Both the position numbers and the translations under genes were made by a program. The notes under the pieces were generated by a model. That model had not been told where the DNA came from. It made no database searches and saw nothing but the letters and a program-made list of their open reading frames with translations. DNA of 64,000 bases, taken from assembly GCF_027587175.1 (NCBI RefSeq), contig NZ_JAPCID010000022.1, forward strand, positions 1-64,000, written 5' to 3'. The first letter of the stretch is position 1, and the number at the start of each line of letters is the position of its first letter. Positions 1-64,000 of this stretch are shown here, one piece after another. Origin of the DNA: Solirubrobacter deserti. Its GTDB lineage: Bacteria > Actinomycetota > Thermoleophilia > Solirubrobacterales > Solirubrobacteraceae.

Positions 1-1151
1 ACACGCGGAAGCCCGGGCTGCCGGCTCGCGGCGTGCGCGCCCTCGCCGGGCTCGTCGGCGGCCCGTCGGCCGCGCTCGGCGGCGCCGCCGGCACGCTCGC
101 CCGCCGCAACGCGATGCGCAACCCGGGCCGCACGGCGGTTACCGCGCTCGCGCTGACGATCGGCGTCACGCTCGTCACCGCCGTCACCGTCGTGGCGACC
201 GGGCTCCAGAACGAGAGCTCGGGCGCGCTTGAGCGGCGCGTTCAGGCGGACACGATCATCACCGCCGCCGACGGCTGGTCCCCGATCGACCCGAAGGTCG
301 AGCAGGCGCTGACCAGCTCAACCAGCAGCATCCGCCAGGACGGCGGGCTCGTGTTCGGCGCCCAGGAGGGCATCAACGGCGTCGACCCGGCGACGATCGA
401 GCGCTTCTACCGCTTCGACTTCACCGACGGCGGCCTCACCGGCGACGGCGCGGTCGTCGACGAGGGTTTCGCCACCGAGCACGGCCTGGAGGTCGGCAGC
501 CCGCTGCGGATCCAGTCCATGGGCGGCACCACGCTCGACCTGAAGGTCTCCGGCATCGAGGAGTCGGCCATCCTCGACGTGCTCGGTCTCGGCCCGATCA
601 CGATCTCCCACGCCGCCTTCGACCGTGCGTTCGAGCAGCAGCGCAACCGGCTCACGTTCGCCGCGGACGTCCCCGCCGGCGCGCTCGCCGCGTTCCCGAA
701 CGTCCAGGTTCAGGACAAGGACGAGTTCATCGACGCGCAGACGGCCTGGATCGGCATGCTGCTCGCGATCCTGTGGGTGCTGCTGGCGCTCGCGGTGATC
801 GTCAGCCTGTTCGGCATCGTCAACACGCTCGTGCTCTCCACGTTCGAGCGGATGCGGGAGCTCGGCACGCTGCGCGCGCTCGGCTTCAGCCGCCGGCAGA
901 TCCGGCGCATGGTCCGCCACGAGAGCGTGATCACGGCGCTGATCGGCGCGACGCTCGGCATCGCCGCCGGCCTCGTGCTCGCCGTGGTGGTCGTGGAGCT
1001 GCTGGGCGAGTACGGGCTGAGCTTCACCGTCCCGGTCGGCAGCCTGCTCGTGGTCGCCGTGATCGCCGGCCTGGCGGGCATGCTCGCGGCCACGATGCCG
1101 GCGCGCCGCGCCTCCCGCATCGACGTCCTGAAGGCGCTCGCCTACGAATGA
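1..1151 (+). CDS. FtsX-type ABC transporter permease, C-terminal part (5' end outside window)
   Basis: The reading frame is open to the left edge, so this is the 3' part of a longer gene; an internal GTG lies at 33. The protein shows a membrane segment around residues 35-57, a long extracytoplasmic region of about 180 residues, then three hydrophobic segments at the C-terminus separated by the cytoplasmic loop ERMRELGTLRALGFSRRQI, which is the typical FtsX/MacB signature. Such permeases pair with an ATPase and either export lipophilic substrates or act mechanically on the envelope. The partner ATPase presumably lies upstream. It ends convergently with the kinase on the minus strand, overlapping it by 10 bases. 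Confidence 0.85.
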   Translation, partial: TRKPGLPARGVRALAGLVGGPSAALGGAAGTLARRNAMRNPGRTAVTALALTIGVTLVTAVTVVATGLQNESSGALERRVQADTIITAADGWSPIDPKVEQALTSSTSSIRQDGGLVFGAQEGINGVDPATIERFYRFDFTDGGLTGDGAVVDEGFATEHGLEVGSPLRIQSMGGTTLDLKVSGIEESAILDVLGLGPITISHAAFDRAFEQQRNRLTFAADVPAGALAAFPNVQVQDKDEFIDAQTAWIGMLLAILWVLLALAVIVSLFGIVNTLVLSTFERMRELGTLRALGFSRRQIRRMVRHESVITALIGATLGIAAGLVLAVVVVELLGEYGLSFTVPVGSLLVVAVIAGLAGMLAATMPARRASRIDVLKALAYE

Positions 1152-2851
1152 GTCTCGCGGGCCTTGGCGGCGTCGAGCGTGCTGCGGACCTCGCGCAGCA
1201 GCTCGTCGCCGTCGAACGGCTTGGCCAGGAACGCCGTCACCGGATCGTCGGTCCCGCCGAGCGGCGTATCGCCGGTGTAGCCGCTGACGAACACGACCGG
1301 CAGGCCGGGTCGCCGCTCCCGCGCCTGCACCGCGAGCTCGACGCCGCTCATCCCCGGCATCACGACGTCCGTGACGAGCACGTCGGCGGCGTCGAGCCGC
1401 TCGAGCGCGACGGCGCCGCTCTCGACTGAGATCACCTGGTAGCCCGCGGCGTACAGGATGCGGCCGGTGAGCATGCGGACGGCGTCGGCGTCCTCGACGA
1501 CGAGCACGGTCTCGCCCCGCCCGCGCGGCGCGCTGGGGGACGGATGGTCGTCGGACGCCCGCCGCACGGCGGGCAGGGTGATCGTCACGGTCGTGCCCTG
1601 ACCCGGCTCGGACTCGAGCTCGATCCGCCCGCGCGCCTTGGTCACGATCCCGTACACGGTCGCGAGCCCGAGGCCCACGCCGTGGCCGGAGACGGCCTTG
1701 GTGGTGAAGAACGGCTCGAAGGCGTGCGCGGCGACCTCCTTGGCCATGCCGCGGCCCGTGTCGGCCACGACGACCTTCACCGCGCGTGAGCTCGGGCCGT
1801 CCGGGTCGCGCATGACGGCGTTGGTGGCCTCGATCCGCAGCGTCCCGCCCTCCGGCATGGCCTCGCGCGAGTTCATGGCCAGGCTCATCAGCATCTGCTC
1901 GAGCTGGCTGCGGTCGGCCTCGACGTCCCACAACCGGTCGTCGACGTCCACCTGCAGATCGACGTCGTCGCCGAGCGTGCGGTGCAGCAGCAGCTCCAGC
2001 GACTCGATCACGCGCCGCAGCGAGAGCACCTCGGGCGTGCCGGACTGGCGGCGCGAGAACAGCAGCAGCCGGCGCGTGAGCTCGGACGCGCGGCGGGAGG
2101 CGGCGATGATCTGGTCCACGTCGCCCGCCGTGCGCGAGTCGTCGGGCAGCTCCTTGCGCACGAACGCCGCGTAGTTGGCGACGACCGCCAGCAGGTTGTT
2201 GAAGTCGTGCGCGACGCCGCCCGCGAGCTGGCCGACCGCCTCCAGCCGCTGCGCCTCGCGCAGCCGCGCCTCGAGCCGCACGTGGTGCGTGATGTCGGTC
2301 GCGATCCCGCCGACGCCGTAGATCTCGCCGCTGCGCTCGTCGATCAGCGGGAACTTGACCGACAGGAAGGTCCGCGTGTGCTCGCCGTGCGTGACCTCCT
2401 CTTGGAGCTCGATCGGTTCGCGCGAAGACATCACGCGCAGGTCGTCGACGCGCATCCGGTCGGCGACCTCGGGCGGGAGCACCTCACGGTCGTGGCGGCC
2501 GATCAGCTGCGCGGCGGGCTTGCCGTGCAGGCGCTCGAAGGCGCGGTTGACGAGCAGGTAGCGGCCCTCGGGGTCCTTGAGGAAGATCGCCGCCGTCGTG
2601 TTGTCGAGCACGGCGCGCAGCGCCCGCGGGTCGGCGGTGCGCAGCACGACGAGCTCGTACTCGCCCATCGGGCAGCGCGACACGTTCAGCCCGGCGGGCA
2701 GCTCGCCCAGCGGCGCACCGACGGGATCGCGGCCCAGCAGCTCCTTGGCCCGCGCGTTCGCGAACGCGGCGACGCCCGCCGCGTCCACCCCCACCATGGC
2801 GTCGGGTGCGGCTTCGAGCAACGCCTCGAAGGTCGGGTGGCCGGTGGGCAT
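1142..2851 (-). CDS. PAS-domain hybrid sensor histidine kinase / response regulator
   Basis: A 569-residue soluble hybrid kinase. Two PAS-like regions (about 5-60 and 75-190) precede a HisKA helix with AHDFNN, placing the phospho-acceptor at His215. The ATPase domain covers about 300-430, with N-box Asn327 and the G1 motif DTGRGM at 364-369. A C-terminal receiver (about 447-560) has acceptor Asp495 in VTDVVMPG and Lys544. There is no signal peptide or membrane segment, so it should sense a cytoplasmic cue through PAS. The AHDFNN-type box is common in hybrid kinases with a fused C-terminal receiver. No output regulator is adjacent, so the target is unknown. Confidence 0.93.
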   Translation of the reverse strand: MPTGHPTFEALLEAAPDAMVGVDAAGVAAFANARAKELLGRDPVGAPLGELPAGLNVSRCPMGEYELVVLRTADPRALRAVLDNTTAAIFLKDPEGRYLLVNRAFERLHGKPAAQLIGRHDREVLPPEVADRMRVDDLRVMSSREPIELQEEVTHGEHTRTFLSVKFPLIDERSGEIYGVGGIATDITHHVRLEARLREAQRLEAVGQLAGGVAHDFNNLLAVVANYAAFVRKELPDDSRTAGDVDQIIAASRRASELTRRLLLFSRRQSGTPEVLSLRRVIESLELLLHRTLGDDVDLQVDVDDRLWDVEADRSQLEQMLMSLAMNSREAMPEGGTLRIEATNAVMRDPDGPSSRAVKVVVADTGRGMAKEVAAHAFEPFFTTKAVSGHGVGLGLATVYGIVTKARGRIELESEPGQGTTVTITLPAVRRASDDHPSPSAPRGRGETVLVVEDADAVRMLTGRILYAAGYQVISVESGAVALERLDAADVLVTDVVMPGMSGVELAVQARERRPGLPVVFVSGYTGDTPLGGTDDPVTAFLAKPFDGDELLREVRSTLDAAKARETHS

Positions 2852-2876
2852 CTGCCGCGCGAGTGTAGGGCGATCT

Positions 2877-4700
2877 TTACGCTCGAAGGCGTCGCGCGGC
2901 TCGTACTCGCGCGACCTGTTCGAGCTCGACCTTACGCAGGCGCACCGAATGGGGCGTCACTTCCACGCACTCGTCCTCGCGCACCCACTCCAGCGCCTGG
3001 TCGAGCGAGAGCTTGCGGGCGGGCACGAGGCGCACCAGCACGTCACCCGTCGATGAGCGCATGTTGGTGAGGTGCTTCTCCTTGACGGCGTTGACGTCGA
3101 GGTCCTCCTGGCGGGCGTTCTCGCCCACGATCATGCCCTCGTAGACGTCCTCGCCCGGCTCGACGAACATCGTGCCGCGCTCCTGCAGGTTGAACAGCGC
3201 GAACGACGCCGTCTTGCCCTTGCGGTCGGCGACGAGCGAGCCCTGCTGGCGCAGGCGCATGTCGCCCGCCCACGGCTCCCAGCGGTCGAACACGTGGTGC
3301 ATCAGACCGGTGCCGCGGGTCTCGGTCAGGAACTCCGTGCGGAAGCCGATCAGGCCGCGGGCGGGGACCAGATAGTCCATCCGGACCCAGCCCGTGCCGT
3401 GGTTAATCATCTGCTCCATGCGGCCCTTGCGCAGCGCGAGCATCTGCGTGATCACGCCGACGTAGTCCTCGGGGACGTCGATCGTCAGGCGCTCGACCGG
3501 CTCGTGGCGCGTGCCGTCGATCTCGCGGATGACGACCTGTGGCTTGCCGACCGTCATCTCGTAGCCCTCGCGGCGCATCAGCTCGACGAGAATCGCGAGC
3601 TGCAGCTCGCCGCGGCCCTGCACCTCCCAGGTGTCCGGGCGCTCGGTGTCCAGCACGCGGATCGAGACGTTGCCGATCAGCTCCTGGTCGAGGCGGTCCT
3701 TGATCTGGCGCGCGGTGAGCTTGTCGCCGTCCTGGCCGGCCAGCGGCGAGTGGTTGATGCCGATGGTGACGCTGATCGACGGCTCGTCGACGGTGATCAC
3801 CGGCAGCGGGCGCGGGTCCTCAGGATCGCTGAGCGTCTCGCCGATGGTCACCTCGGGCAGGCCCGCCACGGCGATGATCTCGCCCGGACCCGCTTCGTCG
3901 GCGGACACGCGCTCGAGGTTCTCGGTGATGTAGAGCTCGGTGATGCGCGCGTTGGAGATCGTGCCGTCGGCCTTGCACCAGGCGATCGTCTTGCCCTTGC
4001 GGATGATGCCGTTGTGCACGCGGCAGATCGCGAGGCGGCCGACGAACAGCGAGGCGTCGAGGTTGGTGACGTGGGCCTGCAGCGGCATGCCCTCCTGGTA
4101 CTTCGGCGCAGGGATCGTCTCCACGAGCAGATCCAGCAGCGGCTTGAGGTTCTCGCCCGGCTGCGCCAGGTCGAGCGTGGCCGTGCCGGCCTTCGCGTTC
4201 GTGTAGACGACCGGGAACTCGATCTGCTCCTCGGTCGCGCCGAGGTCGATGAACAGCTCGTAGACCTCGTCGACGACCTCGGCGACGCGCGCGTCCGGCC
4301 GGTCGATCTTGTTGATCACGAGGATCACCGGCAGCTTGCTCTCGAGCGCCTTGCGCAGCACGAAGCGCGTCTGCGGCAGCGGTCCCTCGGAGGAGTCGAC
4401 CAGCAGCAGCACGCCGTCGACCATCGTCAGGCCGCGCTCCACCTCGCCGCCGAAGTCGGCGTGGCCGGGCGTGTCGATGATGTTGAGCTTGACGTCCCCG
4501 TGCCGCACCGCGGTGTTCTTCGCGAGGATCGTGATGCCCTTCTCGCGCTCGAGGTCCATCGAATCCATGACGCGGTCATTGACGTCCTGGTTGTCTCGGA
4601 AGGCGCCGGACTGCCAGAGCATGGCGTCGACGAGCGTCGTCTTCCCGTGGTCGACGTGCGCGATGATCGCCACGTTTCTGAGGTCTTCGCGAAGCTGCAT
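2877..4700 (-). CDS. typA: Translational GTPase TypA/BipA
   Basis: A full-length 607-residue TypA. The GTPase motifs are all visible: G1 AHVDHGKT at 14-21, G3 DTPGH at 76-80 and G4 NKID at 130-133. Downstream follow the EF-G-like domains II, III and V and the TypA-specific C-terminal domain. TypA binds the ribosome and supports 50S assembly and growth under stress. It is transcribed away from the small membrane-protein gene at 4729, with only 28 bases between the two starts, so their promoters must overlap. Confidence 0.97.
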
Positions 4701-4728
4701 GAGCGCGGGTTAGGGTAGAAGTCCCGCC

Positions 4729-5223
4729 ATGGAGCTGATGCCGGCGCGGGAGTCGCGTGCCTGGACGTTGCTGCTGCTAGGGACCGCCTCGCTGGTCGGC
4801 GTGCCGCTGCTCATGTGGCGGGCGCAGGCCGACGGCGACGTCGGCGAGGTCGTGGAGATCTTCCTGCTGATGATGGCCGCGGGGCTGCTGATCGTGGCCG
4901 GGTTCTCGGTCTGGCGCACGCGCGGGAGCTTGCGGCGTGCGCAGCCCGCTCCCGAGGACGCGAAGGTGCTCGCCGGCAGCGCGGGCTGGCGGCTGCTGTT
5001 CGTCGCGATGGGCGTCGCCGGCGGGCTGGCGCCGTTCGGGCGCGACGGTCCCAACGAAGGCGACGCGACGTTCGCGGCGTTCGGGCTCGGGCTCGTGTTC
5101 GGGGCGCTGGTCGGCGTCGCGGTCGGGCTGTGGTACCTGCGGCGGCGCGAGGGCGCCGACGACACGGAGCTGCTGCGGCTGCACCGGGGGAAGGAGCAGC
5201 GCGTGAAGTACTTCGTGCGGTAA
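4729..5223 (+). CDS. Small integral membrane protein of unknown function
   Basis: 164 residues with about four hydrophobic segments (near 12-30, 42-62, 88-104 and 115-136) and a charged C-terminal tail ending in RVKYFVR. I do not recognise the family. The ATG at 4729 is preceded by TAGGGT at 4711-4716, a possible -10 element, and no clear ribosome-binding site, consistent with a short or absent leader. It sits between typA and a secreted phosphoesterase with no obvious functional link. Confidence 0.7.
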   Translation: MELMPARESRAWTLLLLGTASLVGVPLLMWRAQADGDVGEVVEIFLLMMAAGLLIVAGFSVWRTRGSLRRAQPAPEDAKVLAGSAGWRLLFVAMGVAGGLAPFGRDGPNEGDATFAAFGLGLVFGALVGVAVGLWYLRRREGADDTELLRLHRGKEQRVKYFVR

Positions 5224-5272
5224 CCGGACGGTCACGCAACCGGACCAACGGTCCGCATAGCGTCGCGGCGTT

Positions 5273-7579
5273 ATGAGAATGAATCTCCCCCGGCGGCTTG
5301 CCCTGGCCGCCGCCACTCTCGCGTGCGCCGCGTTCCCCGCCGGCGCATCGGCCCAGGACGGCCAGCGCTCGAGCTTCCTGCTCGGCGTGCTCCCCGACAC
5401 GCAGTTCTACTCGCGCTACTCGATCCCGGCCTCGGGCGAGCTGTTCATGAACCGGTTCGGCACCGAGCCGTACATCGAGCAGACCAAGTGGCTGGTCGAC
5501 AACCAGGCCAACCTCGAGATCCCGTTCGTCACGCACCTCGGCGACATCGTCGACCGCGCGACCGTGACGGCCGAGTGGGACGTCGCCGACGAGGCGATGA
5601 AGGTCATGGAGACCGGCAAGCTGCCGTACTCCATCCTCGCCGGCAACCACGACGTCACCGGCAACCCGGCCACGGAGCCGTTCCCGCGCCGCTTCCCGAC
5701 CACGCGCGCCGCCGCGCAGACGACGTTCGGCGGCCGCGACGCGTCCGGCATGAACGAGTGGCACACGTTCACGGCTGAAGGCCGCACGTTCCTGGTCCTA
5801 GCGCTGTCGTGGGACCCGGACCAGGCCGACATCGACTGGGCCAAGAGCATCCTCGCCGCCAACCCGACGCTGCCGACGATCCTCACGACCCACGACATCC
5901 TCGGCATCGCGTCCGACGCCGTCACGGCCGTCGAGGGTACGCAGGGCCGCCGTCTGTGGGATGGGCTGATCTCCGGCAACGATCAGATCTTCCTGACGCT
6001 CAACGGCCACAATCACGGCGCCGCGCACATGCGCAAGACCAACGCCTTCGGCAACAGCGTCGACCAGATCGTCTGGGACTACCAGATGGCCTACAACGGC
6101 GGCAACGGCTACCTCGGCCTGCTCGAGTTCGACTTCACCAACAAGCGCATCCAGTCCGCGGTCGTCTCGCCGTGGATCCGCCTGAAGCCGAAGAACACGA
6201 TCGTGCCGGAGTTCGACCAGGCCGTCCGCACCGAGCCGGGCGCCAACCTCAACCTGCCGATCGACTTCGACCAGCGCTTCGCGCGCTTCGAGGGCGCTCG
6301 CGGCCCGCTCGGGGCGCCCAACGGCAACCTCCTCGCGGCCGCCAAGGCCAAGGTCGTCGAGGGCTACGAGGAGCCGGACGCCACGCTCCCGAGCCTGCCG
6401 CTCAACGACACCGACTACCCCGAGGTCGAGGGCACCGTCGCCCACTGGCGCTTCGACAAGTCCAAGCTGGGCGCGCCGGAGCCGGGCACCGTCACCGCCA
6501 CCGACATCGCCGGCGGCGCCGACATGCGCCGCGGCGCGCTCGCCGGCACGGCCGCGCTGGCGGACCTGCAGATCTCCAGCGATCACCACCTGCTGTCCTC
6601 CAACGGCGCGAGCGCGTGCTTCCAGAACAACAACGCCGGCCGCGTCTCGTTCATGAACACGGCCACGGGCGCCGCGATCAACCAGCACGCGTTCCCGCAG
6701 GGCTACACGGTCGAGTCGTTCATCAAGATCGACCCGAACTGGTCGGCCACGAACAACCAGTGGATGGGCGCGCTCAACCGTGAGGGCACCCGCCGGGAGA
6801 TCGCCAACGTCGTCAACCCGGGGTGGAGCTGGGACGAGCCGGCCTTCACGCTCTCGATCTCGAACCTGCGCGAGGTCCAGTGGAACGCGCTGGCCATCTC
6901 GGCCGACGGCAACGGCTACCGCGAGCGCACCAACTGGTCGGGCGAGGTCATGCCGGACCGCTGGATGCACATCGCCAACGTCAACGACCCGGTGTCGAAG
7001 ACCTCGACGCTGTACGTCGACGGCGCGCCGGTGCTGCGCAACTCGATCGACGCCGTCGGCCTCGCCACGGCCAACAAGGCGTGGCGGATCGGCGCGACCG
7101 GCGGCAACGGCTGGTTCGGCTGCGTCGGCGAGACCCGCATCATCGACCGCCCGACCTCGCCGGACCAGTGGCTGACGCAGCGTCGCTACCTCCCGGCCGA
7201 GGAGGAGACCGAGGTCAGCGGCACCGTGCCGGCGACGCTGGCCCTGACGCTCGGGAAGCCCGCCGCGTTCGAGCCGTTCGTCCCGGGCCTGCCGAAGACC
7301 TACACGGCCTCCACGACGGCGACCGTCGTCTCCACCGCCGGTGACGCGACCCTGACGGTCGCCGACCCGAGCGCGAGCAACACCGGTCACCTGGTCAACG
7401 GCGCGTTCGTCCTGGCCAAGCCACTCGGCGGCCTCGGCGTCGTCAAGACCTGGAACGGGCCGACCTCCAACGAGCCCGTCCCGGTCCAGTTCACGCAGGA
7501 GATCGGCGGCAACGACCCGCTGCGCACGGGTACGTACTCGAAGACGCTGACCTTCACGCTGTCGACGACCCAGCCCTAA
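5273..7579 (+). CDS. Secreted calcineurin-like metallophosphoesterase with LamG-like domain
   Basis: 768 residues with a signal peptide (basic n-region, Ala-rich core, likely cleavage near ASA-QDG at 26-28). The metallophosphoesterase metal ligands appear in order: PDTQ at 41-44, GD at 90-91, GNHD at 124-127, His207 in TTHD, and GHNH at 245-248. After the catalytic domain comes a region of about 385-635 resembling a LamG/concanavalin-type beta sandwich, followed by a short C-terminal beta-rich segment. The first motif is DTQ rather than the usual DxH, a variant known in this superfamily. Probably an extracellular phosphomonoesterase or phosphodiesterase; the substrate cannot be deduced. Confidence 0.88.
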   Translation: MRMNLPRRLALAAATLACAAFPAGASAQDGQRSSFLLGVLPDTQFYSRYSIPASGELFMNRFGTEPYIEQTKWLVDNQANLEIPFVTHLGDIVDRATVTAEWDVADEAMKVMETGKLPYSILAGNHDVTGNPATEPFPRRFPTTRAAAQTTFGGRDASGMNEWHTFTAEGRTFLVLALSWDPDQADIDWAKSILAANPTLPTILTTHDILGIASDAVTAVEGTQGRRLWDGLISGNDQIFLTLNGHNHGAAHMRKTNAFGNSVDQIVWDYQMAYNGGNGYLGLLEFDFTNKRIQSAVVSPWIRLKPKNTIVPEFDQAVRTEPGANLNLPIDFDQRFARFEGARGPLGAPNGNLLAAAKAKVVEGYEEPDATLPSLPLNDTDYPEVEGTVAHWRFDKSKLGAPEPGTVTATDIAGGADMRRGALAGTAALADLQISSDHHLLSSNGASACFQNNNAGRVSFMNTATGAAINQHAFPQGYTVESFIKIDPNWSATNNQWMGALNREGTRREIANVVNPGWSWDEPAFTLSISNLREVQWNALAISADGNGYRERTNWSGEVMPDRWMHIANVNDPVSKTSTLYVDGAPVLRNSIDAVGLATANKAWRIGATGGNGWFGCVGETRIIDRPTSPDQWLTQRRYLPAEEETEVSGTVPATLALTLGKPAAFEPFVPGLPKTYTASTTATVVSTAGDATLTVADPSASNTGHLVNGAFVLAKPLGGLGVVKTWNGPTSNEPVPVQFTQEIGGNDPLRTGTYSKTLTFTLSTTQP

Positions 7580-7600
7580 GCACAGCGGTATCCGCCGCAG

Positions 7601-7632
7601 CTATACACCGCGCGTATACGCGCGGTGTATAG
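7601..7632. promoter_or_regulatory. 32-bp perfect palindrome, likely PadR operator
   Basis: The 16-base half CTATACACCGCGCGTA is followed directly by its exact reverse complement, giving a 32-bp uninterrupted palindrome. The outer part TATACA...TGTATA resembles the inverted-repeat sites bound by PadR dimers. It lies 8 bases before the PadR start codon and overlaps the probable -10 hexamer, the position expected for autorepression of the PadR-ABC operon. Confidence 0.85.
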
Positions 7633-7633
7633 T
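7628..7633 (+). promoter_or_regulatory. Probable -10 hexamer (TATAGT) of the padR operon
   Basis: TATAGT matches five of six consensus bases and ends 7 bases before ATG 7641, so transcription would start at or next to the start codon and the mRNA would be leaderless. The hexamer is embedded in the right arm of the palindrome, so a bound regulator would exclude RNA polymerase. No convincing -35 element is visible. Confidence 0.55.
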
Positions 7634-7640
7634 GGTGGGC

Positions 7641-8162
7641 ATGGCGATCGGAACGACCTTCCTCGGCCTGCTGGAAGCCGGCCCCCGACATGGCTACGAC
7701 CTCAAGCGCGCGTACGACGAGCGCTTCGGGGCGGACCGGCCCCTGAGCTACGGGCAGGTGTACGCGACGCTCGCGCGGCTGCTCAAGAACGGGCTCGTGG
7801 AGGTCGACGGCGTCGAGCCCGGCTCCGGGCCCGAGCGCAAGCGCTACGCGATCACCGACGCCGGCGTGACCGACGTCGAACGCTGGCTGGCCCAGCCGGA
7901 GAAGCCCGAGCCCTACCTGCAGTCGACGCTCTACGCCAAGGTCGTGCTCGCGCTGCTGACCGGACGCGGCGCGCACGAGCTGCTGGACGCGCAGCGCGCC
8001 GAGCACCTGCGGCTGATGCGCGAGCTCACGGCGCGGCGGCGCGACGGCGACATCGCCGACGTGCTGATCTGCGACCACGCGCTGTTCCACCTGGAAGCCG
8101 ACGTGCGCTGGCTGGAGCTGACGGCCGCGCGCCTCGACGAGCTCGAGGCGGTGGTCGCGTGA
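7641..8162 (+). CDS. PadR family transcriptional regulator
   Basis: A PadR-type winged helix at the N-terminus (FLGLLEAGPRHGYDLKRAYDERF, then the wing segment YGQVYATLARLLKNGLVE) is followed by a C-terminal dimerisation helix region. The start is set at ATG 7641 (173 residues); a GTG at 7632 is in frame but touches the palindromic operator. PadR proteins usually repress a neighbouring transporter until a drug or phenolic ligand binds. Here the stop overlaps the GTG of an ABC ATPase, so regulator, ATPase and permease form one translationally coupled operon with autoregulation. Confidence 0.92.
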   Translation: MAIGTTFLGLLEAGPRHGYDLKRAYDERFGADRPLSYGQVYATLARLLKNGLVEVDGVEPGSGPERKRYAITDAGVTDVERWLAQPEKPEPYLQSTLYAKVVLALLTGRGAHELLDAQRAEHLRLMRELTARRRDGDIADVLICDHALFHLEADVRWLELTAARLDELEAVVA

Positions 8163-8827
8163 TCCTCACCGCGCGCGCGTTGAAGAAGACCTACGGGATC
8201 ACGCCCGCGCTGGCGGGCGCGGACTTCGAGATCGCGCCGGGCGAGGTCGTCGCGGTGATGGGGCCGTCGGGCTCGGGCAAGTCGACGCTCCTGCACTGCA
8301 TCGCCGGGATCATCGCGCCGGACGAGGGGACCGTCGAGTTCGACGGGCGCGACCTGGGGTCCATGAGCGACGTCGAGCGCAGCGCGCTGCGGCGCAGCGA
8401 GTTCGGGTTCGTGTTCCAGTTCGGCCAGCTCGTGCCGGAGCTCTCCTGCCGGGAGAACGTGGCGCTGCCGCTGCGGCTGGACGGCGTCGCGCGGCGCGTC
8501 GCCGAGCAGCGGGCGGACGCGCTGCTGGAAGCGCTCGAGGTCGGCGGCGTGGCCAAGCAGCGTCCGGGCACGGTGTCCGGCGGCGAGGGCCAGCGCGTCG
8601 CGGTCGCCCGCGCGCTCGTCACCGACCCGCGCGTGCTGTTCGCCGACGAGCCCACGGGCGCGCTGGACTCGCTCAACGGCGAGCGCGTGATGGAGCTGCT
8701 GACCGCCGCGGCGCGCGAGCGCAACACCGCGGTCGTGCTCGTCACGCACGAGACCCGCGTCGCCGCGTACTCGGACCGCGAGGTCATCGTGCGCGACGGC
8801 CGCACGCGCGAGACGGTCTCGTCATGA
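8159..8827 (+). CDS. ABC transporter ATP-binding protein (MacB/LolD type)
   Basis: 222 residues from GTG 8159, which overlaps the padR stop as GTGA; the frame is open further upstream but that part runs through padR. Walker [10 protein letters not shown] lies at 35-43, the signature is SGGEGQR instead of SGGQQQR, and Walker B reads [13 protein letters not shown]. This ATPase class powers FtsX-fold permeases, and the permease follows with a four-base overlap. Likely role: energising drug or peptide export under PadR control. Confidence 0.92.
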   Translation: MILTARALKKTYGITPALAGADFEIAPGEVVAVMGPSGSGKSTLLHCIAGIIAPDEGTVEFDGRDLGSMSDVERSALRRSEFGFVFQFGQLVPELSCRENVALPLRLDGVARRVAEQRADALLEALEVGGVAKQRPGTVSGGEGQRVAVARALVTDPRVLFADEPTGALDSLNGERVMELLTAAARERNTAVVLVTHETRVAAYSDREVIVRDGRTRETVSS

Positions 8828-10989
8828 GGGAGCTGCTGCTCGGCGCGCGGCTGACGCTCGCCGGAGGCCGCACGGGCATCGTCCGCACGCTGCTCACCGC
8901 GCTCGGCGTCGGCCTCGGCGTGGCCGCGCTGCTGCTCGCCGCCTCGCTGCCCACCGTCCGCGCGGAGCAGGAGGCGCGCGAGCAGGCACGCGAACCGGTC
9001 GTGACCGAAGGGCCGGCGGGTGCGCAGACGGTGCTCGTCGGCTCGCTGGAGACCGAGTTCCTGGGCCGGGAGATCCTGGGGCAGCTGTTGCAGGCCGAAG
9101 GACCGCGACCGCCCCTCCCGCCAGGGTTGTCGCGCTTCCCGAAGCCGGGGGAGGTCTACGTCACGCCCGGTCTCGCCGAGCTGCTGGCGACGCCCGACGG
9201 GCGCCGGCTGCTCGCGCCCCGGCTCCCGGGGCGCGTCGTCGGAGAGATCGATCGGCGCGTCCTGGTCGGTCCGGCGGAGCTCGGGTTCTACGGCGGTACG
9301 GACGACCTCGAGCTCGGCGGCCCGGTGCAGCGCGCCGAGCGCTTCGGCGCGACCGGCCCGCGGTGGCCGCTCGACCCCGCGCTGGTGCTGCTGGTCGTGA
9401 TTGCGCTCGTGGGCTTGCTGATCCCCGTGGCGGCCGTCGTCGGCGCGGCGGTGCGCACCGGTGGCGAGGAGCGCGACCGGCGGCTGGCCGCGCTGCGGCT
9501 CGTCGGCGCCGACCACCGCATGACGCGCCGGATCGCGGCCGGAGAAGCGATCCTGGCCGCGGCCGTCGGCGTGCTGTTCGGGATCGCGCTGTTCGTCGTC
9601 GCGCGCGCCTTCGTCAGCGAAGTCGAGTTCCAAGGCCTGAGTCTGTTCGGCTCCGACGTGCGGCCGTCGCCGCTGTTGGGCGCGCTCGTCGTGGTCGGCG
9701 TGCCCGTCTCCGCGGTGCTCGTCTCGCTCCTCGCGCTGCGGCGCGTCGTCGCCGAGCCGCTCGGCGTCGTCCGCAACCAGGGCGCGAGCCGGCCGCGCCG
9801 GCTGTGGTGGCGGCTCGTGCTGCCGTTGGGCGGGCTCGTCGTGCTGCTTCCGACCACGGCGCAGCACGAGGACAACGTCAACGCGATTCAGCTCGCGCTC
9901 GGGATCATCGCGCTGTTGATCGGCGTCGCGGTGCTGCTGCCGTGGCTGGTCGAGCGCGTCGTCGCACGGCTCGGCGCCGGCACGGTGGCGTGGCAGCTCG
10001 CCGTTCGGCGCCTGCAGCTGGACCCGGGCGGCGCCGCGCGGGCCGTGTCCGGGATCGCGGTCGCGGTGGCGGGCGCGATCGCGCTGCAGATGGTCTTCCA
10101 CGGCGCCCAGGCCCGCTTCCAGGACGACACCGGTGCCGACCCGGACCGCGCGCAGCTCGTGCTCATCCGTGACGCGCCGCGGGTGACCGCGGGGGACGTC
10201 GCCGGGCGGCTGCAGCGCGTCGACGGCGTGCGGTCGGTGACGGCGGTGACCGAGTACGACGGGGGCGTCTACGTCGGTGCGTGCGCGGCCCTGCGGGAGC
10301 TGGCGCGCATCGGCGACTGCCGGCCCGGAGACGCGTTCACCACGCCGCCCGGCGGGCCCGCCGGCGCCGCCAAGGCGCGCTACCCCGAGGCGACGGTCGT
10401 CGGCGGCCGCCAGGACCCGGGCGGCGCCAAGCGCGACGGCGTCTTCGCCACCCGCGCGCCGGAATCCGATCCGGTCGCGGTCTTCGCCTTCGTGCGCGCC
10501 GATCCGAGCGCCTACGACGCGGTCCGCAACGCCGCCGCGGAGCTCGATCCGCTGATCTCGGTCAACCAGGTCGAGCGGATCGCGACCGACGCGCAGTTCG
10601 CGCTCATGCGGCGCGCGCTGTTCGCGGGGGCGACGATCGTGATGCTGCTGATCGGCTTCAGCCTGCTGCTGACCGCGCTCGAGCAGCTGCGCGAGCGGCG
10701 TCGGCTGCTCGCCGTCCTCGTCGCGTTCGGGACGCGGCGCAGCACCCTGTCGTGGTCGCTGCTGTGGCAGTCGGCGGTGCCGGTCGCCCTCGGGCTGCTC
10801 GTCGCGCTGACCACCGGGATCGGGCTCGGCGCGATCCTGCTCGCCGTGATCGACGCGGGCATCCGCGTGGCCTGGCCCGACGTGCTCGCGATGGCGGCCG
10901 CGGGCGCCGTCGTCGTCCTGCTGGTCACCGCGGCGAGCCTGCCGGTCTTGTTCCGCACGATGCGCCCAGAGGGACTCAGAACCGAGTAG
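8824..10989 (+). CDS. FtsX-family ABC transporter permease (two-module)
   Basis: 721 residues starting with ATGA overlap on the ATPase gene. An N-terminal membrane segment (about 20-42) and an external loop are followed by a cluster of helices near 190-340, then a second external region and three or more C-terminal helices. Two FtsX-like modules are visible, each with the charged loop typical of the fold (ERDRRLAALRLVGADHRM and RERRRLLAVLVAFGTRRS). It forms the channel of the PadR-controlled exporter. The rRNA methyltransferase downstream suggests, by context only, a link to ribosome-targeting antibiotics. Confidence 0.87.
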   Translation: MRELLLGARLTLAGGRTGIVRTLLTALGVGLGVAALLLAASLPTVRAEQEAREQAREPVVTEGPAGAQTVLVGSLETEFLGREILGQLLQAEGPRPPLPPGLSRFPKPGEVYVTPGLAELLATPDGRRLLAPRLPGRVVGEIDRRVLVGPAELGFYGGTDDLELGGPVQRAERFGATGPRWPLDPALVLLVVIALVGLLIPVAAVVGAAVRTGGEERDRRLAALRLVGADHRMTRRIAAGEAILAAAVGVLFGIALFVVARAFVSEVEFQGLSLFGSDVRPSPLLGALVVVGVPVSAVLVSLLALRRVVAEPLGVVRNQGASRPRRLWWRLVLPLGGLVVLLPTTAQHEDNVNAIQLALGIIALLIGVAVLLPWLVERVVARLGAGTVAWQLAVRRLQLDPGGAARAVSGIAVAVAGAIALQMVFHGAQARFQDDTGADPDRAQLVLIRDAPRVTAGDVAGRLQRVDGVRSVTAVTEYDGGVYVGACAALRELARIGDCRPGDAFTTPPGGPAGAAKARYPEATVVGGRQDPGGAKRDGVFATRAPESDPVAVFAFVRADPSAYDAVRNAAAELDPLISVNQVERIATDAQFALMRRALFAGATIVMLLIGFSLLLTALEQLRERRRLLAVLVAFGTRRSTLSWSLLWQSAVPVALGLLVALTTGIGLGAILLAVIDAGIRVAWPDVLAMAAAGAVVVLLVTAASLPVLFRTMRPEGLRTE

Positions 10990-10992
10990 TCT
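10987..10992 (+). promoter_or_regulatory. Probable -10 hexamer (TAGTCT) of the methyltransferase leader
   Basis: TAGTCT overlaps the permease stop and ends exactly 7 bases before GTG 11000, the first codon of the putative leader peptide. The same hexamer-to-start spacing recurs at other genes in this window. No good -35 element is seen. Confidence 0.45.
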
Positions 10993-10999
10993 TCGGCTC

Positions 11000-11023
11000 G
11001 TGGCGTTCTACATCTTCATCTGA
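11000..11023 (+). CDS. Putative 7-residue regulatory leader peptide (MAFYIFI)
   Basis: A GTG-started frame encodes MAFYIFI and stops at TGA. It is followed after 22 bases by a strong hairpin and then by the methyltransferase gene. Macrolide-inducible erm genes are known to be controlled by drug-dependent ribosome stalling on short hydrophobic leaders, for example those with an IFVI core; the YIFI ending is similar in character. The frame could be chance, but the order promoter, mini-frame, hairpin, Shine-Dalgarno, methyltransferase fits the attenuator architecture. Confidence 0.45.
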   Translation: MAFYIFI

Positions 11024-11045
11024 GTTCACCCCGTTCCCACGGCCC

Positions 11046-11069
11046 GGCCGCGCCCGCCTTCGCGCGGCC
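11046..11069 (+). promoter_or_regulatory. Hairpin in the methyltransferase leader (attenuator candidate)
   Basis: GGCCGCGC (11046-11053) and GCGCGGCC (11062-11069) form a perfect 8-bp stem with an 8-base loop. The ribosome-binding site GAGGA (11078-11082) follows 8 bases later, 6 bases before the ATG. The stem could act in attenuation of transcription or translation together with the upstream leader peptide. Confidence 0.5.
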
Positions 11070-11088
11070 ATGAACTCGAGGATGCGCC

Positions 11089-11841
11089 ATGCCCCGCAGG
11101 ACCCCGGGCGACGCACGCCGTCGCACGCTCTCCCAGAACTTCCTCCATGATCAACAGGTGGTCGCCGACATCGTCGCGACCCTGCACCCGCCGCCGGGCG
11201 CGCTCGTGCTCGACCTGGGCGCGGGCGCCGGCGCGCTGACGCGGGCCGTCGCCGCGGGCGGGAACCGCGTGCTGGCGGTCGAGCTCGACCCGCGCTGGGT
11301 GGGCGTGCTCCGCTCGCGCGCCCCCGCCTGGGGTGACGTGACCGTCGTGGCCGGCGACGCCCTGCACGTGCCGTTCCCGGCGGAACGCTTCCTCGTGGTG
11401 TCCAACGCGCCGTACGCGATCGGCACCAAGCTCGTCCGCCGGCTGCTCACCGACGCGCACGGCCTCACCCGCGCCGTCGTCGTGCTGCAGCGAGAGGCGG
11501 CGCTGCGGCTGGCCGGCGGCGGGCGCTTCGCGGCGTCGTGGGCGCCATGGTTCGAGCTCACCGTGCACCGTCGCGTACCCGCGCGTGCGTTCCGGCCCGT
11601 CCCGTCCGTGGACGGCGCCATGCTCACGGTCGTCCCGCGCGCCCAGCCGCTGCTCTCGCCCGCCGCCTACCCGCGCTACGACGCGTTCCTGACGGCCGCG
11701 TTCAGTGGACGCGGCAACACGCTCGCCCGCCGGCTGAACGTGCGGCCGTCTGCGCTGGCGGCGCTCGGGCTGCCGCGCGACGCGACCCCGGGCGCGGTCC
11801 CGCCCGAGGTGTACGCACGGGTCTTCACCGCTTTGGAGTAG
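11089..11841 (+). CDS. Erm/KsgA-family rRNA adenine N6-methyltransferase, probably Erm-type
   Basis: 250 residues. The family N-terminal signature SQNFLHD is at 15-21, SAM motif I DLGAGAG at 42-48, acidic Glu65 and Asp90, and the catalytic motif IV is NAPY at 106-109 where most relatives have NLPY/F or NIPF. Erm enzymes methylate A2058 of 23S rRNA and give MLS resistance, while KsgA acts on 16S rRNA. The leader-peptide-like frame and the neighbouring exporter favour Erm. A Shine-Dalgarno GAGGA sits 6 bases before the ATG. Confidence 0.82.
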   Translation: MPRRTPGDARRRTLSQNFLHDQQVVADIVATLHPPPGALVLDLGAGAGALTRAVAAGGNRVLAVELDPRWVGVLRSRAPAWGDVTVVAGDALHVPFPAERFLVVSNAPYAIGTKLVRRLLTDAHGLTRAVVVLQREAALRLAGGGRFAASWAPWFELTVHRRVPARAFRPVPSVDGAMLTVVPRAQPLLSPAAYPRYDAFLTAAFSGRGNTLARRLNVRPSALAALGLPRDATPGAVPPEVYARVFTALE

Positions 11842-11874
11842 CTTCCGCGGCCAGTTCTCGTCGGGAGGGTCTGC

Positions 11875-13392
11875 ATGAAGCGCGTATCGCTGCTGGTCGC
11901 TCTGTTCGTCTCGCTGTTAGCGGCGCCGGCGGTCGCCGCCGGGCCGTCACCCGGCGCGCCCGGGATCGGGGACCCGCTGTTCCCCGGCCTCGGCAACGGC
12001 GGCTACGACGTCCAGCACTACGACGTCGCGGTCCGGTACGGAGCCGCGTTCACCGATCCGGTGGAGGGCAACGTCACGATCCTCGCCCGCGCGACCCAGG
12101 CGCTCAGCCGCTTGAACCTGGACTTCGCGGGCCGCAGCGTGGGCGCGGTCGTGGTCAACGGCGCGCCCGCCCAGTGGCGGCGCGAAGGCTCCGAGCTCGT
12201 GATCACGCCGCGCCGCGCGATCAAGCACGGAGCGCTGTTCGTGGTGACCGTGGCGAAGTTCGTCGCGGTGCCGACCGTGCCCAGCGACGATCCCGCGTCC
12301 ACCGGGCTCTTCATCCACCCGTCGGGCACGGCCACCGCGCCGCAACCCGACCTGGCGCGCTACTTCCTGCCGTCCAACGACCACCCGCGCGACAAGGCGA
12401 GCTTCGACTTCCGCTTCGACGTCCCCGAGGGCCGGACCGCCGTGGCGAACGGCGTTCCGCTCGCGAAGTGGACGAGCCGTGGGCGCACACACTCCGTGTT
12501 CGTCCAGCGCCAGCCGATGGCGACCGAGCTGATCCAGATGGCGGTCGGCGACTACGACGTCACCTACGACGGCTTTCACGACGGTGTCTTCCGGCGCGAC
12601 GTGACGGCCAGGCCGCTGACCGCGGAGTACCTGCCGCTGCTCGAGCCGACCGACTCCCAGCTGGACTGGATGCGGGCGCGTGCCGGCCGGTACCCGTTCG
12701 ACCTCTACGGCGCGCTGGTCGTGGACGGCGGGCTGGGCTTCGCGCTGGAGACCCAGACGCTCTCGCTGATGGACAAGTTCTGGTACGCGGACCTCGGCAA
12801 GGACACGTGGGACGCGACGCTCCTGCACGAGCTCGCGCACGAGTGGTACGGCAACAGCGTCTCGCCCTACGCGTGGAGCGACCTGTGGCTCAACGAGGGC
12901 CACGCGAGCTGGTACGAGTTCACGTGGGCCGAGGAGTTCGACGCCCTCGAGGAGGACACGACGGGCTACCCGGACGAGCAGGGCTACGCGACCGTCGTCG
13001 AGCTGATGAAGGCCGTCTACGCGCACGGGGACGAGTGGCGCGCGGAGAGCGGGCCCGTGGCCGCGCCGTCGAGCGCCGACGAGCTGTTCGCCTTCCAGCG
13101 CTACCACGGCGGCGCGCTCGTCCTCTACGCATTGCGCCAGAAGGTCGGCGCTGACGCGTTCGCGCGGATCGAGCGCGCCTACCCCGAGCGCTTCCGCAAC
13201 CGGTCGGTCACCACGGACGACTTCATCGCGCTCGCCGCGGAGATCTCCGGGCGGCGCGACGTGATCCCGTTCCTGCGCGAGTGGCTCTACGGGACCAAGA
13301 CGCCGCCGATGCCCGGCCACCCGGACTGGACGGTCAACGACCCGGCGACCCAGCGCACGGCGACGCTGCCGAACCCTCGCGCACACAAGTAA
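11875..13392 (+). CDS. Secreted M1-family zinc metallopeptidase
   Basis: 505 residues with a signal peptide ending near AVAAG (about 22). An aminopeptidase-N-like beta domain precedes the zinc site HELAHEWYGN (His318, Glu319, His322), with the third ligand Glu341 in LNEGHASW, i.e. HExxH-x18-E. It lacks the large C-terminal helical domain of the 850-residue aminopeptidase N, matching the short secreted M1 peptidases of Actinobacteria. It should cleave N-terminal residues from extracellular peptides. A Shine-Dalgarno-like GGGAGGG lies before the ATG. The 3' end overlaps the convergent reductase gene by 59 bases. Confidence 0.92.
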   Translation: MKRVSLLVALFVSLLAAPAVAAGPSPGAPGIGDPLFPGLGNGGYDVQHYDVAVRYGAAFTDPVEGNVTILARATQALSRLNLDFAGRSVGAVVVNGAPAQWRREGSELVITPRRAIKHGALFVVTVAKFVAVPTVPSDDPASTGLFIHPSGTATAPQPDLARYFLPSNDHPRDKASFDFRFDVPEGRTAVANGVPLAKWTSRGRTHSVFVQRQPMATELIQMAVGDYDVTYDGFHDGVFRRDVTARPLTAEYLPLLEPTDSQLDWMRARAGRYPFDLYGALVVDGGLGFALETQTLSLMDKFWYADLGKDTWDATLLHELAHEWYGNSVSPYAWSDLWLNEGHASWYEFTWAEEFDALEEDTTGYPDEQGYATVVELMKAVYAHGDEWRAESGPVAAPSSADELFAFQRYHGGALVLYALRQKVGADAFARIERAYPERFRNRSVTTDDFIALAAEISGRRDVIPFLREWLYGTKTPPMPGHPDWTVNDPATQRTATLPNPRAHK

Positions 13393-13888
13393 GGCGCAGC
13401 CACGCGAGGCCGCCGTCGAGCGCGGTGGCCTCGCGCAGCTCGAAGGTCCGCGCGGGCGCGTCTCCGCACCAGCGCTTGCCGCCCGCCGCGACGACGGGGT
13501 GGACGAGCAAGCTGACCTCGTCGACGAGATCCGCCTGCAGGAGCGCCCCGGTCAGCGCGCCGCCGGAGTCCACGCGGACGATCCCGCCTTCGAGCTCGCC
13601 GAGGTCGGTGAGGACGCGCGCGTCGCGCCAGTGGCCGGCGTTGCGCAGCCGGTCGAGCGTGCGGGCGTCGATGCGCGAACGCCGGTCGGTGACGAGCAGC
13701 AGCGGCCCGTCGGCGTTCGGGCCCGGCTGCGGCGCCTGCGCGAGATCCTGGGCGAGGATCGTGTCCGCGCCGGTGAGCGTCACGTCCTCGTGGAACTGCT
13801 CCGCGAGCGCGTAGAACACCCTGAGGTCCGGCTCGAAGCCGGTGGTCGCGCCGTCGAGGGACACGGCGACGTGGACCACGACATGCAT
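13334..13888 (-). CDS. RibD C-terminal / dihydrofolate-reductase-like domain protein
   Basis: About 184 residues when started at the Met of MHVVVHVAVSLDG; an in-frame ATG seven codons upstream (13909) is possible but less like the family. The opening VSLDGATTG, the central TGADTI, LLLVTDRRS and VRVDSGGALTGALLQADLVDEVSLLVHPVV match the RibD-C/DHFR-like fold, which reduces pyrimidine or pterin-like substrates with NADPH. It is a stand-alone domain. The last 59 bases lie inside the convergent M1 peptidase gene, an unusually long overlap. Confidence 0.82.
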   Translation of the reverse strand: MHVVVHVAVSLDGATTGFEPDLRVFYALAEQFHEDVTLTGADTILAQDLAQAPQPGPNADGPLLLVTDRRSRIDARTLDRLRNAGHWRDARVLTDLGELEGGIVRVDSGGALTGALLQADLVDEVSLLVHPVVAAGGKRWCGDAPARTFELREATALDGGLAWLRLTCVREGSAASPCAGSPGR

Positions 13889-13941
13889 GGAACCGCACCA
13901 TAGGCCCACTTCCGGTCAGGCTGCGTCCGCTTCCCGAGGAA

Positions 13942-13962
13942 CTCCGACCTCGTTGGTAGGCT
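13942..13962 (+). promoter_or_regulatory. Candidate Rrf2 site and -10 element before rrf2-sufCSU
   Basis: CTCCGACCTCG (13942-13952) is followed by TAGGCT (13957-13962), which could be a -10 hexamer 9 bases before ATG 13972. A similar block, CTCCGGAATCG, occurs before the second Suf block at 25979. A shared site for the Rrf2 regulator is an inference from two occurrences only. Confidence 0.35.
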
Positions 13963-13971
13963 TTACGGGCG

Positions 13972-14457
13972 ATGATCTTCACCACGAAGGCCGAATACGG
14001 GGTGCGGATGCTGATCCAGCTCGGCCGCCAGGGCACCGGTCACCCGGTCTCCCTGAAGGCGATCGCCGAGGCGGAGAACCTTCCCCTGGCGTACTGCGAG
14101 CGGATCGCTGCGCTCCTGAAGAAGCACGGCCTCGTGGTATCCACCCGCGGCGCCCACGGCGGCTACGTGCTCGCCAAGCCCGCGGAGGAGATCACGATGG
14201 ACCAGGCGGTGTACGCGCTCGAGGGCGCGATCGCACCGATGGACTGCTTCCTCGACGACCACGACGGGCGTGTCCAGTGCTCCCACGGCACTGACGGCGG
14301 CGCCTGCGCGACCAAGCTGTTGTGGACGCGGGTGCAGATGGGCGTCATCCGCTCGCTGCAGAAGACGACGCTGGCCGAGCTGATCGAGTTCGACTCGCGC
14401 CCCGGCGTCGGCGCTCCGAGCGCCGCCGCACCCGCGATCACCGTGACGACTCACTAA
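13972..14457 (+). CDS. Rrf2-family iron-sulfur transcriptional regulator (Suf regulator)
   Basis: 161 residues. The N-terminal winged helix starts IFTTKAEYGVRMLIQL and includes the family segment TRGAHGGYVLAKP. Three cysteines, Cys92, Cys103 and Cys112, sit where IscR-type proteins ligate a 2Fe-2S cluster, although the spacing (x10, x8) is wider than in IscR. It directly precedes sufC by 7 bases, so it most likely senses cluster status and controls this operon and perhaps the distant sufBD block. Confidence 0.9.
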   Translation: MIFTTKAEYGVRMLIQLGRQGTGHPVSLKAIAEAENLPLAYCERIAALLKKHGLVVSTRGAHGGYVLAKPAEEITMDQAVYALEGAIAPMDCFLDDHDGRVQCSHGTDGGACATKLLWTRVQMGVIRSLQKTTLAELIEFDSRPGVGAPSAAAPAITVTTH

Positions 14458-14464
14458 GGACCAC

Positions 14465-15232
14465 ATGGGCGAGCTCCAGATCAAGAACCTGCACGTTTCC
14501 GCCGGCGAGAAGCAGATCCTCAAGGGGGTCGACCTGCACGTCCGCCCGGGTGAGTTCCGCGCGCTGATGGGCCCGAACGGCTCCGGCAAGTCCACGCTCG
14601 CGAACGTGATCATGGGCCACCCGAACCTCGAGGTGACCGAGGGCCAGATCCTCTTCAACGGTGAGGACATCACGGAGGCCGACCCGGACGAGCGCGCCCG
14701 CGCGGGCCTGTTCATGGCCTTCCAGTACCCGGTCGCGATCCCGGGCGTGACCGTCGCCAAGTACCTGCGCATGGTCGTCAACGCGCACCGCGAGGGCCGC
14801 GGCGAGCCGGCGATCTCGCTCAAGGACTTCCGCAAGACGGTCGAGGCCGCGATGCAGCTGACGAACGTCCCGAAGGAGTTCTCGAGCCGCTACCTCAACG
14901 ACGGCTTCTCCGGCGGCGAGAAGAAGCGCATGGAGATGCTCCAGCTCGCGCTCACACAGCCGTCGCTGGCGGTGCTCGACGAGACGGACTCCGGCCTGGA
15001 CATCGACGCGCTCAACACGGTCGCCAACGCGGTCAACTCCATCTCGCAGGACAGCGACATGGGCGTGCTCATCATCACGCACTACCAGCGGATCCTGCAC
15101 ATCGTCAAGCCGCAGTTCGTGCACATCATGTTCGAGGGGCGGATCGTCAAGGAGGGTGGCCCGGAGCTCGTCGAGCTGCTCGAGCAGAAGGGCTACGGCT
15201 GGATCCGCGACGAAGTCGCGGCGGCGGCATGA
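14465..15232 (+). CDS. sufC: Fe-S cluster assembly ATPase SufC
   Basis: 255 residues. Walker A GPNGSGKST at 36-44, the SufC-type signature FSGGEKKRMEMLQLA and Walker B LAVLDETDSGLDIDAL are all present; ETDSGLD is characteristic of SufC rather than of transporter ATPases. SufC powers the SufBCD scaffold. Its partners SufB and SufD are not adjacent but about 11 kb away at 26322-29019. The stop overlaps the sufS start (ATGA). Confidence 0.97.
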   Translation: MGELQIKNLHVSAGEKQILKGVDLHVRPGEFRALMGPNGSGKSTLANVIMGHPNLEVTEGQILFNGEDITEADPDERARAGLFMAFQYPVAIPGVTVAKYLRMVVNAHREGRGEPAISLKDFRKTVEAAMQLTNVPKEFSSRYLNDGFSGGEKKRMEMLQLALTQPSLAVLDETDSGLDIDALNTVANAVNSISQDSDMGVLIITHYQRILHIVKPQFVHIMFEGRIVKEGGPELVELLEQKGYGWIRDEVAAAA

Positions 15233-16425
15233 GCCTCGCGGTCCCGACCTCGGCCGAGTTCCCCGTCCTCGCGCGCGAGGGGCTCGTCTACCTGGACACG
15301 GCGGCGACCTCGCAGACGGTCCGGCCGGCGCTCGAGGCGATGGACCGCTACTACGAGACCTACCGGGCCTCGATCCACCGCGGCGTGTACCCGATCGCCG
15401 CGGAGGCGACCGAGGCCTACGAGGTCGCCCGCCGGCAGGTCGCGGAGTTCGTCAACTCCACCCCCGGCGAGACGGTCTTCACGCGCAACGCGACCGAGGC
15501 GATCAACCTCGTCGCGTACTCGTGGGGCCGCGCGAACGTCGGCCCGGACGATCTGGTGCTCATCTCGCAGATGGAGCACCACTCCAACCTCGTCCCGTGG
15601 CAGCTGCTCGGCTGCCGGCTCGCCTACATCCCGATGCTCGAAGACGGGACGCTGGACCTCGACGAGTACGACCGCCTGCTGGAGCGCTCGCCCAAGCTTG
15701 TCGCGGTCACGCACGTGTCCAACGTCGTCGGCACGATCAACCCGATCGCCGAGATCACGCGCCGCGCCCACGCCGGGGGCGCGCTGGTGCTGGCCGACGG
15801 CGCGCAGGCCGTCCCCTCGCTGCCGGTGGACGTCGCCGAGCTCGACGTCGACTTCTACGCCTGGACGGGCCACAAGGCCTACGGGCCGACGGGCATCGGC
15901 GTCCTGCACGGCAAGCGTGAGCTGCTGGAGGCGATGCCGCCGTTCCTCGGCGGCGGGCACATGATCACCCGGGTCGGCGACTTCGAGTCCCAGTGGGCTG
16001 AGCCGCCCGCCAAGTTCGAGGCGGGCACGATGCCGGTGGCGGAGGCGATCGGCCTCGGCGCCGCCGTCGAGTGGCTGTCCGGCATCGGGATGGAGAACGT
16101 ACGCGAGCACGGCCGCGACGTGACCGCCTACGCGCTCGAGCGGCTGTCCGAGGTGCCCGGTCTCACGATCCACGGCTCGCTCGACCCCGACGTGCGCGGC
16201 GCGCTCGTCACCTTCGTGCTCGACTACGCGCACCCGCACGACGTGGCCGAGATCCTCGGCCGCCAGGGCGTGTGCGTGCGCGCCGGCCACCACTGCGCGC
16301 AGGTGCTGATGCGCCGGCTCGGCTCACCCGCTTCCACCCGTGCCTCGTTCGCGGTGCACGCCACGCGCGAGGACGTCGACCGCATGGTCGACGCCCTCGG
16401 CCAGGTTCACGACATCTTCGGCTAA
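15229..16425 (+). CDS. sufS: Cysteine desulfurase SufS
   Basis: 398 residues, type II cysteine desulfurase. The PLP-binding Lys216 lies in TGHKAYGPTGIG, the active Cys356 in RAGHHCAQ, and the family N-terminus YLDTAATSQ is intact. It removes sulfur from cysteine and passes it to SufU, encoded 6 bases downstream. The ATGA overlap with sufC implies coupled translation. Confidence 0.97.
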   Translation: MSLAVPTSAEFPVLAREGLVYLDTAATSQTVRPALEAMDRYYETYRASIHRGVYPIAAEATEAYEVARRQVAEFVNSTPGETVFTRNATEAINLVAYSWGRANVGPDDLVLISQMEHHSNLVPWQLLGCRLAYIPMLEDGTLDLDEYDRLLERSPKLVAVTHVSNVVGTINPIAEITRRAHAGGALVLADGAQAVPSLPVDVAELDVDFYAWTGHKAYGPTGIGVLHGKRELLEAMPPFLGGGHMITRVGDFESQWAEPPAKFEAGTMPVAEAIGLGAAVEWLSGIGMENVREHGRDVTAYALERLSEVPGLTIHGSLDPDVRGALVTFVLDYAHPHDVAEILGRQGVCVRAGHHCAQVLMRRLGSPASTRASFAVHATREDVDRMVDALGQVHDIFG

Positions 16426-16431
16426 AGGATC

Positions 16432-16818
16432 ATGGACGACCTCTATCGCGAGCAGATCCTCGAGCACTACAAGCGCCCGCATCACTGGGGTGAGCTCGAG
16501 GACCCGGACATGGAGTTCTTCGACACCAATCCGCTCTGCGGGGACGAGCTGAAGGTGCAGATCAAGGTCGCCGACGGCAAGGTCGACGACGTGGCCTTCT
16601 CGGGCCACGGCTGCGCGATCTCCCAGGCCGCGGCCTCGATGACCTCCGACGAGCTGATCGGGATGCCGGTGGAGCAGCTGCTCGAGCTCGACCGTGAGTT
16701 CGTGCTCGACCTGCTCGGCATTGACATCTCGGCGACGCGCATGAAGTGCGCGCTGCTGTCGCTGAAGGTCATCAAGTCCGCGGGCCTAGGCCACGCGGCG
16801 GCGTGGGAAGCGGCTTAG
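16432..16818 (+). CDS. sufU: SufU/NifU-like sulfur-transfer protein
   Basis: 128 residues with ligands Cys36 and Asp38 (NPLCGDE), Cys61 (GHGCAISQ) and Lys105-Cys106 (RMKCAL). SufU uses this zinc site to accept sulfur from SufS. The spacing of 45 between Cys61 and Cys106 is close to IscU and lacks the roughly 18-residue insertion of Bacillus SufU, while Lys105 replaces the IscU His. Context with SufS supports SufU function. The 3' end overlaps a small minus-strand gene by 4 bases. Confidence 0.92.
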
Positions 16819-16946
16819 CCGCGGCCGCGGTTCTGCTGCTTGGGCATCGCGCGTGACATCGGCTTGAGGGCCGGTCGCGGCGCGCGCTTGGGCGGCAGCA
16901 TCGGGCGCTTCGTCACCGGCTTCTTGGCCGAAGGATGACGTTGCAT
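16815..16946 (-). CDS. Small 43-residue basic protein
   Basis: A 43-residue frame starting [15 protein letters not shown] and ending QQNRGRG, rich in Lys, Arg and Pro and without hydrophobic stretches. It is supported by a strong Shine-Dalgarno sequence AGGAG (reverse complement of 16956-16960) with 9 bases to the ATG, unusual in this window where leaders are often missing. The function is unknown; the composition suggests nucleic-acid or ribosome binding. It converges on sufU with a 4-base overlap. Confidence 0.6.
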
Positions 16947-17070
16947 ATGGAGACGCTCCTGTGAAGAGATTCCGGACTGTGGGACTACCAGGCGGTGAAG
17001 GAGTGCGTCATCAGATGATCATGGCCGAGAGGCTACGTGCCTGGTCACAGGTGCGCAGTGCGGCTGCCCG

Positions 17071-17076
17071 TACAGT
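17071..17076 (+). promoter_or_regulatory. Probable -10 hexamer (TACAGT) of the lipoprotein gene
   Basis: TACAGT ends 7 bases before ATG 17084, matching the spacing seen at other genes here and implying a leaderless message. No Shine-Dalgarno sequence is present. Confidence 0.45.
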
Positions 17077-17083
17077 GGCCTGT

Positions 17084-17608
17084 ATGAAGCTGATCCCGCT
17101 CGTGCTGCTGTGCTGCTTCGCTCTCGTCGCCTGCGGAGGGGAGGACGAGCCGTCCGCGCCGGCGGCCGAGAACACGCCGGCGGCCACGGCGAAAGCCGAG
17201 GAGACGCAGGCGGCCGGCGGCGGCGACGCGGGCGGCGAGGACGCCCTGCGCGCGATGTTCGACGACTACACCAAGGCGCTCGGCGCGCGCGACTGGGGCG
17301 CGGCGTGCTCGCATCTGGCGCCGGAGACGACGGAGAAGCTCAAGAGCAACGTCGCGCAGCTGGGCATGACCGACGCGCCGGACGACTGCGAGGGCCTGAT
17401 GGACACGCTCTACACGCAGATCGACAAGGACCCGACGGCCAAGAAGACGATCGACGACATCACGCAGACCGCGAAGGTGTCCGACGTCAAGATCACCGGC
17501 GACCAGGCGTCCGTCAGCTGGAGCGCGAAGGTGAACGGCGTGGACACGCCCGTCACGCAGACGGCACGCATAATCGACGGCGAGTGGAAGCTGATCGACG
17601 TGAACTAG
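17084..17608 (+). CDS. Secreted lipoprotein of unknown function
   Basis: 174 residues started at ATG 17084, chosen because it begins a classical lipoprotein signal with lipobox LVAC and lipidated Cys17; an in-frame ATG far upstream (16961) would bury that signal. A Glu/Ala/Thr-rich linker follows, then a region from about 60 with a DALRAMFDDYTKALGARDW motif and a C-terminal TARIIDGEWKLIDVN, reminiscent of NTF2/SnoaL-like extracellular folds. The gene overlaps the next (GAF kinase) by 25 bases. Confidence 0.8.
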   Translation: MKLIPLVLLCCFALVACGGEDEPSAPAAENTPAATAKAEETQAAGGGDAGGEDALRAMFDDYTKALGARDWGAACSHLAPETTEKLKSNVAQLGMTDAPDDCEGLMDTLYTQIDKDPTAKKTIDDITQTAKVSDVKITGDQASVSWSAKVNGVDTPVTQTARIIDGEWKLIDVN

Positions 17609-18801
17609 AGCTCGCCGCGACCCGGGAGATCCTCGAGGTCCTCGGGCGCTGCGCGTTCGAGCTCGAGCCCGTCTTCGAGACGGTGCTCGGGCAGGCCGTG
17701 CGCCTGTGCCGCGCGGACGCGGGCCTGATCTACGTGCTCGACGGCGACGCGTACCGGGTCGAGGTCGCGCTCGGCGCGTCGCAGGAGTACCGCGACTACA
17801 TCGCCGGCGTGCCGATCGAGGCGGGCTCCGGGACGCTGGTGGGACGGGTCGGCGCCGAGCGCCGCACGGTGCAGATCCTCGACGCGCCCGCGGACCCGAA
17901 GTACACGATGTCGCGCGCGCTCGAGCTCGGCGGCTTCCGCACGATGCTCGGCGTGCCGATGCTCGACGGCGAGCGGGTGCTGGGCGTGATCGTGCTCTGG
18001 CGCGAGCTCAAGCAGCCGTTCGACGAGCCGACCGTCGAGCTGGTGACGACGTTCGCGGCACAGGGCGCGATCGCGATCCAGAACGTGCAGACCGCGCGCG
18101 AGCTGGAGGTCGCGAGCGGCCACAAGTCCGCGTTCCTGGCGTCCATGTCGCACGAGCTGCGCACGCCGCTGAACGCCGTGATCGGCTTCTCGGACGTGCT
18201 GCTGGAGGAGATGTTCGGGCCGCTGAACGAGCGCCAGGCCGAGTACGTGCGCGACATCCGTGACTCCGGCCGGCACCTGCTCGAGCTCATCAACGAGATC
18301 CTGGACCTGAGCAAGGTCGAGGCGGGGCGGATGGAGCTCGAGCCGTCCGCGGTGTCATTGCCGGAGCTCCTGGACGGCGGCATGGCGCTGGTGCGCGAGC
18401 GGGCGGCGCGCCAGGCGCTGACCGTGACGCTGGATGTGGGCGAGGAGGTGGGGCTCGTGTGGGGCGACGCGGTCAAGCTCAAGCAGGTGGTGGTGAACCT
18501 GCTCACCAACGCGGTCAAGTTCACGCCGTCGGGCGGGTCGGTGGCGGTCACGGCGTCGCTGGAGGGCGGGGAGGTCGTGGTGCTGGTGCGCGACAGCGGG
18601 GTCGGGATCGCGGAGACCGACCAGGAGCGCATCTTCGAGGCCTTCCAGCGCGGCGACCGGCGCGTCTCGACCGAGGGCACCGGGCTCGGGCTGACGCTGT
18701 CCAAGCGCTTCGTCGAGCTGCACGGCGGGCGCATCTGGGTGGACAGCGCGGTCGGCGTGGGGAGCACGTTCGGGTTCGCGATCCCGGTGGGCGCGCCGTG
18801 A
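17584..18801 (+). CDS. GAF-domain sensor histidine kinase
   Basis: 405 residues from GTG 17584, the only start that keeps the conserved ATREILEVLGRCAFELEPVFETVL helix before the GAF domain (about 25-165); this costs a 25-base overlap with the lipoprotein gene. The HisKA box [16 protein letters not shown] puts the phospho-acceptor at His190, and an ATPase domain with N-box, DSGVGI and GTGLGL follows. There is no membrane segment. Such kinases normally pass phosphate to small DivK/CheY-like receivers, and the next frame is the remnant of one. Confidence 0.88.
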   Translation: MEADRRELELAATREILEVLGRCAFELEPVFETVLGQAVRLCRADAGLIYVLDGDAYRVEVALGASQEYRDYIAGVPIEAGSGTLVGRVGAERRTVQILDAPADPKYTMSRALELGGFRTMLGVPMLDGERVLGVIVLWRELKQPFDEPTVELVTTFAAQGAIAIQNVQTARELEVASGHKSAFLASMSHELRTPLNAVIGFSDVLLEEMFGPLNERQAEYVRDIRDSGRHLLELINEILDLSKVEAGRMELEPSAVSLPELLDGGMALVRERAARQALTVTLDVGEEVGLVWGDAVKLKQVVVNLLTNAVKFTPSGGSVAVTASLEGGEVVVLVRDSGVGIAETDQERIFEAFQRGDRRVSTEGTGLGLTLSKRFVELHGGRIWVDSAVGVGSTFGFAIPVGAP

Positions 18802-18926
18802 AGGTGCTCGTCGTCGAGGACAACGAGCGCAACGCGAAGCTCGGGCGCGACGTGCTCTCCTACGCGGGCCACGAGGTCGTGGTGGCCGGGTTGCTCGCGG
18901 ACCAGATCGAGGCGCTGCGCGCGTGA
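18798..18926 (+). pseudogene. Collapsed receiver-domain remnant (42 residues)
   Basis: The frame starts GTGA-coupled to the kinase and reads MKVLVVEDNERNAKLGRDVLSYAGHEV as far as beta2, exactly like DivK-type receivers. It then jumps to LLADQIEALRA and stops, with the phospho-acceptor Asp, the Thr and the Lys missing. A normal receiver has about 120 residues. The simplest reading is an internal in-frame deletion that kept start, stop and translational coupling to the next gene. A functional micro-receiver is much less likely. Confidence 0.7.
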
Positions 18927-19921
18927 TCCTCGTCGTCGACGACCTGCCGCAGAACGTGCGGCTGCTGGAGGCCGTGCTGGCGCCGCGCGGATACGAGGTC
19001 GTGTCGGCGGCCTCCGGGGAGGAGGCGCTCGAGCGCCTGGACGGCGTGGACCTCGTCCTGCTCGACGTCGTCATGCCGGGGCTGGACGGCTACGAGGTCT
19101 GCCGCCGCATCCGCGCCGACCCGGACACCGCGTTCCTGCCCGTGGTGATGATCACGGCGAGCGGCGAGCAGGAGAAGAAGCGCGCGCTGGACGCGGGTGC
19201 CGACGACTTCCTGACCAAGCCGTTCGACCACGCCGAGCTGCTCGCGCGCGTGCGGTCGCTCGTGCGCCTGAAGCGCTACCACGACGAGGTCGACCGCTAC
19301 ACGGCCGGCCTGCGCCGCTTCCTGCCGCCCGAGGTGGCCGAGCTGGTGAAGGCCGACCCGGCGTTGCTGGAGAGCCACCGGCGCGAGGTCGCGGTGCTCG
19401 TCTGCGGCCTGCACGGCTTCCCGGCCTTCGCCGAGACCGCGGCGCCCGAGGACGTGATGGACGTGCTGGGCGAGTACCACGCCGCGCTCGGCGACGTGAT
19501 CGACGCGTTCTCGGCCACGCTCTCGCGCATCGCGGGCGACGTCGTGACCGTCGTGCTCAACGACCCGGTGCCGTGCGAGGACGTCGCGGGCACCGCGGTG
19601 CGGTTGTCGCTGGCGTTGCGCGACCGCGTGTGGGAGCTGGGCGAGCGCTGGACGCGGCTCGGCTTCGAGCTCTCCCCGGCGCTCGGCGTCGCGCTCGGCC
19701 ACGCCACGATCGGCCGCATCGGCTCCGACCGCCGCTGGCAGTACGCCCCGGTCGGCCCCGCGCCGCTGCTCGCCGAACGCCTCGCCGAGGCGGCCGGCGC
19801 CGGCGAGGTCCTGATCTCCCAGCGCGTCGAGGCGGGCACCGAGGCGGTCACCTCGCCGCTCACCCTCCAGCTGCGCGGCTTCACGCGCCCCGTCGCCGCC
19901 TACGACCTGCTCGGAACCTAA
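18923..19921 (+). CDS. Response regulator with degenerate class III nucleotide cyclase domain
   Basis: 332 residues. The receiver (1-120) has acidic residues Asp6 and Asp7, acceptor Asp48 (LLDVVMPG) and Lys99. Residues about 155-325 resemble a class III adenylate/guanylate cyclase homology domain. The first metal site, normally FxDxxGF, reads VCGLHGF at 160-166, so its Asp is lost, while the second (GD at 205-206) is kept. The usual VNLAAR Asn region is PLLAER. Catalysis is therefore doubtful and a regulatory role more likely. It starts as GTGA on the receiver remnant, making the end of a four-gene coupled operon. Confidence 0.82.
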   Translation: MILVVDDLPQNVRLLEAVLAPRGYEVVSAASGEEALERLDGVDLVLLDVVMPGLDGYEVCRRIRADPDTAFLPVVMITASGEQEKKRALDAGADDFLTKPFDHAELLARVRSLVRLKRYHDEVDRYTAGLRRFLPPEVAELVKADPALLESHRREVAVLVCGLHGFPAFAETAAPEDVMDVLGEYHAALGDVIDAFSATLSRIAGDVVTVVLNDPVPCEDVAGTAVRLSLALRDRVWELGERWTRLGFELSPALGVALGHATIGRIGSDRRWQYAPVGPAPLLAERLAEAAGAGEVLISQRVEAGTEAVTSPLTLQLRGFTRPVAAYDLLGT

Positions 19922-20535
19922 CCGCCGCCGCCGCAGCCTCCTCCGCCGCAGCCGCCTCCGCCGCCGTCGGAGCTGCTGCCGCCGTCACCGCCGAGGAAGC
20001 CGCCCATCCACCAGCCGCCGCTGTCGCTGCTGCTGGAGCTGCTCGAGGCGGAGCGGCGGCGCTTGCGGAACTCCGGAGGACGGGAGAAGCTCTCGCGCAT
20101 GCGTCGTAGCTCGACGTCGGAGTAGACGTTGCCGCCCGCCCAGCCCGTGTCCTCGTCGGCGGTGAAGAGGACCATCGGGATCTGGTGGCGGTCGACGATG
20201 TCGAGCGTGGTCGGGATCAGGCTGCTCGCGGCGACGGTCATCGTCGACTCCGGCGTGTGGTGCAGGTAATGGCCGAAGGCGCGCTCGCAGAACTCGGTGT
20301 ACTCGCGGGTGCGCAGGATGAACTCGTGCCAGGCGACGTCCACGACCTCGGACGGCATGCCGATCATGCGCCCCTCGGCGTGCAGGCAGGCCAGGAACCA
20401 GGCGTCGAGGCCCTTGAGGGCGCGCAGGGCGGTGGCGCGGTCGCCGAGCTTGTCCTCGAGCTTGGCGACGAAGTCGGGCGCGTACTCGTACTGCTCGATG
20501 AACTTGCGCCGGCGGTTGCGGGTGTAGGTCTTCAT
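19918..20535 (-). CDS. Protein with AWHEF motif and Gly/Cys-rich tail
   Basis: 205 residues. The N-terminal half contains LDAWFLACLHAEGRMIGMPSEVVDVAWHEFILRTREYTEFCERAFG, resembling the glycine-rich-domain-containing family, in which a Trp-His motif recurs. The C-terminus changes to a Ser run, then Gly-rich sequence ending in two Cys-Gly4 repeats. The function is unknown. It converges on the receiver-cyclase gene with a 4-base overlap. The Gly/Cys tail might bind metal or be modified, which is speculation. Confidence 0.65.
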   Translation of the reverse strand: MKTYTRNRRRKFIEQYEYAPDFVAKLEDKLGDRATALRALKGLDAWFLACLHAEGRMIGMPSEVVDVAWHEFILRTREYTEFCERAFGHYLHHTPESTMTVAASSLIPTTLDIVDRHQIPMVLFTADEDTGWAGGNVYSDVELRRMRESFSRPPEFRKRRRSASSSSSSSDSGGWWMGGFLGGDGGSSSDGGGGGCGGGGCGGGG

Positions 20536-20577
20536 GGGGCGCAGCTTCGAGGTCGCGCGCCCCGCTGGCCAGCCGCC

Positions 20578-21525
20578 CTAGGTGGTGTGTTTCCCACCTC
20601 CTCGCCGCCGCGCCCGCGCGAGTTGCGCGGCGAGCTCGGCGACGCGCTGTGGCTTGCCGGGCTGGTCGTCGACCCGGGCCGCGCGCAGCCTTGCCTCGAT
20701 CCGCTCGGGCGAGTCGGCGTCGAGCGCGAACGCGGGCAGCGCGGTCACGTCCGAGGACGCCGCCGCGGCGACCGCCGCGGCGCCCAGCGCGGCGCCGGTC
20801 TCGTAGCGCTCCGCCGGATCCTTCGCGAGCGCCCGCGCGAGCACGGCCTCGAAGCCCGGCACCGCCGGGGGCGGCTCGGACAGGTGCGCCCACAGCTTCG
20901 GCTCGGTGCCCTCGAGGTCGAACACCGGCCGGCCGGTCAGCGCGACGTACAGCAGGCAGCCGAGCGAGTACAGGTCGGCGGCGGGCCCGTCGCCGGCGCC
21001 GCGGATGCGCTCCGGCGCGAGGTAGTCGAGCGTGCCGACGATCTCGCCCGTGCGGGTCAGCTCGCTGCCATGGTCGAGGCCCTTCACGAGGCCGAAGTCG
21101 GTCAGGTAGGCGTGGTCGGACACAGTGACCATCACGTTGGCGGCCTTCACGTCGCGGTGGACGAGCCGCCGCTCGTGCGCGGCGTCCAGCGCCGCGCCGA
21201 CCTGCGCGACGATCGCCGCCGCCCGCGCCGCCGGCAGCGGCGCCAGCGACCGCAGGTCCGAGCCGACGACCAGCCGCATCGACAGCCACAGCACGCCCTC
21301 GCCGGTCTCGCCCGCCCCGAACACCGGCAGCACGTTGGGGTGATCGAGCGAGGCCGCCATCCGCGACTCGGCCACGAAGCGCTCGCGGAAGCCCTCCTCG
21401 GACGCCCGCTCGGGCGCGACCACCTTCAGCGCGACGGTGCGCCCGAGCGCCTCCTCGACCGCCTCGTAGACCACGCCCATCCCGCCGCGACCGACCTCGC
21501 GGACGATGCGGTAGCCCGGGATCAC
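20578..21525 (-). CDS. Soluble Ser/Thr protein kinase (PknB type)
   Basis: 315 residues from the GTG at 21525, which overlaps the SDR stop as GTGA; the frame is open upstream but only through the SDR gene. The kinase landmarks are complete: GRGGMG at 12-17, Lys34, HRDVKAAN with Asp125, DFG at 143-145, and APE in YLAPERIRG. A short C-terminal tail of about 50 residues is Arg/Ala-rich. No membrane segment or PASTA repeats are present, so it acts in the cytoplasm without an evident sensor. Coupling to an SDR gene is unusual. Confidence 0.92.
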   Translation of the reverse strand: MIPGYRIVREVGRGGMGVVYEAVEEALGRTVALKVVAPERASEEGFRERFVAESRMAASLDHPNVLPVFGAGETGEGVLWLSMRLVVGSDLRSLAPLPAARAAAIVAQVGAALDAAHERRLVHRDVKAANVMVTVSDHAYLTDFGLVKGLDHGSELTRTGEIVGTLDYLAPERIRGAGDGPAADLYSLGCLLYVALTGRPVFDLEGTEPKLWAHLSEPPPAVPGFEAVLARALAKDPAERYETGAALGAAAVAAAASSDVTALPAFALDADSPERIEARLRAARVDDQPGKPQRVAELAAQLARARRRGGGKHTT

Positions 21526-22388
21526 CGCCCGCCCACGGCGCGCGCCGCCGCGCCCGCGCCCACCCGCTCGGCCTCGGCCGCGAACGCCGCCTCCATCGCC
21601 GGCATCGTTCCGGCGCTCACGCGGTCGACGAGGGCGTTGTCGAGCAGCCCGCGCACGGCCATGAGGGCGTGCAGGAACGGCGGGTACGCGACGGCCCGCG
21701 AGCGGCGCTCGATCCCGCGCACGGTGCGCGCGACGGCGGGCTCGAGCGGCCACGTCTTCGCCAGCGGCCCCGGCAGCCGCGACCGCGACCCGGCGAAGAT
21801 CGGCGAGTTGTCGCTGCCCGCGACCATCGGCGTGTTCAGGAACAGGTAGTAGGCGACGCCGACGCCCACGCCGTGCGTGCGCAGCTCGGTGCGCAGCACG
21901 CGCCCGAGCGCCTCCACACCCGCCTTGGACATCGAGTACGCGCCCAGGCCGGCCGGCGCGAACACGGCGGCGGCGGAGGAGACCAGCAGGACGTAGCCGC
22001 GGCGCTCGAGCACGTGCGGAAGTGCCGCCCGGGTCGTCCGCCACACGCCGAGCAGGTTGATGTCGAGCGTCTCCTCGACCGTCTCCGGGCCGACCAGCCG
22101 CAAGGGTCCGCCCGTTGCCACCCCCGCGTTGGCGACCGCCACGTCGAGCCCGCCGCAGCGCGCGGCCAGGTCGTCGATGGCGGCCGTCAGCGCCTCGCCG
22201 TCGCGCACGTCGGCCACCGCGGTCTCGGCTCCGGGCAAGCCCGCGGACACCGCTTGCAGCGCTTGGCGATCGACGTCGATCAGCGCCGGCCGCATGCCGC
22301 GGGCGGCCAGCTGCCGCGCCAGCTCGGCGCCGATGCCCGAGGCCGCGCCGGTGATCAGAGCGACCCGCCCGGAGAGGTTCCACACCAT
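21522..22388 (-). CDS. Short-chain dehydrogenase/reductase
   Basis: 288 residues. The Rossmann motif TGAASGIG is at 13-20, NAG in VANAGVATGG, the catalytic Ser in LLVSSAAAV and the YxxxK motif in YSMSK. The extra C-terminal region (about 230-288) is longer than in basic SDRs and Ala-rich at the end. The substrate is unknown. It is followed by the kinase gene with a GTGA overlap and diverges from the DUF4190 gene at 22418 with only 29 bases between starts. Confidence 0.9.
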   Translation of the reverse strand: MVWNLSGRVALITGAASGIGAELARQLAARGMRPALIDVDRQALQAVSAGLPGAETAVADVRDGEALTAAIDDLAARCGGLDVAVANAGVATGGPLRLVGPETVEETLDINLLGVWRTTRAALPHVLERRGYVLLVSSAAAVFAPAGLGAYSMSKAGVEALGRVLRTELRTHGVGVGVAYYLFLNTPMVAGSDNSPIFAGSRSRLPGPLAKTWPLEPAVARTVRGIERRSRAVAYPPFLHALMAVRGLLDNALVDRVSAGTMPAMEAAFAAEAERVGAGAAARAVGGR

Positions 22389-22417
22389 GATCCGAACAAC
22401 GCTAACGTTCGGCCGCG

Positions 22418-22909
22418 ATGAGCACGCCGTCGGACGACGATCCTCCCTACAAGCCGCCGCAATGGCAGCAGCCGGAGCAGCAGCCTTCCGAGCAGGGTGG
22501 CTGGCAGAGCTCGTGGCAGCAACCCCAGGAGAAGCCGCAGCAGCAGGGCGGCTGGCAGAGCCAGTGGCAGCAGCCGCAGGAGAACCAGTGGCAGCAGCAG
22601 CCGCAGCAGAACCAGTGGCAGCAGCAGCAGACGCCGCAGTGGGGCGGCTACCAGCCCGCTCCGCCCACGCCCGGCAACGCGATCGCGTCGCTGATCCTCG
22701 GCATCGTGAGCATCGTCCTGTGCCCGATCATCCCCGGGGTGGTCGGCCTCGTCCTCGGCTACAGCGCCAAGCGTGAGATCGACGCGTCGGGCGGCCGCCT
22801 CGGCGGGCGTGGCGTCGCGATGGGCGGGATCATCACGAGCTGGATCGGCCTCGCCATCTGGGGCCTGCTGATCGCGTTCTGGGTGATCGCTATCGCCGCC
22901 TCCGCGTAG
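22418..22909 (+). CDS. DUF4190-type membrane protein with Gln/Trp-rich N-terminus
   Basis: 163 residues. Residues 1-80 are low complexity with repeated WQQ and Q-rich units. Then come two hydrophobic segments (about 88-112 and 133-158) around the conserved loop GYSAKREIDASGGRLGGRGVAMGGII, the DUF4190 signature. It is the first of three such proteins in 3 kb. A hexamer TAACGT (22403-22408) lies 9 bases before the ATG. The function of the family is unknown; a membrane-anchored surface or stress role is often assumed. Confidence 0.8.
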   Translation: MSTPSDDDPPYKPPQWQQPEQQPSEQGGWQSSWQQPQEKPQQQGGWQSQWQQPQENQWQQQPQQNQWQQQQTPQWGGYQPAPPTPGNAIASLILGIVSIVLCPIIPGVVGLVLGYSAKREIDASGGRLGGRGVAMGGIITSWIGLAIWGLLIAFWVIAIAASA

Positions 22910-22912
22910 CGG

Positions 22913-23428
22913 ATGAGCGGCACCGACGACGAGCAGCCGCCGCAGGCTCCACCCCCGTGGCAGACGACGCCGCCGCAGTGGGCGCCTCCGCCCGGGCCGC
23001 CGCCGGCGGAAGGGGCGCCGCCCGCGGAAGGCGCGCCGCCGGCGGAAGGGGCGCCGCCCGCGGAAGGCGCGCCGCCGGCGTGGCAGCGGCCGGCACCGCC
23101 CCCTCCGCTCGGCTCGGCGCCGGTTCCCCAGTGGCAGCCGCCGGCCGGCTCGTACTGGACGCAGTCGAAGGCCTGGCAGCCCCCGCCGCCGACGCCGGGC
23201 AGCGCCACCGCGGCGCTCATCCTCGGGATCACGGCGGTGCTGGTGTTCCCGCTCGCGTTCCCGCTCGCGCTCGGGTTCGGCATCCGGGCCAAGCGCCGGA
23301 TCGACGCGTCCGAGGGCACGCTGGGCGGCCGCGGGCAGGCCAAGTGGGGCATCGCGCTGGGCTGGGCCGGAGCCGTGCTGACGCTGGTCGCCGTCGCGAT
23401 GGTCGCCGGCTACCTCGCTACGGACTGA
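22913..23428 (+). CDS. DUF4190-type membrane protein with Pro/Ala-rich N-terminus
   Basis: 171 residues, 3 bases after the preceding paralog. The N-terminal part contains four copies of AEGAPP and other Pro-rich sequence; the C-terminal half has the DUF4190 pair of hydrophobic segments and the loop RAKRRIDASEGTLGGRGQAKWGIAL. Tandem duplication followed by divergence of the soluble tails is the likely origin. The 3' end overlaps the convergent DUF2752 gene by 11 bases. Confidence 0.8.
   Translation: MSGTDDEQPPQAPPPWQTTPPQWAPPPGPPPAEGAPPAEGAPPAEGAPPAEGAPPAWQRPAPPPPLGSAPVPQWQPPAGSYWTQSKAWQPPPPTPGSATAALILGITAVLVFPLAFPLALGFGIRAKRRIDASEGTLGGRGQAKWGIALGWAGAVLTLVAVAMVAGYLATD
22999..23080 (+). repeat. 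18-bp tandem repeat (four copies) in a DUF4190 gene
   Basis: GGAAG cores recur at 23008, 23026, 23044 and 23062, i.e. with exact 18-base period, encoding AEGAPP repeats. Alternate copies are nearly identical, suggesting a 36-base unit that duplicated once. Such coding repeats can change copy number by slippage. Confidence 0.8.
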
Positions 23429-23804
23429 TCGTGGCGCGCTCGGCCAGCGCCCACGTCCAGCCGGCGCCGCCGAGCAGCAGCACCAGCAGCCACACGCGCA
23501 CCGGCGTGCGCATCAGCGGCTCCACGACCCGCACGCGCGTCGCGAGCACGAAGACGCCCGCGAGCACCAGGACCAGCGCCACCAGGACCCAGAAGCCGTT
23601 GTAGCTGAGGAAGCCCGAGTCGCCCCGCGCGGCCCACGCGAACGCGCGGGTGCCGCCGCACAGCGGGCACGGCAGGCCCGTGATCGACCGGAAGGGGCAC
23701 GGCGGGATCAGCGAGGTGCCATCGCGCGGGACCAGGGCGCCGACCGCGAACGGCACGCAGCCGAGCGCCAGCAGCATGGCTCCTTCGCGTCGTGCGCCTG
23801 TCAC
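23418..23804 (-). CDS. DUF2752 membrane protein
   Basis: 128 residues with an N-terminal hydrophobic segment, the DUF2752 signature CPFRSITGLPCPLCGGTRAF (about 36-55) with three cysteines, and two further hydrophobic segments. The family is widespread in Bacteria and of unknown function; the CPxCG pattern suggests metal binding or redox activity at the membrane. In many genomes DUF2752 genes sit beside DUF4190-like genes, as here. Confidence 0.88.
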   Translation of the reverse strand: MTGARREGAMLLALGCVPFAVGALVPRDGTSLIPPCPFRSITGLPCPLCGGTRAFAWAARGDSGFLSYNGFWVLVALVLVLAGVFVLATRVRVVEPLMRTPVRVWLLVLLLGGAGWTWALAERATISP

Positions 23805-23847
23805 TGCGACTTGACTTTAGTCCGCAGGGCCGGAGAAGGTTCCTGCA

Positions 23848-24837
23848 ATGCGCTGCGCCGTCACCGTCCTCCTCACGCTGCTGCTCCTCGCTGCCCCCGC
23901 CCGCGCCCAGGTCTTCGGGCCGCCCGAAGGCAAGGTCTTCACGGGCCTGACGGGCTCGAACTCGGTCGACAAGTTCGCCGGGGAGGTGGGCAAGCGCCCG
24001 GCGGTGTTCGGCTTTTTCACCTACTGGAACCAGGGCAACGAGTACACGTTCCGCTACGCCGAGAAGGCCGGCGCGCGGCTCATGCTGCACATCTCCACCG
24101 CGCAGAACTACGGCGTCAAGGAGGAGATCTCGCCGCGCGGGATCGCGCGCGGGCAGGGCGACGAGTACCTGCTGGCGCTCAACGCGCGCATCGCCGAGGA
24201 GGGCGAGCCGGTCTACGTGCGGCTGATGGCCGAGATGAACCAGACCAACAACGCCTACTGCGCGTTCAACAAGGACGGCTCCTCGCGTGGCGCGTCCCAC
24301 AGCACGAGCGCGTTCAAGGCGGCGTGGCGCCGATCGGCCCTGATCCTGCGTGGCGGGCCGCTGGACGCCATCAACGCCAAGCTGCGCAAGCTCAGGCTGC
24401 CCGAGGTGCGCAGCGCTGAGGAAAGCCTGCCGGAGCCGCAGGTGAGCCTGCTGTGGGTGCCGCAGACCGAGGGGACGCCGAACATCCCCGCGAACCTGCC
24501 TTCCGCCTACTGGCCGGGCGAGGAGTACGTGGACTGGGTCGGCACCGACTTCTACAGCCGCTTCCCGGCCTTCGCCAAGCTCGAGCGCTTCTACGCGGCC
24601 TACCCAGGCAAGCCGTTCGTGTTCGGCGAGTGGGCGATGTGGGGCGCCGACAACCCGGGGTTCGTCAAGCAGCTCTTCAGCTGGGTCAACACCCACAAGC
24701 GGGTGAAGATGATGCTCTACAACCAGGGCGCGAACCCGAACGGGCCGTTCCGGCTCAACTCCCACCCGAAAGCGCGGGCCGAGCTCAGGAAGGCGCTCCG
24801 TAATCCGCGTTTTCTGGCTACTGTGGGCGGCGGATGA
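23848..24837 (+). CDS. Secreted GH26-like glycoside hydrolase (beta-mannanase fold)
   Basis: 329 residues with a signal peptide (MRCAVTVLLTLLLLAAPARA). A TIM-barrel-like pattern places a possible acid/base Glu129 in RLMAEMNQ and a nucleophile Glu261 in FGEWAMWG, matching the clan GH-A arrangement of GH26 enzymes. It would attack extracellular polysaccharide, perhaps a mannan or the cell's own exopolymer. The stop overlaps the start of the third DUF4190 gene (ATGA). Confidence 0.78.
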   Translation: MRCAVTVLLTLLLLAAPARAQVFGPPEGKVFTGLTGSNSVDKFAGEVGKRPAVFGFFTYWNQGNEYTFRYAEKAGARLMLHISTAQNYGVKEEISPRGIARGQGDEYLLALNARIAEEGEPVYVRLMAEMNQTNNAYCAFNKDGSSRGASHSTSAFKAAWRRSALILRGGPLDAINAKLRKLRLPEVRSAEESLPEPQVSLLWVPQTEGTPNIPANLPSAYWPGEEYVDWVGTDFYSRFPAFAKLERFYAAYPGKPFVFGEWAMWGADNPGFVKQLFSWVNTHKRVKMMLYNQGANPNGPFRLNSHPKARAELRKALRNPRFLATVGGG

Positions 24838-25169
24838 GCTGGCAGCCGCCTCCGTACCCACCGCCTCAGCAGCAGAGCAACGCGGCCGTCGTGTCGCTCG
24901 TGCTCGGCATCTGCGGCCTGGTGGTGTGCCCGCTGGTCTGCTCGGTCGCGGCGCTCGTCTACGCGAGCAAGGCCTTCACGGAGATCGACAGCTCCGGCGG
25001 GCGCCTCACAGGACGCGACCTGGCCAAGGCGGGGCAGGTGCTCGGCTGGGTGGGCGTCGCCCTGTGCGTGCTCGGCCTGCTGTTCGTCGTCGGCGTCATC
25101 GGCCTGGGCGAGGCGCTCAACGACGACTCGTACGAGTACGAGCCAGTGCCCGAGTACCAGGTGGACTAG
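24834..25169 (+). CDS. Short DUF4190-type membrane protein
   Basis: 111 residues, the shortest of the three local paralogs: a brief Pro/Gln-rich N-terminus, two hydrophobic segments and the loop [25 protein letters not shown], ending in an acidic tail (DDSYEYEPVPEYQVD). It is translationally coupled to the GH26-like gene, which suggests that the pair acts together at the cell surface. It converges on the amidotransferase-like gene with a 4-base overlap. Confidence 0.8.
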   Translation: MSWQPPPYPPPQQQSNAAVVSLVLGICGLVVCPLVCSVAALVYASKAFTEIDSSGGRLTGRDLAKAGQVLGWVGVALCVLGLLFVVGVIGLGEALNDDSYEYEPVPEYQVD

Positions 25170-25936
25170 GCCGCCAGGTTCAAACGCTCGCCGGACGCGG
25201 CCGCGACGAGCGCCTCGAACAGCCGCGGGTGCGGCTGGCCGACGCGGTCCAGCGTCTCGGCGTGCCACTGCACGCCGAGCACGAGCCGGTCCGCGCCCGG
25301 GTCCTCGATCCCCTCGACGGTCCCGTCCGGCGCCCAGGCGACGGCGCGTAGCCCGCGGCCGAGGCGGTCGGCGGCCTGGTGGTGGAAGGAGTTCACGTGC
25401 GGCTCGGTCGTGCCCAGGATCGCGGCCAGGCGCGAGCCGGGCTCGATGCGCACGGTGTGCGTCTCCTCCCAGCCCGGGGCGGTCTGACGATGGTCGATCG
25501 AGTGGTCCGTGACGGCCGGCAGGTGCTGGTGCAGCGTGCCGCCGCGTGCGACGTTGAGTGCCTGCGCCCCGCGGCAGATCCCGAAGATGGGTAGGCCCAT
25601 GGCATCGGCCACGCGCGCGACCTCCAGCTCGAAGACGTCGAGCGTCGGCTCCGTCGGCCCGAGCTCGGGCGCCGGCTTGGCGCCGTAGGCCGCCGGATCA
25701 AGGTCCGGCCCGCCGCTCAGGCACACGCCCTGCAGACAGCCCAGCAGCCGCGGCACCGCCTCGATCCCGAGTGGCGGGAGCACGACCGGGACGGCGCCCG
25801 CGCGGGCGAGCGCGCGCACGTACGGCATGCCCAGCGCCATCTCGTGCTGGGGCGGCTCGCCCTCCGGCAGCGGTCGCGTCCGCTCCGCGCGCCGTACCTC
25901 GGACGTGGTCACGCCCACCAATGGCCTGGACTGCAT
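25166..25936 (-). CDS. Gamma-glutamyl-GABA hydrolase-like class I glutamine amidotransferase
   Basis: 256 residues when started at MQSRPLVGVTT; the frame continues upstream but homology begins here. Peptidase C26 features: SGGPDLDP at 74-81, nucleophile Cys121 in GICRG, and His225 and Glu227 in GVQWHAE. The PuuD-like family hydrolyses gamma-glutamyl-gamma-aminobutyrate or related gamma-glutamyl compounds. The gene points away from the second Suf block, sharing its 63-base upstream region. Confidence 0.88.
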   Translation of the reverse strand: MQSRPLVGVTTSEVRRAERTRPLPEGEPPQHEMALGMPYVRALARAGAVPVVLPPLGIEAVPRLLGCLQGVCLSGGPDLDPAAYGAKPAPELGPTEPTLDVFELEVARVADAMGLPIFGICRGAQALNVARGGTLHQHLPAVTDHSIDHRQTAPGWEETHTVRIEPGSRLAAILGTTEPHVNSFHHQAADRLGRGLRAVAWAPDGTVEGIEDPGADRLVLGVQWHAETLDRVGQPHPRLFEALVAAASGERLNLAA

Positions 25937-25966
25937 CCGCCAAAAATTACCCACACGGCCGATGGA

Positions 25967-25989
25967 TAGAATCCCTACCTCCGGAATCG
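25967..25989 (+). promoter_or_regulatory. Candidate promoter and Rrf2 site before Rieske-sufBD
   Basis: TAGAAT (25967-25972) is a possible -10 hexamer, and CTCCGGAATCG (25979-25989) resembles the block CTCCGACCTCG before rrf2. No clear Shine-Dalgarno sequence precedes GTG 26000. Both assignments are tentative. Confidence 0.35.
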
Positions 25990-25999
25990 GTATTAGAAC

Positions 26000-26317
26000 G
26001 TGAGCCCTCTGATCGACATCTGCCCGCTCGATGATCTCCCTCCCGGGGGCAAGCGTCTCGTGGAGTACGAGGACCTCGAGATCGGCGTCGTCAACTGCCG
26101 CGGCGAGATCTTCGCCATCGAGGACCGCTGCTCGCACGACGACGGCGAGCTGGTCGACGGCGAGCTGGACCAAGAGGACTGCGCGATCGAGTGTCCCCGG
26201 CACGGGTCGCGGTTCGACCTGCGGACCGGAAAGCCCATGAACCTGCCTGCGTACGTGCCCGTCGACACCTTCCCGGTGCTCGTCGAGGACGGCGTGATTC
26301 GAGTGGAGGTCGACTGA
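26000..26317 (+). CDS. Rieske-type 2Fe-2S ferredoxin
   Basis: 105 residues from GTG 26000. The Rieske ligands are Cys44-x-His46 and Cys65-x2-His68 (CPRHGSRFD). It is a small soluble protein of the NirD / dioxygenase-ferredoxin type. It lies 4 bases before sufB, so it probably belongs to the Suf operon, either as an electron donor or as a client for cluster delivery. Confidence 0.93.
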
Positions 26318-26321
26318 CCTG

Positions 26322-27758
26322 ATGGCTACTCCCGAGGTGATCGCCGAGCAGCAGGCGCTGGTCGGCCTCAACAGCGACTACGAGACGAAGTTCGGCTTCC
26401 ATGACCCGGAGACGGGTTACGCGTTCAAGGCCCCGAAGGGGTTGTCGAAGGCGCTGGTCGAGCAGATCTCCGAGTTCAAGAACGAACCGCAGTGGATGCG
26501 GGACTTCCGCCTGAAGGCGCTCGAGCACTTCCTCGAGCGTCCGCAGCCGACGTGGGGCTCGCCCATGCTCGCCGAGGTCGACTACGACGACATCCACTAC
26601 TTCGTCCGCGCGTCCGAGAAGTCCTCGCGCACGTGGGACGACGTGCCCGAAGACATCAAGAACACGTTCGACCGCCTGGGCATCCCGGAGGCCGAGCGCA
26701 AGTTCCTGTCGGGTGTCGGCGCGCAGTACGAGTCCGAGGTCGTGTACCACCAGGTGCGCGAGGACCTCGAGAAGCAGGGCGTGATCTTCATGGACATGGA
26801 CTCGGGGCTCCGTGAGCACGAGGACATCGTCCGCGAGTACTTCGCCTCGATCATCCCGGCCAACGACAACAAGCTCGCGGCGCTGAACTCCGCGGTGTGG
26901 TCGGGCGGCTCGTTCGTCTACGTGCCCAAGGGCGTGCACGTCGAGATGCCGCTGCAGGCCTACTTCCGGATCAACACCGAGAACATGGGCCAGTTCGAGC
27001 GGACGCTGATCATCGCCGACGAGGGCTCGTACGTGCACTACGTCGAGGGCTGCACCGCCCCGGTGTGGTCGACCGACTCCCTGCACTCGGCCGTCGTCGA
27101 GCTGATCGCCAAGCCGGGCGCGCGCATCCGCTACACGACCGTCCAGAACTGGTCGCAGAACGTCTACAACCTCGTCACCAAGCGCGCGGTCGCCGAGACC
27201 GACGCGACGGTCGAGTGGGTGGACTGCAACCTCGGCTCCAAGCTGACCATGAAGTACCCGTCCGTCTACCTGACGGGCGAGCGCGCGCACGGCGAGGTGC
27301 TGAGCATCGCGTTCGCGGGCAAGGGCCAGCACCAGGACGCCGGCGCCAAGATCATCCACGCGGCGCCGAACACGACGTCCAACATCTTCGCCAAGTCGAT
27401 CTCCAAGGACGGCGGCCGCAGCTCCTACCGCGGTCTGCTCGAGGTCGCCAAGGGCGCCACGGGCTCCAAGTCCAAGGTCGTCTGCGACGCGCTGCTGCTC
27501 GACGAGCACTCGCGCTCGGACACCTACCCGACGATCCGCATCGGCGAGGACGACGTGGACGTCGGACACGAGGCGTCGGTCTCCAAGATCGGCGAGGAGC
27601 AGCTGTTCTACCTGATGGCGCGCGGCATCCCCGAGGACGAGGCGGGCAAGCTGATCGTCAACGGCTTCATCGAGCCGATCGTCAAGGAGCTCCCGATGGA
27701 GTACGCGGTGGAGATGAACCGCCTCATCGAGCTCCAGATGGAGGGCTCCATTGGCTGA
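26322..27758 (+). CDS. sufB: Fe-S cluster scaffold SufB
   Basis: 478 residues with typical SufB features: [10 protein letters not shown] near the N-terminus, [28 protein letters not shown] with the conserved cysteine, and a C-terminal beta-helix ending in [20 protein letters not shown]. SufB forms the SufBCD scaffold on which clusters are built. Its ATPase SufC is encoded in the other Suf block. The gene overlaps sufD by 8 bases. Confidence 0.97.
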
Positions 27759-29019
27759 GCTGACTTCGGTACGAGAGCCCGAGTGGCTGAAGGAGCGCCG
27801 CAGCGATGCGGCGCGCCGCGCCGCCGAGCTCGACGTCCCGCGCTTCAAGGGCAAGGCGGGCTGGGAGTTCACGGACATCTCCAAGCTCGACCTGGCGTCC
27901 TTCACGGCCGCCGAGCCGGGCGTCGGTGACGCGAGCGCGGTCGACCGCGCCGAGACGCTGCTGGAAGCGCCCGAGGGCGCGCACCATCTCGGGCAGGTCG
28001 ACGGCCGCGTGCTCGACCATGGCGAGACCGACGGCGATCTCCTCGTGCTGCCGCTCACGCTCGCCTGCGAGACGCACGCCGACCTGGTCGCCGAGCACTT
28101 CGGCAAGGTCGTCGACGCCGAGCAGGACGTGTTCACGGCGCTCAACGACGCCGGCTGGACGGGCGGCGCGTTCGTCTACGTCCCGCGCGGCGTGCGCGTC
28201 GAGCAGCCGATCGTGCTCACCGCGATCACCGACGCGGACAAGACCGCTCTGCACCGCCGCGTGCTGATCGTGGTCGAGGAGGGCGCCGAGGCCGAGGTCT
28301 GGGAGCAGCACCTCTCCGGCTCCACCGACAACGAGACGATGCTGACGTCGATCGTCGAGCTGCGCGTGGGCCAGAACGCCCGCCTGCGGTTCGTCGGCGC
28401 GCAGGACCTCAACGAGAAGACGTGGGTGTTCGGCTCCCAGCGGGCCGAGGTCGCCCGCGACGGCCACCTGGACTGGGTGACGGCCGGCTTCGGCTCCGGC
28501 AACGGCAAGGTGTTCACCAACACGCTGCTCGCCGGCGAGGGCTCGCACGCGCGGGTCACGGGCGCCTACGCGCCGCACAGCCGCCAGCACGTGGACTTCG
28601 ACACGCTGCAGGAGCACGGCGCGGCCAACACCACGTCCGACCTCGCCTTCCGCGGCGTCCTCGCCGACCGCTCGTCCGCGGTCTGGCGCGGCATGATCAA
28701 GGTCGACCCGGGCGCCCAGCAGACCGACGCCTTCCAGGAGTGCCGCAACCTGCTGCTCTCCAAGAAGGCGCACGCGGACGCGATCCCGGGCCTGGAGATC
28801 CTCGCCAACGACGTGCGCTGCACGCACGCGGCGGCGATCGCCCAGATCGATCCCGAGCAGGTCTTCTACCTGCGCGCCCGCGGCCTGGACGACACCCGCT
28901 CCAAGCGCCTCGTGATCGAGGGCTTCATGGCCGAGCTCGTCGAGCGCTTCGAAGAGGGGCCGATCCGCGAGGCCATGACGGCCGCGCTGGAACGGCGCCT
29001 CAGCGTCCTGCTGGACTAA
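27751..29019 (+). CDS. sufD: Fe-S cluster assembly protein SufD
   Basis: 422 residues started at TTG 27751 inside the end of sufB. The SufB-related beta-helix core and the C-terminal [29 protein letters not shown] segment identify SufD, which lacks the SufB cysteine box. It completes the scaffold and helps iron acquisition. The 3' end overlaps the convergent WYL regulator by 4 bases. Confidence 0.95.
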
Positions 29020-29972
29020 GGAGTGGCGCGGGCGATCCCCTCGGCGATCGCCCGCAGCCGCTCGAGCAGCTCCGGCGGGCCGTCCACCTCGTACGGCTCG
29101 CTGATCATGGCGATCCGCATGGCGAGCCAGTCCAGGTTGTCGTCGCTCGTGCGCACCTCGCTGGTGTGCTCGTCGACCGCGGTCGCGTTGCCGAGCCAGT
29201 AGCGGCCCGAGAGCGTCTCCACGGGCGCGTGGATGACGACGCGCGCCTCGTAGCGCGCGCGGTAGCTCTTCAGGCTCTGCTGGACGTAGCTCGCCGCGTC
29301 CGGGGTGGGGAGGGTGCGCGGCACGAAGCGCGCGCCCGCCGGCTGTACCTGCTCGATCCGGTCCACACGGAACGTGCGCCAGTCCGTGCGGCCGCAGTCC
29401 CAGGCCACGAGGTACCAGCGGCGGCCGGCGTTCACGAGCGAGTGCGGCTCGGCCTCGCGCTTGCTGTCGGCCTTGTCGCGCGCGGTGTAGTTGAAGCGCA
29501 CGCGCTCGTGGTCGCGCACGGCGGCGGCGAGCGCGGTCAGGCACTGCGGGTCCACGGTCGGCCCGCCGCCGTAGACCTGCAGCGTCTGGGTCGCGCGCCC
29601 GAGCGCCTGCACGCGCCGGCGCAGGTGCGCGGGGAGCACCTGCTCGAGCTTGACCAGCGCGCGCACGGCGGTCTCCTCGACGCCCATCACCGAGCTGCCC
29701 GCGGCCGTGCGCAGCGCGACGGCGATCGCGATCGCCTCGTCGTCGTCGAGCAGCAGCGGCGGCATCGCGGCGCCCGCGCGCAGCTGGTAGCCGCCGGCCG
29801 GGCCGGTCATCGACTCGACGGGGTAGCCGAGCGTGCGCAGCCGCTCGACGTCGCGCCGGATCGTGCGCGCGGACACCTCCAGCCGCTCGGCCAGCTCAGT
29901 GCCCGGCCAGTCGCGGCGGCCCTGCAGCAGGGACAGCAGGGTCAGCAGCCGGCTCGATGTCGTCTCGCTCAC
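29016..29972 (-). CDS. YafY-type WYL-domain transcriptional regulator
   Basis: 318 residues started at GTG 29972. An N-terminal DeoR-like helix-turn-helix (SARTIRRDVERLRTLGYPV, about 34-52) is followed by a WYL domain with WYL at 186-188 and the downstream FRVDRIEQV strand. WYL domains bind ligands or nucleic acid and tune DNA binding. The gene diverges from a DrrAB-like exporter, and an inverted repeat between them is its likely operator. Confidence 0.92.
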   Translation of the reverse strand: MSETTSSRLLTLLSLLQGRRDWPGTELAERLEVSARTIRRDVERLRTLGYPVESMTGPAGGYQLRAGAAMPPLLLDDDEAIAIAVALRTAAGSSVMGVEETAVRALVKLEQVLPAHLRRRVQALGRATQTLQVYGGGPTVDPQCLTALAAAVRDHERVRFNYTARDKADSKREAEPHSLVNAGRRWYLVAWDCGRTDWRTFRVDRIEQVQPAGARFVPRTLPTPDAASYVQQSLKSYRARYEARVVIHAPVETLSGRYWLGNATAVDEHTSEVRTSDDNLDWLAMRIAMISEPYEVDGPPELLERLRAIAEGIARATP

Positions 29973-29992
29973 GCCGACAAGGATGCCCAAAA

Positions 29993-30015
29993 TTGCGGAC
30001 AAGTCGTGGCCGCAA
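29993..30015. promoter_or_regulatory. Imperfect palindrome, probable WYL-regulator operator
   Basis: TTGCGGACA (29993-30001), 5 bases, then TGGCCGCAA (30007-30015), the reverse complement with a single mismatch. It lies in the 121-base region between the divergent regulator and exporter genes, the natural place for control of both. Confidence 0.65.
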
Positions 30016-30050
30016 CACCGCCGAGGGTACGGCTGGCACGAGTCTTGAGG

Positions 30051-30059
30051 TTGCGGACA
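30051..30059 (+). promoter_or_regulatory. Third TTGCGGACA half-site
   Basis: An exact direct copy of the left half-site, 58 bases from its start and 35 bases before the exporter ATG. A third site could allow looping or graded repression of the exporter. Confidence 0.5.
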
Positions 30060-30093
30060 GATCCTGACCTAGACCCTCGGGAGGATCCCTATC

Positions 30094-31077
30094 ATGCGAT
30101 TCGAAGAGCCAGCGATCAGCGCTCAGGGCCTCGTCAAGTCGTTCGGGGACGTCCGCGCCCTCGACGGTGTCGATCTCGAGGCCGCGCCCGGCACGGTGCT
30201 GGGCGTGCTCGGCCCGAACGGGGCCGGGAAGACCACGTCCGTCCGCGTCCTCACGACGTTGCTGGAACCCGACGGCGGCCAGGCGCGCGTCGCGGGCCTG
30301 GACGTGGTCAAGGACGCGCCGCGGCTGCGGTCGCGGATCGGGCTCGCCGGCCAGTACGCGGCCGTCGACGAGAACCTGACCGGGATCGAGAACCTGACGA
30401 TGGTCGGCCGGCTGTACGGCAACAAGCGCGCGGTGGCCAAGCGGCGCGCGGCCGAGCTGCTCGAGCGCTTCTCGCTCAGCGACGCCGGCTCGCGCCCGGC
30501 GAAGACCTACAGCGGCGGCATGCGGCGCCGGCTGGACCTGGCGGCGGCGCTGGTGGCCAGCCCGCCGGTCCTCTTCCTCGACGAGCCCACCACCGGCCTG
30601 GACCCGCGCTCGCGGATCGAGCTGTGGACGGCGATCGAGGAGCTGGTCGGCGAAGGCACCACGGTGCTGCTCACCACCCAGTACCTCGAGGAGGCCGACC
30701 GGCTCGCGGACCGGATCGCGGTCATCGACCACGGCCACGTGATCGCCGAGGGCACGGCCGACGAGCTCAAGGCCCGGGTCGGCGGCCTGCGCGTGGAGGT
30801 CACGCTCACCCACGGCGCCGCGGCGTTCGCGGCCATGACCGCGCTCGAGAGCATGAGCGACGAGCCCGTGCGGGTGGACGGGCCGCTCGTGTCCGTGCAG
30901 GTGGACGAACGGGCCGGCGCGATCATGGAGGCCGCGCGCAGGCTCAGTCAGGCGGGCGTCGGGGCCGAGGACATCGCGGTCCGGCGGCCGACGCTCGACG
31001 ACGTGTTCCTGTCGCTGACCGGCCACGCGACGGTGGAAGACCAGGACGTTCCGGAGCTCGTGGAGGTCGCGGCATGA
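30094..31077 (+). CDS. DrrA-type ABC exporter ATP-binding protein
   Basis: 327 residues. Walker A GPNGAGKTT at 40-48, signature YSGGMRRRLDLA, Walker B VLFLDEPTTGLDP and a switch His region TQYLEEADRLADRIAVI are intact. The C-terminal extension of about 85 residues is typical of DrrA-type drug exporters. A Shine-Dalgarno GGGAGGA precedes the ATG. The permease overlaps by four bases. Drug or lipid export is likely; the substrate is unknown. Confidence 0.93.
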   Translation: MRFEEPAISAQGLVKSFGDVRALDGVDLEAAPGTVLGVLGPNGAGKTTSVRVLTTLLEPDGGQARVAGLDVVKDAPRLRSRIGLAGQYAAVDENLTGIENLTMVGRLYGNKRAVAKRRAAELLERFSLSDAGSRPAKTYSGGMRRRLDLAAALVASPPVLFLDEPTTGLDPRSRIELWTAIEELVGEGTTVLLTTQYLEEADRLADRIAVIDHGHVIAEGTADELKARVGGLRVEVTLTHGAAAFAAMTALESMSDEPVRVDGPLVSVQVDERAGAIMEAARRLSQAGVGAEDIAVRRPTLDDVFLSLTGHATVEDQDVPELVEVAA

Positions 31078-31832
31078 TCAACGACACGCTCACCCTCGCC
31101 GAGCGCGCGCTCGTCCGGCTCCCGCGCAACCCGGACATGCTGCTGGCCTTCACGGTCCAGCCGATCATGTTCGTGCTGCTGTTCGCGTTCGTCTTCGGCG
31201 GCGCGATCGAGACGCCCGGCTACGGCGACTACATCGATTTTCTGATCCCGGGCATGATCGTCCAGCAGATCTGCTTCGGCGGCTTCGCGACCGCGCTCGG
31301 GCTCGCCGAGGACATGACCAAGGGCCTGATCGACCGCTTCCGCTCGTTGCCCACCGCGCGCGCGTCGGTGCTCGCGGGGCGCACGCTGGCGGACGTCGCC
31401 ACCAACCTGCTGTCGGTCGCGATCCTGCTCGCGACGGGCCTGGTGATCGGCTTCCGCTTCGACGCGGGCGTGCCCGAGATCCTCGCCGGCCTCGGCCTGC
31501 TGCTGCTGTTCGGCTACGCGTTCAGCTGGATCTTCGCGCTGATCGGGATGAGCGTCTCCTCGCCCGAGGCGGCGAACGGCGTCGGCTTCACGCTGATCTT
31601 CCCGATCACGTTCATCTCGTCCGCGTTCGTGCCGGTGGCGTCGATGCCGGCGGGCCTCGAGCAGGTCGCCGAGGCGAACCCGGTCAGCGTCGTCGTGGAC
31701 GCGATCCGTGCACTGTGGCTGGGCGGGGAGATGGGCAACAGCCTGTGGCTGAGCGTCGTCTGGTGCTTCGTGCTGATCGCGGTCTTCGCGCCGCTGGCGG
31801 TGCGCAAGTACCGGATGAGCGCGTCGGCCTGA
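31074..31832 (+). CDS. DrrB-type ABC-2 transporter permease
   Basis: 252 residues, started at the ATG in ATGA; the frame is open far upstream only by chance. Six hydrophobic segments and the ABC-2 hallmark PVASMPAGLEQVAEANPVSVVVDAIRAL are seen. It makes an exporter with the preceding DrrA-like ATPase under the divergent WYL regulator. The 239 bases after it hold no recognisable gene. Confidence 0.93.
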   Translation: MINDTLTLAERALVRLPRNPDMLLAFTVQPIMFVLLFAFVFGGAIETPGYGDYIDFLIPGMIVQQICFGGFATALGLAEDMTKGLIDRFRSLPTARASVLAGRTLADVATNLLSVAILLATGLVIGFRFDAGVPEILAGLGLLLLFGYAFSWIFALIGMSVSSPEAANGVGFTLIFPITFISSAFVPVASMPAGLEQVAEANPVSVVVDAIRALWLGGEMGNSLWLSVVWCFVLIAVFAPLAVRKYRMSASA

Positions 31833-32071
31833 GCAGATCGGCGGCGCCGTCGGGGTACCGGCGGCTGCCGCCGAGCGTGCGCGGACTCGAACTCTCGGAA
31901 CCTGCATGCGGACAGGACGACTTGCGCGGTCACCCGATCGGCGTAAAGTCCGAGCGGATTTCCGTCTGTGGCGCAAACCCGGCTACAGTGCGGAGATCGA
32001 CGCTGGACCGCGCGCGGCGCGGCTCCGTCCGTCCTGGCGCTTAGCCTCCATAGATCGCCCTTTCTCGACAC

Positions 32072-33226
32072 GTGACCGCCTCCAACGACACCGCTTTCGG
32101 ATCGTTGCGCGCGGAGCAGTGGACATCGCAGTGGTACCGGGCCTTGCAGTCAGCCGAGGTGAACGCCGGGGTGGACCTGCGTGCGGAGGCCGGGCAGTCG
32201 GTCTTCAGCCTGCTGCTGGCGATCTCGGTCGCGGCACACCGCGGGCGCGACGGGCTTCCGGTGGAGCTGCGCCTGCCGCGGGAGCCGGCTGGCCTTGACC
32301 AGTTGCGGCGTTGGAACTTCCAGTCGGTCTGCGAGCTGGCCACTGGCCGTTCTCTGCGCCGGTTGGTGGCGCCGGTCGACCACGCGCTGTTCGGCACACC
32401 CGCACCAGAGCGTCCGGCGGCAAAGGTGGCCAGCGGTGTCTCCGCGTTCATCGACGAGCTGGAACGCGACGCCTTCTTCGGGCTGACCGCCTACCGGCTA
32501 TACGAGCGCGGCGCTCTAACGCGGATGATCCGATCCGAATGGGAACGGTGGCGACACCCGCTCGTTGCCCGCCTGGTGCGCCCTGTCACGGCGGACATCG
32601 CCCGCGACGTGGCACGCGTGTTGGTGCACGAGTTGCTCGCCAACGTGATCCAGCACCCGGACGCCACCATGGCGGTGGTCGGAACGTCGGTCGACTCGTC
32701 GCCCGCTGGCGAGCTTCGGCTTGTGATCGCGGTCTGGGACGATGGCGACAGCGTCGTTGACACGTTGTCGAAGATCCCGGTCGACCAGCTGCGCGCAACG
32801 GATGCCGACGACTGGGCCGCGGACATCACCGACGAGTTCATCGTCGACGCGCGCGGCTGGACCCCTGCGGCGACGTACATTCCGGCGAACTGGGTTCCGC
32901 CGGCCGGTGCTCAGGGCGGCGACCTGTTGCTGTCCGCCCTGCTTCCAGGGATCTCGCGCAAGCACGTGAGCGATGACTTCCCACAGGTTGACCGGCCGGA
33001 ACCAGTCGCGTGGGAATCGCGGCGCGGATTCGGGCTGCACGCGCTCTATCGCAGCGCCATCAACGCGTTCGGCGGCACGGTATCCGTGCGAACTAGCGAC
33101 TTCTGGCTGCGGCTGAGCGCCGGCGAGAAAGCGTTCCAGTACCGGGCGGACATCGATCGCGTCGACGAGCCGCTGTTCGGAAATCTGGTTTCGGTCGAGC
33201 TACCCCTCACGCCAGCTCGGCTCTGA
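32072..33226 (+). CDS. GHKL-fold ATPase of a three-gene accessory cassette
   Basis: 384 residues from GTG 32072. The second half carries a GHKL ATP-binding fold: N-box RVLVHELLANVIQHP with Glu187 and Asn191, G1 box WDDGDS at 222-227 and G2 box RRGFGLHAL at 317-325, closing with LVSVELPL. About 90 residues lie between G1 and G2, an unusually long lid. The N-terminal 170 residues match nothing I know; no HisKA helix or receiver is present, so this is not a normal histidine kinase. The next gene begins 3 bases after the stop. The role is inferred only as an ATP-driven switch in the cassette. Confidence 0.72.
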   Translation: MTASNDTAFGSLRAEQWTSQWYRALQSAEVNAGVDLRAEAGQSVFSLLLAISVAAHRGRDGLPVELRLPREPAGLDQLRRWNFQSVCELATGRSLRRLVAPVDHALFGTPAPERPAAKVASGVSAFIDELERDAFFGLTAYRLYERGALTRMIRSEWERWRHPLVARLVRPVTADIARDVARVLVHELLANVIQHPDATMAVVGTSVDSSPAGELRLVIAVWDDGDSVVDTLSKIPVDQLRATDADDWAADITDEFIVDARGWTPAATYIPANWVPPAGAQGGDLLLSALLPGISRKHVSDDFPQVDRPEPVAWESRRGFGLHALYRSAINAFGGTVSVRTSDFWLRLSAGEKAFQYRADIDRVDEPLFGNLVSVELPLTPARL

Positions 33227-33229
33227 CTG

Positions 33230-34960
33230 GTGGCCGACGGCGTTCGTGTCGTCGCCTGGTCGGTGGTAGTCCACCTCGGCCAGGCGGTTACTCAGCCGGT
33301 TTCGGAGAGCCGTCGCAAGGAGCACCGATGGCTCGCGCGTTCGTTGAACGGGCTGGGCGTCGACCCGTGGTTCCGACAGGACTCCGCGTACCTGAGCGTC
33401 AAGCAGCTCAGCACGGAGCCCACGCGGGTGCAGCACTTCGTCGAACCGCCGGCCGATCTGCCCGACGACGCCACGATCATCCTCGACCTCAGCGACGCCC
33501 CGTACGAGTTGCTTAACGAGCCGCTGCTCGCGGGTCTCGCCGATGGCGTCGGACGCATGCTGGCCGGTGGGCCGCGCACGATCCTGATCTTGCTTTGCAA
33601 GCTTCCGCCGGAGTCGCTGCTGTGGGAGTTCCTCGAGCGCGACACCGCCGCGGACGGGACCGGCCGCGTTGTCGTGCTGGACGACGAGGGCGCGCTGCGG
33701 AGCTTCGGTCACGGAAAGCGCGGGTTCACGCCGCTGATGCGCGACTGGCCGGGGCGCCGCCGACAGGCCAGCGGGACCGCCAACGAGCGGTTTGAGCGAC
33801 GCGTTGTGACGCGCCTCGGGCACTTCGCCACCGCAGACGGTGAGCGCTGCACACCGGCGTGGCAGGACATGCGCGGGGCAGTCGGAGAGCTCACCGAGTG
33901 CTTGTCCAATTGGATCGATCAGACCGGGGCGGCGGGCACCCGCATGATCGTGTGCGGTCCGTACTCCCGGGAGTTTCGCGTCGCGGTCGTCGCCGCGGCC
34001 GCCGCCTGCGGCGGAGACGCCGGGTTCGCGGCTACTCCCGACGAGCTCGAGGACACTGCGTCCGGCGTTGGCAACGTGCTGGCGTTCGAATACGTCCGCT
34101 CGGGCGACACTCTGGGTGACTTCCGGCGTGCGTTGCCCTCGTGGGGCGTCCCGGTGCGAACCCGCGCGCTCGCCGTCATGGCCGCGCCTGCGGCGTACGG
34201 TCTCAGGCACCCCGACCTCCAGCTCGACGTGCTGGCCGTGCGTGGGCACGAAGACGTGCAGCGGAGCGCGTGTGCACGCTGTCTCGCTTCCGCTCCGCGA
34301 CTCGAAGATCCGTCGCGTACCGATCCGGGAACCGGCATCGATGCCGCGACGATGTGGTGGATGCTCGACCGCGTTCCCTGGGGTCCTGAAGGGTACGGCC
34401 CGCCGGAGCACGCGCGCTACCCCTATATCCCCGACTTCTCGGCTGTCTTCGAGCGGTTCGGTGATTGGATCGCGCTTAAGTACGAAGAGCTGCTGAAGGG
34501 CATCGGGCTGGTGGACGACCTCGTCGTCGTTTGCGCCGCCGAGCCGGCGGTTCGCGATCTGGTCAAGCGACTCGCCTCTCGCTTCCAGAACCAGCTGGTG
34601 CCGGTCGAGATCGAACGCGATGTCATCGATGCCGTCGCTGCCGACGCGGCGCGAGCACACGGGCTGGCGTCCGCGCTCGACGACGTGAGCGACGCAAGCG
34701 AGACGATCCCCGCCTGGCGGCGTCAGCTCGCCGACCTCGGTGGCCGCGAGACGGGCACCGGGCACCGGCTCGCGGTGATTGCGCTGGACGAGTTCAACGC
34801 GTCGGGCGCAACCGCGCGCGGACTGACCACGCTGCTCGGCGCGTTCGGCGTGACGCTCGACGCCTACGTTCCCTTCGTCGACTGGTCGGGCGGGGAACAT
34901 GTTCCCGGGCGCCCAACGTGGTCGCTGTACTCGTTCTACTACCCGCGCCCCACCGGATGA
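33230..34960 (+). CDS. Protein with two phosphoribosyltransferase-like modules
   Basis: 576 residues from GTG 33230; I recognise no named family. An N-terminal region (about 75-125) reads TIILDLSDAPYELLNEPLL then RTILILLC, alternating in a way that recalls STAS-like folds. Two later segments resemble type I PRTase PRPP loops: VLAFEYVRSGDTL at 283-295 and VIALDEFNASGATARGL at 515-531, each followed by a helix and a WGV/FGV strand as in PRTases. The loops deviate from the DDxxTTGxT pattern. A CARC pair (Cys348, Cys351) might bind metal. A nucleotide-binding or nucleotide-modifying role is inferred. Confidence 0.55.
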   Translation: MADGVRVVAWSVVVHLGQAVTQPVSESRRKEHRWLARSLNGLGVDPWFRQDSAYLSVKQLSTEPTRVQHFVEPPADLPDDATIILDLSDAPYELLNEPLLAGLADGVGRMLAGGPRTILILLCKLPPESLLWEFLERDTAADGTGRVVVLDDEGALRSFGHGKRGFTPLMRDWPGRRRQASGTANERFERRVVTRLGHFATADGERCTPAWQDMRGAVGELTECLSNWIDQTGAAGTRMIVCGPYSREFRVAVVAAAAACGGDAGFAATPDELEDTASGVGNVLAFEYVRSGDTLGDFRRALPSWGVPVRTRALAVMAAPAAYGLRHPDLQLDVLAVRGHEDVQRSACARCLASAPRLEDPSRTDPGTGIDAATMWWMLDRVPWGPEGYGPPEHARYPYIPDFSAVFERFGDWIALKYEELLKGIGLVDDLVVVCAAEPAVRDLVKRLASRFQNQLVPVEIERDVIDAVAADAARAHGLASALDDVSDASETIPAWRRQLADLGGRETGTGHRLAVIALDEFNASGATARGLTTLLGAFGVTLDAYVPFVDWSGGEHVPGRPTWSLYSFYYPRPTG

Positions 34961-36048
34961 GCAGGCCCGGCCGGGTACAGATCGCACGAGCCGCCTGCTT
35001 CGAGCTCCTGGGCCGCGTCTTCGCGAACCCCGACGCGATCAAGCAGGAGATGCTTCGCCGCGACTGCTCATCCTGGATCGAGGATCTCGACGAGCCAGGG
35101 CGGGTGTGGGCCGAACACGCGCTCGCGGAGTCCTACAAACCTCCAAGACAGAGAGCCTCGTTGATGCATCCTCCGACGCCATCCGCTCCCGATCGCGAGC
35201 GCATCGACGTGCTTCTTGTCACTGTTGTTCCGAACGAGGCGGAGGCGGCTGAGATCGTGTTTGACCTCGGACGCGACCATCCGGGGGCCCGCCGGCGGGA
35301 AGACGGCCGCAGGTACCACGAGGCATCGCTCGAGACCCATCGCGCCGGTCGGCTCAATCTGGTGCTGACGAATATTGGCGAGTCCGGCAACACCACCGCG
35401 CAGGGGGCCTTGCGCTCGATGCTGCGTCTCTACGAGCCCGAGTTGGTCTTGCTCGCCGGCATCGCAGCCGGCCGGCTGGACAGCGTGAAGCTCGGTGATC
35501 TCGTGCTCCCCCGCAAAGTCTGGTACCTCGAGAAAGGGGCCAGCCTTCCCGATGAGTTCCGGCGAGAAGCCCAAGAGCGGCGACTTCCTCAGCGGCTCTA
35601 CACGCTCGTCGGAGAGCACCGAATCCGGAGAACCGGCTTTTACGAGCAACTGCAGGAGGCGCTCACACAACTCGACGACGACCAGCTACCTCCGGGCGTC
35701 AAACGAACCCACAAACCGGGATTTGACTCCGACGCGTCGGTCGTGGCCTCCGAGAAGCTCCTGCGCGACGGCTCCCTACGCAAGCTCGCCTCCGCCGAGG
35801 GCGTCGATCGGAAGATCAAGCTGGGCGATATGGAGTCGTGGGGACTCGTGCAGGCCGTCGGCAGCGGCAGCGTCGGCGAGTGGACTGGAGACAACCCGCC
35901 GGAGTGGATGGTCGTGCGTGCCGTCAGTGATTTCGGCGAGGTCGACAAGGACGACAATTGGCAGATGTTTGCCTCGGTCTGCGCACTCGTCGGCGCCAGG
36001 CATTTCTTGCAGGTGACTTACGAGCGTCGAAAGGACGCCGTTCTGTAG
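34957..36048 (+). CDS. Nucleoside-phosphorylase-fold protein with N-terminal extension
   Basis: 363 residues, starting in an ATGA overlap with the PRTase-like gene. Residues about 83-355 match the MTA/SAH nucleosidase-purine phosphorylase superfamily: VLLVTVVPNEAEA, LLAGIAAG at 165-172, LGDLVLPRKVWY, GDMES at 290-294 and AVSDFGEVDKDDNWQMFAS with catalytic-type Asp325. The first 75 residues form a separate helical, charged extension of unknown type that could couple the enzyme to a partner. In conflict systems such domains sense or cleave nucleosides; here this is inference. Confidence 0.72.
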   Translation: MSRPGRVQIARAACFELLGRVFANPDAIKQEMLRRDCSSWIEDLDEPGRVWAEHALAESYKPPRQRASLMHPPTPSAPDRERIDVLLVTVVPNEAEAAEIVFDLGRDHPGARRREDGRRYHEASLETHRAGRLNLVLTNIGESGNTTAQGALRSMLRLYEPELVLLAGIAAGRLDSVKLGDLVLPRKVWYLEKGASLPDEFRREAQERRLPQRLYTLVGEHRIRRTGFYEQLQEALTQLDDDQLPPGVKRTHKPGFDSDASVVASEKLLRDGSLRKLASAEGVDRKIKLGDMESWGLVQAVGSGSVGEWTGDNPPEWMVVRAVSDFGEVDKDDNWQMFASVCALVGARHFLQVTYERRKDAVL

Positions 36049-36051
36049 CCG

Positions 36052-36816
36052 TCAGGTGGCGAGCATGCCTCCGTCGACCGGGAGCACGATCCCGGTCACG
36101 TAGGACGAGGCGTCACTGGCGAGGAAGAGGAGCGCGGCGGTCAGCTCCTCGGCCTCGCCAGGCCGGCCCATCGGCAGCCGCTGCTGCTGGGCCTCGAGGT
36201 AGCCGTCCGGATACTGCTCGGTCATCTCGCTCGGGAAGAACCCGGGCGCCAGCGCGTTGACGCGGATGCCCTTGCGGCCCGTCCACTGCACGGCGAGGTC
36301 GCGCGTGAGGCCGATGATCGCCGCCTTGCTGGACGCGTACGCGGCCTGTGGGAGCCCGGCCGTGGTGGAGCCGAGCACCGAGCCGATGTTCACGATGCTC
36401 GAGCCGGGCGGCATCACGCGTCCGCAGGCCTGGGCCATCCAGTAGGAGCCGTTGAGGTTGACGTCGATCACCTGGCGGAACTGCTCGGGCGTCTCGCGTG
36501 TGGCCGGGTACGCGGTGCCGATGCCGGCGTTGTTGACCAGCACGTCGACCTTGCCGAACGCGGCGACGGTCTCCTCGATCACGCGCGTGCAGTCCTCGGG
36601 CCGGGACACGTCGGCGGGGACGGCGAGGCAGCGGCGGCCGAGCTGCTCGACGGCGGCGCGGGTCTCCTCCAGTCGGTCGGCGCGGCGCGCGCAGATCGCG
36701 ATGTCGGCGCCGGCCTCCGCGAGCCCGGTGGCGAACGCGGCGCCCAGCCCTGAGGAGGCGCCGGTGATGACGGCGACCTTGCCGTCCAGGCGGAAGCGGT
36801 CGAGCACGCTGGGCAT
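36052..36816 (-). CDS. SDR-family oxidoreductase (gluconate 5-dehydrogenase/FabG-like)
   Basis: 254 residues. ITGASSGLG (17-25), NNAG in VLVNNAGIG, the catalytic Ser in IVNIGSVLG and YASSK give a classical SDR; the C-terminal LPVDGGMLAT is typical of polyol or 3-oxoacyl reductases. It ends 3 bases from the end of the accessory cassette and returns to the chromosomal style of the region. The LacI-type regulator upstream on the same strand may control it. Confidence 0.92.
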   Translation of the reverse strand: MPSVLDRFRLDGKVAVITGASSGLGAAFATGLAEAGADIAICARRADRLEETRAAVEQLGRRCLAVPADVSRPEDCTRVIEETVAAFGKVDVLVNNAGIGTAYPATRETPEQFRQVIDVNLNGSYWMAQACGRVMPPGSSIVNIGSVLGSTTAGLPQAAYASSKAAIIGLTRDLAVQWTGRKGIRVNALAPGFFPSEMTEQYPDGYLEAQQQRLPMGRPGEAEELTAALLFLASDASSYVTGIVLPVDGGMLAT

Positions 36817-36828
36817 GGCTGCACGCTA

Positions 36829-36877
36829 GCGAGTTCGCGTGGCGCCACGCGGCGGCGCACCGCGGGGGCGAACTCGC
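36829..36877. repeat. Inverted repeat upstream of the SDR gene
   Basis: GCGAGTTCGC (36829-36838) and its exact complement GCGAACTCGC (36868-36877) are separated by 29 bases that contain further short palindromes (GTGGCGCCAC; CACCGCG/CGCGGTG). It occupies most of the 83-base gap between the LacI stop and the SDR start. It could be an operator for the LacI-type regulator or a terminator cluster. Confidence 0.55.
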
Positions 36878-36880
36878 GGT

Positions 36881-36900
36881 GCATCGCCCCTGGGCGATGC
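36881..36900 (-). terminator. Hairpin directly after the lacI-type gene
   Basis: GCATCGCCC (36881-36889), CT, GGGCGATGC (36892-36900): a perfect 9-bp stem abutting the regulator stop codon. It lacks a clear T-tract, so termination efficiency is uncertain. Confidence 0.45.
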
Positions 36901-37841
36901 TACGTGGTCTCTCCCTGAATGACGCGCGGCTTGATGACCACCGGCGTGGCGTCGACCTCGCGGCCCTCGATCAACGCGTGCAGCGTTCGCACCATCTCGC
37001 GGTGGCCCTCGGGCGTGCCGAGCTTGATCGTGGTCAGCCGCGGATGCGCGAGGCGGGCCGGCGGGCTGTCGTCGGTGCCGATCAACGCGACGCCGGGCGG
37101 GAGTGAGTCCCGGGCCCCGAGCGCGATCTCGTCGTTGAAGGCGTACACGGCGGTCGGCCGGCGCGCCAGCCCGCGGGCGAGCCCGTTGGCCGGCACGTCC
37201 GTGAGCGTCACCCCGAGGCGCTCCGCCGCGGCGCGCGCGCCGGCGAGGCGCTGCTCGCCCAAGGGCTGCAGCTGGCTGCCGAGCGGCGTGACCGCCAGCA
37301 CGTTCGTGTGCCCGCGTTCGGCCAGGTGCTCGATCGCGACCGCGCCGACGCTGCGCTGGTCAAGCGAGAATGACGGGACGCCCGGCTCCGGCGGCTGGCC
37401 GAGCGTGACGATCCCGCGGCAGCCGTTCGCGCGCAGCAGGTCCAGCGGCGGCAGGTCGGTGCCGGGCGCGATCAGCCCGACCGGGCGGACGCGGTCGCAC
37501 GCCTTCTGCAGCCCGTCCGGCCCGCCGGCGTGGACGAAGTGCACGAGCGGCGTGTAGCCGAGCCGGTCCAGCTCGCCGACCAGCCCGGTGAGCAGCTCTG
37601 CGACCACGGGGCCCAGCGGCCAGTTCGGCAGCGCGAAGATGACCACGGAGGTGCGGCCGGCGCGCAGTGCCGAGGCCATCGCGTTCGGCGTGTAGCCGAG
37701 CTCGCGCGCCGCCGCCAGCACGCGCTCGCGCGTCTGGTCGGACACGCGCGCGTCCACGCCGTTGAGGACGTAGGAGACCGTCGCGCGGCTCACGCCGGCG
37801 GCGGCGGCCACGTCGGCACTGGTTACGTTCGGGCGCCCCAC
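36900..37841 (-). CDS. LacI-family transcriptional regulator
   Basis: 313 residues. The N-terminal helix-turn-helix and hinge are typical (TSADVAAAAGVSRATVSYVLNG at 7-28), followed by a periplasmic-binding-protein-like ligand domain. Members respond to sugars or other small metabolites and repress catabolic genes. The likely target is the SDR gene behind it, whose upstream region carries a 10-bp inverted repeat. Confidence 0.93.
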   Translation of the reverse strand: MGRPNVTSADVAAAAGVSRATVSYVLNGVDARVSDQTRERVLAAARELGYTPNAMASALRAGRTSVVIFALPNWPLGPVVAELLTGLVGELDRLGYTPLVHFVHAGGPDGLQKACDRVRPVGLIAPGTDLPPLDLLRANGCRGIVTLGQPPEPGVPSFSLDQRSVGAVAIEHLAERGHTNVLAVTPLGSQLQPLGEQRLAGARAAAERLGVTLTDVPANGLARGLARRPTAVYAFNDEIALGARDSLPPGVALIGTDDSPPARLAHPRLTTIKLGTPEGHREMVRTLHALIEGREVDATPVVIKPRVIQGETT

Positions 37842-37873
37842 GAACGGCTGATCCTACGAGAAGGCGATGAGAG

Positions 37874-37879
37874 TAGGGT
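37874..37879 (+). promoter_or_regulatory. Probable -10 hexamer (TAGGGT) of the acyl-CoA ligase gene
   Basis: TAGGGT ends 6 bases before ATG 37886, implying a leaderless message. No Shine-Dalgarno sequence and no clear -35 element are present. Confidence 0.45.
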
Positions 37880-37885
37880 CGGGCC

Positions 37886-39385
37886 ATGCCGACCAGCCTT
37901 GCCCAGCTGTTGACCGAGACGGCGAGCGCGCACGCCGAGCGCCCGGCGCTCAAGCTCGACGACAGCGTCGTCAACTACGCGGTCCTCAATGAGGGCGCCA
38001 CGCGCATCGCCGGCCTGCTCAAGGACAAGGGCGTCGCGCCCGGCGACCGCGTCGGGATCATGCTTCCGAACGTCCCGTACTTCGCGGTCGTCTACTACGG
38101 CATTCTGCGCGCCGGCGGCGTCGTGGTGCCGATGAACGTGCTGCTCAAGGGCCGCGAGGTCGGCTTCTACCTCAAGGACTCCGGCGCGAAGTACCTGTTC
38201 GCCTGGCACGACTTCGGCGAGGCCGCGTCGGTGGGCGCCGAAGAAGCCGGGGCCGAGGTCGTCAGCGTCAAGCCGGGCGAGTTCGAGCAGCTCGTGATGG
38301 GTGCCCCGCGGGCCGAGGGCGACGAGCCGCGCGAGAGCTCGGACACGGCCGTGATCCTCTACACGAGCGGGACGACCGGCACCCCCAAGGGCGCTGAGCT
38401 CACGCACGAGAACCTGATCCTCAACTGCAGCGTGACGGCCAAGACGCTGATCGACGTCACCGAGGACGACGTCGTCCTCGGTGCGCTGCCGTTGTTCCAC
38501 TCCTTCGGGCAGACGTGCGGGATGAACGCCGCCGTCGCGCACGGCGCGTGCCTGACGCTGATCCCGCGCTTCGAGCCCGTCAAGGCGCTCGAGATCATCG
38601 CCCGCGACCGGGTGACGATCCTCGAGGGCGTGCCGACGATGTACCACGCGATGCTCAATGTTCCCGAGCGCGAGACCGCGGACACGTCCTCGCTGCGCGT
38701 GTGCGTGAGCGGCGGCTCGGCGATGCCGGTCGAGGTCATGAAGGCGTTCGAGCAGGCGTTCGACTGCATCATCCTCGAGGGCTACGGGCTCAGCGAGACG
38801 TCGCCGGTCGCGTCCTTCAACCACCCCGACCGCGAGCGCAAGCCCGGCTCGATCGGGACGCCGATCGAGGGCGTCGAGATGAAGCTCGTCGACGAGGACG
38901 ACAAGGACGTGGCGCCGGGCGACGTGGGCGAGATCGTGATCCGCGGCCACAACGTGATGAAGGGCTACTGGCAGCGCGACGAGGCCACCGAGGAGGTCAT
39001 GCGCGGCGGCTGGTTCCACTCCGGCGACATGGCCACGCAGGACTCCGACGGCTACTTCTTCATCGTCGACCGCAAGAAGGACATGATCATCCGCGGCGGG
39101 TACAACGTCTACCCGCGCGAGATCGAGGAGATCCTCTACGAGCATCCGGCCGTGTCCGAGGTGGCCGTGATCGGCGTCCCGGACGAGTCGCTCGGCGAGG
39201 AGGTCGCGGCGATGGTCGTCCTCAAGGGCGAGGCCTCCGAGGACGACCTGCGCGCGTTCGTCAAGGAGCGCGTCGCCGCCTACAAGTACCCGCGCAAGAT
39301 CTGGTTCTCGAACGAGCTGCCGAAGGGGCCGACGGGCAAGATCCTCAAGCGCGAGATCAAGGCTCCCTCCGGCGAGCCAGCGTGA
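37886..39385 (+). CDS. Long-chain fatty-acid-CoA ligase (AMP-forming)
   Basis: 499 residues of the ANL superfamily. The AMP-binding P-loop YTSGTTGTPKG is at 159-169, EGYGLSETSPV and the hinge region VDRKKDMIIRGGYNVYPREIEE are intact, and the catalytic lysine lies in KGPTGKILKREI at the C-terminus. It activates fatty acids to acyl-CoA through acyl-AMP. Its end overlaps the convergent methyltransferase gene by 29 bases. Confidence 0.94.
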   Translation: MPTSLAQLLTETASAHAERPALKLDDSVVNYAVLNEGATRIAGLLKDKGVAPGDRVGIMLPNVPYFAVVYYGILRAGGVVVPMNVLLKGREVGFYLKDSGAKYLFAWHDFGEAASVGAEEAGAEVVSVKPGEFEQLVMGAPRAEGDEPRESSDTAVILYTSGTTGTPKGAELTHENLILNCSVTAKTLIDVTEDDVVLGALPLFHSFGQTCGMNAAVAHGACLTLIPRFEPVKALEIIARDRVTILEGVPTMYHAMLNVPERETADTSSLRVCVSGGSAMPVEVMKAFEQAFDCIILEGYGLSETSPVASFNHPDRERKPGSIGTPIEGVEMKLVDEDDKDVAPGDVGEIVIRGHNVMKGYWQRDEATEEVMRGGWFHSGDMATQDSDGYFFIVDRKKDMIIRGGYNVYPREIEEILYEHPAVSEVAVIGVPDESLGEEVAAMVVLKGEASEDDLRAFVKERVAAYKYPRKIWFSNELPKGPTGKILKREIKAPSGEPA

Positions 39386-39992
39386 CCCCGTCCGACAGGC
39401 CGAGCAGGACGGACTCGACCCGGTCGTCGGCCGCGATCCGCTCGTTGAGCGCCGCCATCGTCTTAGCGCGCTCGTCCTCCGGGGCGAGCACGCGGTTGGC
39501 CAGCAGCGTGTTGTCGAGCACGAGGACGCCGCCCGGGCGCAGGCGCGGGACGAGCGCGTCGTAGTAGGCGGGGTAGCCGGTCTTGTCGGCGTCGACGTAG
39601 GCGAGGTCGATGTGCGGCGTGTCCGGCAGCTGCGCGAGGTTCTCCACGGCCGGGCCGAGCGTGATGTCGACCCGGTCGGTGAGCCCCGCCGCCTCGAGGT
39701 TGCGGCGCGCGATCGCGGCGAACTCCTCGCTCACCTCGAAGCAGGTGAGCCGGCCGCCGTCGGCCAGCCCGCGCGCGATGCAGATCGCCCCGTAGCCCGT
39801 GAACGTGCCCACCTCGACGGCGGTCTTGGCGTCCAGCATGCGCGCGAGGATCGTCAGCAGCGCGGCCTGGTCCGGGCGCGAGAGCATGCCCGCGTTGGGC
39901 AGCAGGCGCGTCTCGCGCTCGACGCGCGCAAGCACCTCGTCCTGGCCGGCGAAGCGCGTCAGATAGGCGGTCAACTCTGGGTCGCGGGGCAT
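39357..39992 (-). CDS. SAM-dependent O-methyltransferase (COMT family 3)
   Basis: 211 residues. SAM motif I VEVGTFTGYGAI (about 59-70), YVDADKTGYPAYYD with the metal and substrate Asp, and VLVLDNTLLANRV are the marks of divalent-metal-dependent catechol-type O-methyltransferases (CCoAOMT-like). It probably methylates small aromatic hydroxyls. It diverges from the sigma-factor gene with a 123-base gap. Confidence 0.92.
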   Translation of the reverse strand: MPRDPELTAYLTRFAGQDEVLARVERETRLLPNAGMLSRPDQAALLTILARMLDAKTAVEVGTFTGYGAICIARGLADGGRLTCFEVSEEFAAIARRNLEAAGLTDRVDITLGPAVENLAQLPDTPHIDLAYVDADKTGYPAYYDALVPRLRPGGVLVLDNTLLANRVLAPEDERAKTMAALNERIAADDRVESVLLGLSDGVTLARRREP

Positions 39993-40115
39993 CGGGACAT
40001 CTTTGCAGGGACGAAATCAGCGCAATTTGCGCACGAATTGCCCGCTCGCAGGGGGCGAAACCGGCCGCGATCCGCCTCAATACCGGCGAGGGCAACGGAC
40101 AGGATGGGTTGAGCG

Positions 40116-41387
40116 GTGGCAGCGCTGGGCGAACGCGGGACGGATCCGGTCGCGCGCGTGGAGACGATGGTGGGGCGGCACGGGCCGGCGCTGCTGCGCG
40201 TCGCCAACCAGTTCTCGCTCTGCCACGACGACGCGCTCGACGCCTACCAGCGCGCGCTGGAGATCTACCTGCGGCGGATGGACACCGTCGAGGTGGCGAC
40301 CGAGGGCGCGTGGATGCGCGTCGTGGTCAAGCACGAGGCGATGGCGATCCGCAAGGCGCGGGCGGCGTCCGTGGACGCGACCGACACGGACTTCGACGCG
40401 AGCGAGTCCGGGCTGCGCGAGGTCTCCGACGCGGTCGCGGGCGGTGAGCGGGTCGGGCGCTCGGTCGAGGCGCTCAAGGCCCTCAAGCCCGACGAGGCGC
40501 GGGCGCTGCTGCTCAAGGCCGAAGGGCTGTCCTACGACGAGATCGGCACGCGCTTCGGGTGGTCCTACACGAAGGTCAACCGGAGCATCGCCGAGGGCCG
40601 CAAGCGGTTCCTGAACGTCTTCAGCGAGATCGAGTCCGGCGAGGCGTGCGCGGCCTACGAGGACACGCTGGACGCGCTCGCGCGCGGGCAGGCCACCAGC
40701 GTGCAGATGGTCTCGATCCGCCCGCACCTGCGCCACTGCGCGGCGTGCCGCGCGACCGTGCGGCAGATGCGCTTCTCGCGCACGCGCCGGCTCGCGCTAC
40801 TGGCGCCGTTCGGCTGGATCACGCGCCTGCTCACGCGGCCCGAGGTGGTGCAGCTCTCGTCCTCGGGCGGCGGGCGCTTCGGCACCGCGGCGAGCATCGT
40901 CGGCCTGTGCCTGACCGGCGCGGGCGCCGGGGCGGCCTGCGTGATGACCGGTGCGCTGCCGGCTCCGGCGATCATCGCCACGGTCGACAAGCCGGCCGCG
41001 ACGGCGACCCCCGCGCCCAAGCGCGACAAGCCCGAGGGCGACAAGCGCGAGCCGGTCAAGACCAAGCCGGTGAAGGTCGTGCCCGAGGTGCCGGCGCGCA
41101 AGTACGCCGCGCTCGCCACGCCGACCCCGCCGCCGCCGCCCGCCAAGCCGAAGCGCAAGGCGGCCGCGCCCGAGCGCAAGCGCAAGCCGGTCGTGATCGC
41201 CAAGCGCAAGCGCCAGGAGTTCGGCTTCGAGGGCAGCCCTGCGGCGCCGGCGCCCGCGGCGACCGCCACGGCGCCGGTCGCGAGCGCCGCGAGCGCGGGC
41301 GGTGCCAGCGGCTCCGCGCCGTCACGCCCGTCCAGCGGCGGCGGCGCCTCGAAGAGCAGCGGCGAGTTCGGCTTCGAAGGCGGCTGA
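40116..41387 (+). CDS. ECF-like sigma factor fused to a zinc finger and membrane segment
   Basis: 423 residues from GTG 40116. Residues about 15-85 resemble sigma region 2 and 115-168 region 4 (LSYDEIGTRFGWSYTKVNRSI). Then follows H204-x3-C208-x2-C211, the ZAS zinc-finger pattern of anti-sigma factors, and a hydrophobic segment at about 256-282. The C-terminal 140 residues are Pro/Ala/Lys-rich and contain EFGFEG twice, the second at the very end. Sigma factor and anti-sigma-like tether appear to be one polypeptide, so release might need proteolysis; that is inference. Confidence 0.78.
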   Translation: MAALGERGTDPVARVETMVGRHGPALLRVANQFSLCHDDALDAYQRALEIYLRRMDTVEVATEGAWMRVVVKHEAMAIRKARAASVDATDTDFDASESGLREVSDAVAGGERVGRSVEALKALKPDEARALLLKAEGLSYDEIGTRFGWSYTKVNRSIAEGRKRFLNVFSEIESGEACAAYEDTLDALARGQATSVQMVSIRPHLRHCAACRATVRQMRFSRTRRLALLAPFGWITRLLTRPEVVQLSSSGGGRFGTAASIVGLCLTGAGAGAACVMTGALPAPAIIATVDKPAATATPAPKRDKPEGDKREPVKTKPVKVVPEVPARKYAALATPTPPPPPAKPKRKAAAPERKRKPVVIAKRKRQEFGFEGSPAAPAPAATATAPVASAASAGGASGSAPSRPSSGGGASKSSGEFGFEGG

Positions 41388-41432
41388 ACGAGGCTCGCTA
41401 GGCTGCCCGCGGTCTTTGGCGGAAGGAGCCTT

Positions 41433-41852
41433 GTGAGCGACGTGATCGCCGGTCTGCGACGCGACCTGGAACAGCGGTTGAACGACATCGAGCGCCAGCT
41501 GGCGGAGCACGAGCCGCTGCTGCGTGAGCGTGAGCAGATCCAGGCGGCGCTGGAGCAGCCGCCGTTCGCGAGCTCGCCCCGTCCCGTGGCGGCCAAGCGC
41601 GCGCCCGCGCGCAAGGCGGCGGCCAAGCGGGCACCGCGTGGCGCCAACCGCGAAGCGATCCTCAAGGCGGTGGACGAGCGTCCGGGCGCGAGCGCGACGG
41701 AGATCGCCGACGTCACGAACATCTCGCGCGCGGTGACCTACAACACGCTCGCCAAGCTGGTCGAGCAGGGCCGGCTGGAGAAGGCGGAGCTGCCCGGCGG
41801 CCAGACCGGTTACAAGCCCGCAACGCCGGCCGAACCCCAGCCGGGCCTATAG
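41433..41852 (+). CDS. Coiled-coil winged-helix DNA-binding protein
   Basis: 139 residues from GTG 41433. An N-terminal heptad-like helix (LRRDLEQRLNDIERQLAEHEPLLREREQIQAAL), an Ala/Lys/Arg-rich basic linker and a C-terminal winged helix (ANREAILKAVDERPGASATEIADVTNISRAVTYNTLAKLVEQGRL) are seen. The layout suggests a dimeric nucleoid or regulatory DNA-binding protein. A Shine-Dalgarno GGAAGGAG lies before the start. It precedes the transsulfuration genes, which it might regulate. Confidence 0.78.
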   Translation: MSDVIAGLRRDLEQRLNDIERQLAEHEPLLREREQIQAALEQPPFASSPRPVAAKRAPARKAAAKRAPRGANREAILKAVDERPGASATEIADVTNISRAVTYNTLAKLVEQGRLEKAELPGGQTGYKPATPAEPQPGL

Positions 41853-41853
41853 T
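41848..41853 (+). promoter_or_regulatory. Probable -10 hexamer (TATAGT) of the cbs operon
   Basis: TATAGT, one base from consensus, overlaps the stop of the preceding gene and ends 7 bases before ATG 41861, again implying a leaderless message. Confidence 0.5.
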
Positions 41854-41860
41854 CGGCAGC

Positions 41861-43246
41861 ATGACGCGCACGGCGACGACACCCGAGATCAAGGACTCCA
41901 TCCTCGACACGGTCGGCGAGACGCCGCTCGTGCGCCTGAGCCGGATCGCGCAGGGCTGTGCGCCACAGGTCGTGGCGAAGGTCGAGTACTTCAACCCCGG
42001 CGGCTCCATCAAGGACCGCGTCGCGGTCGCGATGATCGAGGCCGCCGAGCGCGACGGCCGGCTGCGGCCGGGCGGCACGATCATCGAGCCGACCTCCGGC
42101 AACACCGGCGCGGGCCTCGCGGTCGCCGCTCGTCTGAAGGGCTACCGCGTGATCGCGGTCATGCCGGACAAGATGTCGCGCGAGAAGATCGACCTGCTGC
42201 GCGCCTATGGCGCCGAGGTCGTCGTCTGCCCGACCGACGTGGACCCGTCCTCGCCGCAGTCCTACTACCGCGTGGCCGAGCGCCTGACGCGTGAGATCCC
42301 CGGCGGGTTCCAGCCCAACCAGTACGCGAACGCGGCCAACCCGGAGGCGCACTACCTGAGCACCGGGCCGGAGCTGTGGCGCCAGACGGGCGGGAAGATC
42401 ACGCACTTCGTGGCCGGCGTCGGCACGGGCGGCACGATCACCGGCACCGCGCGCTACCTGAAGGAGCAGAACCCGAAGATCGAGGTCATCGGCGCTGATC
42501 CTGTCGGCTCGATCTACTCCAACGAGGAGGTACACCCGTACCTGGTCGAGGGCGTGGGCGAGGACTTCTGGCCGTCCACGTACGACCCGTCGCTGGTCGA
42601 CCGCTACGTGACGGTGTCCGACCGCGACTCGTTCCTGACGACGCGCCGGCTGGCCGAGACCGAGGGCCTGCTGGTCGGCGGCTCGTGCGGGCTCGCGATG
42701 CACGCGGCGCTCGAGGTGGCCGCGTCGATCGACGATCCCAACGCGATGGTCGCCGTGATCCTGCCCGACGGCGGGCGCGGCTACCTGTCGAAGATCTTCA
42801 ACGACGAGTGGATGACCCAGCACGGCTTCCTCGAGCGCGGCGCGGACCGGACGGTCGGCGACGTGCTGAAGATGAAGACGCGCGCGGGGGAGATCCCGCC
42901 GTTCGTGGTCGTGCAGACGCACCAGACCGTCCGCGACGCGATCACGCTGCTGCACGAGCACCGCGTCTCCCAGCTGCCGGTGGTGTCGGCGGACGATCCG
43001 TACACGACCGTCGGCAGCGTCGGCGAGCGCGGGCTGCTGAAGGCGGCGATGGGTGACCCTGCGGTGATGTCGGCGGAGATCTCGGGCGTGATGGAGGCGC
43101 CGTTCGCGGGCGTGTCCACGAGCGATCCCGTGCGTGAGGCCGTCGAGCTGCTGACGGGCGACACGCAGGCGCTGATCGTCTCCGAGCACGGGCGCCCGGT
43201 CGGGATCGTCACGCGCACCGACCTGCTCGAGTCGCTGGTCGCATGA
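41861..43246 (+). CDS. cbs: Cystathionine beta-synthase
   Basis: 461 residues. PLP Lys51 sits in FNPGGSIKDR and the phosphate-binding loop SGNTG is at 79-83. A pair of CBS domains occupies about 335-458 (TVRDAITLLHEHRVSQLPVV; DPVREAVELLTGDTQALIV). It condenses serine with homocysteine to cystathionine, the first step of transsulfuration to cysteine. The second enzyme overlaps by four bases. The cysteine made could feed SufS. Confidence 0.95.
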   Translation: MTRTATTPEIKDSILDTVGETPLVRLSRIAQGCAPQVVAKVEYFNPGGSIKDRVAVAMIEAAERDGRLRPGGTIIEPTSGNTGAGLAVAARLKGYRVIAVMPDKMSREKIDLLRAYGAEVVVCPTDVDPSSPQSYYRVAERLTREIPGGFQPNQYANAANPEAHYLSTGPELWRQTGGKITHFVAGVGTGGTITGTARYLKEQNPKIEVIGADPVGSIYSNEEVHPYLVEGVGEDFWPSTYDPSLVDRYVTVSDRDSFLTTRRLAETEGLLVGGSCGLAMHAALEVAASIDDPNAMVAVILPDGGRGYLSKIFNDEWMTQHGFLERGADRTVGDVLKMKTRAGEIPPFVVVQTHQTVRDAITLLHEHRVSQLPVVSADDPYTTVGSVGERGLLKAAMGDPAVMSAEISGVMEAPFAGVSTSDPVREAVELLTGDTQALIVSEHGRPVGIVTRTDLLESLVA

Positions 43247-44310
43247 GGTTCGCGACGAAGGCGGTCCACGCCGGGCTCGAGCCCGAGCCCACCTACGGCG
43301 GCGTCGTGCCGCCGATCCACCAGGCGTCGACGTACGTGCAGCGCGCGGTCGGCGACTTCGTCGAGGACTTCGACTACTCGCGTTCCGCGAATCCCACGCG
43401 CGCGGCGCTGGAGCGGGCGATCGGGGAGCTCGAGGGCGGGTTCGGCTCCTGCTTCTCGTCCGGCATGGCGGCCGAGCACGCGCTCATCACCGCGGTGTGC
43501 GACGCGGGCGATCACGTCGTGATCCCGGACGATCTGTATGGCGGGACGTACCGGCTCGTCGACAAGGTGCTCAAGCGCTGGGGCCTGGAGTACACGATGG
43601 TCGACCAGACCAACCTCGACCTGGTCCACGCCTCGATGCGGCCCGAGACCAAGCTCGTGTGGATCGAGACGCCGACGAACCCGACGCTGAAGGTGATCGA
43701 CGTCGCGGGCATCATCGAGCGCGCCGGCGGCGCGTTCGTGGCGGTCGACAACACGTTCGCGACGCCCGTCTACCAGCGGCCGCTGGAGCTGGGGGCGGAC
43801 GCGGTCGTGCACTCGGCGACCAAGTACCTCGGCGGGCACTCGGACTCGGTGTCGGGCGCGGTCGTCGTGAGCGACGAAGAGCGCCACGCGGCCGTGCGGT
43901 TCGTGCAGAACTCGGTCGGCGCGGTCCCCGGGCCGCTGGACTGCTTCCTCGTGCACCGCGGGCTGCGGACGCTGCACCTGCGGATGGCGGCGCACACCGA
44001 GAACGCGCGTGTGGTCTCGCAGTGGCTGGAGGGTGTCGACGGCGTGAGCGACGTCTGCTGGCCCGGGTTCAGCGGCATGGTCTCGTTCCGCCACCCGGAC
44101 GCCGTGGCGCTGGTCGGGCGGACGAAGGTGTTTTCGCTGGCCGAGTCGCTCGGCGGCGTGGAGTCGCTGATCGAAGTCCCGCAGGCGATGACGCACGGGT
44201 CCGTGGAAGGGTCCGCGGCGGCCGTGCCGCCCGACCTCGTGCGGCTCTCGTGCGGCGTCGAGGCGCCCGAGGATCTCGTCGAGGATCTCGCTCAAGCCAT
44301 CGGCGCCTAG
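43243..44310 (+). CDS. Cystathionine gamma-lyase or gamma-synthase
   Basis: 355 residues of the Cys/Met PLP-dependent family. PLP Lys194 lies in HSATKYLGGHSD; YSRSANPTRAALERAIGELEGG and GVESLIEVPQAMTH are typical. Lyase and synthase cannot be separated by eye; coupling to cbs through an ATGA overlap favours the lyase, completing homocysteine-to-cysteine conversion. At 355 residues it is slightly shorter than the usual 380-390. Confidence 0.92.
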   Translation: MRFATKAVHAGLEPEPTYGGVVPPIHQASTYVQRAVGDFVEDFDYSRSANPTRAALERAIGELEGGFGSCFSSGMAAEHALITAVCDAGDHVVIPDDLYGGTYRLVDKVLKRWGLEYTMVDQTNLDLVHASMRPETKLVWIETPTNPTLKVIDVAGIIERAGGAFVAVDNTFATPVYQRPLELGADAVVHSATKYLGGHSDSVSGAVVVSDEERHAAVRFVQNSVGAVPGPLDCFLVHRGLRTLHLRMAAHTENARVVSQWLEGVDGVSDVCWPGFSGMVSFRHPDAVALVGRTKVFSLAESLGGVESLIEVPQAMTHGSVEGSAAAVPPDLVRLSCGVEAPEDLVEDLAQAIGA

Positions 44311-44375
44311 CGCCGATGTGACCAGCGGTGGGTTTCTTAACGTCTTCCCGACGCGATCGTCGGCATCCTAGTCTG

Positions 44376-45122
44376 ATGCTCCGGATCGCCCTCGCGGCCA
44401 CGGCCGCCGGCCTCGTCACGCTCGGTGGCGGGTACCTCGCGCTCGGCGCGGCCGGAGAAGAGCCCGCGGTGGCGCGCACGGCGGCGCCGGCGTCCTCGCC
44501 GATGATCGCTGCCGCGACGCCCGAGCCACAGGTCTCGCTCCCGCCGCTCCCCGAGGGGTCGCGGGCGAAGGCCGTCGCGCCGGTCGCGGGCGTCCAGAGC
44601 GCCACGCCGGCGGCGGGCACCGCGGACGCCGGGCTGACCGGCGCCGGTGACGCCAAGCCCACGACGGAAGCCTCCTCCGCCCCGCGCGGCAAGAGCCCGG
44701 GGACGGTCGCGGTCGACAAGGCGGTCGCGATCGGTGGCGGCGTCGCGCTGCCCCCGCTCGAGGCGCCCGAGGCGATCAAGAAGATGATCGAGGCCGGCAA
44801 CGGCATCGCGCGCACGCCCTACAAGTGGGGCGGCGGGCACGGCAAATGGCAGGACACCGGCTACGACTGCTCGGGCTCGGTCTCGTTCGTGCTCGCGGCC
44901 GCCGGGCTGCTCGACGGGCCGCTCGCCTCCGGTCCCCTGATGTCCTGGGGCGAGCCGGGGCGCGGCAAGTGGGTCACGATCTGGACCAACGCGGGCCACG
45001 TCTTCCTCGAGGTGGCGGGCATCCGCTTCGACACCTCCGCCCAGCGCGTCACGGGTTCGCGCTGGATCAACGAGATGCGCTCCACGGAAGGCTTCGTGGC
45101 GCGGCATCCGCCCGGGTTGTAA
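44376..45122 (+). CDS. Secreted NlpC/P60-like peptidoglycan hydrolase
   Basis: 248 residues started at ATG 44376, which puts a hydrophobic signal or anchor (about 3-27) at the N-terminus; a GTG at 44328 would displace it. A Pro/Ala-rich linker leads to a C-terminal domain with YKWGGGHGKWQDTGYDCSGSVSFVLAAAG, where the Cys is the nucleophile, and a His in NAGHVFLEVAG. This is the NlpC/P60 arrangement for cleaving peptide stems. The Gly-rich insert before DCSGS is common in Actinobacteria. Confidence 0.85.
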   Translation: MLRIALAATAAGLVTLGGGYLALGAAGEEPAVARTAAPASSPMIAAATPEPQVSLPPLPEGSRAKAVAPVAGVQSATPAAGTADAGLTGAGDAKPTTEASSAPRGKSPGTVAVDKAVAIGGGVALPPLEAPEAIKKMIEAGNGIARTPYKWGGGHGKWQDTGYDCSGSVSFVLAAAGLLDGPLASGPLMSWGEPGRGKWVTIWTNAGHVFLEVAGIRFDTSAQRVTGSRWINEMRSTEGFVARHPPGL

Positions 45123-45132
45123 GCCACCGGGA

Positions 45133-45241
45133 GGGGCTGCCGCCCCGCTCGCTCCACGACTGGGGTCCCGACCCCATGTACCCCATATGGGGGAGGGTCG
45201 ACTACTCCGGTTGCCAGCCGTTGTTCTCGTAGGAGACCCAG
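45133..45241 (+). promoter_or_regulatory. Possible structured leader with competing hairpins
   Basis: GGGGC/GCCCC (45133-45146), GGGGTC/GACCCC (45162-45175) and the palindrome CCCCATATGGGG (45181-45192) follow one another. GACCC (45170-45174) can instead pair with GGGTC (45195-45199), and GGGT-CTCC can pair with GGAGACCC (45232-45239), which contains the Shine-Dalgarno of the next gene. The exclusive pairings look switch-like, but high GC makes chance pairing common. Confidence 0.35.
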
Positions 45242-45490
45242 ATGCCCCGCTTCTTCCATGACACCGTTCCCGCTCTGCCCGCCGAGGTGCTGGCCGAGGT
45301 CGACGCTGCCTGGGAGCGGGCGCACGACCTGGTGGCCGACGAGCTCGAGCTGCACTTCGACGTGTCCGTCAGCGGGCGCGTGCGCGGCGAGCTGAGGGAC
45401 GCCTGCGGCGGTGAGCTCGTCGCGCGCCTGTCCGCCGCGGAGGCGCTCGCGCTGGCCTGCGGGGACGCGGAGTTGGCGCTCGCCGCATAG
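45242..45490 (+). CDS. Small acidic protein of unknown function
   Basis: 82 residues, no membrane segment or known motif; mostly helical with acidic and Ala/Leu content (EVLAEVDAAWERAHDLVADELELHFDVSVSGRVRGEL). A good Shine-Dalgarno AGGAG (45231-45235) lies 6 bases before the ATG, and the 119 bases upstream contain a hairpin series, so expression may be regulated at the RNA level. Confidence 0.6.
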   Translation: MPRFFHDTVPALPAEVLAEVDAAWERAHDLVADELELHFDVSVSGRVRGELRDACGGELVARLSAAEALALACGDAELALAA

Positions 45491-45522
45491 CTGCGCGAGG
45501 CGGCGGGCAGGATGAAGCCCGT

Positions 45523-46506
45523 ATGCCATCGCTACCGAAGAAGCTGATCGACACCGCGACCGACCTCGTCGGCAAGGCGGCCGGTCTCGCGGGCCGGGTC
45601 CTGAGCAGCGACGACGACACGTCGTCGGCTGAACCCAAGCCTGCGGCCTCGCCGGCGCCCGATGCCGTCGGGGCGCCGAAGATGGGAGCGCCCGCCGCGC
45701 CGAAGTCGGGCACGGCACGGACGTCGAAGGCCAAGGCGAAGGCGAAGCCCAGGCCGTCGGGCCGGGGTGCGGTGGCGAAGGCGGGGCCGAACGTGGAGCC
45801 GCTCGGGACGGCGAACGCCGCGGCCGCCACAGCGACCGAGGGCGTCGTCGCGACCGGTCAGGCCAAGCCCAAGCCGCGCGCGAAGACCAAACCGGCGGCG
45901 GCGAAGCCGGTCATCAAGAAGCCGGCGGCGGTGGTGAAGAAGACGCCCGCGGTCGCCAAGAAGGTGGCGGCGACCAAGCCGGAGGCGCCCGCGAAGAAGC
46001 CGGCGGTGGCCAAGAAGGTCGCGGCCACCAAGCCCGCGGCGCCCGCGAAGAAGCCCGCGGCGGCTGCGCCCGCGCCGCCCGCGACGGCGAAGCCCGCGGC
46101 GCCCTCCAAGAAGCCGGCGGCCAAGCTCGCGCCGCCCGCCAAGCCGACGGCGAAGGACGTCGCCCGAGCGGGCGCGTACCCGGGCACCGAGAAGGGCGGC
46201 TCGGCGGCGGCCAAGCCCAAGGCGGCCGCTGCGAAGAAGAAGGCCGCGGCGTCCACCGCCACGACGCCGACGCTCCCGCCCGAGCTCGAGGCCAAGAAGC
46301 CGGCCGCGGCGAAGAAGAAGCCCGCGGCGGGCGCCGCGAAGAAGCCCGCGGTCAAGTCCGCCGTGGCCAAGCCGGCCTCCAAGCCGCCGAGCGGGCAGAC
46401 CGCGCCCGCGACCGCCAAGCCGGAGGCGAAGGAGCCGCCGCAGACCGCGAACGGCGCCGCCGGGACGCCGCCGGACGGCGCGGTGCCGACGGGCCAGGAC
46501 AAGTAA
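45523..46506 (+). CDS. Ala/Lys/Pro-rich histone H1-like protein
   Basis: 327 residues. A short amphipathic N-terminus (MPSLPKKLIDTATDLVGKAAGLAG) precedes more than 250 residues of Lys-Lys-Pro-Ala-Ala type repeats (KKPAA, AAKKK), very basic and without hydrophobic core. This resembles H1-like tails and the C-terminal tail of mycobacterial HupB and suggests DNA compaction or binding to polyanions; it could also be a wall-associated protein. The repeats are irregular. Confidence 0.65.
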   Translation: MPSLPKKLIDTATDLVGKAAGLAGRVLSSDDDTSSAEPKPAASPAPDAVGAPKMGAPAAPKSGTARTSKAKAKAKPRPSGRGAVAKAGPNVEPLGTANAAAATATEGVVATGQAKPKPRAKTKPAAAKPVIKKPAAVVKKTPAVAKKVAATKPEAPAKKPAVAKKVAATKPAAPAKKPAAAAPAPPATAKPAAPSKKPAAKLAPPAKPTAKDVARAGAYPGTEKGGSAAAKPKAAAAKKKAAASTATTPTLPPELEAKKPAAAKKKPAAGAAKKPAVKSAVAKPASKPPSGQTAPATAKPEAKEPPQTANGAAGTPPDGAVPTGQDK

Positions 46507-46556
46507 GCAGCCTGTCCGCGCGCGAGGGCGGCCTCGCGCGCCTCGGCGTGCCCCAA

Positions 46557-46562
46557 TAGGGT
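46557..46562 (+). promoter_or_regulatory. Probable -10 hexamer (TAGGGT) of the AAA-protein gene
   Basis: TAGGGT ends 6 bases before ATG 46569. It is identical to the hexamer before the acyl-CoA ligase gene, with the same spacing. Confidence 0.45.
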
Positions 46563-46568
46563 CTACGG

Positions 46569-49430
46569 ATGCGCCCGATTCCCGCGACCCGCCTCGGCGA
46601 TGCTCATGGCCTCCTGCGCGCGATCGAGCAACGTGGGCGGCTGCGTACCGACGAGTTCGTCACCGAGTTCAACCTCGACGAGCTGTTCCCGCCCGGGCTC
46701 GAGAACGCGCTCGGGCGCCTGCGGCACTTCATCTCCTTCGGCCGGTTGGCGGGGCTCGTCAAGGAGGACCGCGGGGTCGTCGAGCTGACCGACATCGGCA
46801 AGCGCTACGTCCGCTCCGGCGATCCCGACGCGCCGTTCGACGTCAGCTCGCAGCAGGCCGAGTGGCTGCGCCGCCAGCTGCGCGAGCGCCATATGACCGA
46901 CTCGATCTTCCACGGGTTGGCGATCGGCCTGAGCCTGCTGGCGAGCGTCCCGCCCGGCACGCGCATCTCGACCATGGACTTCGGCCGCTCGATGGCCTAC
47001 CTCGGCCGCGCCGGCTGGGACAACGAGAACACGCTGCTGATCCAGGGCGAGCGCCACCTCACGTTGCTGCTCGACCTCGAGCTGATCGACGGCGGGCACC
47101 GCCTGACCGCGACGGGCGAGCAGCTCCGCGGCGAGCTCACCCTGCCGGTCCACATGTCCCTGGCCGACATCGCCGCGCAGCTGAATCCGGGCGGCGCCGA
47201 GGCCGTCCGCGCCGCGGCCGCGCACGAGTTCGCCGCTCCCGCCCCCGAGGTCGTCGAGCCCGAACCCGAGCCCGAGCCCGAGCCCGAGCCGGCGCCGGCC
47301 GAGCCGGCCCGCGACGAGAGCGGCGGCTACCACACCGTGATCTCCTCGGCCGCGGGCGGCGCCGACAACCCCGCCCGCCCGCCGATCGTCCCCCGCGCGA
47401 GCGAGGAGGTCCCGGTCTCCGAGCGCCCCCCGACCCCCAGCGGGGACCCGCTGCTCCCGTTCGCCGGCGCCCCGAGCGCGATGCCCGGCGTGACCCCGGG
47501 CGACCCGCTGAGCACCCCGTCGGTGCCCGGCGGACCCGCCGCCGCCCCGCCCTCGCCCGAGGAGCGCGCGTCGTGGCCGCCGCCGGCCGCAGACGCGGCG
47601 CCCTACTCGCCGGCGCCGCCCTCGTCCGCGCCCGGAGAGGTCCCCGCGGTGACGCCGTCATCGGCCCCGCCCACGTCGGCTCCGGCCGGAGACGCCGCGC
47701 CGCAGTCCTCGGTGCCGCCCGCCGGATATCGGGAGGAGACCTCCACGGCGCCGCCTTCGTCCGCGCCGGCTCCGGGCGAGGTCCCCGCCGTGACACCGTC
47801 GTCGACGCCGCCCGCCGCGGGAGACGCCGCCACGCCGCAGTCGTTCGCGCCGCCAGCCGCGGGCGAGGCCGTTGCGCCGCAGTCGTCGGCGCCGCCTGCC
47901 GCGGAGGACGCCGTCGCGCCGCACTCGCCGGCGCCGCCACGCGCGGACGAAGTGGCCGTGTCGCCGGAGTCGTCGGGTCCGCCTGCCGCGGAGGACGCCG
48001 TCGCGCCGCACTCGCCGGCGCCGCCAAGCGCGGACGGGGTGTCTGCGTCGTCGGACTCGTCGGAGACGCCTGCGGCGGGGGACGCCGTCGCGCCGCACTC
48101 GTCGGCTCCCCCGGTCGGAGACGCGGATGCCGTGTCGCCGGAGTCGTCGGGTCCGCCTGCTGCGGAGGACGCCGCCGCGCCGCAGTCGTTCACGCCGCCG
48201 GTCGGGGCCGGGGATGCCGCGTCGCCGGAGTCGTCGGCGCCGCCAGTCGGAGATGGGATGGCCGCGTCGCCGCAGTCGTCGGCGCCGCCGGCCGGAGCCG
48301 GAGACGCCGCGGCGTCGCAGTCGGCGCCGCCCGCCGGGTATTCGTCCGACGCGCCCGCGTCGTCCGCGCCGGCCCCCGGCGAGGTCCCGGCCGTGACGCC
48401 GTCGTCCGCGCCCCCTGCCGGGTCCGCCGCGCCGACGCGTTCGTCTGCGGCGCCTACGGAGTCCCCGGCGGGCGCGCCCGGCGAGGTTCCCGCGGTGTCG
48501 TCCACCACGTCGGCCGAGGATGGGGGCGCCGCGTTGTCGTCGTCGTCCGCCGCGGCCGGCGACGCCTCCGTCGCGCCGCCGCAGTCGTCGGCGCCGCCCG
48601 CCGCCGCGCCGCCGTCATCTCCGCCGGCCACAGGGAATGGCGCCGCCGCGCCTTTGCCGGACCCGGCCGGAGATGCCGCCGCTGCGTGGGTGTCCTCGGC
48701 TGCGTCAGCGATCGACGTCTCGCCGCCTCCCGCCGGGCCGGCGTTCGTGGACGTCGCCACGGTCCGCGCCGCGGGGATCTCCGCCGGGTTGCGGCTGCCC
48801 GCGGGCGTGTACGCGAACATCGCCGCGGCGCTCGCCACGGGCAAGCACCTGCTGCTCACCGGGGCGCCCGGCTCCGGCAAGACGACGCTGGCGATGGCGG
48901 TCACGCGCGCCGCGGCACAGGAGGGCAAGGCGCGCGGAGCCACCGTCGTCACCGGCGATCCGCGCGACGTGATCCCGGAGGCGGCGACTCAGGGCCGGTG
49001 GGTGATCGTCGACGAGCTCGACCCGGACGCGTTCACGAGCGCGCTCGCGCCGCTGAGCTCGTTCCTCGGCGGGGTGCCGGTCACGTTCGCGTCCGGGGAG
49101 GCGACGGCGGCCGAGGACTGGCGGCTGATCGCCACGTGGAACGACCCGCAGCCGCCGCGCGCGGCGATCCTGCGGCGGTTCGCGGTCGTCGACGTGCACG
49201 CCCCCGGCGGCGAGGAGCTACACGCCGCGATCCGGCACGCCGCCGGCCACGACGCGACCGCCACGGCTGCGGCGGAGAAGCTCGTCCACTACGCGGGCCG
49301 GGTCGGCACCGGCGTGCTGCTGGAGGCCGCGCAACACGCCGCGGCACGCCAGTCCGCGACGCCGACCGACCCCGACACGCTGGCCGCGGAGCTGATCGCC
49401 GCCTACATCGCGCCGCTGATCGAGCCGTGA
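46569..49430 (+). CDS. AAA-type ATPase with long Ser/Pro/Ala low-complexity linker
   Basis: 953 residues. Residues 1-205 form a globular region with a winged-helix-like start (LRTDEFVTEFNLDELFPPGLENALGRLRHFISFGRLAGLV). About 206-715 are low complexity, built of units such as SSAPPAAEDAVAPHS and APGEVPAVTPSS. The C-terminal 215 residues are an MoxR/McrB-like AAA domain: Walker A GAPGSGKTT at 765-773, Walker B WVIVDELDPDAF, sensor-1 region IATWNDPQ and an arginine pair in ILRRFAV. It is the largest gene of the window and overlaps the next by GTGA. The function is unknown. Confidence 0.75.
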   Translation: MRPIPATRLGDAHGLLRAIEQRGRLRTDEFVTEFNLDELFPPGLENALGRLRHFISFGRLAGLVKEDRGVVELTDIGKRYVRSGDPDAPFDVSSQQAEWLRRQLRERHMTDSIFHGLAIGLSLLASVPPGTRISTMDFGRSMAYLGRAGWDNENTLLIQGERHLTLLLDLELIDGGHRLTATGEQLRGELTLPVHMSLADIAAQLNPGGAEAVRAAAAHEFAAPAPEVVEPEPEPEPEPEPAPAEPARDESGGYHTVISSAAGGADNPARPPIVPRASEEVPVSERPPTPSGDPLLPFAGAPSAMPGVTPGDPLSTPSVPGGPAAAPPSPEERASWPPPAADAAPYSPAPPSSAPGEVPAVTPSSAPPTSAPAGDAAPQSSVPPAGYREETSTAPPSSAPAPGEVPAVTPSSTPPAAGDAATPQSFAPPAAGEAVAPQSSAPPAAEDAVAPHSPAPPRADEVAVSPESSGPPAAEDAVAPHSPAPPSADGVSASSDSSETPAAGDAVAPHSSAPPVGDADAVSPESSGPPAAEDAAAPQSFTPPVGAGDAASPESSAPPVGDGMAASPQSSAPPAGAGDAAASQSAPPAGYSSDAPASSAPAPGEVPAVTPSSAPPAGSAAPTRSSAAPTESPAGAPGEVPAVSSTTSAEDGGAALSSSSAAAGDASVAPPQSSAPPAAAPPSSPPATGNGAAAPLPDPAGDAAAAWVSSAASAIDVSPPPAGPAFVDVATVRAAGISAGLRLPAGVYANIAAALATGKHLLLTGAPGSGKTTLAMAVTRAAAQEGKARGATVVTGDPRDVIPEAATQGRWVIVDELDPDAFTSALAPLSSFLGGVPVTFASGEATAAEDWRLIATWNDPQPPRAAILRRFAVVDVHAPGGEELHAAIRHAAGHDATATAAAEKLVHYAGRVGTGVLLEAAQHAAARQSATPTDPDTLAAELIAAYIAPLIEP

Positions 49431-49783
49431 ACCTGCGACGGACCCCGGAGGAGCGGGCGGCGCTCGAGCGGGCCAAGCGGACGCTCGACACGCTCGACTT
49501 CTATCCCGAGCCGGTGGACATCGCCCGCGTGCGCATCCTGCACGTCCCGCGGCTGTTCAAGCTCCCCTGGTTCCGTCGCTTCCACGGCTACAACATGGGC
49601 CCGCTGATCCTGATCAAGCGCCCGCTCTACCAGTGCGCACCGAGCCTGATCGCGCACGAGCTCTGCCACGTGTGGCAGGACCAGGATCACCGGCTGCGAA
49701 TGTGGTGGAGCTACATCGCGCAGGGCTACAGCAACAACCCGCACGAGATCGAGGCGCGCAAGGCCGGAGCCGCAGCAGCCTGA
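49427..49783 (+). CDS. Small HExxH metallopeptidase-like protein
   Basis: 118 residues from GTG 49427, overlapping the AAA stop; the longer frame upstream is a shadow of the AAA gene. The zinc-site motif HELCH is at 77-81 in LIAHELCHVWQ, and the sequence is mostly helical with Trp-rich stretches (LPWFRRFHGYNMGP). It is too short for a full classical peptidase but resembles the minimal SprT/DUF-type HExxH proteins. Coupled to the AAA gene, it may act with it. Confidence 0.7.
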   Translation: MNLRRTPEERAALERAKRTLDTLDFYPEPVDIARVRILHVPRLFKLPWFRRFHGYNMGPLILIKRPLYQCAPSLIAHELCHVWQDQDHRLRMWWSYIAQGYSNNPHEIEARKAGAAAA

Positions 49784-50238
49784 TGGACGAACCCACGCTC
49801 ACCGCGATCGCCACCGCGCGCGCCTTCCAGCAGGCCTCGCAGGCCCAGCGCGTCGTCGTCATCCTCGACCGCCCGGACCAGGAGCCCGCGATGATCGAGG
49901 TCGACGAGTTCCTCGACGCCGAGGTCACCGAGGGCGAGCACGTCGCGACCGTCCCGCACAACGCCGCGCTGAACGCGCCCGCGAAGCCGCTCCCCGACAT
50001 CCGCCCGACCCCGCACACCGCGATCGACATCGACCTCGACACCGGCGAGCTCTCGGCGCCGCTCGGCACGGTCGAGCACCTGCGGGACTCGGTGCTCGCG
50101 CTCGCCGCCGCGTTCGGCGGCCTGACCGTCGCCAGTGCCGAGTTCGCCACCAACGACCCCGAGACGCCGATCACGTTCGCCGCACGCGTCGGCGAACCCG
50201 TCGTGCTCGGTGCCGGGGACGCCCAGTTCGAGCTGTGA
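49783..50238 (+). CDS. Conserved-style protein of unknown function
   Basis: 151 residues from ATG 49783, overlapping the previous stop by one base (TGATG). Features: AIATARAFQQASQAQRVVVILDRPDQEPAMIEVDEFLDAEVTEGEHVATVPH, then IDIDLDTGELSAPLGTVEHLRDSVLALAAAFGGLTVASAEF. No motif or membrane segment is recognised. The stop overlaps the acetyltransferase start (GTGA), so it belongs to the AAA-led operon. Confidence 0.65.
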   Translation: MDEPTLTAIATARAFQQASQAQRVVVILDRPDQEPAMIEVDEFLDAEVTEGEHVATVPHNAALNAPAKPLPDIRPTPHTAIDIDLDTGELSAPLGTVEHLRDSVLALAAAFGGLTVASAEFATNDPETPITFAARVGEPVVLGAGDAQFEL

Positions 50239-50708
50239 TCCGCCCCGAGACGCCCGACGACTACGCCCGCATCCGCGCCATCCACGCAGGCGCGTTTCCG
50301 CAGCCGCTGGAGGCGCAGCTCGTGGAGGACCTGCGCGCCGCGGGCGACCATGTGCCGGAGCTGTGCCTCGTGCACCCGCACGGCCACGTGATGACGAGCA
50401 AGGCGCGCGTCGACGACCACCCCGCGCTCGCGCTCGGCCCGATCGCCGTCGACACGACCTATCAGCGCCAGGGCATCGGGAGCGAGCTCATACGCGCCGT
50501 GATCGAACGCGCGCAGCACACCGACTACACGCTGATCGGCCTCCTCGGCCACCCGACCTACTACCCGCGCTTCGGCTTCCGGCCCGGCGCCGAGCTCGGC
50601 ATCGAATCCACCTACGACGCGCCTTCCGAGGCGTGGATGGTCCTTCCGCTGCCCGCCTACACCGACGACGTCCGCGGCACGTTCCACTACGCGCCCGCAT
50701 TCCCCTAG
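50235..50708 (+). CDS. GNAT-family N-acetyltransferase
   Basis: 157 residues from GTG 50235. The acetyl-CoA motif A is in LGPIAVDTTYQRQGIGSELIRAVI (QRQGIG), followed by YYPRFGF, typical of GNAT proteins annotated as YhbS-like. It transfers acetyl groups to an unknown amine. It is the last gene of the coupled run that begins with the AAA protein. Confidence 0.9.
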   Translation: MIRPETPDDYARIRAIHAGAFPQPLEAQLVEDLRAAGDHVPELCLVHPHGHVMTSKARVDDHPALALGPIAVDTTYQRQGIGSELIRAVIERAQHTDYTLIGLLGHPTYYPRFGFRPGAELGIESTYDAPSEAWMVLPLPAYTDDVRGTFHYAPAFP

Positions 50709-50776
50709 ACCTTCGGGGAGTCCTGGAACCCGCGGGTCTGCCGATGTGAAGAACGGGTAACCCGACAACCAAGACG

Positions 50777-51166
50777 ATGCTTCACCAACGCCATTACACC
50801 GCCGACCAGGCCAACGCTCTCCTCCCTGAGGTGCGCTCGACGGTTCGTCGCCTGCAGGCGGCGAAGCGGGTGCTCCAGGACGAGGGCTTCGACACGGGCT
50901 TCGCGACGCTCGCCGACGTGGTCGGCGGCGCGTTTCCGGGGCGCGAACGCGCGCAGGCCGCCGTGGCCGCGACGCTGGGCTTCGAGCACCTGGAGGAGCT
51001 GGACCTGCTGGTCCGCGATCTCGAGGCCGGCTTGATCGACTTCCCGTCCCTGCGCGACGGCCGCGAGGTCTACCTGTGCTGGCAGGTGGACGAGCAGGAA
51101 GTCGCTCACTGGCACACCGCCGAAGCCGGCTATCCGAGCCGCTTCCCGCTGGACCCCTGGTCGTAG
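50777..51166 (+). CDS. DUF2203 protein
   Basis: 129 residues. The start ADQANALLPEVRSTVRRLQ and the C-terminal block GLIDFPSLRDGREVYLCWQVDEQEVAHWHTAEAGYPSRFPL match DUF2203, a small family of unknown role with conserved Cys, Trp and His near the end. It lies 48 bases before the response regulator gene. Confidence 0.88.
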   Translation: MLHQRHYTADQANALLPEVRSTVRRLQAAKRVLQDEGFDTGFATLADVVGGAFPGRERAQAAVAATLGFEHLEELDLLVRDLEAGLIDFPSLRDGREVYLCWQVDEQEVAHWHTAEAGYPSRFPLDPWS

Positions 51167-51173
51167 TTCCCCC

Positions 51174-51192
51174 TTCTTACACGGTTCTCAGG
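51174..51192. promoter_or_regulatory. Tandem octamer, probable response-regulator site
   Basis: TTCTTACA (51174-51181), CGG, TTCTCAGG (51185-51192): octamers with an 11-base period. MprA is known to bind two loosely conserved octamers of this kind. It lies 22 bases before the response regulator start, fitting autoregulation, and the same layout occurs at 53149. Confidence 0.55.
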
Positions 51193-51214
51193 TAACGCCC
51201 CGAGGATTGCGCAT

Positions 51215-51877
51215 GTGCGCATCCTCGTAGTGGACGACGAGCCCTCAGTACGCGACGCACTCGACCGTGCGCTGCGCATGGACGGCTACAAGGTCGAGCT
51301 CGCCGCGGACGGCCGCCAGGCGCTCGACGCGCTCGCCGACCAGCCGCCGGACGCGATCGTCCTCGACGTCCTCATGCCCGAACCGGACGGGCTCGAGGTC
51401 TGCCGCCGCCTGCGTGCCGCCGGGGACCACACGCCGGTGCTCATGCTCACCGCGCGCGACGCCGTCCCGGACCGGGTCGCGGGACTGGACGCCGGCGCCG
51501 ACGACTACCTCATCAAGCCGTTCGCGCTGGAGGAGCTCGGCGCGCGGCTGCGAGCGCTGCTGAGAAGAAGCGGCGGCCCGAACACCGAGCGGCTGCGCTA
51601 CGCGGACCTCACGCTCGACCCCGCCGGCCATACCGTCACCCGCGGGGACACGCCGATCGAGCTCACCCGCACCGAGTTCCTGCTGCTCGAGCTGCTGCTG
51701 CGCCACCCGCGGCAGGTGCTGACCCGCACGCAGATCTTCGAGCACGTGTGGGGCTACGACTTCGGCCCGAGCTCGAACTCGCTCGAGGTCTACGTCGGCT
51801 ACCTGCGCCGCAAGCTCGGCGAGCCGCGGCTGATCCAGACCGTGCGGGGCGTCGGCTACGTCCTGCGTGAGCGGTGA
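51215..51877 (+). CDS. OmpR-family response regulator (MprA-like)
   Basis: 220 residues from GTG 51215. The receiver has Asp7/Asp8, acceptor Asp51 (IVLDVLMP), a Thr in LMLTARD and a Lys in IKPFALEEL. The C-terminal winged helix ([31 protein letters not shown]) binds DNA. It is cotranscribed with its kinase (GTGA overlap). The MprA-like octamers before its own gene and before the exporter operon suggest the regulon. Confidence 0.95.
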
Positions 51878-53166
51878 GCTTCCGGCGCCGGCTGACGCTG
51901 TCCTGCGGCGTGGCGGTCGCGTTCGTCGCGGTGCTCGGCTGCGTGCTCGCCTACTGGGCGGTGCGCACCACGTTGCGCGCCGAGATCGACGCCGCCCTCG
52001 AACGCGAGGTCGCGCAGCGCGTGCCGGGGGAGATGGGCGCGACGCTGATCCGCCGCGCCGATCTGCTGACCGAGGCGCCGCCCGCGTTCGTGACCGAGAT
52101 CCGGCGCACCCAGCCGATCGTGGGCCCGGATGAGGAGCTCATGCGCGCGGTGGCCGAAGGTCGCGAGGGCCCGTTCTTCGCCGACCGCGAGATCGACGGC
52201 GTCCACGTCCGCGTCCACGTCGCGCAGGCCGGCGACGGCATGACGCTGTTCGTCGCGCGGCCGCTGACCGAGGTCGACTCGGCGCTCGCGCGCCTGCGGA
52301 TCGCGCTCGGGGTGCTGGCCGCGGCGGGGATCGCACTCGCGGTCGTCCTGAGCCGGCTCGCCATGCGCGCCGCCGCGCGCCCCGTGTCCGAGCTCACGAC
52401 CACGGCCGAGCACGTCGCCTCCACGCGCGACCTCACGCGCCGGATCGACGCCCACGGCGACGACGAGATCGCCCGCCTGGCGACCGCGTTCAACACGATG
52501 CTGGAAGCGCTGGAGCGCTCGCAACGCGCGCAGAAGCAGCTGGTCGCCGACGCCTCGCACGAGCTGCGCACTCCGCTCACCTCACTGCGCACGAACCTCG
52601 AGGTGCTCGCGCGCGGCGGGCCGCCGGACGCGACCGATCGCGAGCGTCTGCGCGCGGACCTGGTGGCCCAGCTGGAGGAGCTCACGGGCCTGGTCGGCGA
52701 CCTCACCGAGCTCGCGCGCGACGAGGAGCTCGAGATCGAGGACGTGCGCCTCGACATGCTGGTCGAAGGCGCGGTGGAGCGGGCCCGCCGGCACGCGCCG
52801 CACATCACCTACACCACCGAGCTCGAGCCGACGCTCATCAACGGCGTCCCGTCCCGGCTGGACCGCGCCGTGGGCAACCTGCTCGACAACGCCGCCAAGT
52901 ACTCGCCGGCCGGGAGCGTCGTGGACGTGCGCCTGCGCGACGGCGAGCTGACCGTGCGCGACCGCGGCCCCGGCATCCCGGCGGCCGACCTCCCGCACGT
53001 GTTCGACCGCTTCTACCGCGCGGACGCGGCGCGCGGGCGGCCCGGCTCCGGCCTCGGGCTCGCGATCGTGCGCCAGGTGGCCGAGACGCACGGCGGGACG
53101 GTCGCCGCCGAGGCCGCCGACGGCGGCGGTGCGCTGCTGCGGCTGCGGCTCTCAGCAACTTCCTAG
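51874..53166 (+). CDS. Membrane sensor histidine kinase (MprB-like)
   Basis: 430 residues from GTG 51874. Two membrane segments (about 7-30 and 143-165) enclose an extracytoplasmic sensor, followed by HAMP, the HisKA box [14 protein letters not shown] with His229, and an ATPase domain with DRGPGIP and GSGLGLAI. It pairs with the preceding regulator; MprAB-type systems answer envelope stress. The last codons overlap the octamer site at 53149-53167. Confidence 0.94.
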
Positions 53167-53167
53167 G
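53149..53167. promoter_or_regulatory. Second tandem octamer, before the exporter operon
   Basis: CTCTCAGC (53149-53156), AAC, TTCCTAGG (53160-53167), with the same 11-base period as 51174-51192. It spans the kinase stop codon and lies 44 bases before the lipoprotein gene, where it could activate the exporter operon. Confidence 0.5.
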
Positions 53168-53211
53168 TTCGGAAAACGGGCGTCTCAGTCCCGCTCGGGA
53201 CCGTGGCGGGC

Positions 53212-53712
53212 ATGACCAGACGAATCCTGCTCGCCGCCGCTGTCGCCGTCGTCGCCGGGTGCGGCGCGGAGAAGGAGACTCCGAGCGAGCCCGCGGCCGA
53301 CCAGAACCGCCAGGCGATGCTCGACTACGCGCGCTGCATGCGCGAGAACGGCGTCGACATGCCCGACCCGAAGTTCGAGGGCGGGCGCGTGACGATGGCG
53401 GTCGGCGCGCCCGGCCAGCGAATCGACCCGGACAAGCTGCGCACCGCCGAGCAGGCGTGTGCGAAGTACCAGGAGGCGATCAAGCCGCCCGAGATGTCCG
53501 ACGAGGACAAGGCCGAGTTCAAGGCCAGGGCGCTCGAGCACTCGCGTTGCATGCGCGAGAACGGCATCGAGGACTTCCCGGACCCGACGTTCGACGAAAA
53601 CGGTGGCGCGCGGATGAAGATGACCCGCGAGCTCGATCCGGAGAGCCCGGCGTTCCAGAAGGCGCAGCAGGCGTGCGAGAAGACGCTGCCCGGGCCCGGA
53701 GGCGAGGGGTGA
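53212..53712 (+). CDS. Lipoprotein with duplicated RCMRENG motif
   Basis: 166 residues from ATG 53212 (a GTG three codons earlier is possible). The signal peptide ends in lipobox VAGC. The mature part contains two related halves: YARCMRENGVDMPDPKF and HSRCMRENGIEDFPDPTF, each followed after some distance by a Cys in QACAKY or QACEK. A possible pair of disulfides per repeat would be extracytoplasmic. It heads an operon with adaptor, ATPase and permease, so it may be a substrate-binding or sensing subunit. Confidence 0.8.
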   Translation: MTRRILLAAAVAVVAGCGAEKETPSEPAADQNRQAMLDYARCMRENGVDMPDPKFEGGRVTMAVGAPGQRIDPDKLRTAEQACAKYQEAIKPPEMSDEDKAEFKARALEHSRCMRENGIEDFPDPTFDENGGARMKMTRELDPESPAFQKAQQACEKTLPGPGGEG

Positions 53713-54710
53713 GACGCTCGGTGGTGCTGGTCGCGCTCGTCGCCGCCGGGTGCGGGAGCGAGGCGCCGGCGACCGAGACGCCCGCCGCTCCGCGCGAGAC
53801 CGCGACCGTCGAGCGCACGGACCTCGTCGACCGCGAGAACCTGCCCGGCACGCTCGGGTTCGCGGACCCGGGCACGCTCGCGAGCGGCGTCTCCGGGACG
53901 CTGACCGGGCTGCGCGCGCCGGGAACGGTCGTCACCCGCGGGCACTCGCTGTACGCGGTCGACGGCGCGCCCGCCGCGTTCCTGCTCTACGGCGAGCTGC
54001 CCACCTGGCGCGACTTCTCGCCCTCGATGACCGACGGCGAGGACGTGCGCCAGCTCGAGCGCAACCTGCGCGCGCTGGGCTACGACCCCGGCACCGTCGA
54101 CGACGACTGGGATTGGGAGACGACGGAGGCCGTCGAGGACTTCCAGCGCGACCGGGAGCTCGAGGACGACGGCACGCTCAGCCGCGGCGAGATCGTCTTC
54201 CGCGCCGGCGCGACGCGCATCGGCGAGGCGAAGGGCACCGTGGGCGAGGCGACCGCTCCGGGCCGGCCGGTCGCGGCGATCTCGTCGGTGGAGCGCGAGG
54301 TCGTCGTCGCGCTCGACGCGCGCCGCCAGCACCTGGCCAAGCGCGGCGCGACCGTGAGCGTCGAGCTGCCGACGGGTGACGTGGCCGACGGGCGCATCAC
54401 CGACGTCGGGACGGTCGCCAGCCAGGCGGACGAGGAGAGCGACCCGACCGTCGAGGTCACCATCACGCTGCGCGGGCGCCGCAACGAGCTCGACCAGGCG
54501 CCCGTCGAGGTCGGCTTCGCCGTCGAGGCCGCACGCGACGCCCTGGCCGTCCCGGTCAAGGCGCTGCTCGCGCGCCAGGGCGGCGGGTACGCGCTCGAAC
54601 TGCCGGACGGGCGCAAGCTGCCCGTGGAGACGGGGCTGTACGCGGACGACCTGGTCGAGGTGTCCGGCGCCGGCGTGCGCGAGGGCCTGAAGGTGGTGAC
54701 CGCGCGATGA
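53709..54710 (+). CDS. MacA/RND-type periplasmic adaptor with peptidoglycan-binding-like domain
   Basis: 333 residues started at the GTG in GTGA; the frame is open upstream in the lipoprotein gene only as a shadow. A lipobox ALVAAGC places Cys15 as acylated residue. Residues about 108-165 resemble a PG_binding_1 domain ([35 protein letters not shown]), inserted in the adaptor barrel/lipoyl-like region, followed by beta-barrel strands. It likely links the MacB-type permease to the cell wall. Confidence 0.85.
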
Positions 54711-55414
54711 CGTCCCCCACACCCGTCGCACCCGGCCATGTCGCCGCGTCCCGCGAGGAGGCCGTCCTGCGGCTCGTCGATGTGCGCAAGGTCTACGCCG
54801 GCGGCGTCGAGGCGCTGCGCGGCGTGTCCCTGAGCGTGCGGCCGGGGGAGGCGGTGGCGATCGTCGGGCCGTCCGGATCGGGCAAGTCGACGCTGCTGCA
54901 CGTGATGGGGACGCTGGAGCGGCCGACGTCCGGCGAGGTCCACGTGGCCGGCGCCGACACGGCCGCGCTCGGGGAGCGTGCGCTGGCGGCGCTGCGGGCG
55001 CGCTCGATCGGGTTCGTCTTCCAGCAGTTCTTCCTCCTCGACGGCATGACCGCGCTCGACAACGTCGCGACCGGGCTGCTGTACGCCGACGTCGCGCCGG
55101 GCGAGCGGCGGGCGCGGGCCCGCGAGGCGCTGACCGCGGTGGGCCTCGAGCACCGCCTGGACCACTCGCCGTCCAAGCTCTCGGGCGGCGAGCGCCAGCG
55201 GGTCGCGATCGCCCGCGCGCTCGTCGGCCGGCCCGCGATCCTGTTCGCCGACGAGCCCACCGGCAACCTCGACAGCCGCACCGGCGCGGGCATCCTCGCG
55301 CTGCTGCAGGAGCTGCACGCGGCGGGCTCGACGATCGTCACGATCACGCACGACCACGCGATCGCGGACGCCTTCCCGCGCCGGGTGCAGATCATGGACG
55401 GGGTCGTGGCATGA
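54707..55414 (+). CDS. ABC transporter ATP-binding protein (MacB/LolD type)
   Basis: 235 residues, ATGA overlap with the adaptor gene. Walker [10 protein letters not shown] at 54-62, signature [15 protein letters not shown], Walker [14 protein letters not shown]. The N-terminal 20 residues before the core may be a late start artefact. It energises the permease encoded next. Confidence 0.94.
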
Positions 55415-56577
55415 CCGCCGCGGACGTCCTCCGGACCGGCGCGCTGGGCCTGCGCACGCGGCGCGCCCGCGCGGCGCTGTCGGCGCTCGGGATCGCGATC
55501 GGCGTGGCGTCGATGGTCGCCGTGCTCGGCATCAGCGAGTCCTCGAAGGCCGACCTGCTCGCGCAGCTCGACGAGCTCGGCACGAACCTGCTGCAGGTCG
55601 CGCCCGGCCAGTCCTTCCTCGGCGAGGACTCGACGCTGCCCGAGTCCGCGTCGGCGATGCTCCGGCGCGTGAACGGCGTCGAGTCGGTCGCGGCCACCGC
55701 CGCCGTCGGCGAGGCGACCGTGCGCCGCAGCCCCGCCATCGACGAGGCCGAGACGGGCGGCATCGGCGTCGTCGCCGCCGACCCGGCGCTGCGGGACGCC
55801 GTCGGCGCCAGCGTGCGCCGCGGGCGCTTCCTGGACGCCGCCACCGGCCGTTACCCGGCGGTCGTGCTCGGCGCCCAGACGGCCGCGACGCTCGGCATCG
55901 ACGACGCCGACTCGCGCGTCTGGCTCGGCGGGCGCTGGTTCACCGTCATCGGCATCCTCGACCCGGTCGCGCTGGCCCCGAGCCTCGACACCGCGGCGCT
56001 GATCGGCTTCGCGGCCGCGAAGACGTACTTCGACCTGGACCCGAACCCGAGCACGGTCTTCGTCCGCGCCGACCAGGAGCGCGTCGAAGGCGTCCGCGAC
56101 CTGCTGGGCGCGACCGCCAACCCGGAGCGGCCGGAGGAGGTCGACGTCTCGCGCCCGTCCGACGCGCTGGAGGCGCGAGCGGCGGCCAAGACCGCGTTCA
56201 CGTCGCTGTTCCTCGGCCTCGGCGCCGTCGCCCTGCTGGTCGGCGGCGTGGGGATCGCGAACGTGATGGTGATCTCGGTGCTGGAACGCCGGCCGGAGAT
56301 CGGGCTGCGGCGCGCGCTCGGGGCCACGCGCCGCCACGTCGGCACGCAGTTCCTGACCGAGTCGCTGCTGCTCGCGGGCGCGGGCGGCGTGATCGGGACC
56401 GCGCTGGGCGCGGCCGTCACCGCGGGCTACGCGCTCAACGAGGGCTGGATCGTGGCCGTGCCGCTCGTCGCCCTCGGCGGCGGCGTGCTCGTCGCGGTCG
56501 TCGCGGGCGGCGTCGCCGGCCTCTACCCGGCCCTGCGCGCCGCCCGCCTCTCGCCCACGGAGGCGCTCCGTTCCTAA
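55411..56577 (+). CDS. MacB-type ABC permease
   Basis: 388 residues. An N-terminal membrane segment (about 20-40), a periplasmic MacB-like domain of some 220 residues and three C-terminal helices around [19 protein letters not shown] are typical. It completes a lipoprotein-adaptor-ATPase-permease exporter, resembling the MacAB design in a presumed monoderm. Its stop codon lies inside a REP-like palindrome. Confidence 0.93.
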
Positions 56578-56599
56578 AGAGGGACAGTCCCTCTTTAGG
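56573..56599. repeat. REP-like palindrome, copy 1
   Basis: CCTAAAGAGGGAC (56573-56585), A, then the exact complement GTCCCTCTTTAGG (56587-56599): a perfect 13-bp-arm hairpin. It includes the permease stop codon. Its location and a second copy 50 bases on suggest a dispersed REP-type element, also able to stop transcription. Confidence 0.75.
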
Positions 56600-56648
56600 T
56601 TCAGGGCACGTTTTTGGCTTGTCACCGTCGCTCACCCCGGCGGGTGTT

Positions 56649-56674
56649 CCTAAAGAGGGACAGTCCCCTTTAGG
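56649..56674. repeat. REP-like palindrome, copy 2
   Basis: The left arm CCTAAAGAGGGAC is identical to copy 1; the right arm has lost one base (GTCCCCTTTAGG), giving 26 bases. Same orientation, 76 bases between starts, both preceded by GTT. It ends 8 bases before the P450 gene. Confidence 0.75.
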
Positions 56675-56682
56675 TTTGGGGG

Positions 56683-57831
56683 GTGCTCCCGCCCGGGCCG
56701 AAGGCTCCCAGCGCGTTCCAGACGATCGAGTGGATCGTGCGGCCGACGCACTTCCTGCGCCAGGCGCAGGCCAAGTACGGCGAGCCGTTCACGATCCGCA
56801 CGGCGTGGTCGGACGCGCCGATGGTGCTCACGAGCGACCCCGAGGAGATCAAGCGTGCCTACGCGGCGCCGCCCGACGTGCTGCAGGGCGGCGACGCGGC
56901 GGACTTCCTCGAGCCGTTCGTGGGCCGCAACAGCCTGCTCGTCCTCCATGGCGACGAGCACCTCAAGCAGCGGCGCCTCGTGCTGCCGCCCTTCCATGGT
57001 GAGGCGCTGCGGCGCTGGTCCGACACGATCAGCACGCTCGCCCACGCGCACCTGGACACGTGGCCGACCGGGACGCCCTTCCGCGCGCTCCCGCGGATGC
57101 AGGAGCTCACGCTCGAGATCATCCAGCGCGTCATCTTCGGCTCCCAGGACGCCGAGCTCAAGCACGCGCTGCGCTCCGCGCTCGATCTCACGCAGAGCAC
57201 GCCGAACCTGATCGCGATGTCGCTCGTCCAGCGCGACTTCGGCCCGTACGGGCGCTTCCTGAAGGCCGTCGAGCGCATCGACGAGCTCGTCTACGCGCGC
57301 ATCGACCAGCCCAGCGAGACCGAGTCGATCCTCGACCTGCTCAAGCAGTCCGGCGCCACCCGCGAAGAGCTGCGCGACCAGCTCGTGACGCTGCTCGCCG
57401 CCGGTCACGAGACCACCGCGACCGCGCTCGCGTGGGCGCTGGAGCGGCTCGCGCGTCACCCCGCGGACCTCACCGCCGACCCGCAGCCGTTCATCGACGA
57501 GGTGCTCAGAACCCGTCCCGTGCTGTCGATCACCGCCCGCAAGACGCTGCAGCCGTACACGCTCGCGGGCCACACGCTGCCGGAAGGCGTCTACGTCGCG
57601 CCCTGCATCTACCTCGCGAACCGCCGCGGCAAGCCGATCCCGTTCGGCGGCGGCACGCGCCGCTGCGTCGGCGCGGCGTTCGCGACGCTCGAGCTGCGCG
57701 AGGTGTTACGAGCCGTGAGCGGCCGGTTCCGCCTGCGGCCGCCGCGGGCGCAAGGCGAGCGGATGCGCCGTCGCAGCATCACCCTCGCGCCCGCACGAGG
57801 CGCGGAGATCATCGCCGACCCGCTAGCGTGA
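56683..57831 (+). CDS. Cytochrome P450 lacking the PERF/meander segment
   Basis: 382 residues from GTG 56683. The I-helix AGHETTATALAW, the EVLR of the ExxR motif and the haem loop PFGGGTRRCVG with ligand Cys328 are clear. Between CIYLANRR and GKPIPFGGG only a few residues remain, where bacterial P450s of this group have about 30-35 containing the PxxFxPERF motif. The protein is also shorter than the usual 410-450. An in-frame deletion seems likely; function may be lost or altered. Confidence 0.85.
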   Translation: MLPPGPKAPSAFQTIEWIVRPTHFLRQAQAKYGEPFTIRTAWSDAPMVLTSDPEEIKRAYAAPPDVLQGGDAADFLEPFVGRNSLLVLHGDEHLKQRRLVLPPFHGEALRRWSDTISTLAHAHLDTWPTGTPFRALPRMQELTLEIIQRVIFGSQDAELKHALRSALDLTQSTPNLIAMSLVQRDFGPYGRFLKAVERIDELVYARIDQPSETESILDLLKQSGATREELRDQLVTLLAAGHETTATALAWALERLARHPADLTADPQPFIDEVLRTRPVLSITARKTLQPYTLAGHTLPEGVYVAPCIYLANRRGKPIPFGGGTRRCVGAAFATLELREVLRAVSGRFRLRPPRAQGERMRRRSITLAPARGAEIIADPLA

Positions 57832-57840
57832 GTCGGCGCG

Positions 57841-58764
57841 ATGACCGGCTCGTTCTGTCGCCACAACCGGCCCACCAACAAGTGCTCGATCTGCTCGCGG
57901 GAGCTCGACGACCGCCTCCGTGAGCAGGCGCCCATCAAGTACGTCACCGTGCGCAAGCCCGGGGCGACGTCCACGCCGCGTTCCCAGCGCGCTTCCGGTG
58001 GGAGCTCACGCAGTGCGTCCGCGAAGTCCAGCAGCTCCAACCGCGTCGTCACGCGCAAGCTCGCGCGCGCGGCGGATGACGGCTACCGCAACCCGCTCGT
58101 CCCGGGCCTGCGGGCCACGGCCGACGCGGAACGGCTCGCCGGCGCGCTGACGCAGGCGGCCGCGCGGCTCGAGCCGCCGGGGCCGCACCCCGCGATCGCG
58201 ACCACGCCGGACCTGGACGACGCGACCTGGCTCGCGTTCCTGATCGCGCTCGCGCCCGACCTCGAGGACGTGCTCGTCGAGGCGCAGCCGACCTGGGCCG
58301 AGAAGGACCTGTCCGCGCTGCCCGCGGCCAAGCAGAAGACGGCCAACGCCTACCTCGCGTGGGTCGAGCGCGCCGGTGGGCAGCCGCAGGCGTTCACGGG
58401 CGAGGAGGTATGGACGCCGCAGCGCCGCTTCGACCGCGTGTTCGAGCGCCTGGCGCTGCCGGGCTTCGGCCGCACCGCCCGCTTCGAGCTGCTCACGACG
58501 CTGGGCGCGGCCGGCCGCTACCCGCTCGAGGCGGGCTCGCTGCACTTCATCGAGGACGACGCCGCGACGCTGGCCGCCAAGCGCGCGCTGGTCTCCGGCG
58601 ACCGGATGCTGCTGGAGCGCCGCGCGAAGGCGCTGGCGGAGGCCGCGGATCTGCCGATCGCGGCGCTCGACCGCGGCCTGGCCGTCTGGGGCACGCCGGG
58701 CGAGCACGTGGACCTCACCGCGGACCCGGCCCCGGGCGTCGCCGCCGCCCTCAGTCTCCGGTAA
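57841..58764 (+). CDS. Zinc-ribbon-like protein, possibly helix-hairpin-helix glycosylase-like
   Basis: 307 residues. The N-terminus holds CRHNRPTNKCSICSRE, a likely zinc site, then a Ser-rich linker. The second half (FDRVFERLALPGFGRTARFELLTTLGAAGRYPL ... ADLPIAALDRGLAVWG) reminds me of the clade 3 alpha-glutamyl/putrescinyl thymine pyrophosphorylase domain, related to HhH DNA glycosylases. This recognition is from memory and uncertain. It lies 9 bases after the P450 stop. Confidence 0.5.
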   Translation: MTGSFCRHNRPTNKCSICSRELDDRLREQAPIKYVTVRKPGATSTPRSQRASGGSSRSASAKSSSSNRVVTRKLARAADDGYRNPLVPGLRATADAERLAGALTQAAARLEPPGPHPAIATTPDLDDATWLAFLIALAPDLEDVLVEAQPTWAEKDLSALPAAKQKTANAYLAWVERAGGQPQAFTGEEVWTPQRRFDRVFERLALPGFGRTARFELLTTLGAAGRYPLEAGSLHFIEDDAATLAAKRALVSGDRMLLERRAKALAEAADLPIAALDRGLAVWGTPGEHVDLTADPAPGVAAALSLR

Positions 58765-58767
58765 GCG

Positions 58768-60198
58768 TTGGCGCTGACGCCGCTCTCAGCTCTCGCGCCG
58801 AGCGCCTCGCGCGTGCTGGAGCGGCTCGCGCCGCCCCCGGAGGCGATCGACGAGCCGCCCAAGGCACGCCCGTGGAAGCTGCTCATCCTCGCCTGCTTCG
58901 CGCTGGCGGGCCTGAGCCTGCTGCTGCCGTCCGTCCCCACCTACGACCCGTGGGCGTGGATCATCTGGGGCCGGGAGATCGCCAACGGCGACCTCGTGAC
59001 CACCACCGGCCCCAGCTGGAAGCCGCTGCCGGTGATCTTCACGACGCCGTTCAGCTTCGCGGGCGACGACGGCGCGCCGCTGCTGTGGCTCGTGGTCGCG
59101 CGCGCCGGTGGCATCCTCGCCTTCGCGATGGCGTTCCGGCTGGCCGCGCGGCTCGCCGGCCCGGTCGCGGGCGTGATCGCCGCGAGCGCGCTGTTCCTCG
59201 CCGACGAGTTCATCCGCAACTTCTTCCGCGGCAACTCCGAGGGCATCCTCGTCGCGCTCTGCCTGTGGGCGGTCGAGCGCCACCTCGACGGCCGCCGGCG
59301 GGACGCGTTCTGGCTCGGCATCGGCGCGGCGCTGCTGCGGCCCGAGGTATGGCCGTTCATCGCGCTCTACGGCCTGTACCTGCTGGTCGTCGAGCGCAAG
59401 CTCTCCACCGTCCTGATCGTCGGCGGCGGCGGGCTCGGCCTCCTGATCCTGTGGTTCCTGCCCGAGTACCTGGGCTCCGGCGACTTCCTGCGGGCCGCCA
59501 ACCGCGCCCGCCAGCCCAACCCGGACTCGGCCGCGTTCGCGAAGTATCCGTTCCTGGAGGTCTTCAACCGCAGCGCGTCCGTGCTGTCGGTCCCGGTCTA
59601 CGTCGGCGGGACGATCGCGTTCGTCGTCGCCGCGTTCCGAAGAGACGGGCTCTACCTCGCCATGGCCGCGATCGGCACCGTGCTGATGGTGGCCGTCGCC
59701 GCGATGACCCAGGCCGGGTTCGCCGGCAACCTGCGCTACGTCGCGCTGCCCGCCGCCCTCGTGTGCGTGCTCGCCGGTGCGGGGTGGGTGTGGTTGGTCC
59801 GTGCGGCCCACGAGCGTGCGGGACGGGTTGTCGCGATCGCGCTCGCCGTCGTGGTCGCCGCGGGCTCGGCGCCGTTCATCATCGAGGACGTGCGCGAGCT
59901 CGACGAGGCCGCGTGGCGCATCGACCAGGAGGCCCAGCTCTACGGCACCGTCCCGGAGGCGATCGAGGCCGGCGGCGGCCGCGAGAAGCTGATGTCGTGT
60001 GGCACCGTGTACACCGGCGCGTTCCAGACGCAGGCGGTGGCGTGGTACATGCATCTGCACGAGATGGAGTCGGAGATCTTCGCCTTCCCGCCGGGCACGA
60101 CGATCGCGCCGTCCTACTCCGCGCTGTCGAAGGACCCGCGCTTCCCGACCATCGCCAAGACCCGGAAGTGGGTCATCGGCTCCTCCTGCGCCCGCTGA
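58768..60198 (+). CDS. GT-C-like polytopic membrane protein
   Basis: 476 residues. TTG 58768 is used since the frame opens there, 3 bases after the previous stop; an internal start is possible. After a soluble stretch of about 35 residues come some nine to ten hydrophobic segments, with the external acidic site YDPWAWIIWGREI (near 58-70) after the first, as in GT-C glycosyltransferases using lipid-linked sugars. The C-terminal 90 residues are extracytoplasmic with two or more Cys. It pairs with the following GT-C-like gene. Confidence 0.72.
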   Translation: MALTPLSALAPSASRVLERLAPPPEAIDEPPKARPWKLLILACFALAGLSLLLPSVPTYDPWAWIIWGREIANGDLVTTTGPSWKPLPVIFTTPFSFAGDDGAPLLWLVVARAGGILAFAMAFRLAARLAGPVAGVIAASALFLADEFIRNFFRGNSEGILVALCLWAVERHLDGRRRDAFWLGIGAALLRPEVWPFIALYGLYLLVVERKLSTVLIVGGGGLGLLILWFLPEYLGSGDFLRAANRARQPNPDSAAFAKYPFLEVFNRSASVLSVPVYVGGTIAFVVAAFRRDGLYLAMAAIGTVLMVAVAAMTQAGFAGNLRYVALPAALVCVLAGAGWVWLVRAAHERAGRVVAIALAVVVAAGSAPFIIEDVRELDEAAWRIDQEAQLYGTVPEAIEAGGGREKLMSCGTVYTGAFQTQAVAWYMHLHEMESEIFAFPPGTTIAPSYSALSKDPRFPTIAKTRKWVIGSSCAR

Positions 60199-60201
60199 GC
60201 C

Positions 60202-61779
60202 ATGGCCACCTACGCGTCCCGCCCGCCCGCCGTCGCCGCCCTCGCGCGGCGCGTCCGCGACTTCCGGCACGCCTGGATCGCGGTCCCGATCGGGCTTGCC
60301 GGGCTGATCGCGCTGTCACTGACGCTGCGCACGTCGCAGCTCGGAATCGGCTTCTGGATCGATGAGGGCCTGTCCGTCGGGATCGCCGACCGCGCGCTGA
60401 CGGACATCCCGGCCGCGCTGCGCAAGGACGGCTCACCGCCGCTGTACTACATGCTCCTGCACTTCTGGCTCGGGATCGCGGGCGACTCCGAGGAGGGCGT
60501 GCGCTCGTTCAGCCTCGCGTGCGCGCTGCTCGCGATCCCCGTCGCGTGGTGGGCGGGCCGGACCGTGTGGGACACGCACAAGGCGGGCTGGATCGCGGCC
60601 GCGCTGATGGCCTTCAACCCGTTCCTGAGCCAGTACGCGCAGGAAGCTCGGATGTACGCGATGGTCGCGCTGCTGGCGATCCCGGTCACGGTCTGCTTCC
60701 TGCGCGCCTACGCGCTGGACACCGAGCGCCGAAGGCCGTGGGTGATCGGCTTCGCGGTCTCCGAGGCGGTCGCGCTCTACACGCACAACTGGCCGATCTT
60801 CTTCGGCGCGTCGGCGGGCGTCGCGTTCCTGGTCCTGCTCGCCCTCAGCGATCGCCGCCGCGAGCTCCTCCGGGACGGCGTGCTCGGCTTCGGCGGCGCC
60901 GCCCTGCTGTATCTGCCGTGGGTCCCCACGACGCTCTACCAGGCCCAGCACACCGGCGCCCCGTGGGCCGACGCGCCCGCGTTCAGCTCGCTGCTCGGCG
61001 TCCCCGGCGTGATCCTCGGCCGGCTCCCGGAGATCGTCTTCCTGATCTGCGCCGGCGCCGGCCTGATCGCGATCTTCCGCACCCGCCCGCTGAGTGCGCA
61101 CGGCCGCGCCGCGCTCGCGCTGTTGATCATCGCCGTGCTCACGCCGACGCTTGCCTGGCTGCTCTCCCAGAGCTCACCCGCCTGGGCCAACCGCTACCTC
61201 GCGGTCGCGATCCCGCCGTACCTGCTGCTCGCCACCGGCGGCTTCACCTACGCGCGCCGGCTCGGCGTCTTCGGCCTCGTGCTGGTCGTGATCATGTGGG
61301 CGCAGGACACGGCGCCGGTGGAGAAGAGCAACGTGCGCGCCGTCGCGCACACGATCGGCCCGAGCCTGGCACCCGGCGACCTCGTCATCTCCACCCAGCC
61401 CGAGACGATCCCGCTGCTGAACTACTACCTGCCGGACGGGCTGCGCTACGCGACGCTGACCGGCGAAGAGACCGACTTCGGCGTCTGGGACTGGCGCGAC
61501 GGCGTCGAGCGGCTGGAGCGCACGAGCGCCGAGGAGAACCTCGCGCCGCTGATCGCCTCGCTGGAGCCGGGCACGCGCGTCGTGCTGGTCGAGCCGATCG
61601 TGTGGACGCTCAACCGCTGGCGCGCGCCGTGGACGAAGCTGATCCGGATCCGCTCGAAGGAATGGGCGCAGGCGCTCTCCAACGACCCCACGGTCCCGAT
61701 CACGTCGATCCAGCCGACGAACTTCACGCCGCCGCGGCCGAATCCGGTGCGGGCGACGGTGATGGTGAAGACGCGCTAG
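60202..61779 (+). CDS. ArnT/PMT-family GT-C glycosyltransferase
   Basis: 525 residues with about ten to eleven hydrophobic segments. The first external loop has WIDEGLSVGIAD, the acidic pair expected in GT-C enzymes, followed by GSPPLYYMLLHFW and AGWIAAALMAFNPFLSQYAQEARMYAMVAL (QEARMY is a hallmark of this family). It transfers a sugar from a polyprenyl carrier to an unknown acceptor at the outer face. It sits 4 bases after the other GT-C-like gene and probably works in the same pathway. Confidence 0.88.
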   Translation: MATYASRPPAVAALARRVRDFRHAWIAVPIGLAGLIALSLTLRTSQLGIGFWIDEGLSVGIADRALTDIPAALRKDGSPPLYYMLLHFWLGIAGDSEEGVRSFSLACALLAIPVAWWAGRTVWDTHKAGWIAAALMAFNPFLSQYAQEARMYAMVALLAIPVTVCFLRAYALDTERRRPWVIGFAVSEAVALYTHNWPIFFGASAGVAFLVLLALSDRRRELLRDGVLGFGGAALLYLPWVPTTLYQAQHTGAPWADAPAFSSLLGVPGVILGRLPEIVFLICAGAGLIAIFRTRPLSAHGRAALALLIIAVLTPTLAWLLSQSSPAWANRYLAVAIPPYLLLATGGFTYARRLGVFGLVLVVIMWAQDTAPVEKSNVRAVAHTIGPSLAPGDLVISTQPETIPLLNYYLPDGLRYATLTGEETDFGVWDWRDGVERLERTSAEENLAPLIASLEPGTRVVLVEPIVWTLNRWRAPWTKLIRIRSKEWAQALSNDPTVPITSIQPTNFTPPRPNPVRATVMVKTR

Positions 61780-61842
61780 GCCGGCTCACGCAGCACGATT
61801 CCGGCGGCCACCGATCACCGCCTGGAGCCACGTGGCGACCGG

Positions 61843-63435
61843 TCATGGGCCTCCGGCCCACTTCCGGTCACCCCGCGGCCCCAGATCGGCGCCGGTGACC
61901 ACCGGCGATCGCACGTGCGTGCCCTCGCCGGCCACGGGCAACGTGAACGCGAACTGCGCGCCGTGCTCGGAGTCTTCGAGGACGAGCGTGCCGTTCATGC
62001 GCTCGGTCAGCTCGCGGCCGATCGCCAGCCCGAGTCCGAACCCGCTCACCTCGCTGGTCGCCTTGCCGCGGTGGAAGCGCTCGAAGATGTGCTCGCGCTC
62101 CTCGGGCGGGACGCCCGGGCCGCGGTCGGCGACGCGCACGATGACCGTGTCGAAGCGGTGGTGGGTGGAGATCAGGATGGGTTCGCCGGCCGGCGCGTAG
62201 CGCAGCGCGTTGTCGATCAGGATGCGGACGACGCGCGCGCAGGCCGCCGGGTCGCCGATGCCCCAGCAGGGCCCCGGCGCCTCCACGTCGAGCGCGGTGG
62301 CGCGCTCGGACGCGTGCAGCTCGAACTCGGCCGCGACCGCGCGCGCGATCTCGCCCAGCTCGACCGGCTCCGAGCGCAGCTGCACGGCCGCGTCGAGGCG
62401 CGACAGGTCCAGCAGCTCGGACGCCAGCACCGACAGCCGCCGCAGCTCGACCCGCGCGCTCGCCACCTGCTCGCGCGCGTCCTCGAGGTCCACGCCGCCC
62501 TGCAGGTCCTCGTCGAGCAGCTCCATCGTGCCCGAGAGCATCGTCAGCGGCGTGCGCAGCTCGTGCGAGGCGGTGGAGACGAACGAGCGCCGCGCCGCCT
62601 CCTGACGGCGCAGCTCCTCCTGCATCCGGCCGATGGCGCGCGCCAGGTCGCCCACCTCGTCGCGGCCGCGGTCCACCGGCGCGGGCGCCTCCGGGCCCTC
62701 CTGCGTGATCCGCAGCGCGGACCGCTGCAGGCGGCCGAGACGGCGGGTGAGCGTGCTCGAGAGCGCGAGCCCCAGGCCGATCGCCACCGCGAGCCCGACG
62801 CCCGCGGCCGCCAGGAGCCGGTTGCGCACGAGCGAGGCCGTGCTGGTCGCCTCGGCCAGCGTCCGCTGCGCGACCACGACGCCGATGATCTCGGAGTTGT
62901 CGTAGACGGGCATCGCGAACGTGGCCACGTCGTCGCGCAGCCGCAGCTGCGAGACCCCGACGCGGCGCGCCTCCAGCGCGACCGTCATCGGTTCGCGCAG
63001 CGAGGTCCGGCCGCCGGTGTCGAACAGGAAGGCGGGTGACTTCGGCGGGTCGTCCGTGTTGGTGAACGAACCGTCGGTGACGAACACGCGCGCGCCGCCC
63101 GTCCGGTCACGCAGCTCATAGGCGATCGTGATCAGCTCGCTCTCGCGCCGGTCACGGGCCGCCGCGCCCACATCGACGCGCGGAGCCCTGGGGTCCCGCT
63201 TCGCCCGCTCCGCCGCGTCCCGGACATCCTTCGGCGCGCCCAGCTTGAGCTTGTCGCGGAACTCCGCGCGCAGGTCCTCGGTCGTGTCCTCCAGCTGCTG
63301 GGTGCCCTGCTCGCGCAGCTGCGACTGCAGCGGGGAGAGCGTGATCGCGGCCGCGACCACCAGCGTCACCGCACTCGTGGCCACGAAGGCGAGCAGCAGC
63401 CGCCCTCGGAGCCCGGCGAGTGCGCTGCGGATCAT
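61843..63435 (-). CDS. Membrane sensor histidine kinase
   Basis: 530 residues when started at [17 protein letters not shown], overlapping the regulator stop by four bases. Membrane segments near 12-34 and 207-228 enclose a large external sensor of about 170 residues; HAMP follows, then [14 protein letters not shown] with His291, and an ATPase domain with DRGPGVP and GFGLGLAI. It pairs with the OmpR-type regulator upstream. The external ligand is unknown. Confidence 0.93.
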
Positions 63436-64000
63436 GCCTCTCGGAAGCGGTAACCCTGGCCCGGCACGGTCAGGATGAGGCTCGGCTCCTCCGGCCGGGC
63501 CTCGAGCTTCTCGCGCAGGTGGCGGATGTGGACGTCGATCGCGCGCGGATCGCGGTACGCGGAGTCGCCCCAGATCGCGCGCAGCAGCTCCTGGCGGTTG
63601 AACGCGTAGCCCGGGCGGCTCATCAGGCACCCGAGCAGCTCGAACTCGCTGAAGGTGAGCCGGACCGGGTTGTCGTCGACGGTCACGCGCCGCAGGTCGC
63701 GGTCGAGCGTGACCGGGCCGACGCGCACGTTGCCCTCGACGACGCGGCCCTGCGCGCGCCGCAGCACGGCGCGGATGCGCGAGCGCAGCTCGGCCAGGCC
63801 GAAGGGCTTGGTCACGTAGTCGTCGGCGCCGGCTTCCAGGCCTTGGACGGCGTCGGCCTCGCTGTCAAGCGCGGTCAACATGATGATTGGCACCACGTCG
63901 CGCCGGGAACGCAAGGTGCGAGCGACGTCGTAACCGGTCGGGCCCGCGCCGAGCGCGACGTCGAGCAGAACCACGTCATAGGCACGTTCGGACGCGGCGT
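63432..64000 (-). CDS. OmpR-family response regulator (5' end outside window)
   Basis: The frame is open to the right edge. The visible part begins [14 protein letters not shown] within the receiver, with the phospho-acceptor Asp in LLDV, then [12 protein letters not shown], a Lys in TKPFGLAEL and a C-terminal winged helix ([31 protein letters not shown]). About 40 N-terminal residues are missing. It is coupled to the downstream kinase by an ATGA overlap. Confidence 0.92.

What the first reader, a model, noticed from the sequence alone, without database searches (positions are those of the whole stretch)
18798..18926. Collapsed receiver kept in frame inside a signalling operon
The receiver between a GAF kinase and a receiver-cyclase protein has lost its phospho-acceptor and most of its fold, but both GTGA couplings survive. 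The kinase may now signal to the following receiver instead.
Basis: partly seen in the sequence, partly recalled or inferred. Interest (0 to 1): 0.55.

Follow-up and report, generated by a model that had tools for sequence, protein, structure and literature searches.

The report
Internally deleted receiver gene remnant
In one soil bacterium the middle gene of a signalling operon has lost about two thirds of its length in an in-frame deletion, while the relatives examined keep the whole gene; most likely this is an ordinary, fairly recent gene loss rather than a new device.

Summary
Window 18798-18926 is a 42-codon frame with 4-base GTGA overlaps to the GAF histidine kinase before it and the receiver-cyclase gene after it. 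All 7 other genomes in which I found this cassette (3 of the genus, one of them Solirubrobacter soli; 4 more distant) carry a receiver of about 115-126 aa there. The window copy keeps beta1-alpha1-beta2 and the alpha5 tail; about 73 codons (alpha2 to beta5) with phospho-acceptor Asp and Lys are gone. A second assembly of the species shows the same deletion, so a one-off assembly error is unlikely; strain-level dating was impossible. Rewiring is not shown: the second receiver is intact and ancestral; relative-rate tests are not significant, though the receiver-cyclase gene has a raised dN/dS on this branch. The "cyclase" lacks a metal-binding Asp and a catalytic Asn in the four Solirubrobacter sequences, so it is probably a pseudo-cyclase. 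Best reading: lineage-specific loss of the middle receiver, the remnant perhaps still passing ribosomes to the next gene. Ordinary, modest interest.

The parts
17084..17608 (+). small lipoprotein-like gene (MKLIPLVLLCCFALVACGG...), first gene of the overlapping run; no Pfam match
   Evidence: translation; Pfam (0 families at E 0.001; queried as 17081-17605)
17584..18801 (+). GAF-HisKA-HATPase histidine kinase, 405 aa from GTG 17584; start lies inside the preceding gene (25-base overlap)
   Evidence: Pfam GAF, HisKA, HATPase_c on 17608-18801; start codon inferred from the frame shared with G003 and G004; orthologs 91, 88 and 78% identical
18798..18801 (+). GTGA stop/start overlap, kinase to middle receiver
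   Evidence: overlap of the same type (ATGA or GTGA) in L002, L003, L004 and L005
18798..18926 (+). middle receiver remnant, 42 codons plus stop
   Evidence: intact orthologs
18798..18890 (+). N-terminal part of the remnant: beta1, alpha1, beta2 (keeps metal-site Glu7 and Asp8)
   Evidence: matches L003 receiver residues 2-31; secondary structure of the intact L003 receiver
18891..18923 (+). C-terminal alpha5 tail of the remnant; deletion junction at about 18888-18896
   Evidence: codons 32-40: 20 of 27 bases match codons 105-113 of L003 and 20 of 27 match codons 109-117 of L004; 18 of 27 for L002
18923..18926 (+). GTGA stop/start overlap, remnant to receiver-cyclase gene
18923..19921 (+). receiver plus class III cyclase-like protein, 332 aa: intact receiver (residues 2-111), cyclase-like domain (154-304) lacking the first metal Asp and the catalytic Asn
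   Evidence: Pfam; alignments

Best explanation
A DivK-type stand-alone receiver, the middle gene of an old kinase / receiver / receiver-cyclase cassette, was destroyed in this Solirubrobacter lineage by one in-frame internal deletion of about 73 codons (alpha2 to beta5). SHOWN: the 42-codon frame, its two 4-base overlaps, the intact orthologs, and the same deletion in a second assembly of the species. INFERRED: the remnant does not take or pass phosphate, since Asp49, the Thr/Ser switch position and Lys99 are gone, and as protein it is probably unfolded and degraded. INFERRED: its reading frame still acts as a short bridge on which ribosomes terminate and restart from the kinase to the receiver-cyclase gene, so the downstream gene stays translated; an out-of-frame deletion would more likely have been polar. 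INFERRED: the kinase keeps the partner it always also had, the following receiver, whose output domain is a pseudo-cyclase. The whole cassette looks weakly needed: 2 of 7 genomes of the genus gave no match for its kinase or its receiver-cyclase protein at the cut-offs used.
For: Frame and overlaps. Intact middle receiver in all 7 other genomes in which I found the cassette: G004, G003, G005, G019, L030, L031, L034. Deletion identical in G041: 0 differences over the 3,993-base locus and 2 over 60,000 bases, both in the first 60 bases of the window's contig. No relocated intact copy: best match to the L003 receiver elsewhere in G000 is 42% identical, against 84% between the L003 and L002 orthologs. 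Fold map of the intact L003 receiver (mean pLDDT 94.6) puts the missing part at alpha2 to beta5. 4-base overlaps at both junctions in L002, L003, L004 and L005. Cassette in 5 of 7 genomes of the genus, two of the five being this species. Cyclase residues lost in 4 of 4 Solirubrobacter rows and kept in 5 of 5 outside rows.
Against: The N part of the remnant has not decayed visibly: its branch dN (0.074) equals that of the intact L002 copy (0.075). All 42 codons end in G or C, but so do 371 of 376 in the kinase part compared, so this says little. Neutral drift since the G004 split is weakly disfavoured for the N part (P 0.115, 0.036, 0.010 for three values of dS), so either the deletion is young or the remnant is still constrained. 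The count that includes the tail lies between neutral (P 0.195, 0.060, 0.015) and constrained (P 0.007, 0.022, 0.052) expectations, with few sites and a hand-counted tail. No expression or translation data exist here.
Confidence: 0.8

Rival explanations
1. The remnant is a functional mini-protein: it keeps alpha1 and alpha5, elements by which receivers usually dock on the kinase helices (recalled, no call), and acts as a phosphate-free decoy or inhibitor of the kinase, in the manner of FixT, Osp or the 46-residue Sda.
For: N part looks constrained; breakpoints fall between secondary-structure elements, leaving beta1-alpha1-beta2 and alpha5; receiver-like kinase inhibitors that are not phosphorylated exist (PMC9430884, sections 7 and 13; PMC7078487, abstract and section 13).
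Against: Found in one species only. Residue 16 in alpha1, Ala in L002 and L003 and Val in L004, is Gly here. The tail differs at three positions that are identical in the three Solirubrobacter orthologs. AlphaFold on the single sequence gives one long helix, five models from 55.1 to 89.8 mean pLDDT, no receiver-like core. Osp shows a complete receiver topology and FixT is a single-domain receiver protein.
Confidence: 0.06
2. Loss of the middle receiver rewired or freed the pathway: phosphate once shared with the middle receiver now all goes to the receiver-cyclase protein, and that gene has been changing.
For: Second receiver is intact. On the window branch the receiver-cyclase gene has dN 0.083 and dS 0.135, against 0.045 and 0.324 on the L002 branch; for the kinase it is 0.037 and 0.197 against 0.024 and 0.157. 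Window-derived changes in the receiver-cyclase protein outnumber L002-derived ones 28 to 15 with L003 as outgroup, p 0.066; 12 to 5 where L003 and L004 agree, p 0.14.
Against: None of these tests is significant; with L004 as outgroup it is 20 to 14, p 0.39; receiver part alone 11 to 4 (p 0.12) and 6 to 4 (p 0.75); kinase 15 to 10 and 11 to 11. Branch dS values from three-way distances are noisy. The second receiver is ancestral, and the cyclase domain is degenerate in the Solirubrobacter sequences, so faster change may only be relaxed constraint.
Confidence: 0.1
3. Sequencing or assembly artefact: a collapsed stretch in a GC-rich draft genome.
For: Draft assemblies only; 2.45% contamination estimated for G000.
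Against: G041, listed as another assembly of the species with different contigs (872,692 bases against 111,952), has the identical junction. But both may be assemblies of one strain, and reads could not be inspected.
Confidence: 0.03

Closest known systems
Stand-alone (DivK/CheY-type, name recalled) receiver of a kinase / receiver / receiver-cyclase operon
   Same: Position, overlaps, N-terminal beta1-alpha1-beta2 and alpha5 tail are those of this gene in 7 related cassettes
   Different: About 73 codons with phospho-acceptor Asp, switch residue and Lys are missing; not a working receiver
Ordinary bacterial gene remnants left by internal deletion
   Same: Seen in one species only, intact orthologs in the relatives examined, patchy cassette
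   Different: Frame and both stop/start overlaps remain, so the downstream gene need not be affected
Receiver-like kinase inhibitors FixT and Osp (PMC7078487, PMC9430884)
   Same: Receiver-derived protein that presumably cannot be phosphorylated, in the same cell as a histidine kinase
   Different: They are whole receiver proteins with shown activity; the remnant is 42 aa, most of the fold missing, no activity shown
Sda, 46-residue kinase inhibitor (described in PMC9430884, section 13)
   Same: Size only
   Different: Sda is an antiparallel hairpin that binds its kinase; a relation in sequence was not tested

Membership tests
Response_reg receiver (PF00072) | profile match | tested here: not met
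   0 Pfam families for the 42-aa protein up to E 10; L002 and L003 orthologs match at 3.3e-25 and 2.4e-24
Response_reg receiver (PF00072) | acidic metal pair after beta1 | tested here: met
   Glu7-Asp8 kept; both columns invariant in the 7 rows of A4
Response_reg receiver (PF00072) | phospho-acceptor Asp after beta3, Lys after beta5 | tested here: not met
   Asp49 and Lys99 of L003, invariant in the 7 rows of A4, lie in the deleted part
Descendant of the middle gene of the HK / REC / REC-cyclase cassette | same place and overlaps, homologous ends | tested here: met
FixT/Osp-like kinase inhibitor | complete receiver-like fold | tested here: not met
   42 aa without alpha2 to beta5; single-sequence model is one helix
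FixT/Osp-like kinase inhibitor | direct inhibition of kinase autophosphorylation | not testable with these tools
   needs a biochemical assay
Pseudogene / gene remnant | intact orthologs in relatives and loss confined to one lineage | tested here: met
   7 of 7 other genomes found with the cassette are intact; both assemblies of this species are short
Pseudogene / gene remnant | no purifying selection on what is left | tested here: inconclusive
   values lie between neutral and constrained
Class III nucleotide cyclase (downstream protein) | two metal-binding Asp and the catalytic Asn (roles recalled) | tested here: not met
   in the rows window, L002, L003, L004 the first Asp is Gly, Gly, Ala, Ala and the Asn is Leu, Leu, Leu, Thr; second Asp kept; 5 of 5 outside rows have both Asp and the Asn; alignments with CyaB (3r5g), 2w01 and 6fht agree for the window protein

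The most novel reading that the evidence does not exclude
A receiver has been cut down by one deletion to a 42-residue peptide that keeps its kinase-docking elements (alpha1 and alpha5) and now works as a phosphate-free inhibitor or specificity decoy for the kinase encoded just upstream, made in step with it by stop/start coupling.
Probability: 0.05. Interest if true: 0.6.

Novelty: new member of a known kind. Interest (0 to 1): 0.22.

Why it matters
It is a clean natural experiment: closely related operons with and without the middle receiver, so the role of a stand-alone receiver between a kinase and a receiver-output protein could be measured by comparing them. It also shows that the annotated cyclase output of this operon is probably dead in the Solirubrobacter sequences examined, which would mislead function prediction. 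As a phenomenon, an in-frame internal deletion in a dispensable signalling gene is ordinary.

Tried and rejected
Assembly error: rejected as a one-off because G041 has the same junction; the two assemblies may still come from one strain. Relocated intact copy: rejected. Same short frame in other genera: not found. The family search covered 146 genomes, with 14 candidates scored per genome; 6 (G000, G041, G003, G004, G005, G019) matched the receiver-cyclase protein at E 1e-45 or better. I looked at 12 of these 80 loci: 4 (L029, L030, L031, L034) show a kinase, a separate full-length receiver and a receiver-cyclase gene in this order; L029 is the same genome as L004 and was not counted twice; the other 8 have other arrangements or too little upstream sequence. 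Among these 8, L089 has a hybrid kinase whose own C-terminal receiver is split over two frames, so it is not a separate middle receiver and was not counted. The kinases of L030 and G019 carry a fused receiver of their own. Precise dating: only bracketed. Selection on the remnant: inconclusive; the tail changes (3) and tail sites (18) were set by hand, the N-part count (5) is branch dN times sites, and dS was taken from kinase and receiver-cyclase, the remnant's own branch dS being 0.327 on only 23 sites. Junction microhomology: not decidable without the lost bases; the repeat finder gave an 87% match of a 15-base stretch at the junction with the alpha5 part of the second receiver, read only as support that the tail is an alpha5. 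Promoter scan: none found; two terminator-like matches on the minus strand, 0.8 expected. Structure of the remnant from its single sequence: uninformative. Five paper searches showed no paper on this operon in the rows listed (15 of 253, 8 of 40, 10 of 22, 6 of 13, 6 of 89); two papers were opened, in part.

Full report
What is there. The window belongs to a genome of the genus Solirubrobacter: its genus-mate G005 has a contig of 634,764 bases, the length of the Solirubrobacter soli DSM 22325 contig that gave L029. Four genes overlap in one run: a small lipoprotein-like gene (17084-17608), a GAF-HisKA-HATPase kinase whose GTG start at 17584 lies inside it, the 42-codon frame 18798-18926, and a 332-aa receiver-cyclase protein 18923-19921. 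Both overlaps around the short frame are GTGA. The finding's coordinates and description are correct.

What it was. The three genus-mates with the operon carry a receiver in this place: 115 aa in G004 (L002), 116 in G003 (L003), about 122 in S. soli (L004), with 4-base overlaps, ATGA or GTGA, on both sides. Outside the genus, G019 (125 aa, ATGA on both sides) and loci L030, L031 and L034 (about 122-126 aa, starts not verified) have the same order, kinase / receiver / receiver-cyclase. So 7 of 7 other genomes in which I found the cassette have the gene intact; of 80 loci returned by the genome-contig scan I looked at 12. The cassette is in 5 of 7 genomes of the genus, two of the five being this species; in a search of 146 family genomes 6 had a strong match to the receiver-cyclase protein.

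What is missing. The remnant's N part matches residues 2-31 of the L003 receiver at 80% identity. Codons 32-40 match the C-terminal alpha5: 20 of 27 bases against L003, 9 of 2000 codon shuffles as good; 20 of 27 against L004, 15 of 2000; 18 of 27 against L002, 344 of 2000; against 10-12 of 27 if placed right after codon 31. The L003 receiver models confidently as a (beta-alpha)5 fold, mean pLDDT 94.6, with beta1 2-6, alpha1 10-22, beta2 26-30 and alpha5 106-115. About 73 codons, alpha2 through beta5, are therefore gone, with Asp49 and Lys99, both invariant in the seven receivers of A4. Glu7-Asp8 remain. The frame is kept, which one deletion in three would do by chance.

Is it real. G041, listed as the same species, is identical over the 3,993-base locus and differs at 2 of 60,000 bases compared, both in the first 60 bases of the window's contig. 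Its contig is 872,692 bases against 111,952. That makes a one-off assembly error unlikely, but the near-identity means the two may be the same strain, so it says nothing about spread in the species. No second intact copy was found in either assembly: the best match to the L003 receiver elsewhere is 42% identical.

Age and selection. The deletion followed the split from the G004 lineage. Branch synonymous distance of the window lineage is 0.135 (receiver-cyclase) to 0.197 (kinase). On the remnant's N part the window-branch dN (0.074) equals that of the intact L002 copy (0.075). All 42 codons end in G or C, but this is nearly so in the neighbouring genes too (kinase 371 of 376, receiver-cyclase 328 of 332). 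The N part alone fits constraint somewhat better than neutral drift over the whole branch; adding three changes in the tail, at positions identical in the three Solirubrobacter orthologs, pulls it towards decay. The counts are tiny. The result is: young deletion or residual constraint, not resolved.

Consequences. The second receiver keeps its conserved residues and is present in all 7 relatives with the cassette, so the kinase did not gain it as a replacement. Relative-rate tests give no significant change on this branch: kinase 15 against 10 and 11 against 11; receiver-cyclase 28 against 15 (p 0.066), 20 against 14 (p 0.39), and 12 against 5 where both outgroups agree (p 0.14). Against a simple 'nothing changed', the receiver-cyclase gene has dN 0.083 with dS 0.135 on the window branch and 0.045 with 0.324 on the L002 branch, a raised ratio that could mean relaxed constraint or adaptation, or noise in dS. 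The cyclase-like domain lacks the first metal-binding Asp and the catalytic Asn in 4 of 4 Solirubrobacter rows, while 5 of 5 rows from outside keep both; alignment with solved cyclases shows the same for the window protein. Residue roles are recalled. So the output is probably not a cyclic nucleotide, and this was so before the deletion.

Reading. Most likely the middle receiver was lost by a single in-frame deletion in a dispensable cassette. Stop/start overlaps of this kind are reported to couple translation (abstract starts seen in the listing: PMC6728339, PMC10666635, PMC12548453), so the remnant may still hand ribosomes to the next gene; that is inference. A bolder reading, that the peptide is an inhibitor of its kinase, has precedents in whole receiver proteins: Osp (PMC9430884, outline and sections 7 and 13 read) and FixT (PMC7078487, outline with abstract and section 13 read). 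Nothing found here favours it beyond the retained alpha1 and alpha5 and the undecayed N part.

Noticed in passing
window 19382-19834 and L002, L003, L004: Cyclase-like domain of the downstream protein lacks the first metal Asp and the catalytic Asn in the four Solirubrobacter sequences, but not in five outside relatives: probably a pseudo-cyclase.
   Followed up: yes
window 18923-19921: Receiver-cyclase gene has a raised dN/dS on the window branch, not significant in relative-rate tests.
   Followed up: partly
window 17584-17608: The kinase gene starts inside the lipoprotein-like gene before it (25-base overlap); the same frame is present in G003, and G004 has an equivalent GTG start.
   Followed up: partly
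L089 3771-4099: In a cyanobacterial MAG a hybrid kinase next to a receiver-cyclase gene has its own C-terminal receiver split over two frames, perhaps a sequencing error (coverage about 4 in the record title).
   Followed up: partly
genomes G001 and G002: Two genomes of the genus gave no match to the kinase (E 1e-60) or the receiver-cyclase protein (E 1e-50), so the cassette seems dispensable.
   Followed up: no
window 19918-20535, minus strand: 205-aa frame ending in a Gly-rich tail (GGGGGCGGGGCGGGG); no Pfam match at E 0.001.
   Followed up: no
window 22913-23428: Frame with a run of APPAEG repeats near its N-terminus.
   Followed up: no
window 1142-2851, minus strand: Another kinase-like frame with a C-terminal receiver, unrelated to the finding.
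   Followed up: no

What the first reader, a model, noticed from the sequence alone, without database searches (positions are those of the whole stretch)
32072..36048. Three-gene cassette: GHKL ATPase, double PRTase-like protein, nucleoside-phosphorylase-fold protein
Seen: three tightly packed genes (3-base gap, then ATGA overlap) on one strand. They encode a non-kinase GHKL ATPase with a very long lid, a 576-residue protein with two PRPP-loop-like segments (283-295; 515-531) plus a STAS-like N-terminus, and a phosphorylase-fold protein with a separate N-terminal helical extension. Known: GHKL switches, PRTase-like and MTAN/PNP-like domains recur in predicted prokaryotic conflict and stress systems acting on nucleotides. 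Inference: the cassette senses or makes a nucleotide signal and may act in phage defence. I do not recognise the exact trio.
Basis: partly seen in the sequence, partly recalled or inferred. Interest (0 to 1): 0.88.

Follow-up and report, generated by a model that had tools for sequence, protein, structure and literature searches.

The report
GHKL–double-PRTase–nucleosidase defence-like cassette
A rare, horizontally acquired three-gene unit in soil actinobacteria joins a GHKL-type ATPase and an unusual protein with two phosphoribosyltransferase domains to a nucleotide-cleaving enzyme of the kind used in bacterial immunity, and it looks like an undescribed defence system that has not yet been tested in the laboratory.

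Summary
Three tightly coupled genes (window 32072-36048) encode a GHKL ATPase with a 91-residue lid, a protein with two PRTase domains, and a PNP-fold N-glycosidase-like protein. I found seven more loci with the same gene order in diverged actinobacteria (21-33% identity); counting the window they occupy seven distinct genomic sites. PRTase domain 1 is PyrR-like (profile evidence) and domain 2 is an OPRT/APRT-like fold (predicted structure, Z 12-13; its PRPP loop is conserved in all eight loci). The third protein's PNP domain matches immune PNP effectors (PADLOC E 6e-25), while two housekeeping PNP-family proteins of the same genome do not match. The cassette has GC3 0.78-0.84 against 0.96-0.98 in flanking genes, and two congeneric genomes carry another gene at that site. 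One relative adjoins a type IIG restriction-modification system and another a PNP-NB-ARC NLR-like gene. Three loci are four-gene variants (NUDIX-TM gene, APH-like kinase-PNP fusion) whose PNP has lost its catalytic Asp. Best reading: a mobile conflict system in which the GHKL/PRTase pair senses an infection-linked nucleotide change and controls a nucleotide-destroying effector. Fold, order, mobility and effector kinship are shown; phage defence and the sensing step are inferred.

The parts
32072..33226 (+). Gene 1: N-terminal STAS-like alpha/beta domain plus GHKL ATPase with long lid (384 aa)
32630..32659 (+). GHKL N-box ELLANVIQHP (residues 187-196)
   Evidence: E and N of the box kept in six of eight loci, full box in five
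32738..32746 (+). GHKL G1 box DDG (residues 223-225)
33026..33034 (+). GHKL G2 box GFG (residues 319-321)
33230..34960 (+). Gene 2: N-terminal alpha/beta domain plus two PRTase domains (576 aa)
33872..34249 (+). PRTase domain 1, PyrR/ComF-like (about residues 215-340)
34088..34111 (+). PRPP loop 1 EYVRSGDT (residues 287-294), degraded compared with relatives (DVVNTGRT)
34313..34954 (+). PRTase domain 2, OPRT/APRT-like fold (about residues 362-575)
34787..34813 (+). PRPP loop 2 DEFNASGAT (residues 520-528); D520, E521 and T528 invariant in all eight loci
34957..36048 (+). Gene 3: N-terminal extension of about 78 residues plus PNP/MTAN-fold nucleosidase-like domain (363 aa), the predicted effector
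35236..35238 (+). E94, aligned with the catalytic N-terminal Glu of MTAN
   Evidence: alignment A9; equivalence to MTAN by motif, from general knowledge
35833..35835 (+). E293 of the ME motif
35929..35931 (+). D325 of VSD, aligned with the catalytic Asp of MTAN
31829..36053 (.). Inserted segment: homology to congeners stops at about 31828 and resumes at about 36054; lower GC3 than flanks

Best explanation
A mobile, rare actinobacterial conflict cassette, most likely anti-phage. SHOWN: conserved GHKL -> double-PRTase -> PNP order, horizontal acquisition, and membership of the PNP domain in the immune-effector branch of the PNP superfamily with its catalytic residues kept in this locus. INFERRED: the three proteins form one complex. 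The GHKL ATPase acts as an ATP-driven clamp or switch. The double PRTase binds PRPP or a nucleotide (domain 2 is the constant element) and reports an infection-linked change in nucleotide pools. The nucleosidase is then released or activated and cleaves the N-glycosidic bond of a nucleotide (ATP, by analogy with the PNP effector of Detocs), so that the cell stops growing before phage matures. In relatives with a dead nucleosidase the output has probably moved to another module (NUDIX-TM protein and APH-like kinase domain), as happens when effectors are swapped in immune systems.
For: Same order in eight loci at seven sites. Correlated divergence of the three proteins (r 0.90-0.96, exact Mantel p <= 4e-4). 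PNP domain hits the PADLOC PN-superfamily effector at 6e-25, 6e-23, 2e-22 and 7e-19 in four loci, while two housekeeping PNP-family proteins of the same genome hit nothing; it matches the PNP domain of an NB-ARC NLR-like protein at 3e-13. GC3 0.78-0.84 against 0.96-0.98, and a different gene at the same site in two congeners. Neighbours: type IIG RM plus MTase and a PD-T4-6-like kinase in L007; PNP-NB-ARC-TPR and another PNP gene in L036. Two PRTase domains. Detocs precedent for a PNP effector cleaving ATP (PMC11249213).
Against: No functional data. Five of the seven sites, the window's included, have no recognised defence genes nearby. No relatives in plasmids, phages or IMG/VR. PNP catalytic Asp is lost in four of eight loci, so nucleosidase activity cannot be the output of every member. 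GHKL motifs are degenerate in three loci, so ATPase activity is not essential everywhere either. The Mantel statistic is helped by one close pair (L008/L032).
Confidence: 0.6

Rival explanations
1. Nucleotide-messenger system: the double PRTase makes a nucleotide (base plus PRPP) or a pyrophosphorylated sugar, the GHKL protein gates it, and the PNP-like domain is the receptor (dead copies) or the eraser (live copies). NUDIX and APH-like kinase domains in the four-gene form would turn over or modify the messenger.
For: PRPP loop 2 is conserved while the PNP catalytic Asp and the GHKL motifs decay independently, as expected if the PRTase product is the constant. NUDIX and APH-like kinase domains are added in L008, L032 and L033. 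PNP domains have been proposed to generate second messengers in conflict systems (PMC7159879).
Against: No product known. Loop 1 lacks acidic residues in L035 and L036. PRTase folds also serve as pure sensors (PurR and PyrR are among the matches). The intact PNP copies resemble destructive effectors.
Confidence: 0.2
2. Accessory nucleotide-salvage or stress-metabolism operon: the nucleosidase releases bases and the PRTases recycle them, with the GHKL protein as regulator.
For: PRTase and nucleosidase are the two chemical steps of purine salvage (general knowledge); both folds are present.
Against: Degenerate catalytic residues in several loci, immune-type PNP branch, patchy presence (about 1.4% of 355 Micromonosporaceae genomes), defence neighbours in two sites, unusual extra domains.
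Confidence: 0.1
3. Toxin-antitoxin-like selfish unit in which the GHKL/PRTase pair merely neutralises the PNP toxin, without phage sensing.
For: Tight coupling and mobility.
Against: Two large partner proteins with enzymatic folds are more than an antitoxin needs; PNP is dead in four loci while the partners persist.
Confidence: 0.1

Closest known systems
Detocs (defensive two-component system with PNP effector, PMC11249213)
   Same: Three genes; a GHKL-type ATPase module upstream (from general knowledge of histidine kinases) and a PNP-domain protein as effector; the PNP effector cleaves ATP in the best-described Detocs.
   Different: No HisKA/DHp and no response-regulator (REC) domain was found in the three proteins; the middle component is a double PRTase.
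PNP-effector NLR-like (NB-ARC/TPR) and ternary conflict systems (PMC7159879, PMC8195603)
   Same: Same PNP branch; one cassette (L036) adjoins a PNP-NB-ARC-TPR gene; four-gene variants carry TCAD9-like (ternary complex associated) domains.
   Different: No STAND NTPase in the cassette; GHKL and PRTase components are not mentioned in those papers (no hits for GHKL or PRTase).
Retron type III-A PRTase effector (PMC12548924)
   Same: A PRTase-fold protein used in phage defence; weak match over the PRPP loop only (E 0.0016 and 0.005).
   Different: No reverse transcriptase among the cassette genes, and the PRTase is duplicated.
Ter-system PRTases (PMC7824862)
   Same: PRTases proposed to make a nucleotide signal in a conflict or stress system.
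   Different: No TerD/TerB/HAD partners; instead GHKL and PNP partners.
PyrR / PurR / PRPP synthetase
   Same: PRTase folds; domain 1 is closest to PyrR, domain 2 to OPRT/APRT/PurR. The tandem of two PRTase domains resembles PRPP synthetase in layout (from general knowledge).
   Different: Under 20% identity, extra N-terminal domain, gene context.

Membership tests
GHKL (Bergerat-fold) ATPase | N-box E..N, G1 DxG, G2 GxG motifs | tested here: met
   ELLAN, DDG, GFG in the window protein; HATPase_c above cut-off in P0005; degenerate in L034-L036
Type I PRTase, domain 1 | Profile similarity to PRTases and a PRPP loop | tested here: met
   PyrR 95% by hhalign, PF00156 4.6e-5 in L033; loop is degraded in the window (E287 only)
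Type I PRTase, domain 2 | PRTase fold and PRPP loop D[DE]xxx[ST]Gx[ST] | tested here: met
   Predicted fold Z 12.3-13.0 to OPRT/APRT; DEFNASGAT; PF00156 0.001 in L034
PNP/UDP phosphorylase superfamily, immune-effector branch | PNP domain matching effector models better than housekeeping enzymes do | tested here: met
   PADLOC 6e-25; two housekeeping PNP-family controls without hits
PNP/UDP phosphorylase superfamily, immune-effector branch | ATP nucleosidase activity | not testable with these tools
   catalytic residues E94, E293, D325 present
Detocs | Histidine kinase with phosphoacceptor domain plus REC-domain partner | tested here: not met
   no HisKA or Response_reg hit in any of the three proteins or their L002 relatives
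STAS / partner-switching | STAS domain with phosphorylatable DSSG serine | tested here: inconclusive
   weak STAS signal; the DSSG serine is replaced (FIDPVALL in P0005)
Retron III-A | Reverse transcriptase and msDNA | tested here: not met
   no RT among the cassette genes; no Rfam hit in 31000-37000
Anti-phage defence system | Protection against phage | not tested
   needs wet-lab work

The most novel reading that the evidence does not exclude
An immune signalling route built on phosphoribosyl transfer: the double PRTase makes or reads a PRPP-derived nucleotide messenger, gated by a GHKL ATPase and decoded by PNP-fold proteins that serve as effector or, where catalytically dead, as receptor.
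Probability: 0.2. Interest if true: 0.88.

Novelty: new variant of a known kind. Interest (0 to 1): 0.66.

Why it matters
If confirmed it would add a sensing core (GHKL plus tandem PRTase) to PNP-effector immunity. It would suggest that bacteria watch PRPP or nucleotide pools to detect infection, and it would provide a natural series of loci in which ATPase, transferase and nucleosidase activities have been lost one at a time.

Tried and rejected
No relatives in plasmids, GenBank phages or IMG/VR. Off-family hits of the middle-protein profiles were checked: 18 are PyrR and five are ComF, so 'matches' in 20 phylum genomes and 10 Micromonosporaceae genomes shrink to 2 and 5 genomes with real cassettes. 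The hits to gyrB (L003) and to G392 (L011) were set aside as not supported; the ORF at L003 is gyrB, and L011 was not examined further. The retron III-A PRTase match covers only the PRPP loop and was rejected as membership. PADLOC PDC-M60C matches only the PNP domain; genes 1-2 match no other PDC-M60 model. BrxA match to gene 1 (E 0.012) taken as chance. STAS fold for the N-termini could not be settled (two of 23 STAS picks in that test were wrong segments). AlphaFold models are of modest quality (mean pLDDT 53 and 58, two or three sequences); PRTase domain 1 is mostly under pLDDT 50 in both, so its assignment rests on sequence profiles, not on structure. VIA rows cover only about residues 362-575 of P0002 and 387-581 of P0004; other parts are barely tested. 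No sigma-70-like promoter or terminator was found.

Full report
OBSERVATION. Gene 1 has one workable start (GTG 32072; an in-frame stop lies 21 bases upstream). Pfam does not recognise genes 1 and 2 of the window itself, and finds PNP_UDP_1 below cut-off in gene 3. The assignments therefore had to come from relatives.

RELATIVES. The genome is a Solirubrobacter (L006, 100% identical over gene 1, is Solirubrobacter sp. CPCC 204708). The same order was found in an uncultured actinobacterium (L002/L007), in Micromonospora andamanensis (L008) and in four further genomes of that family carrying five cassettes (L032-L036; one genome has two). L008 and L032 share flanks, so eight loci represent seven sites. 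Identity to the window falls to 21% for the middle protein. Frequencies: 2 of 396 genomes sampled across the phylum and 5 of 355 in Micromonosporaceae, after PyrR and ComF false hits are removed.

MIDDLE PROTEIN. Six of eight members hit Pribosyltran, some in the first and some in the second half. Domain 1 aligns to PyrR with 95% probability (E 3e-8) while the N-terminal control domain scores 0.1%. All 18 unrelated genome hits of the family profile are PyrR. PDB profile hits are PRTase-fold proteins: PyrR, APRT and OPRT for domain 1, and GPRT, PurR and UMP synthase for domain 2. Domain 2 in two AlphaFold models matches OPRT/APRT at Z 12-13 over 157-175 residues. PRPP loop 2 (core [IL]DE[FM][NV][AG]x[GN]xT) is present in all eight; loop 1 keeps an acidic residue in six and loses it in L035 and L036.

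GENE 1. N-box, G1 and G2 motifs are intact in the window, L007, L008, L032 (DDG to DNG) and L033, with lids of 82-95 residues; they decay in L034-L036, which also lack G2. A STAS-like N-terminal domain is suggested, not proved.

GENE 3. The PNP domain is in the branch used by immune effectors: PADLOC PN-superfamily 6e-25 against no match for two housekeeping PNP-family proteins of the same genome; pairwise E 3e-13 with the PNP domain of an NB-ARC protein. MTAN-type catalytic residues are complete in the window, L034, L035 and L036 (Met of the ME pair is Gln in L034). The Asp is lost in L008, L032 and L033, and all are lost in L007. Thus the window is the only locus of the eight with both GHKL and PNP motif sets complete; loci with a degenerate GHKL all keep a live-looking PNP. 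L008, L032 and L033 add a NUDIX-TM gene (NUDIX 5.7e-7 in L008) and fuse the PNP-like domain to a TCAD9/APH-like kinase region. This looks like an effector swap (inference).

MOBILITY AND CONTEXT. In two congeners the ABC-transporter and SDR genes that flank the cassette are syntenic (77-87% identity) but enclose an unrelated gene for a 736-738 aa predicted secreted protein; homology breaks at about 31828 and 36054. GC3 is 0.78-0.84 in the cassette and 0.96-0.98 around it. L007 adjoins a type IIG restriction enzyme-methyltransferase (4e-240), a type II MTase (1e-182) and a kinase like PD-T4-6. L036 lies between a PNP-NB-ARC-TPR unit and another PNP gene. No recognised defence genes were noticed at the other sites, whose neighbours were mostly judged by eye.

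MECHANISM. Shown: order, folds, mobility, effector kinship. Inferred: one complex; PRTase 2 as a ligand-binding or catalytic constant core; ATP-driven control; nucleotide destruction as output. The closest functional parallel is Detocs, whose PNP effector cleaves ATP (PMC11249213), but the defining histidine-kinase and receiver domains were not found here.

NOVELTY. No paper found in the searches made describes this trio, and the two surveys of PNP-containing conflict systems that were searched mention neither GHKL nor PRTase. The library lacks many subscription papers, so absence is not proof.

Noticed in passing
L036:2969-6180 and L036:13163-14974: Three PNP-domain genes within about 11 kb in one Micromonosporaceae genome: the cassette's own, a PNP-NB-ARC gene followed by a TPR gene, and another PNP gene.
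   Followed up: partly
L008:10836-14236, L032:4095-7480, L033:4587-7835: Four-gene variant with a NUDIX protein ending in a transmembrane helix and a TCAD9/APH-like kinase fused to a PNP-like domain that has lost its catalytic Asp.
   Followed up: partly
L034:10900-12030, L035:2873-3673: Small membrane protein genes upstream of two cassettes in the same genome; the one in L034 appears frameshifted.
   Followed up: no
L007:12411-13754: Ser/Thr kinase like PD-T4-6 just after a cassette whose PNP has lost all catalytic residues; a possible alternative output.
   Followed up: no
L075:3186-5396, L076:3359-5575: Congeners carry a predicted secreted protein of 736-738 aa at the site occupied by the cassette in the window.
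   Followed up: partly
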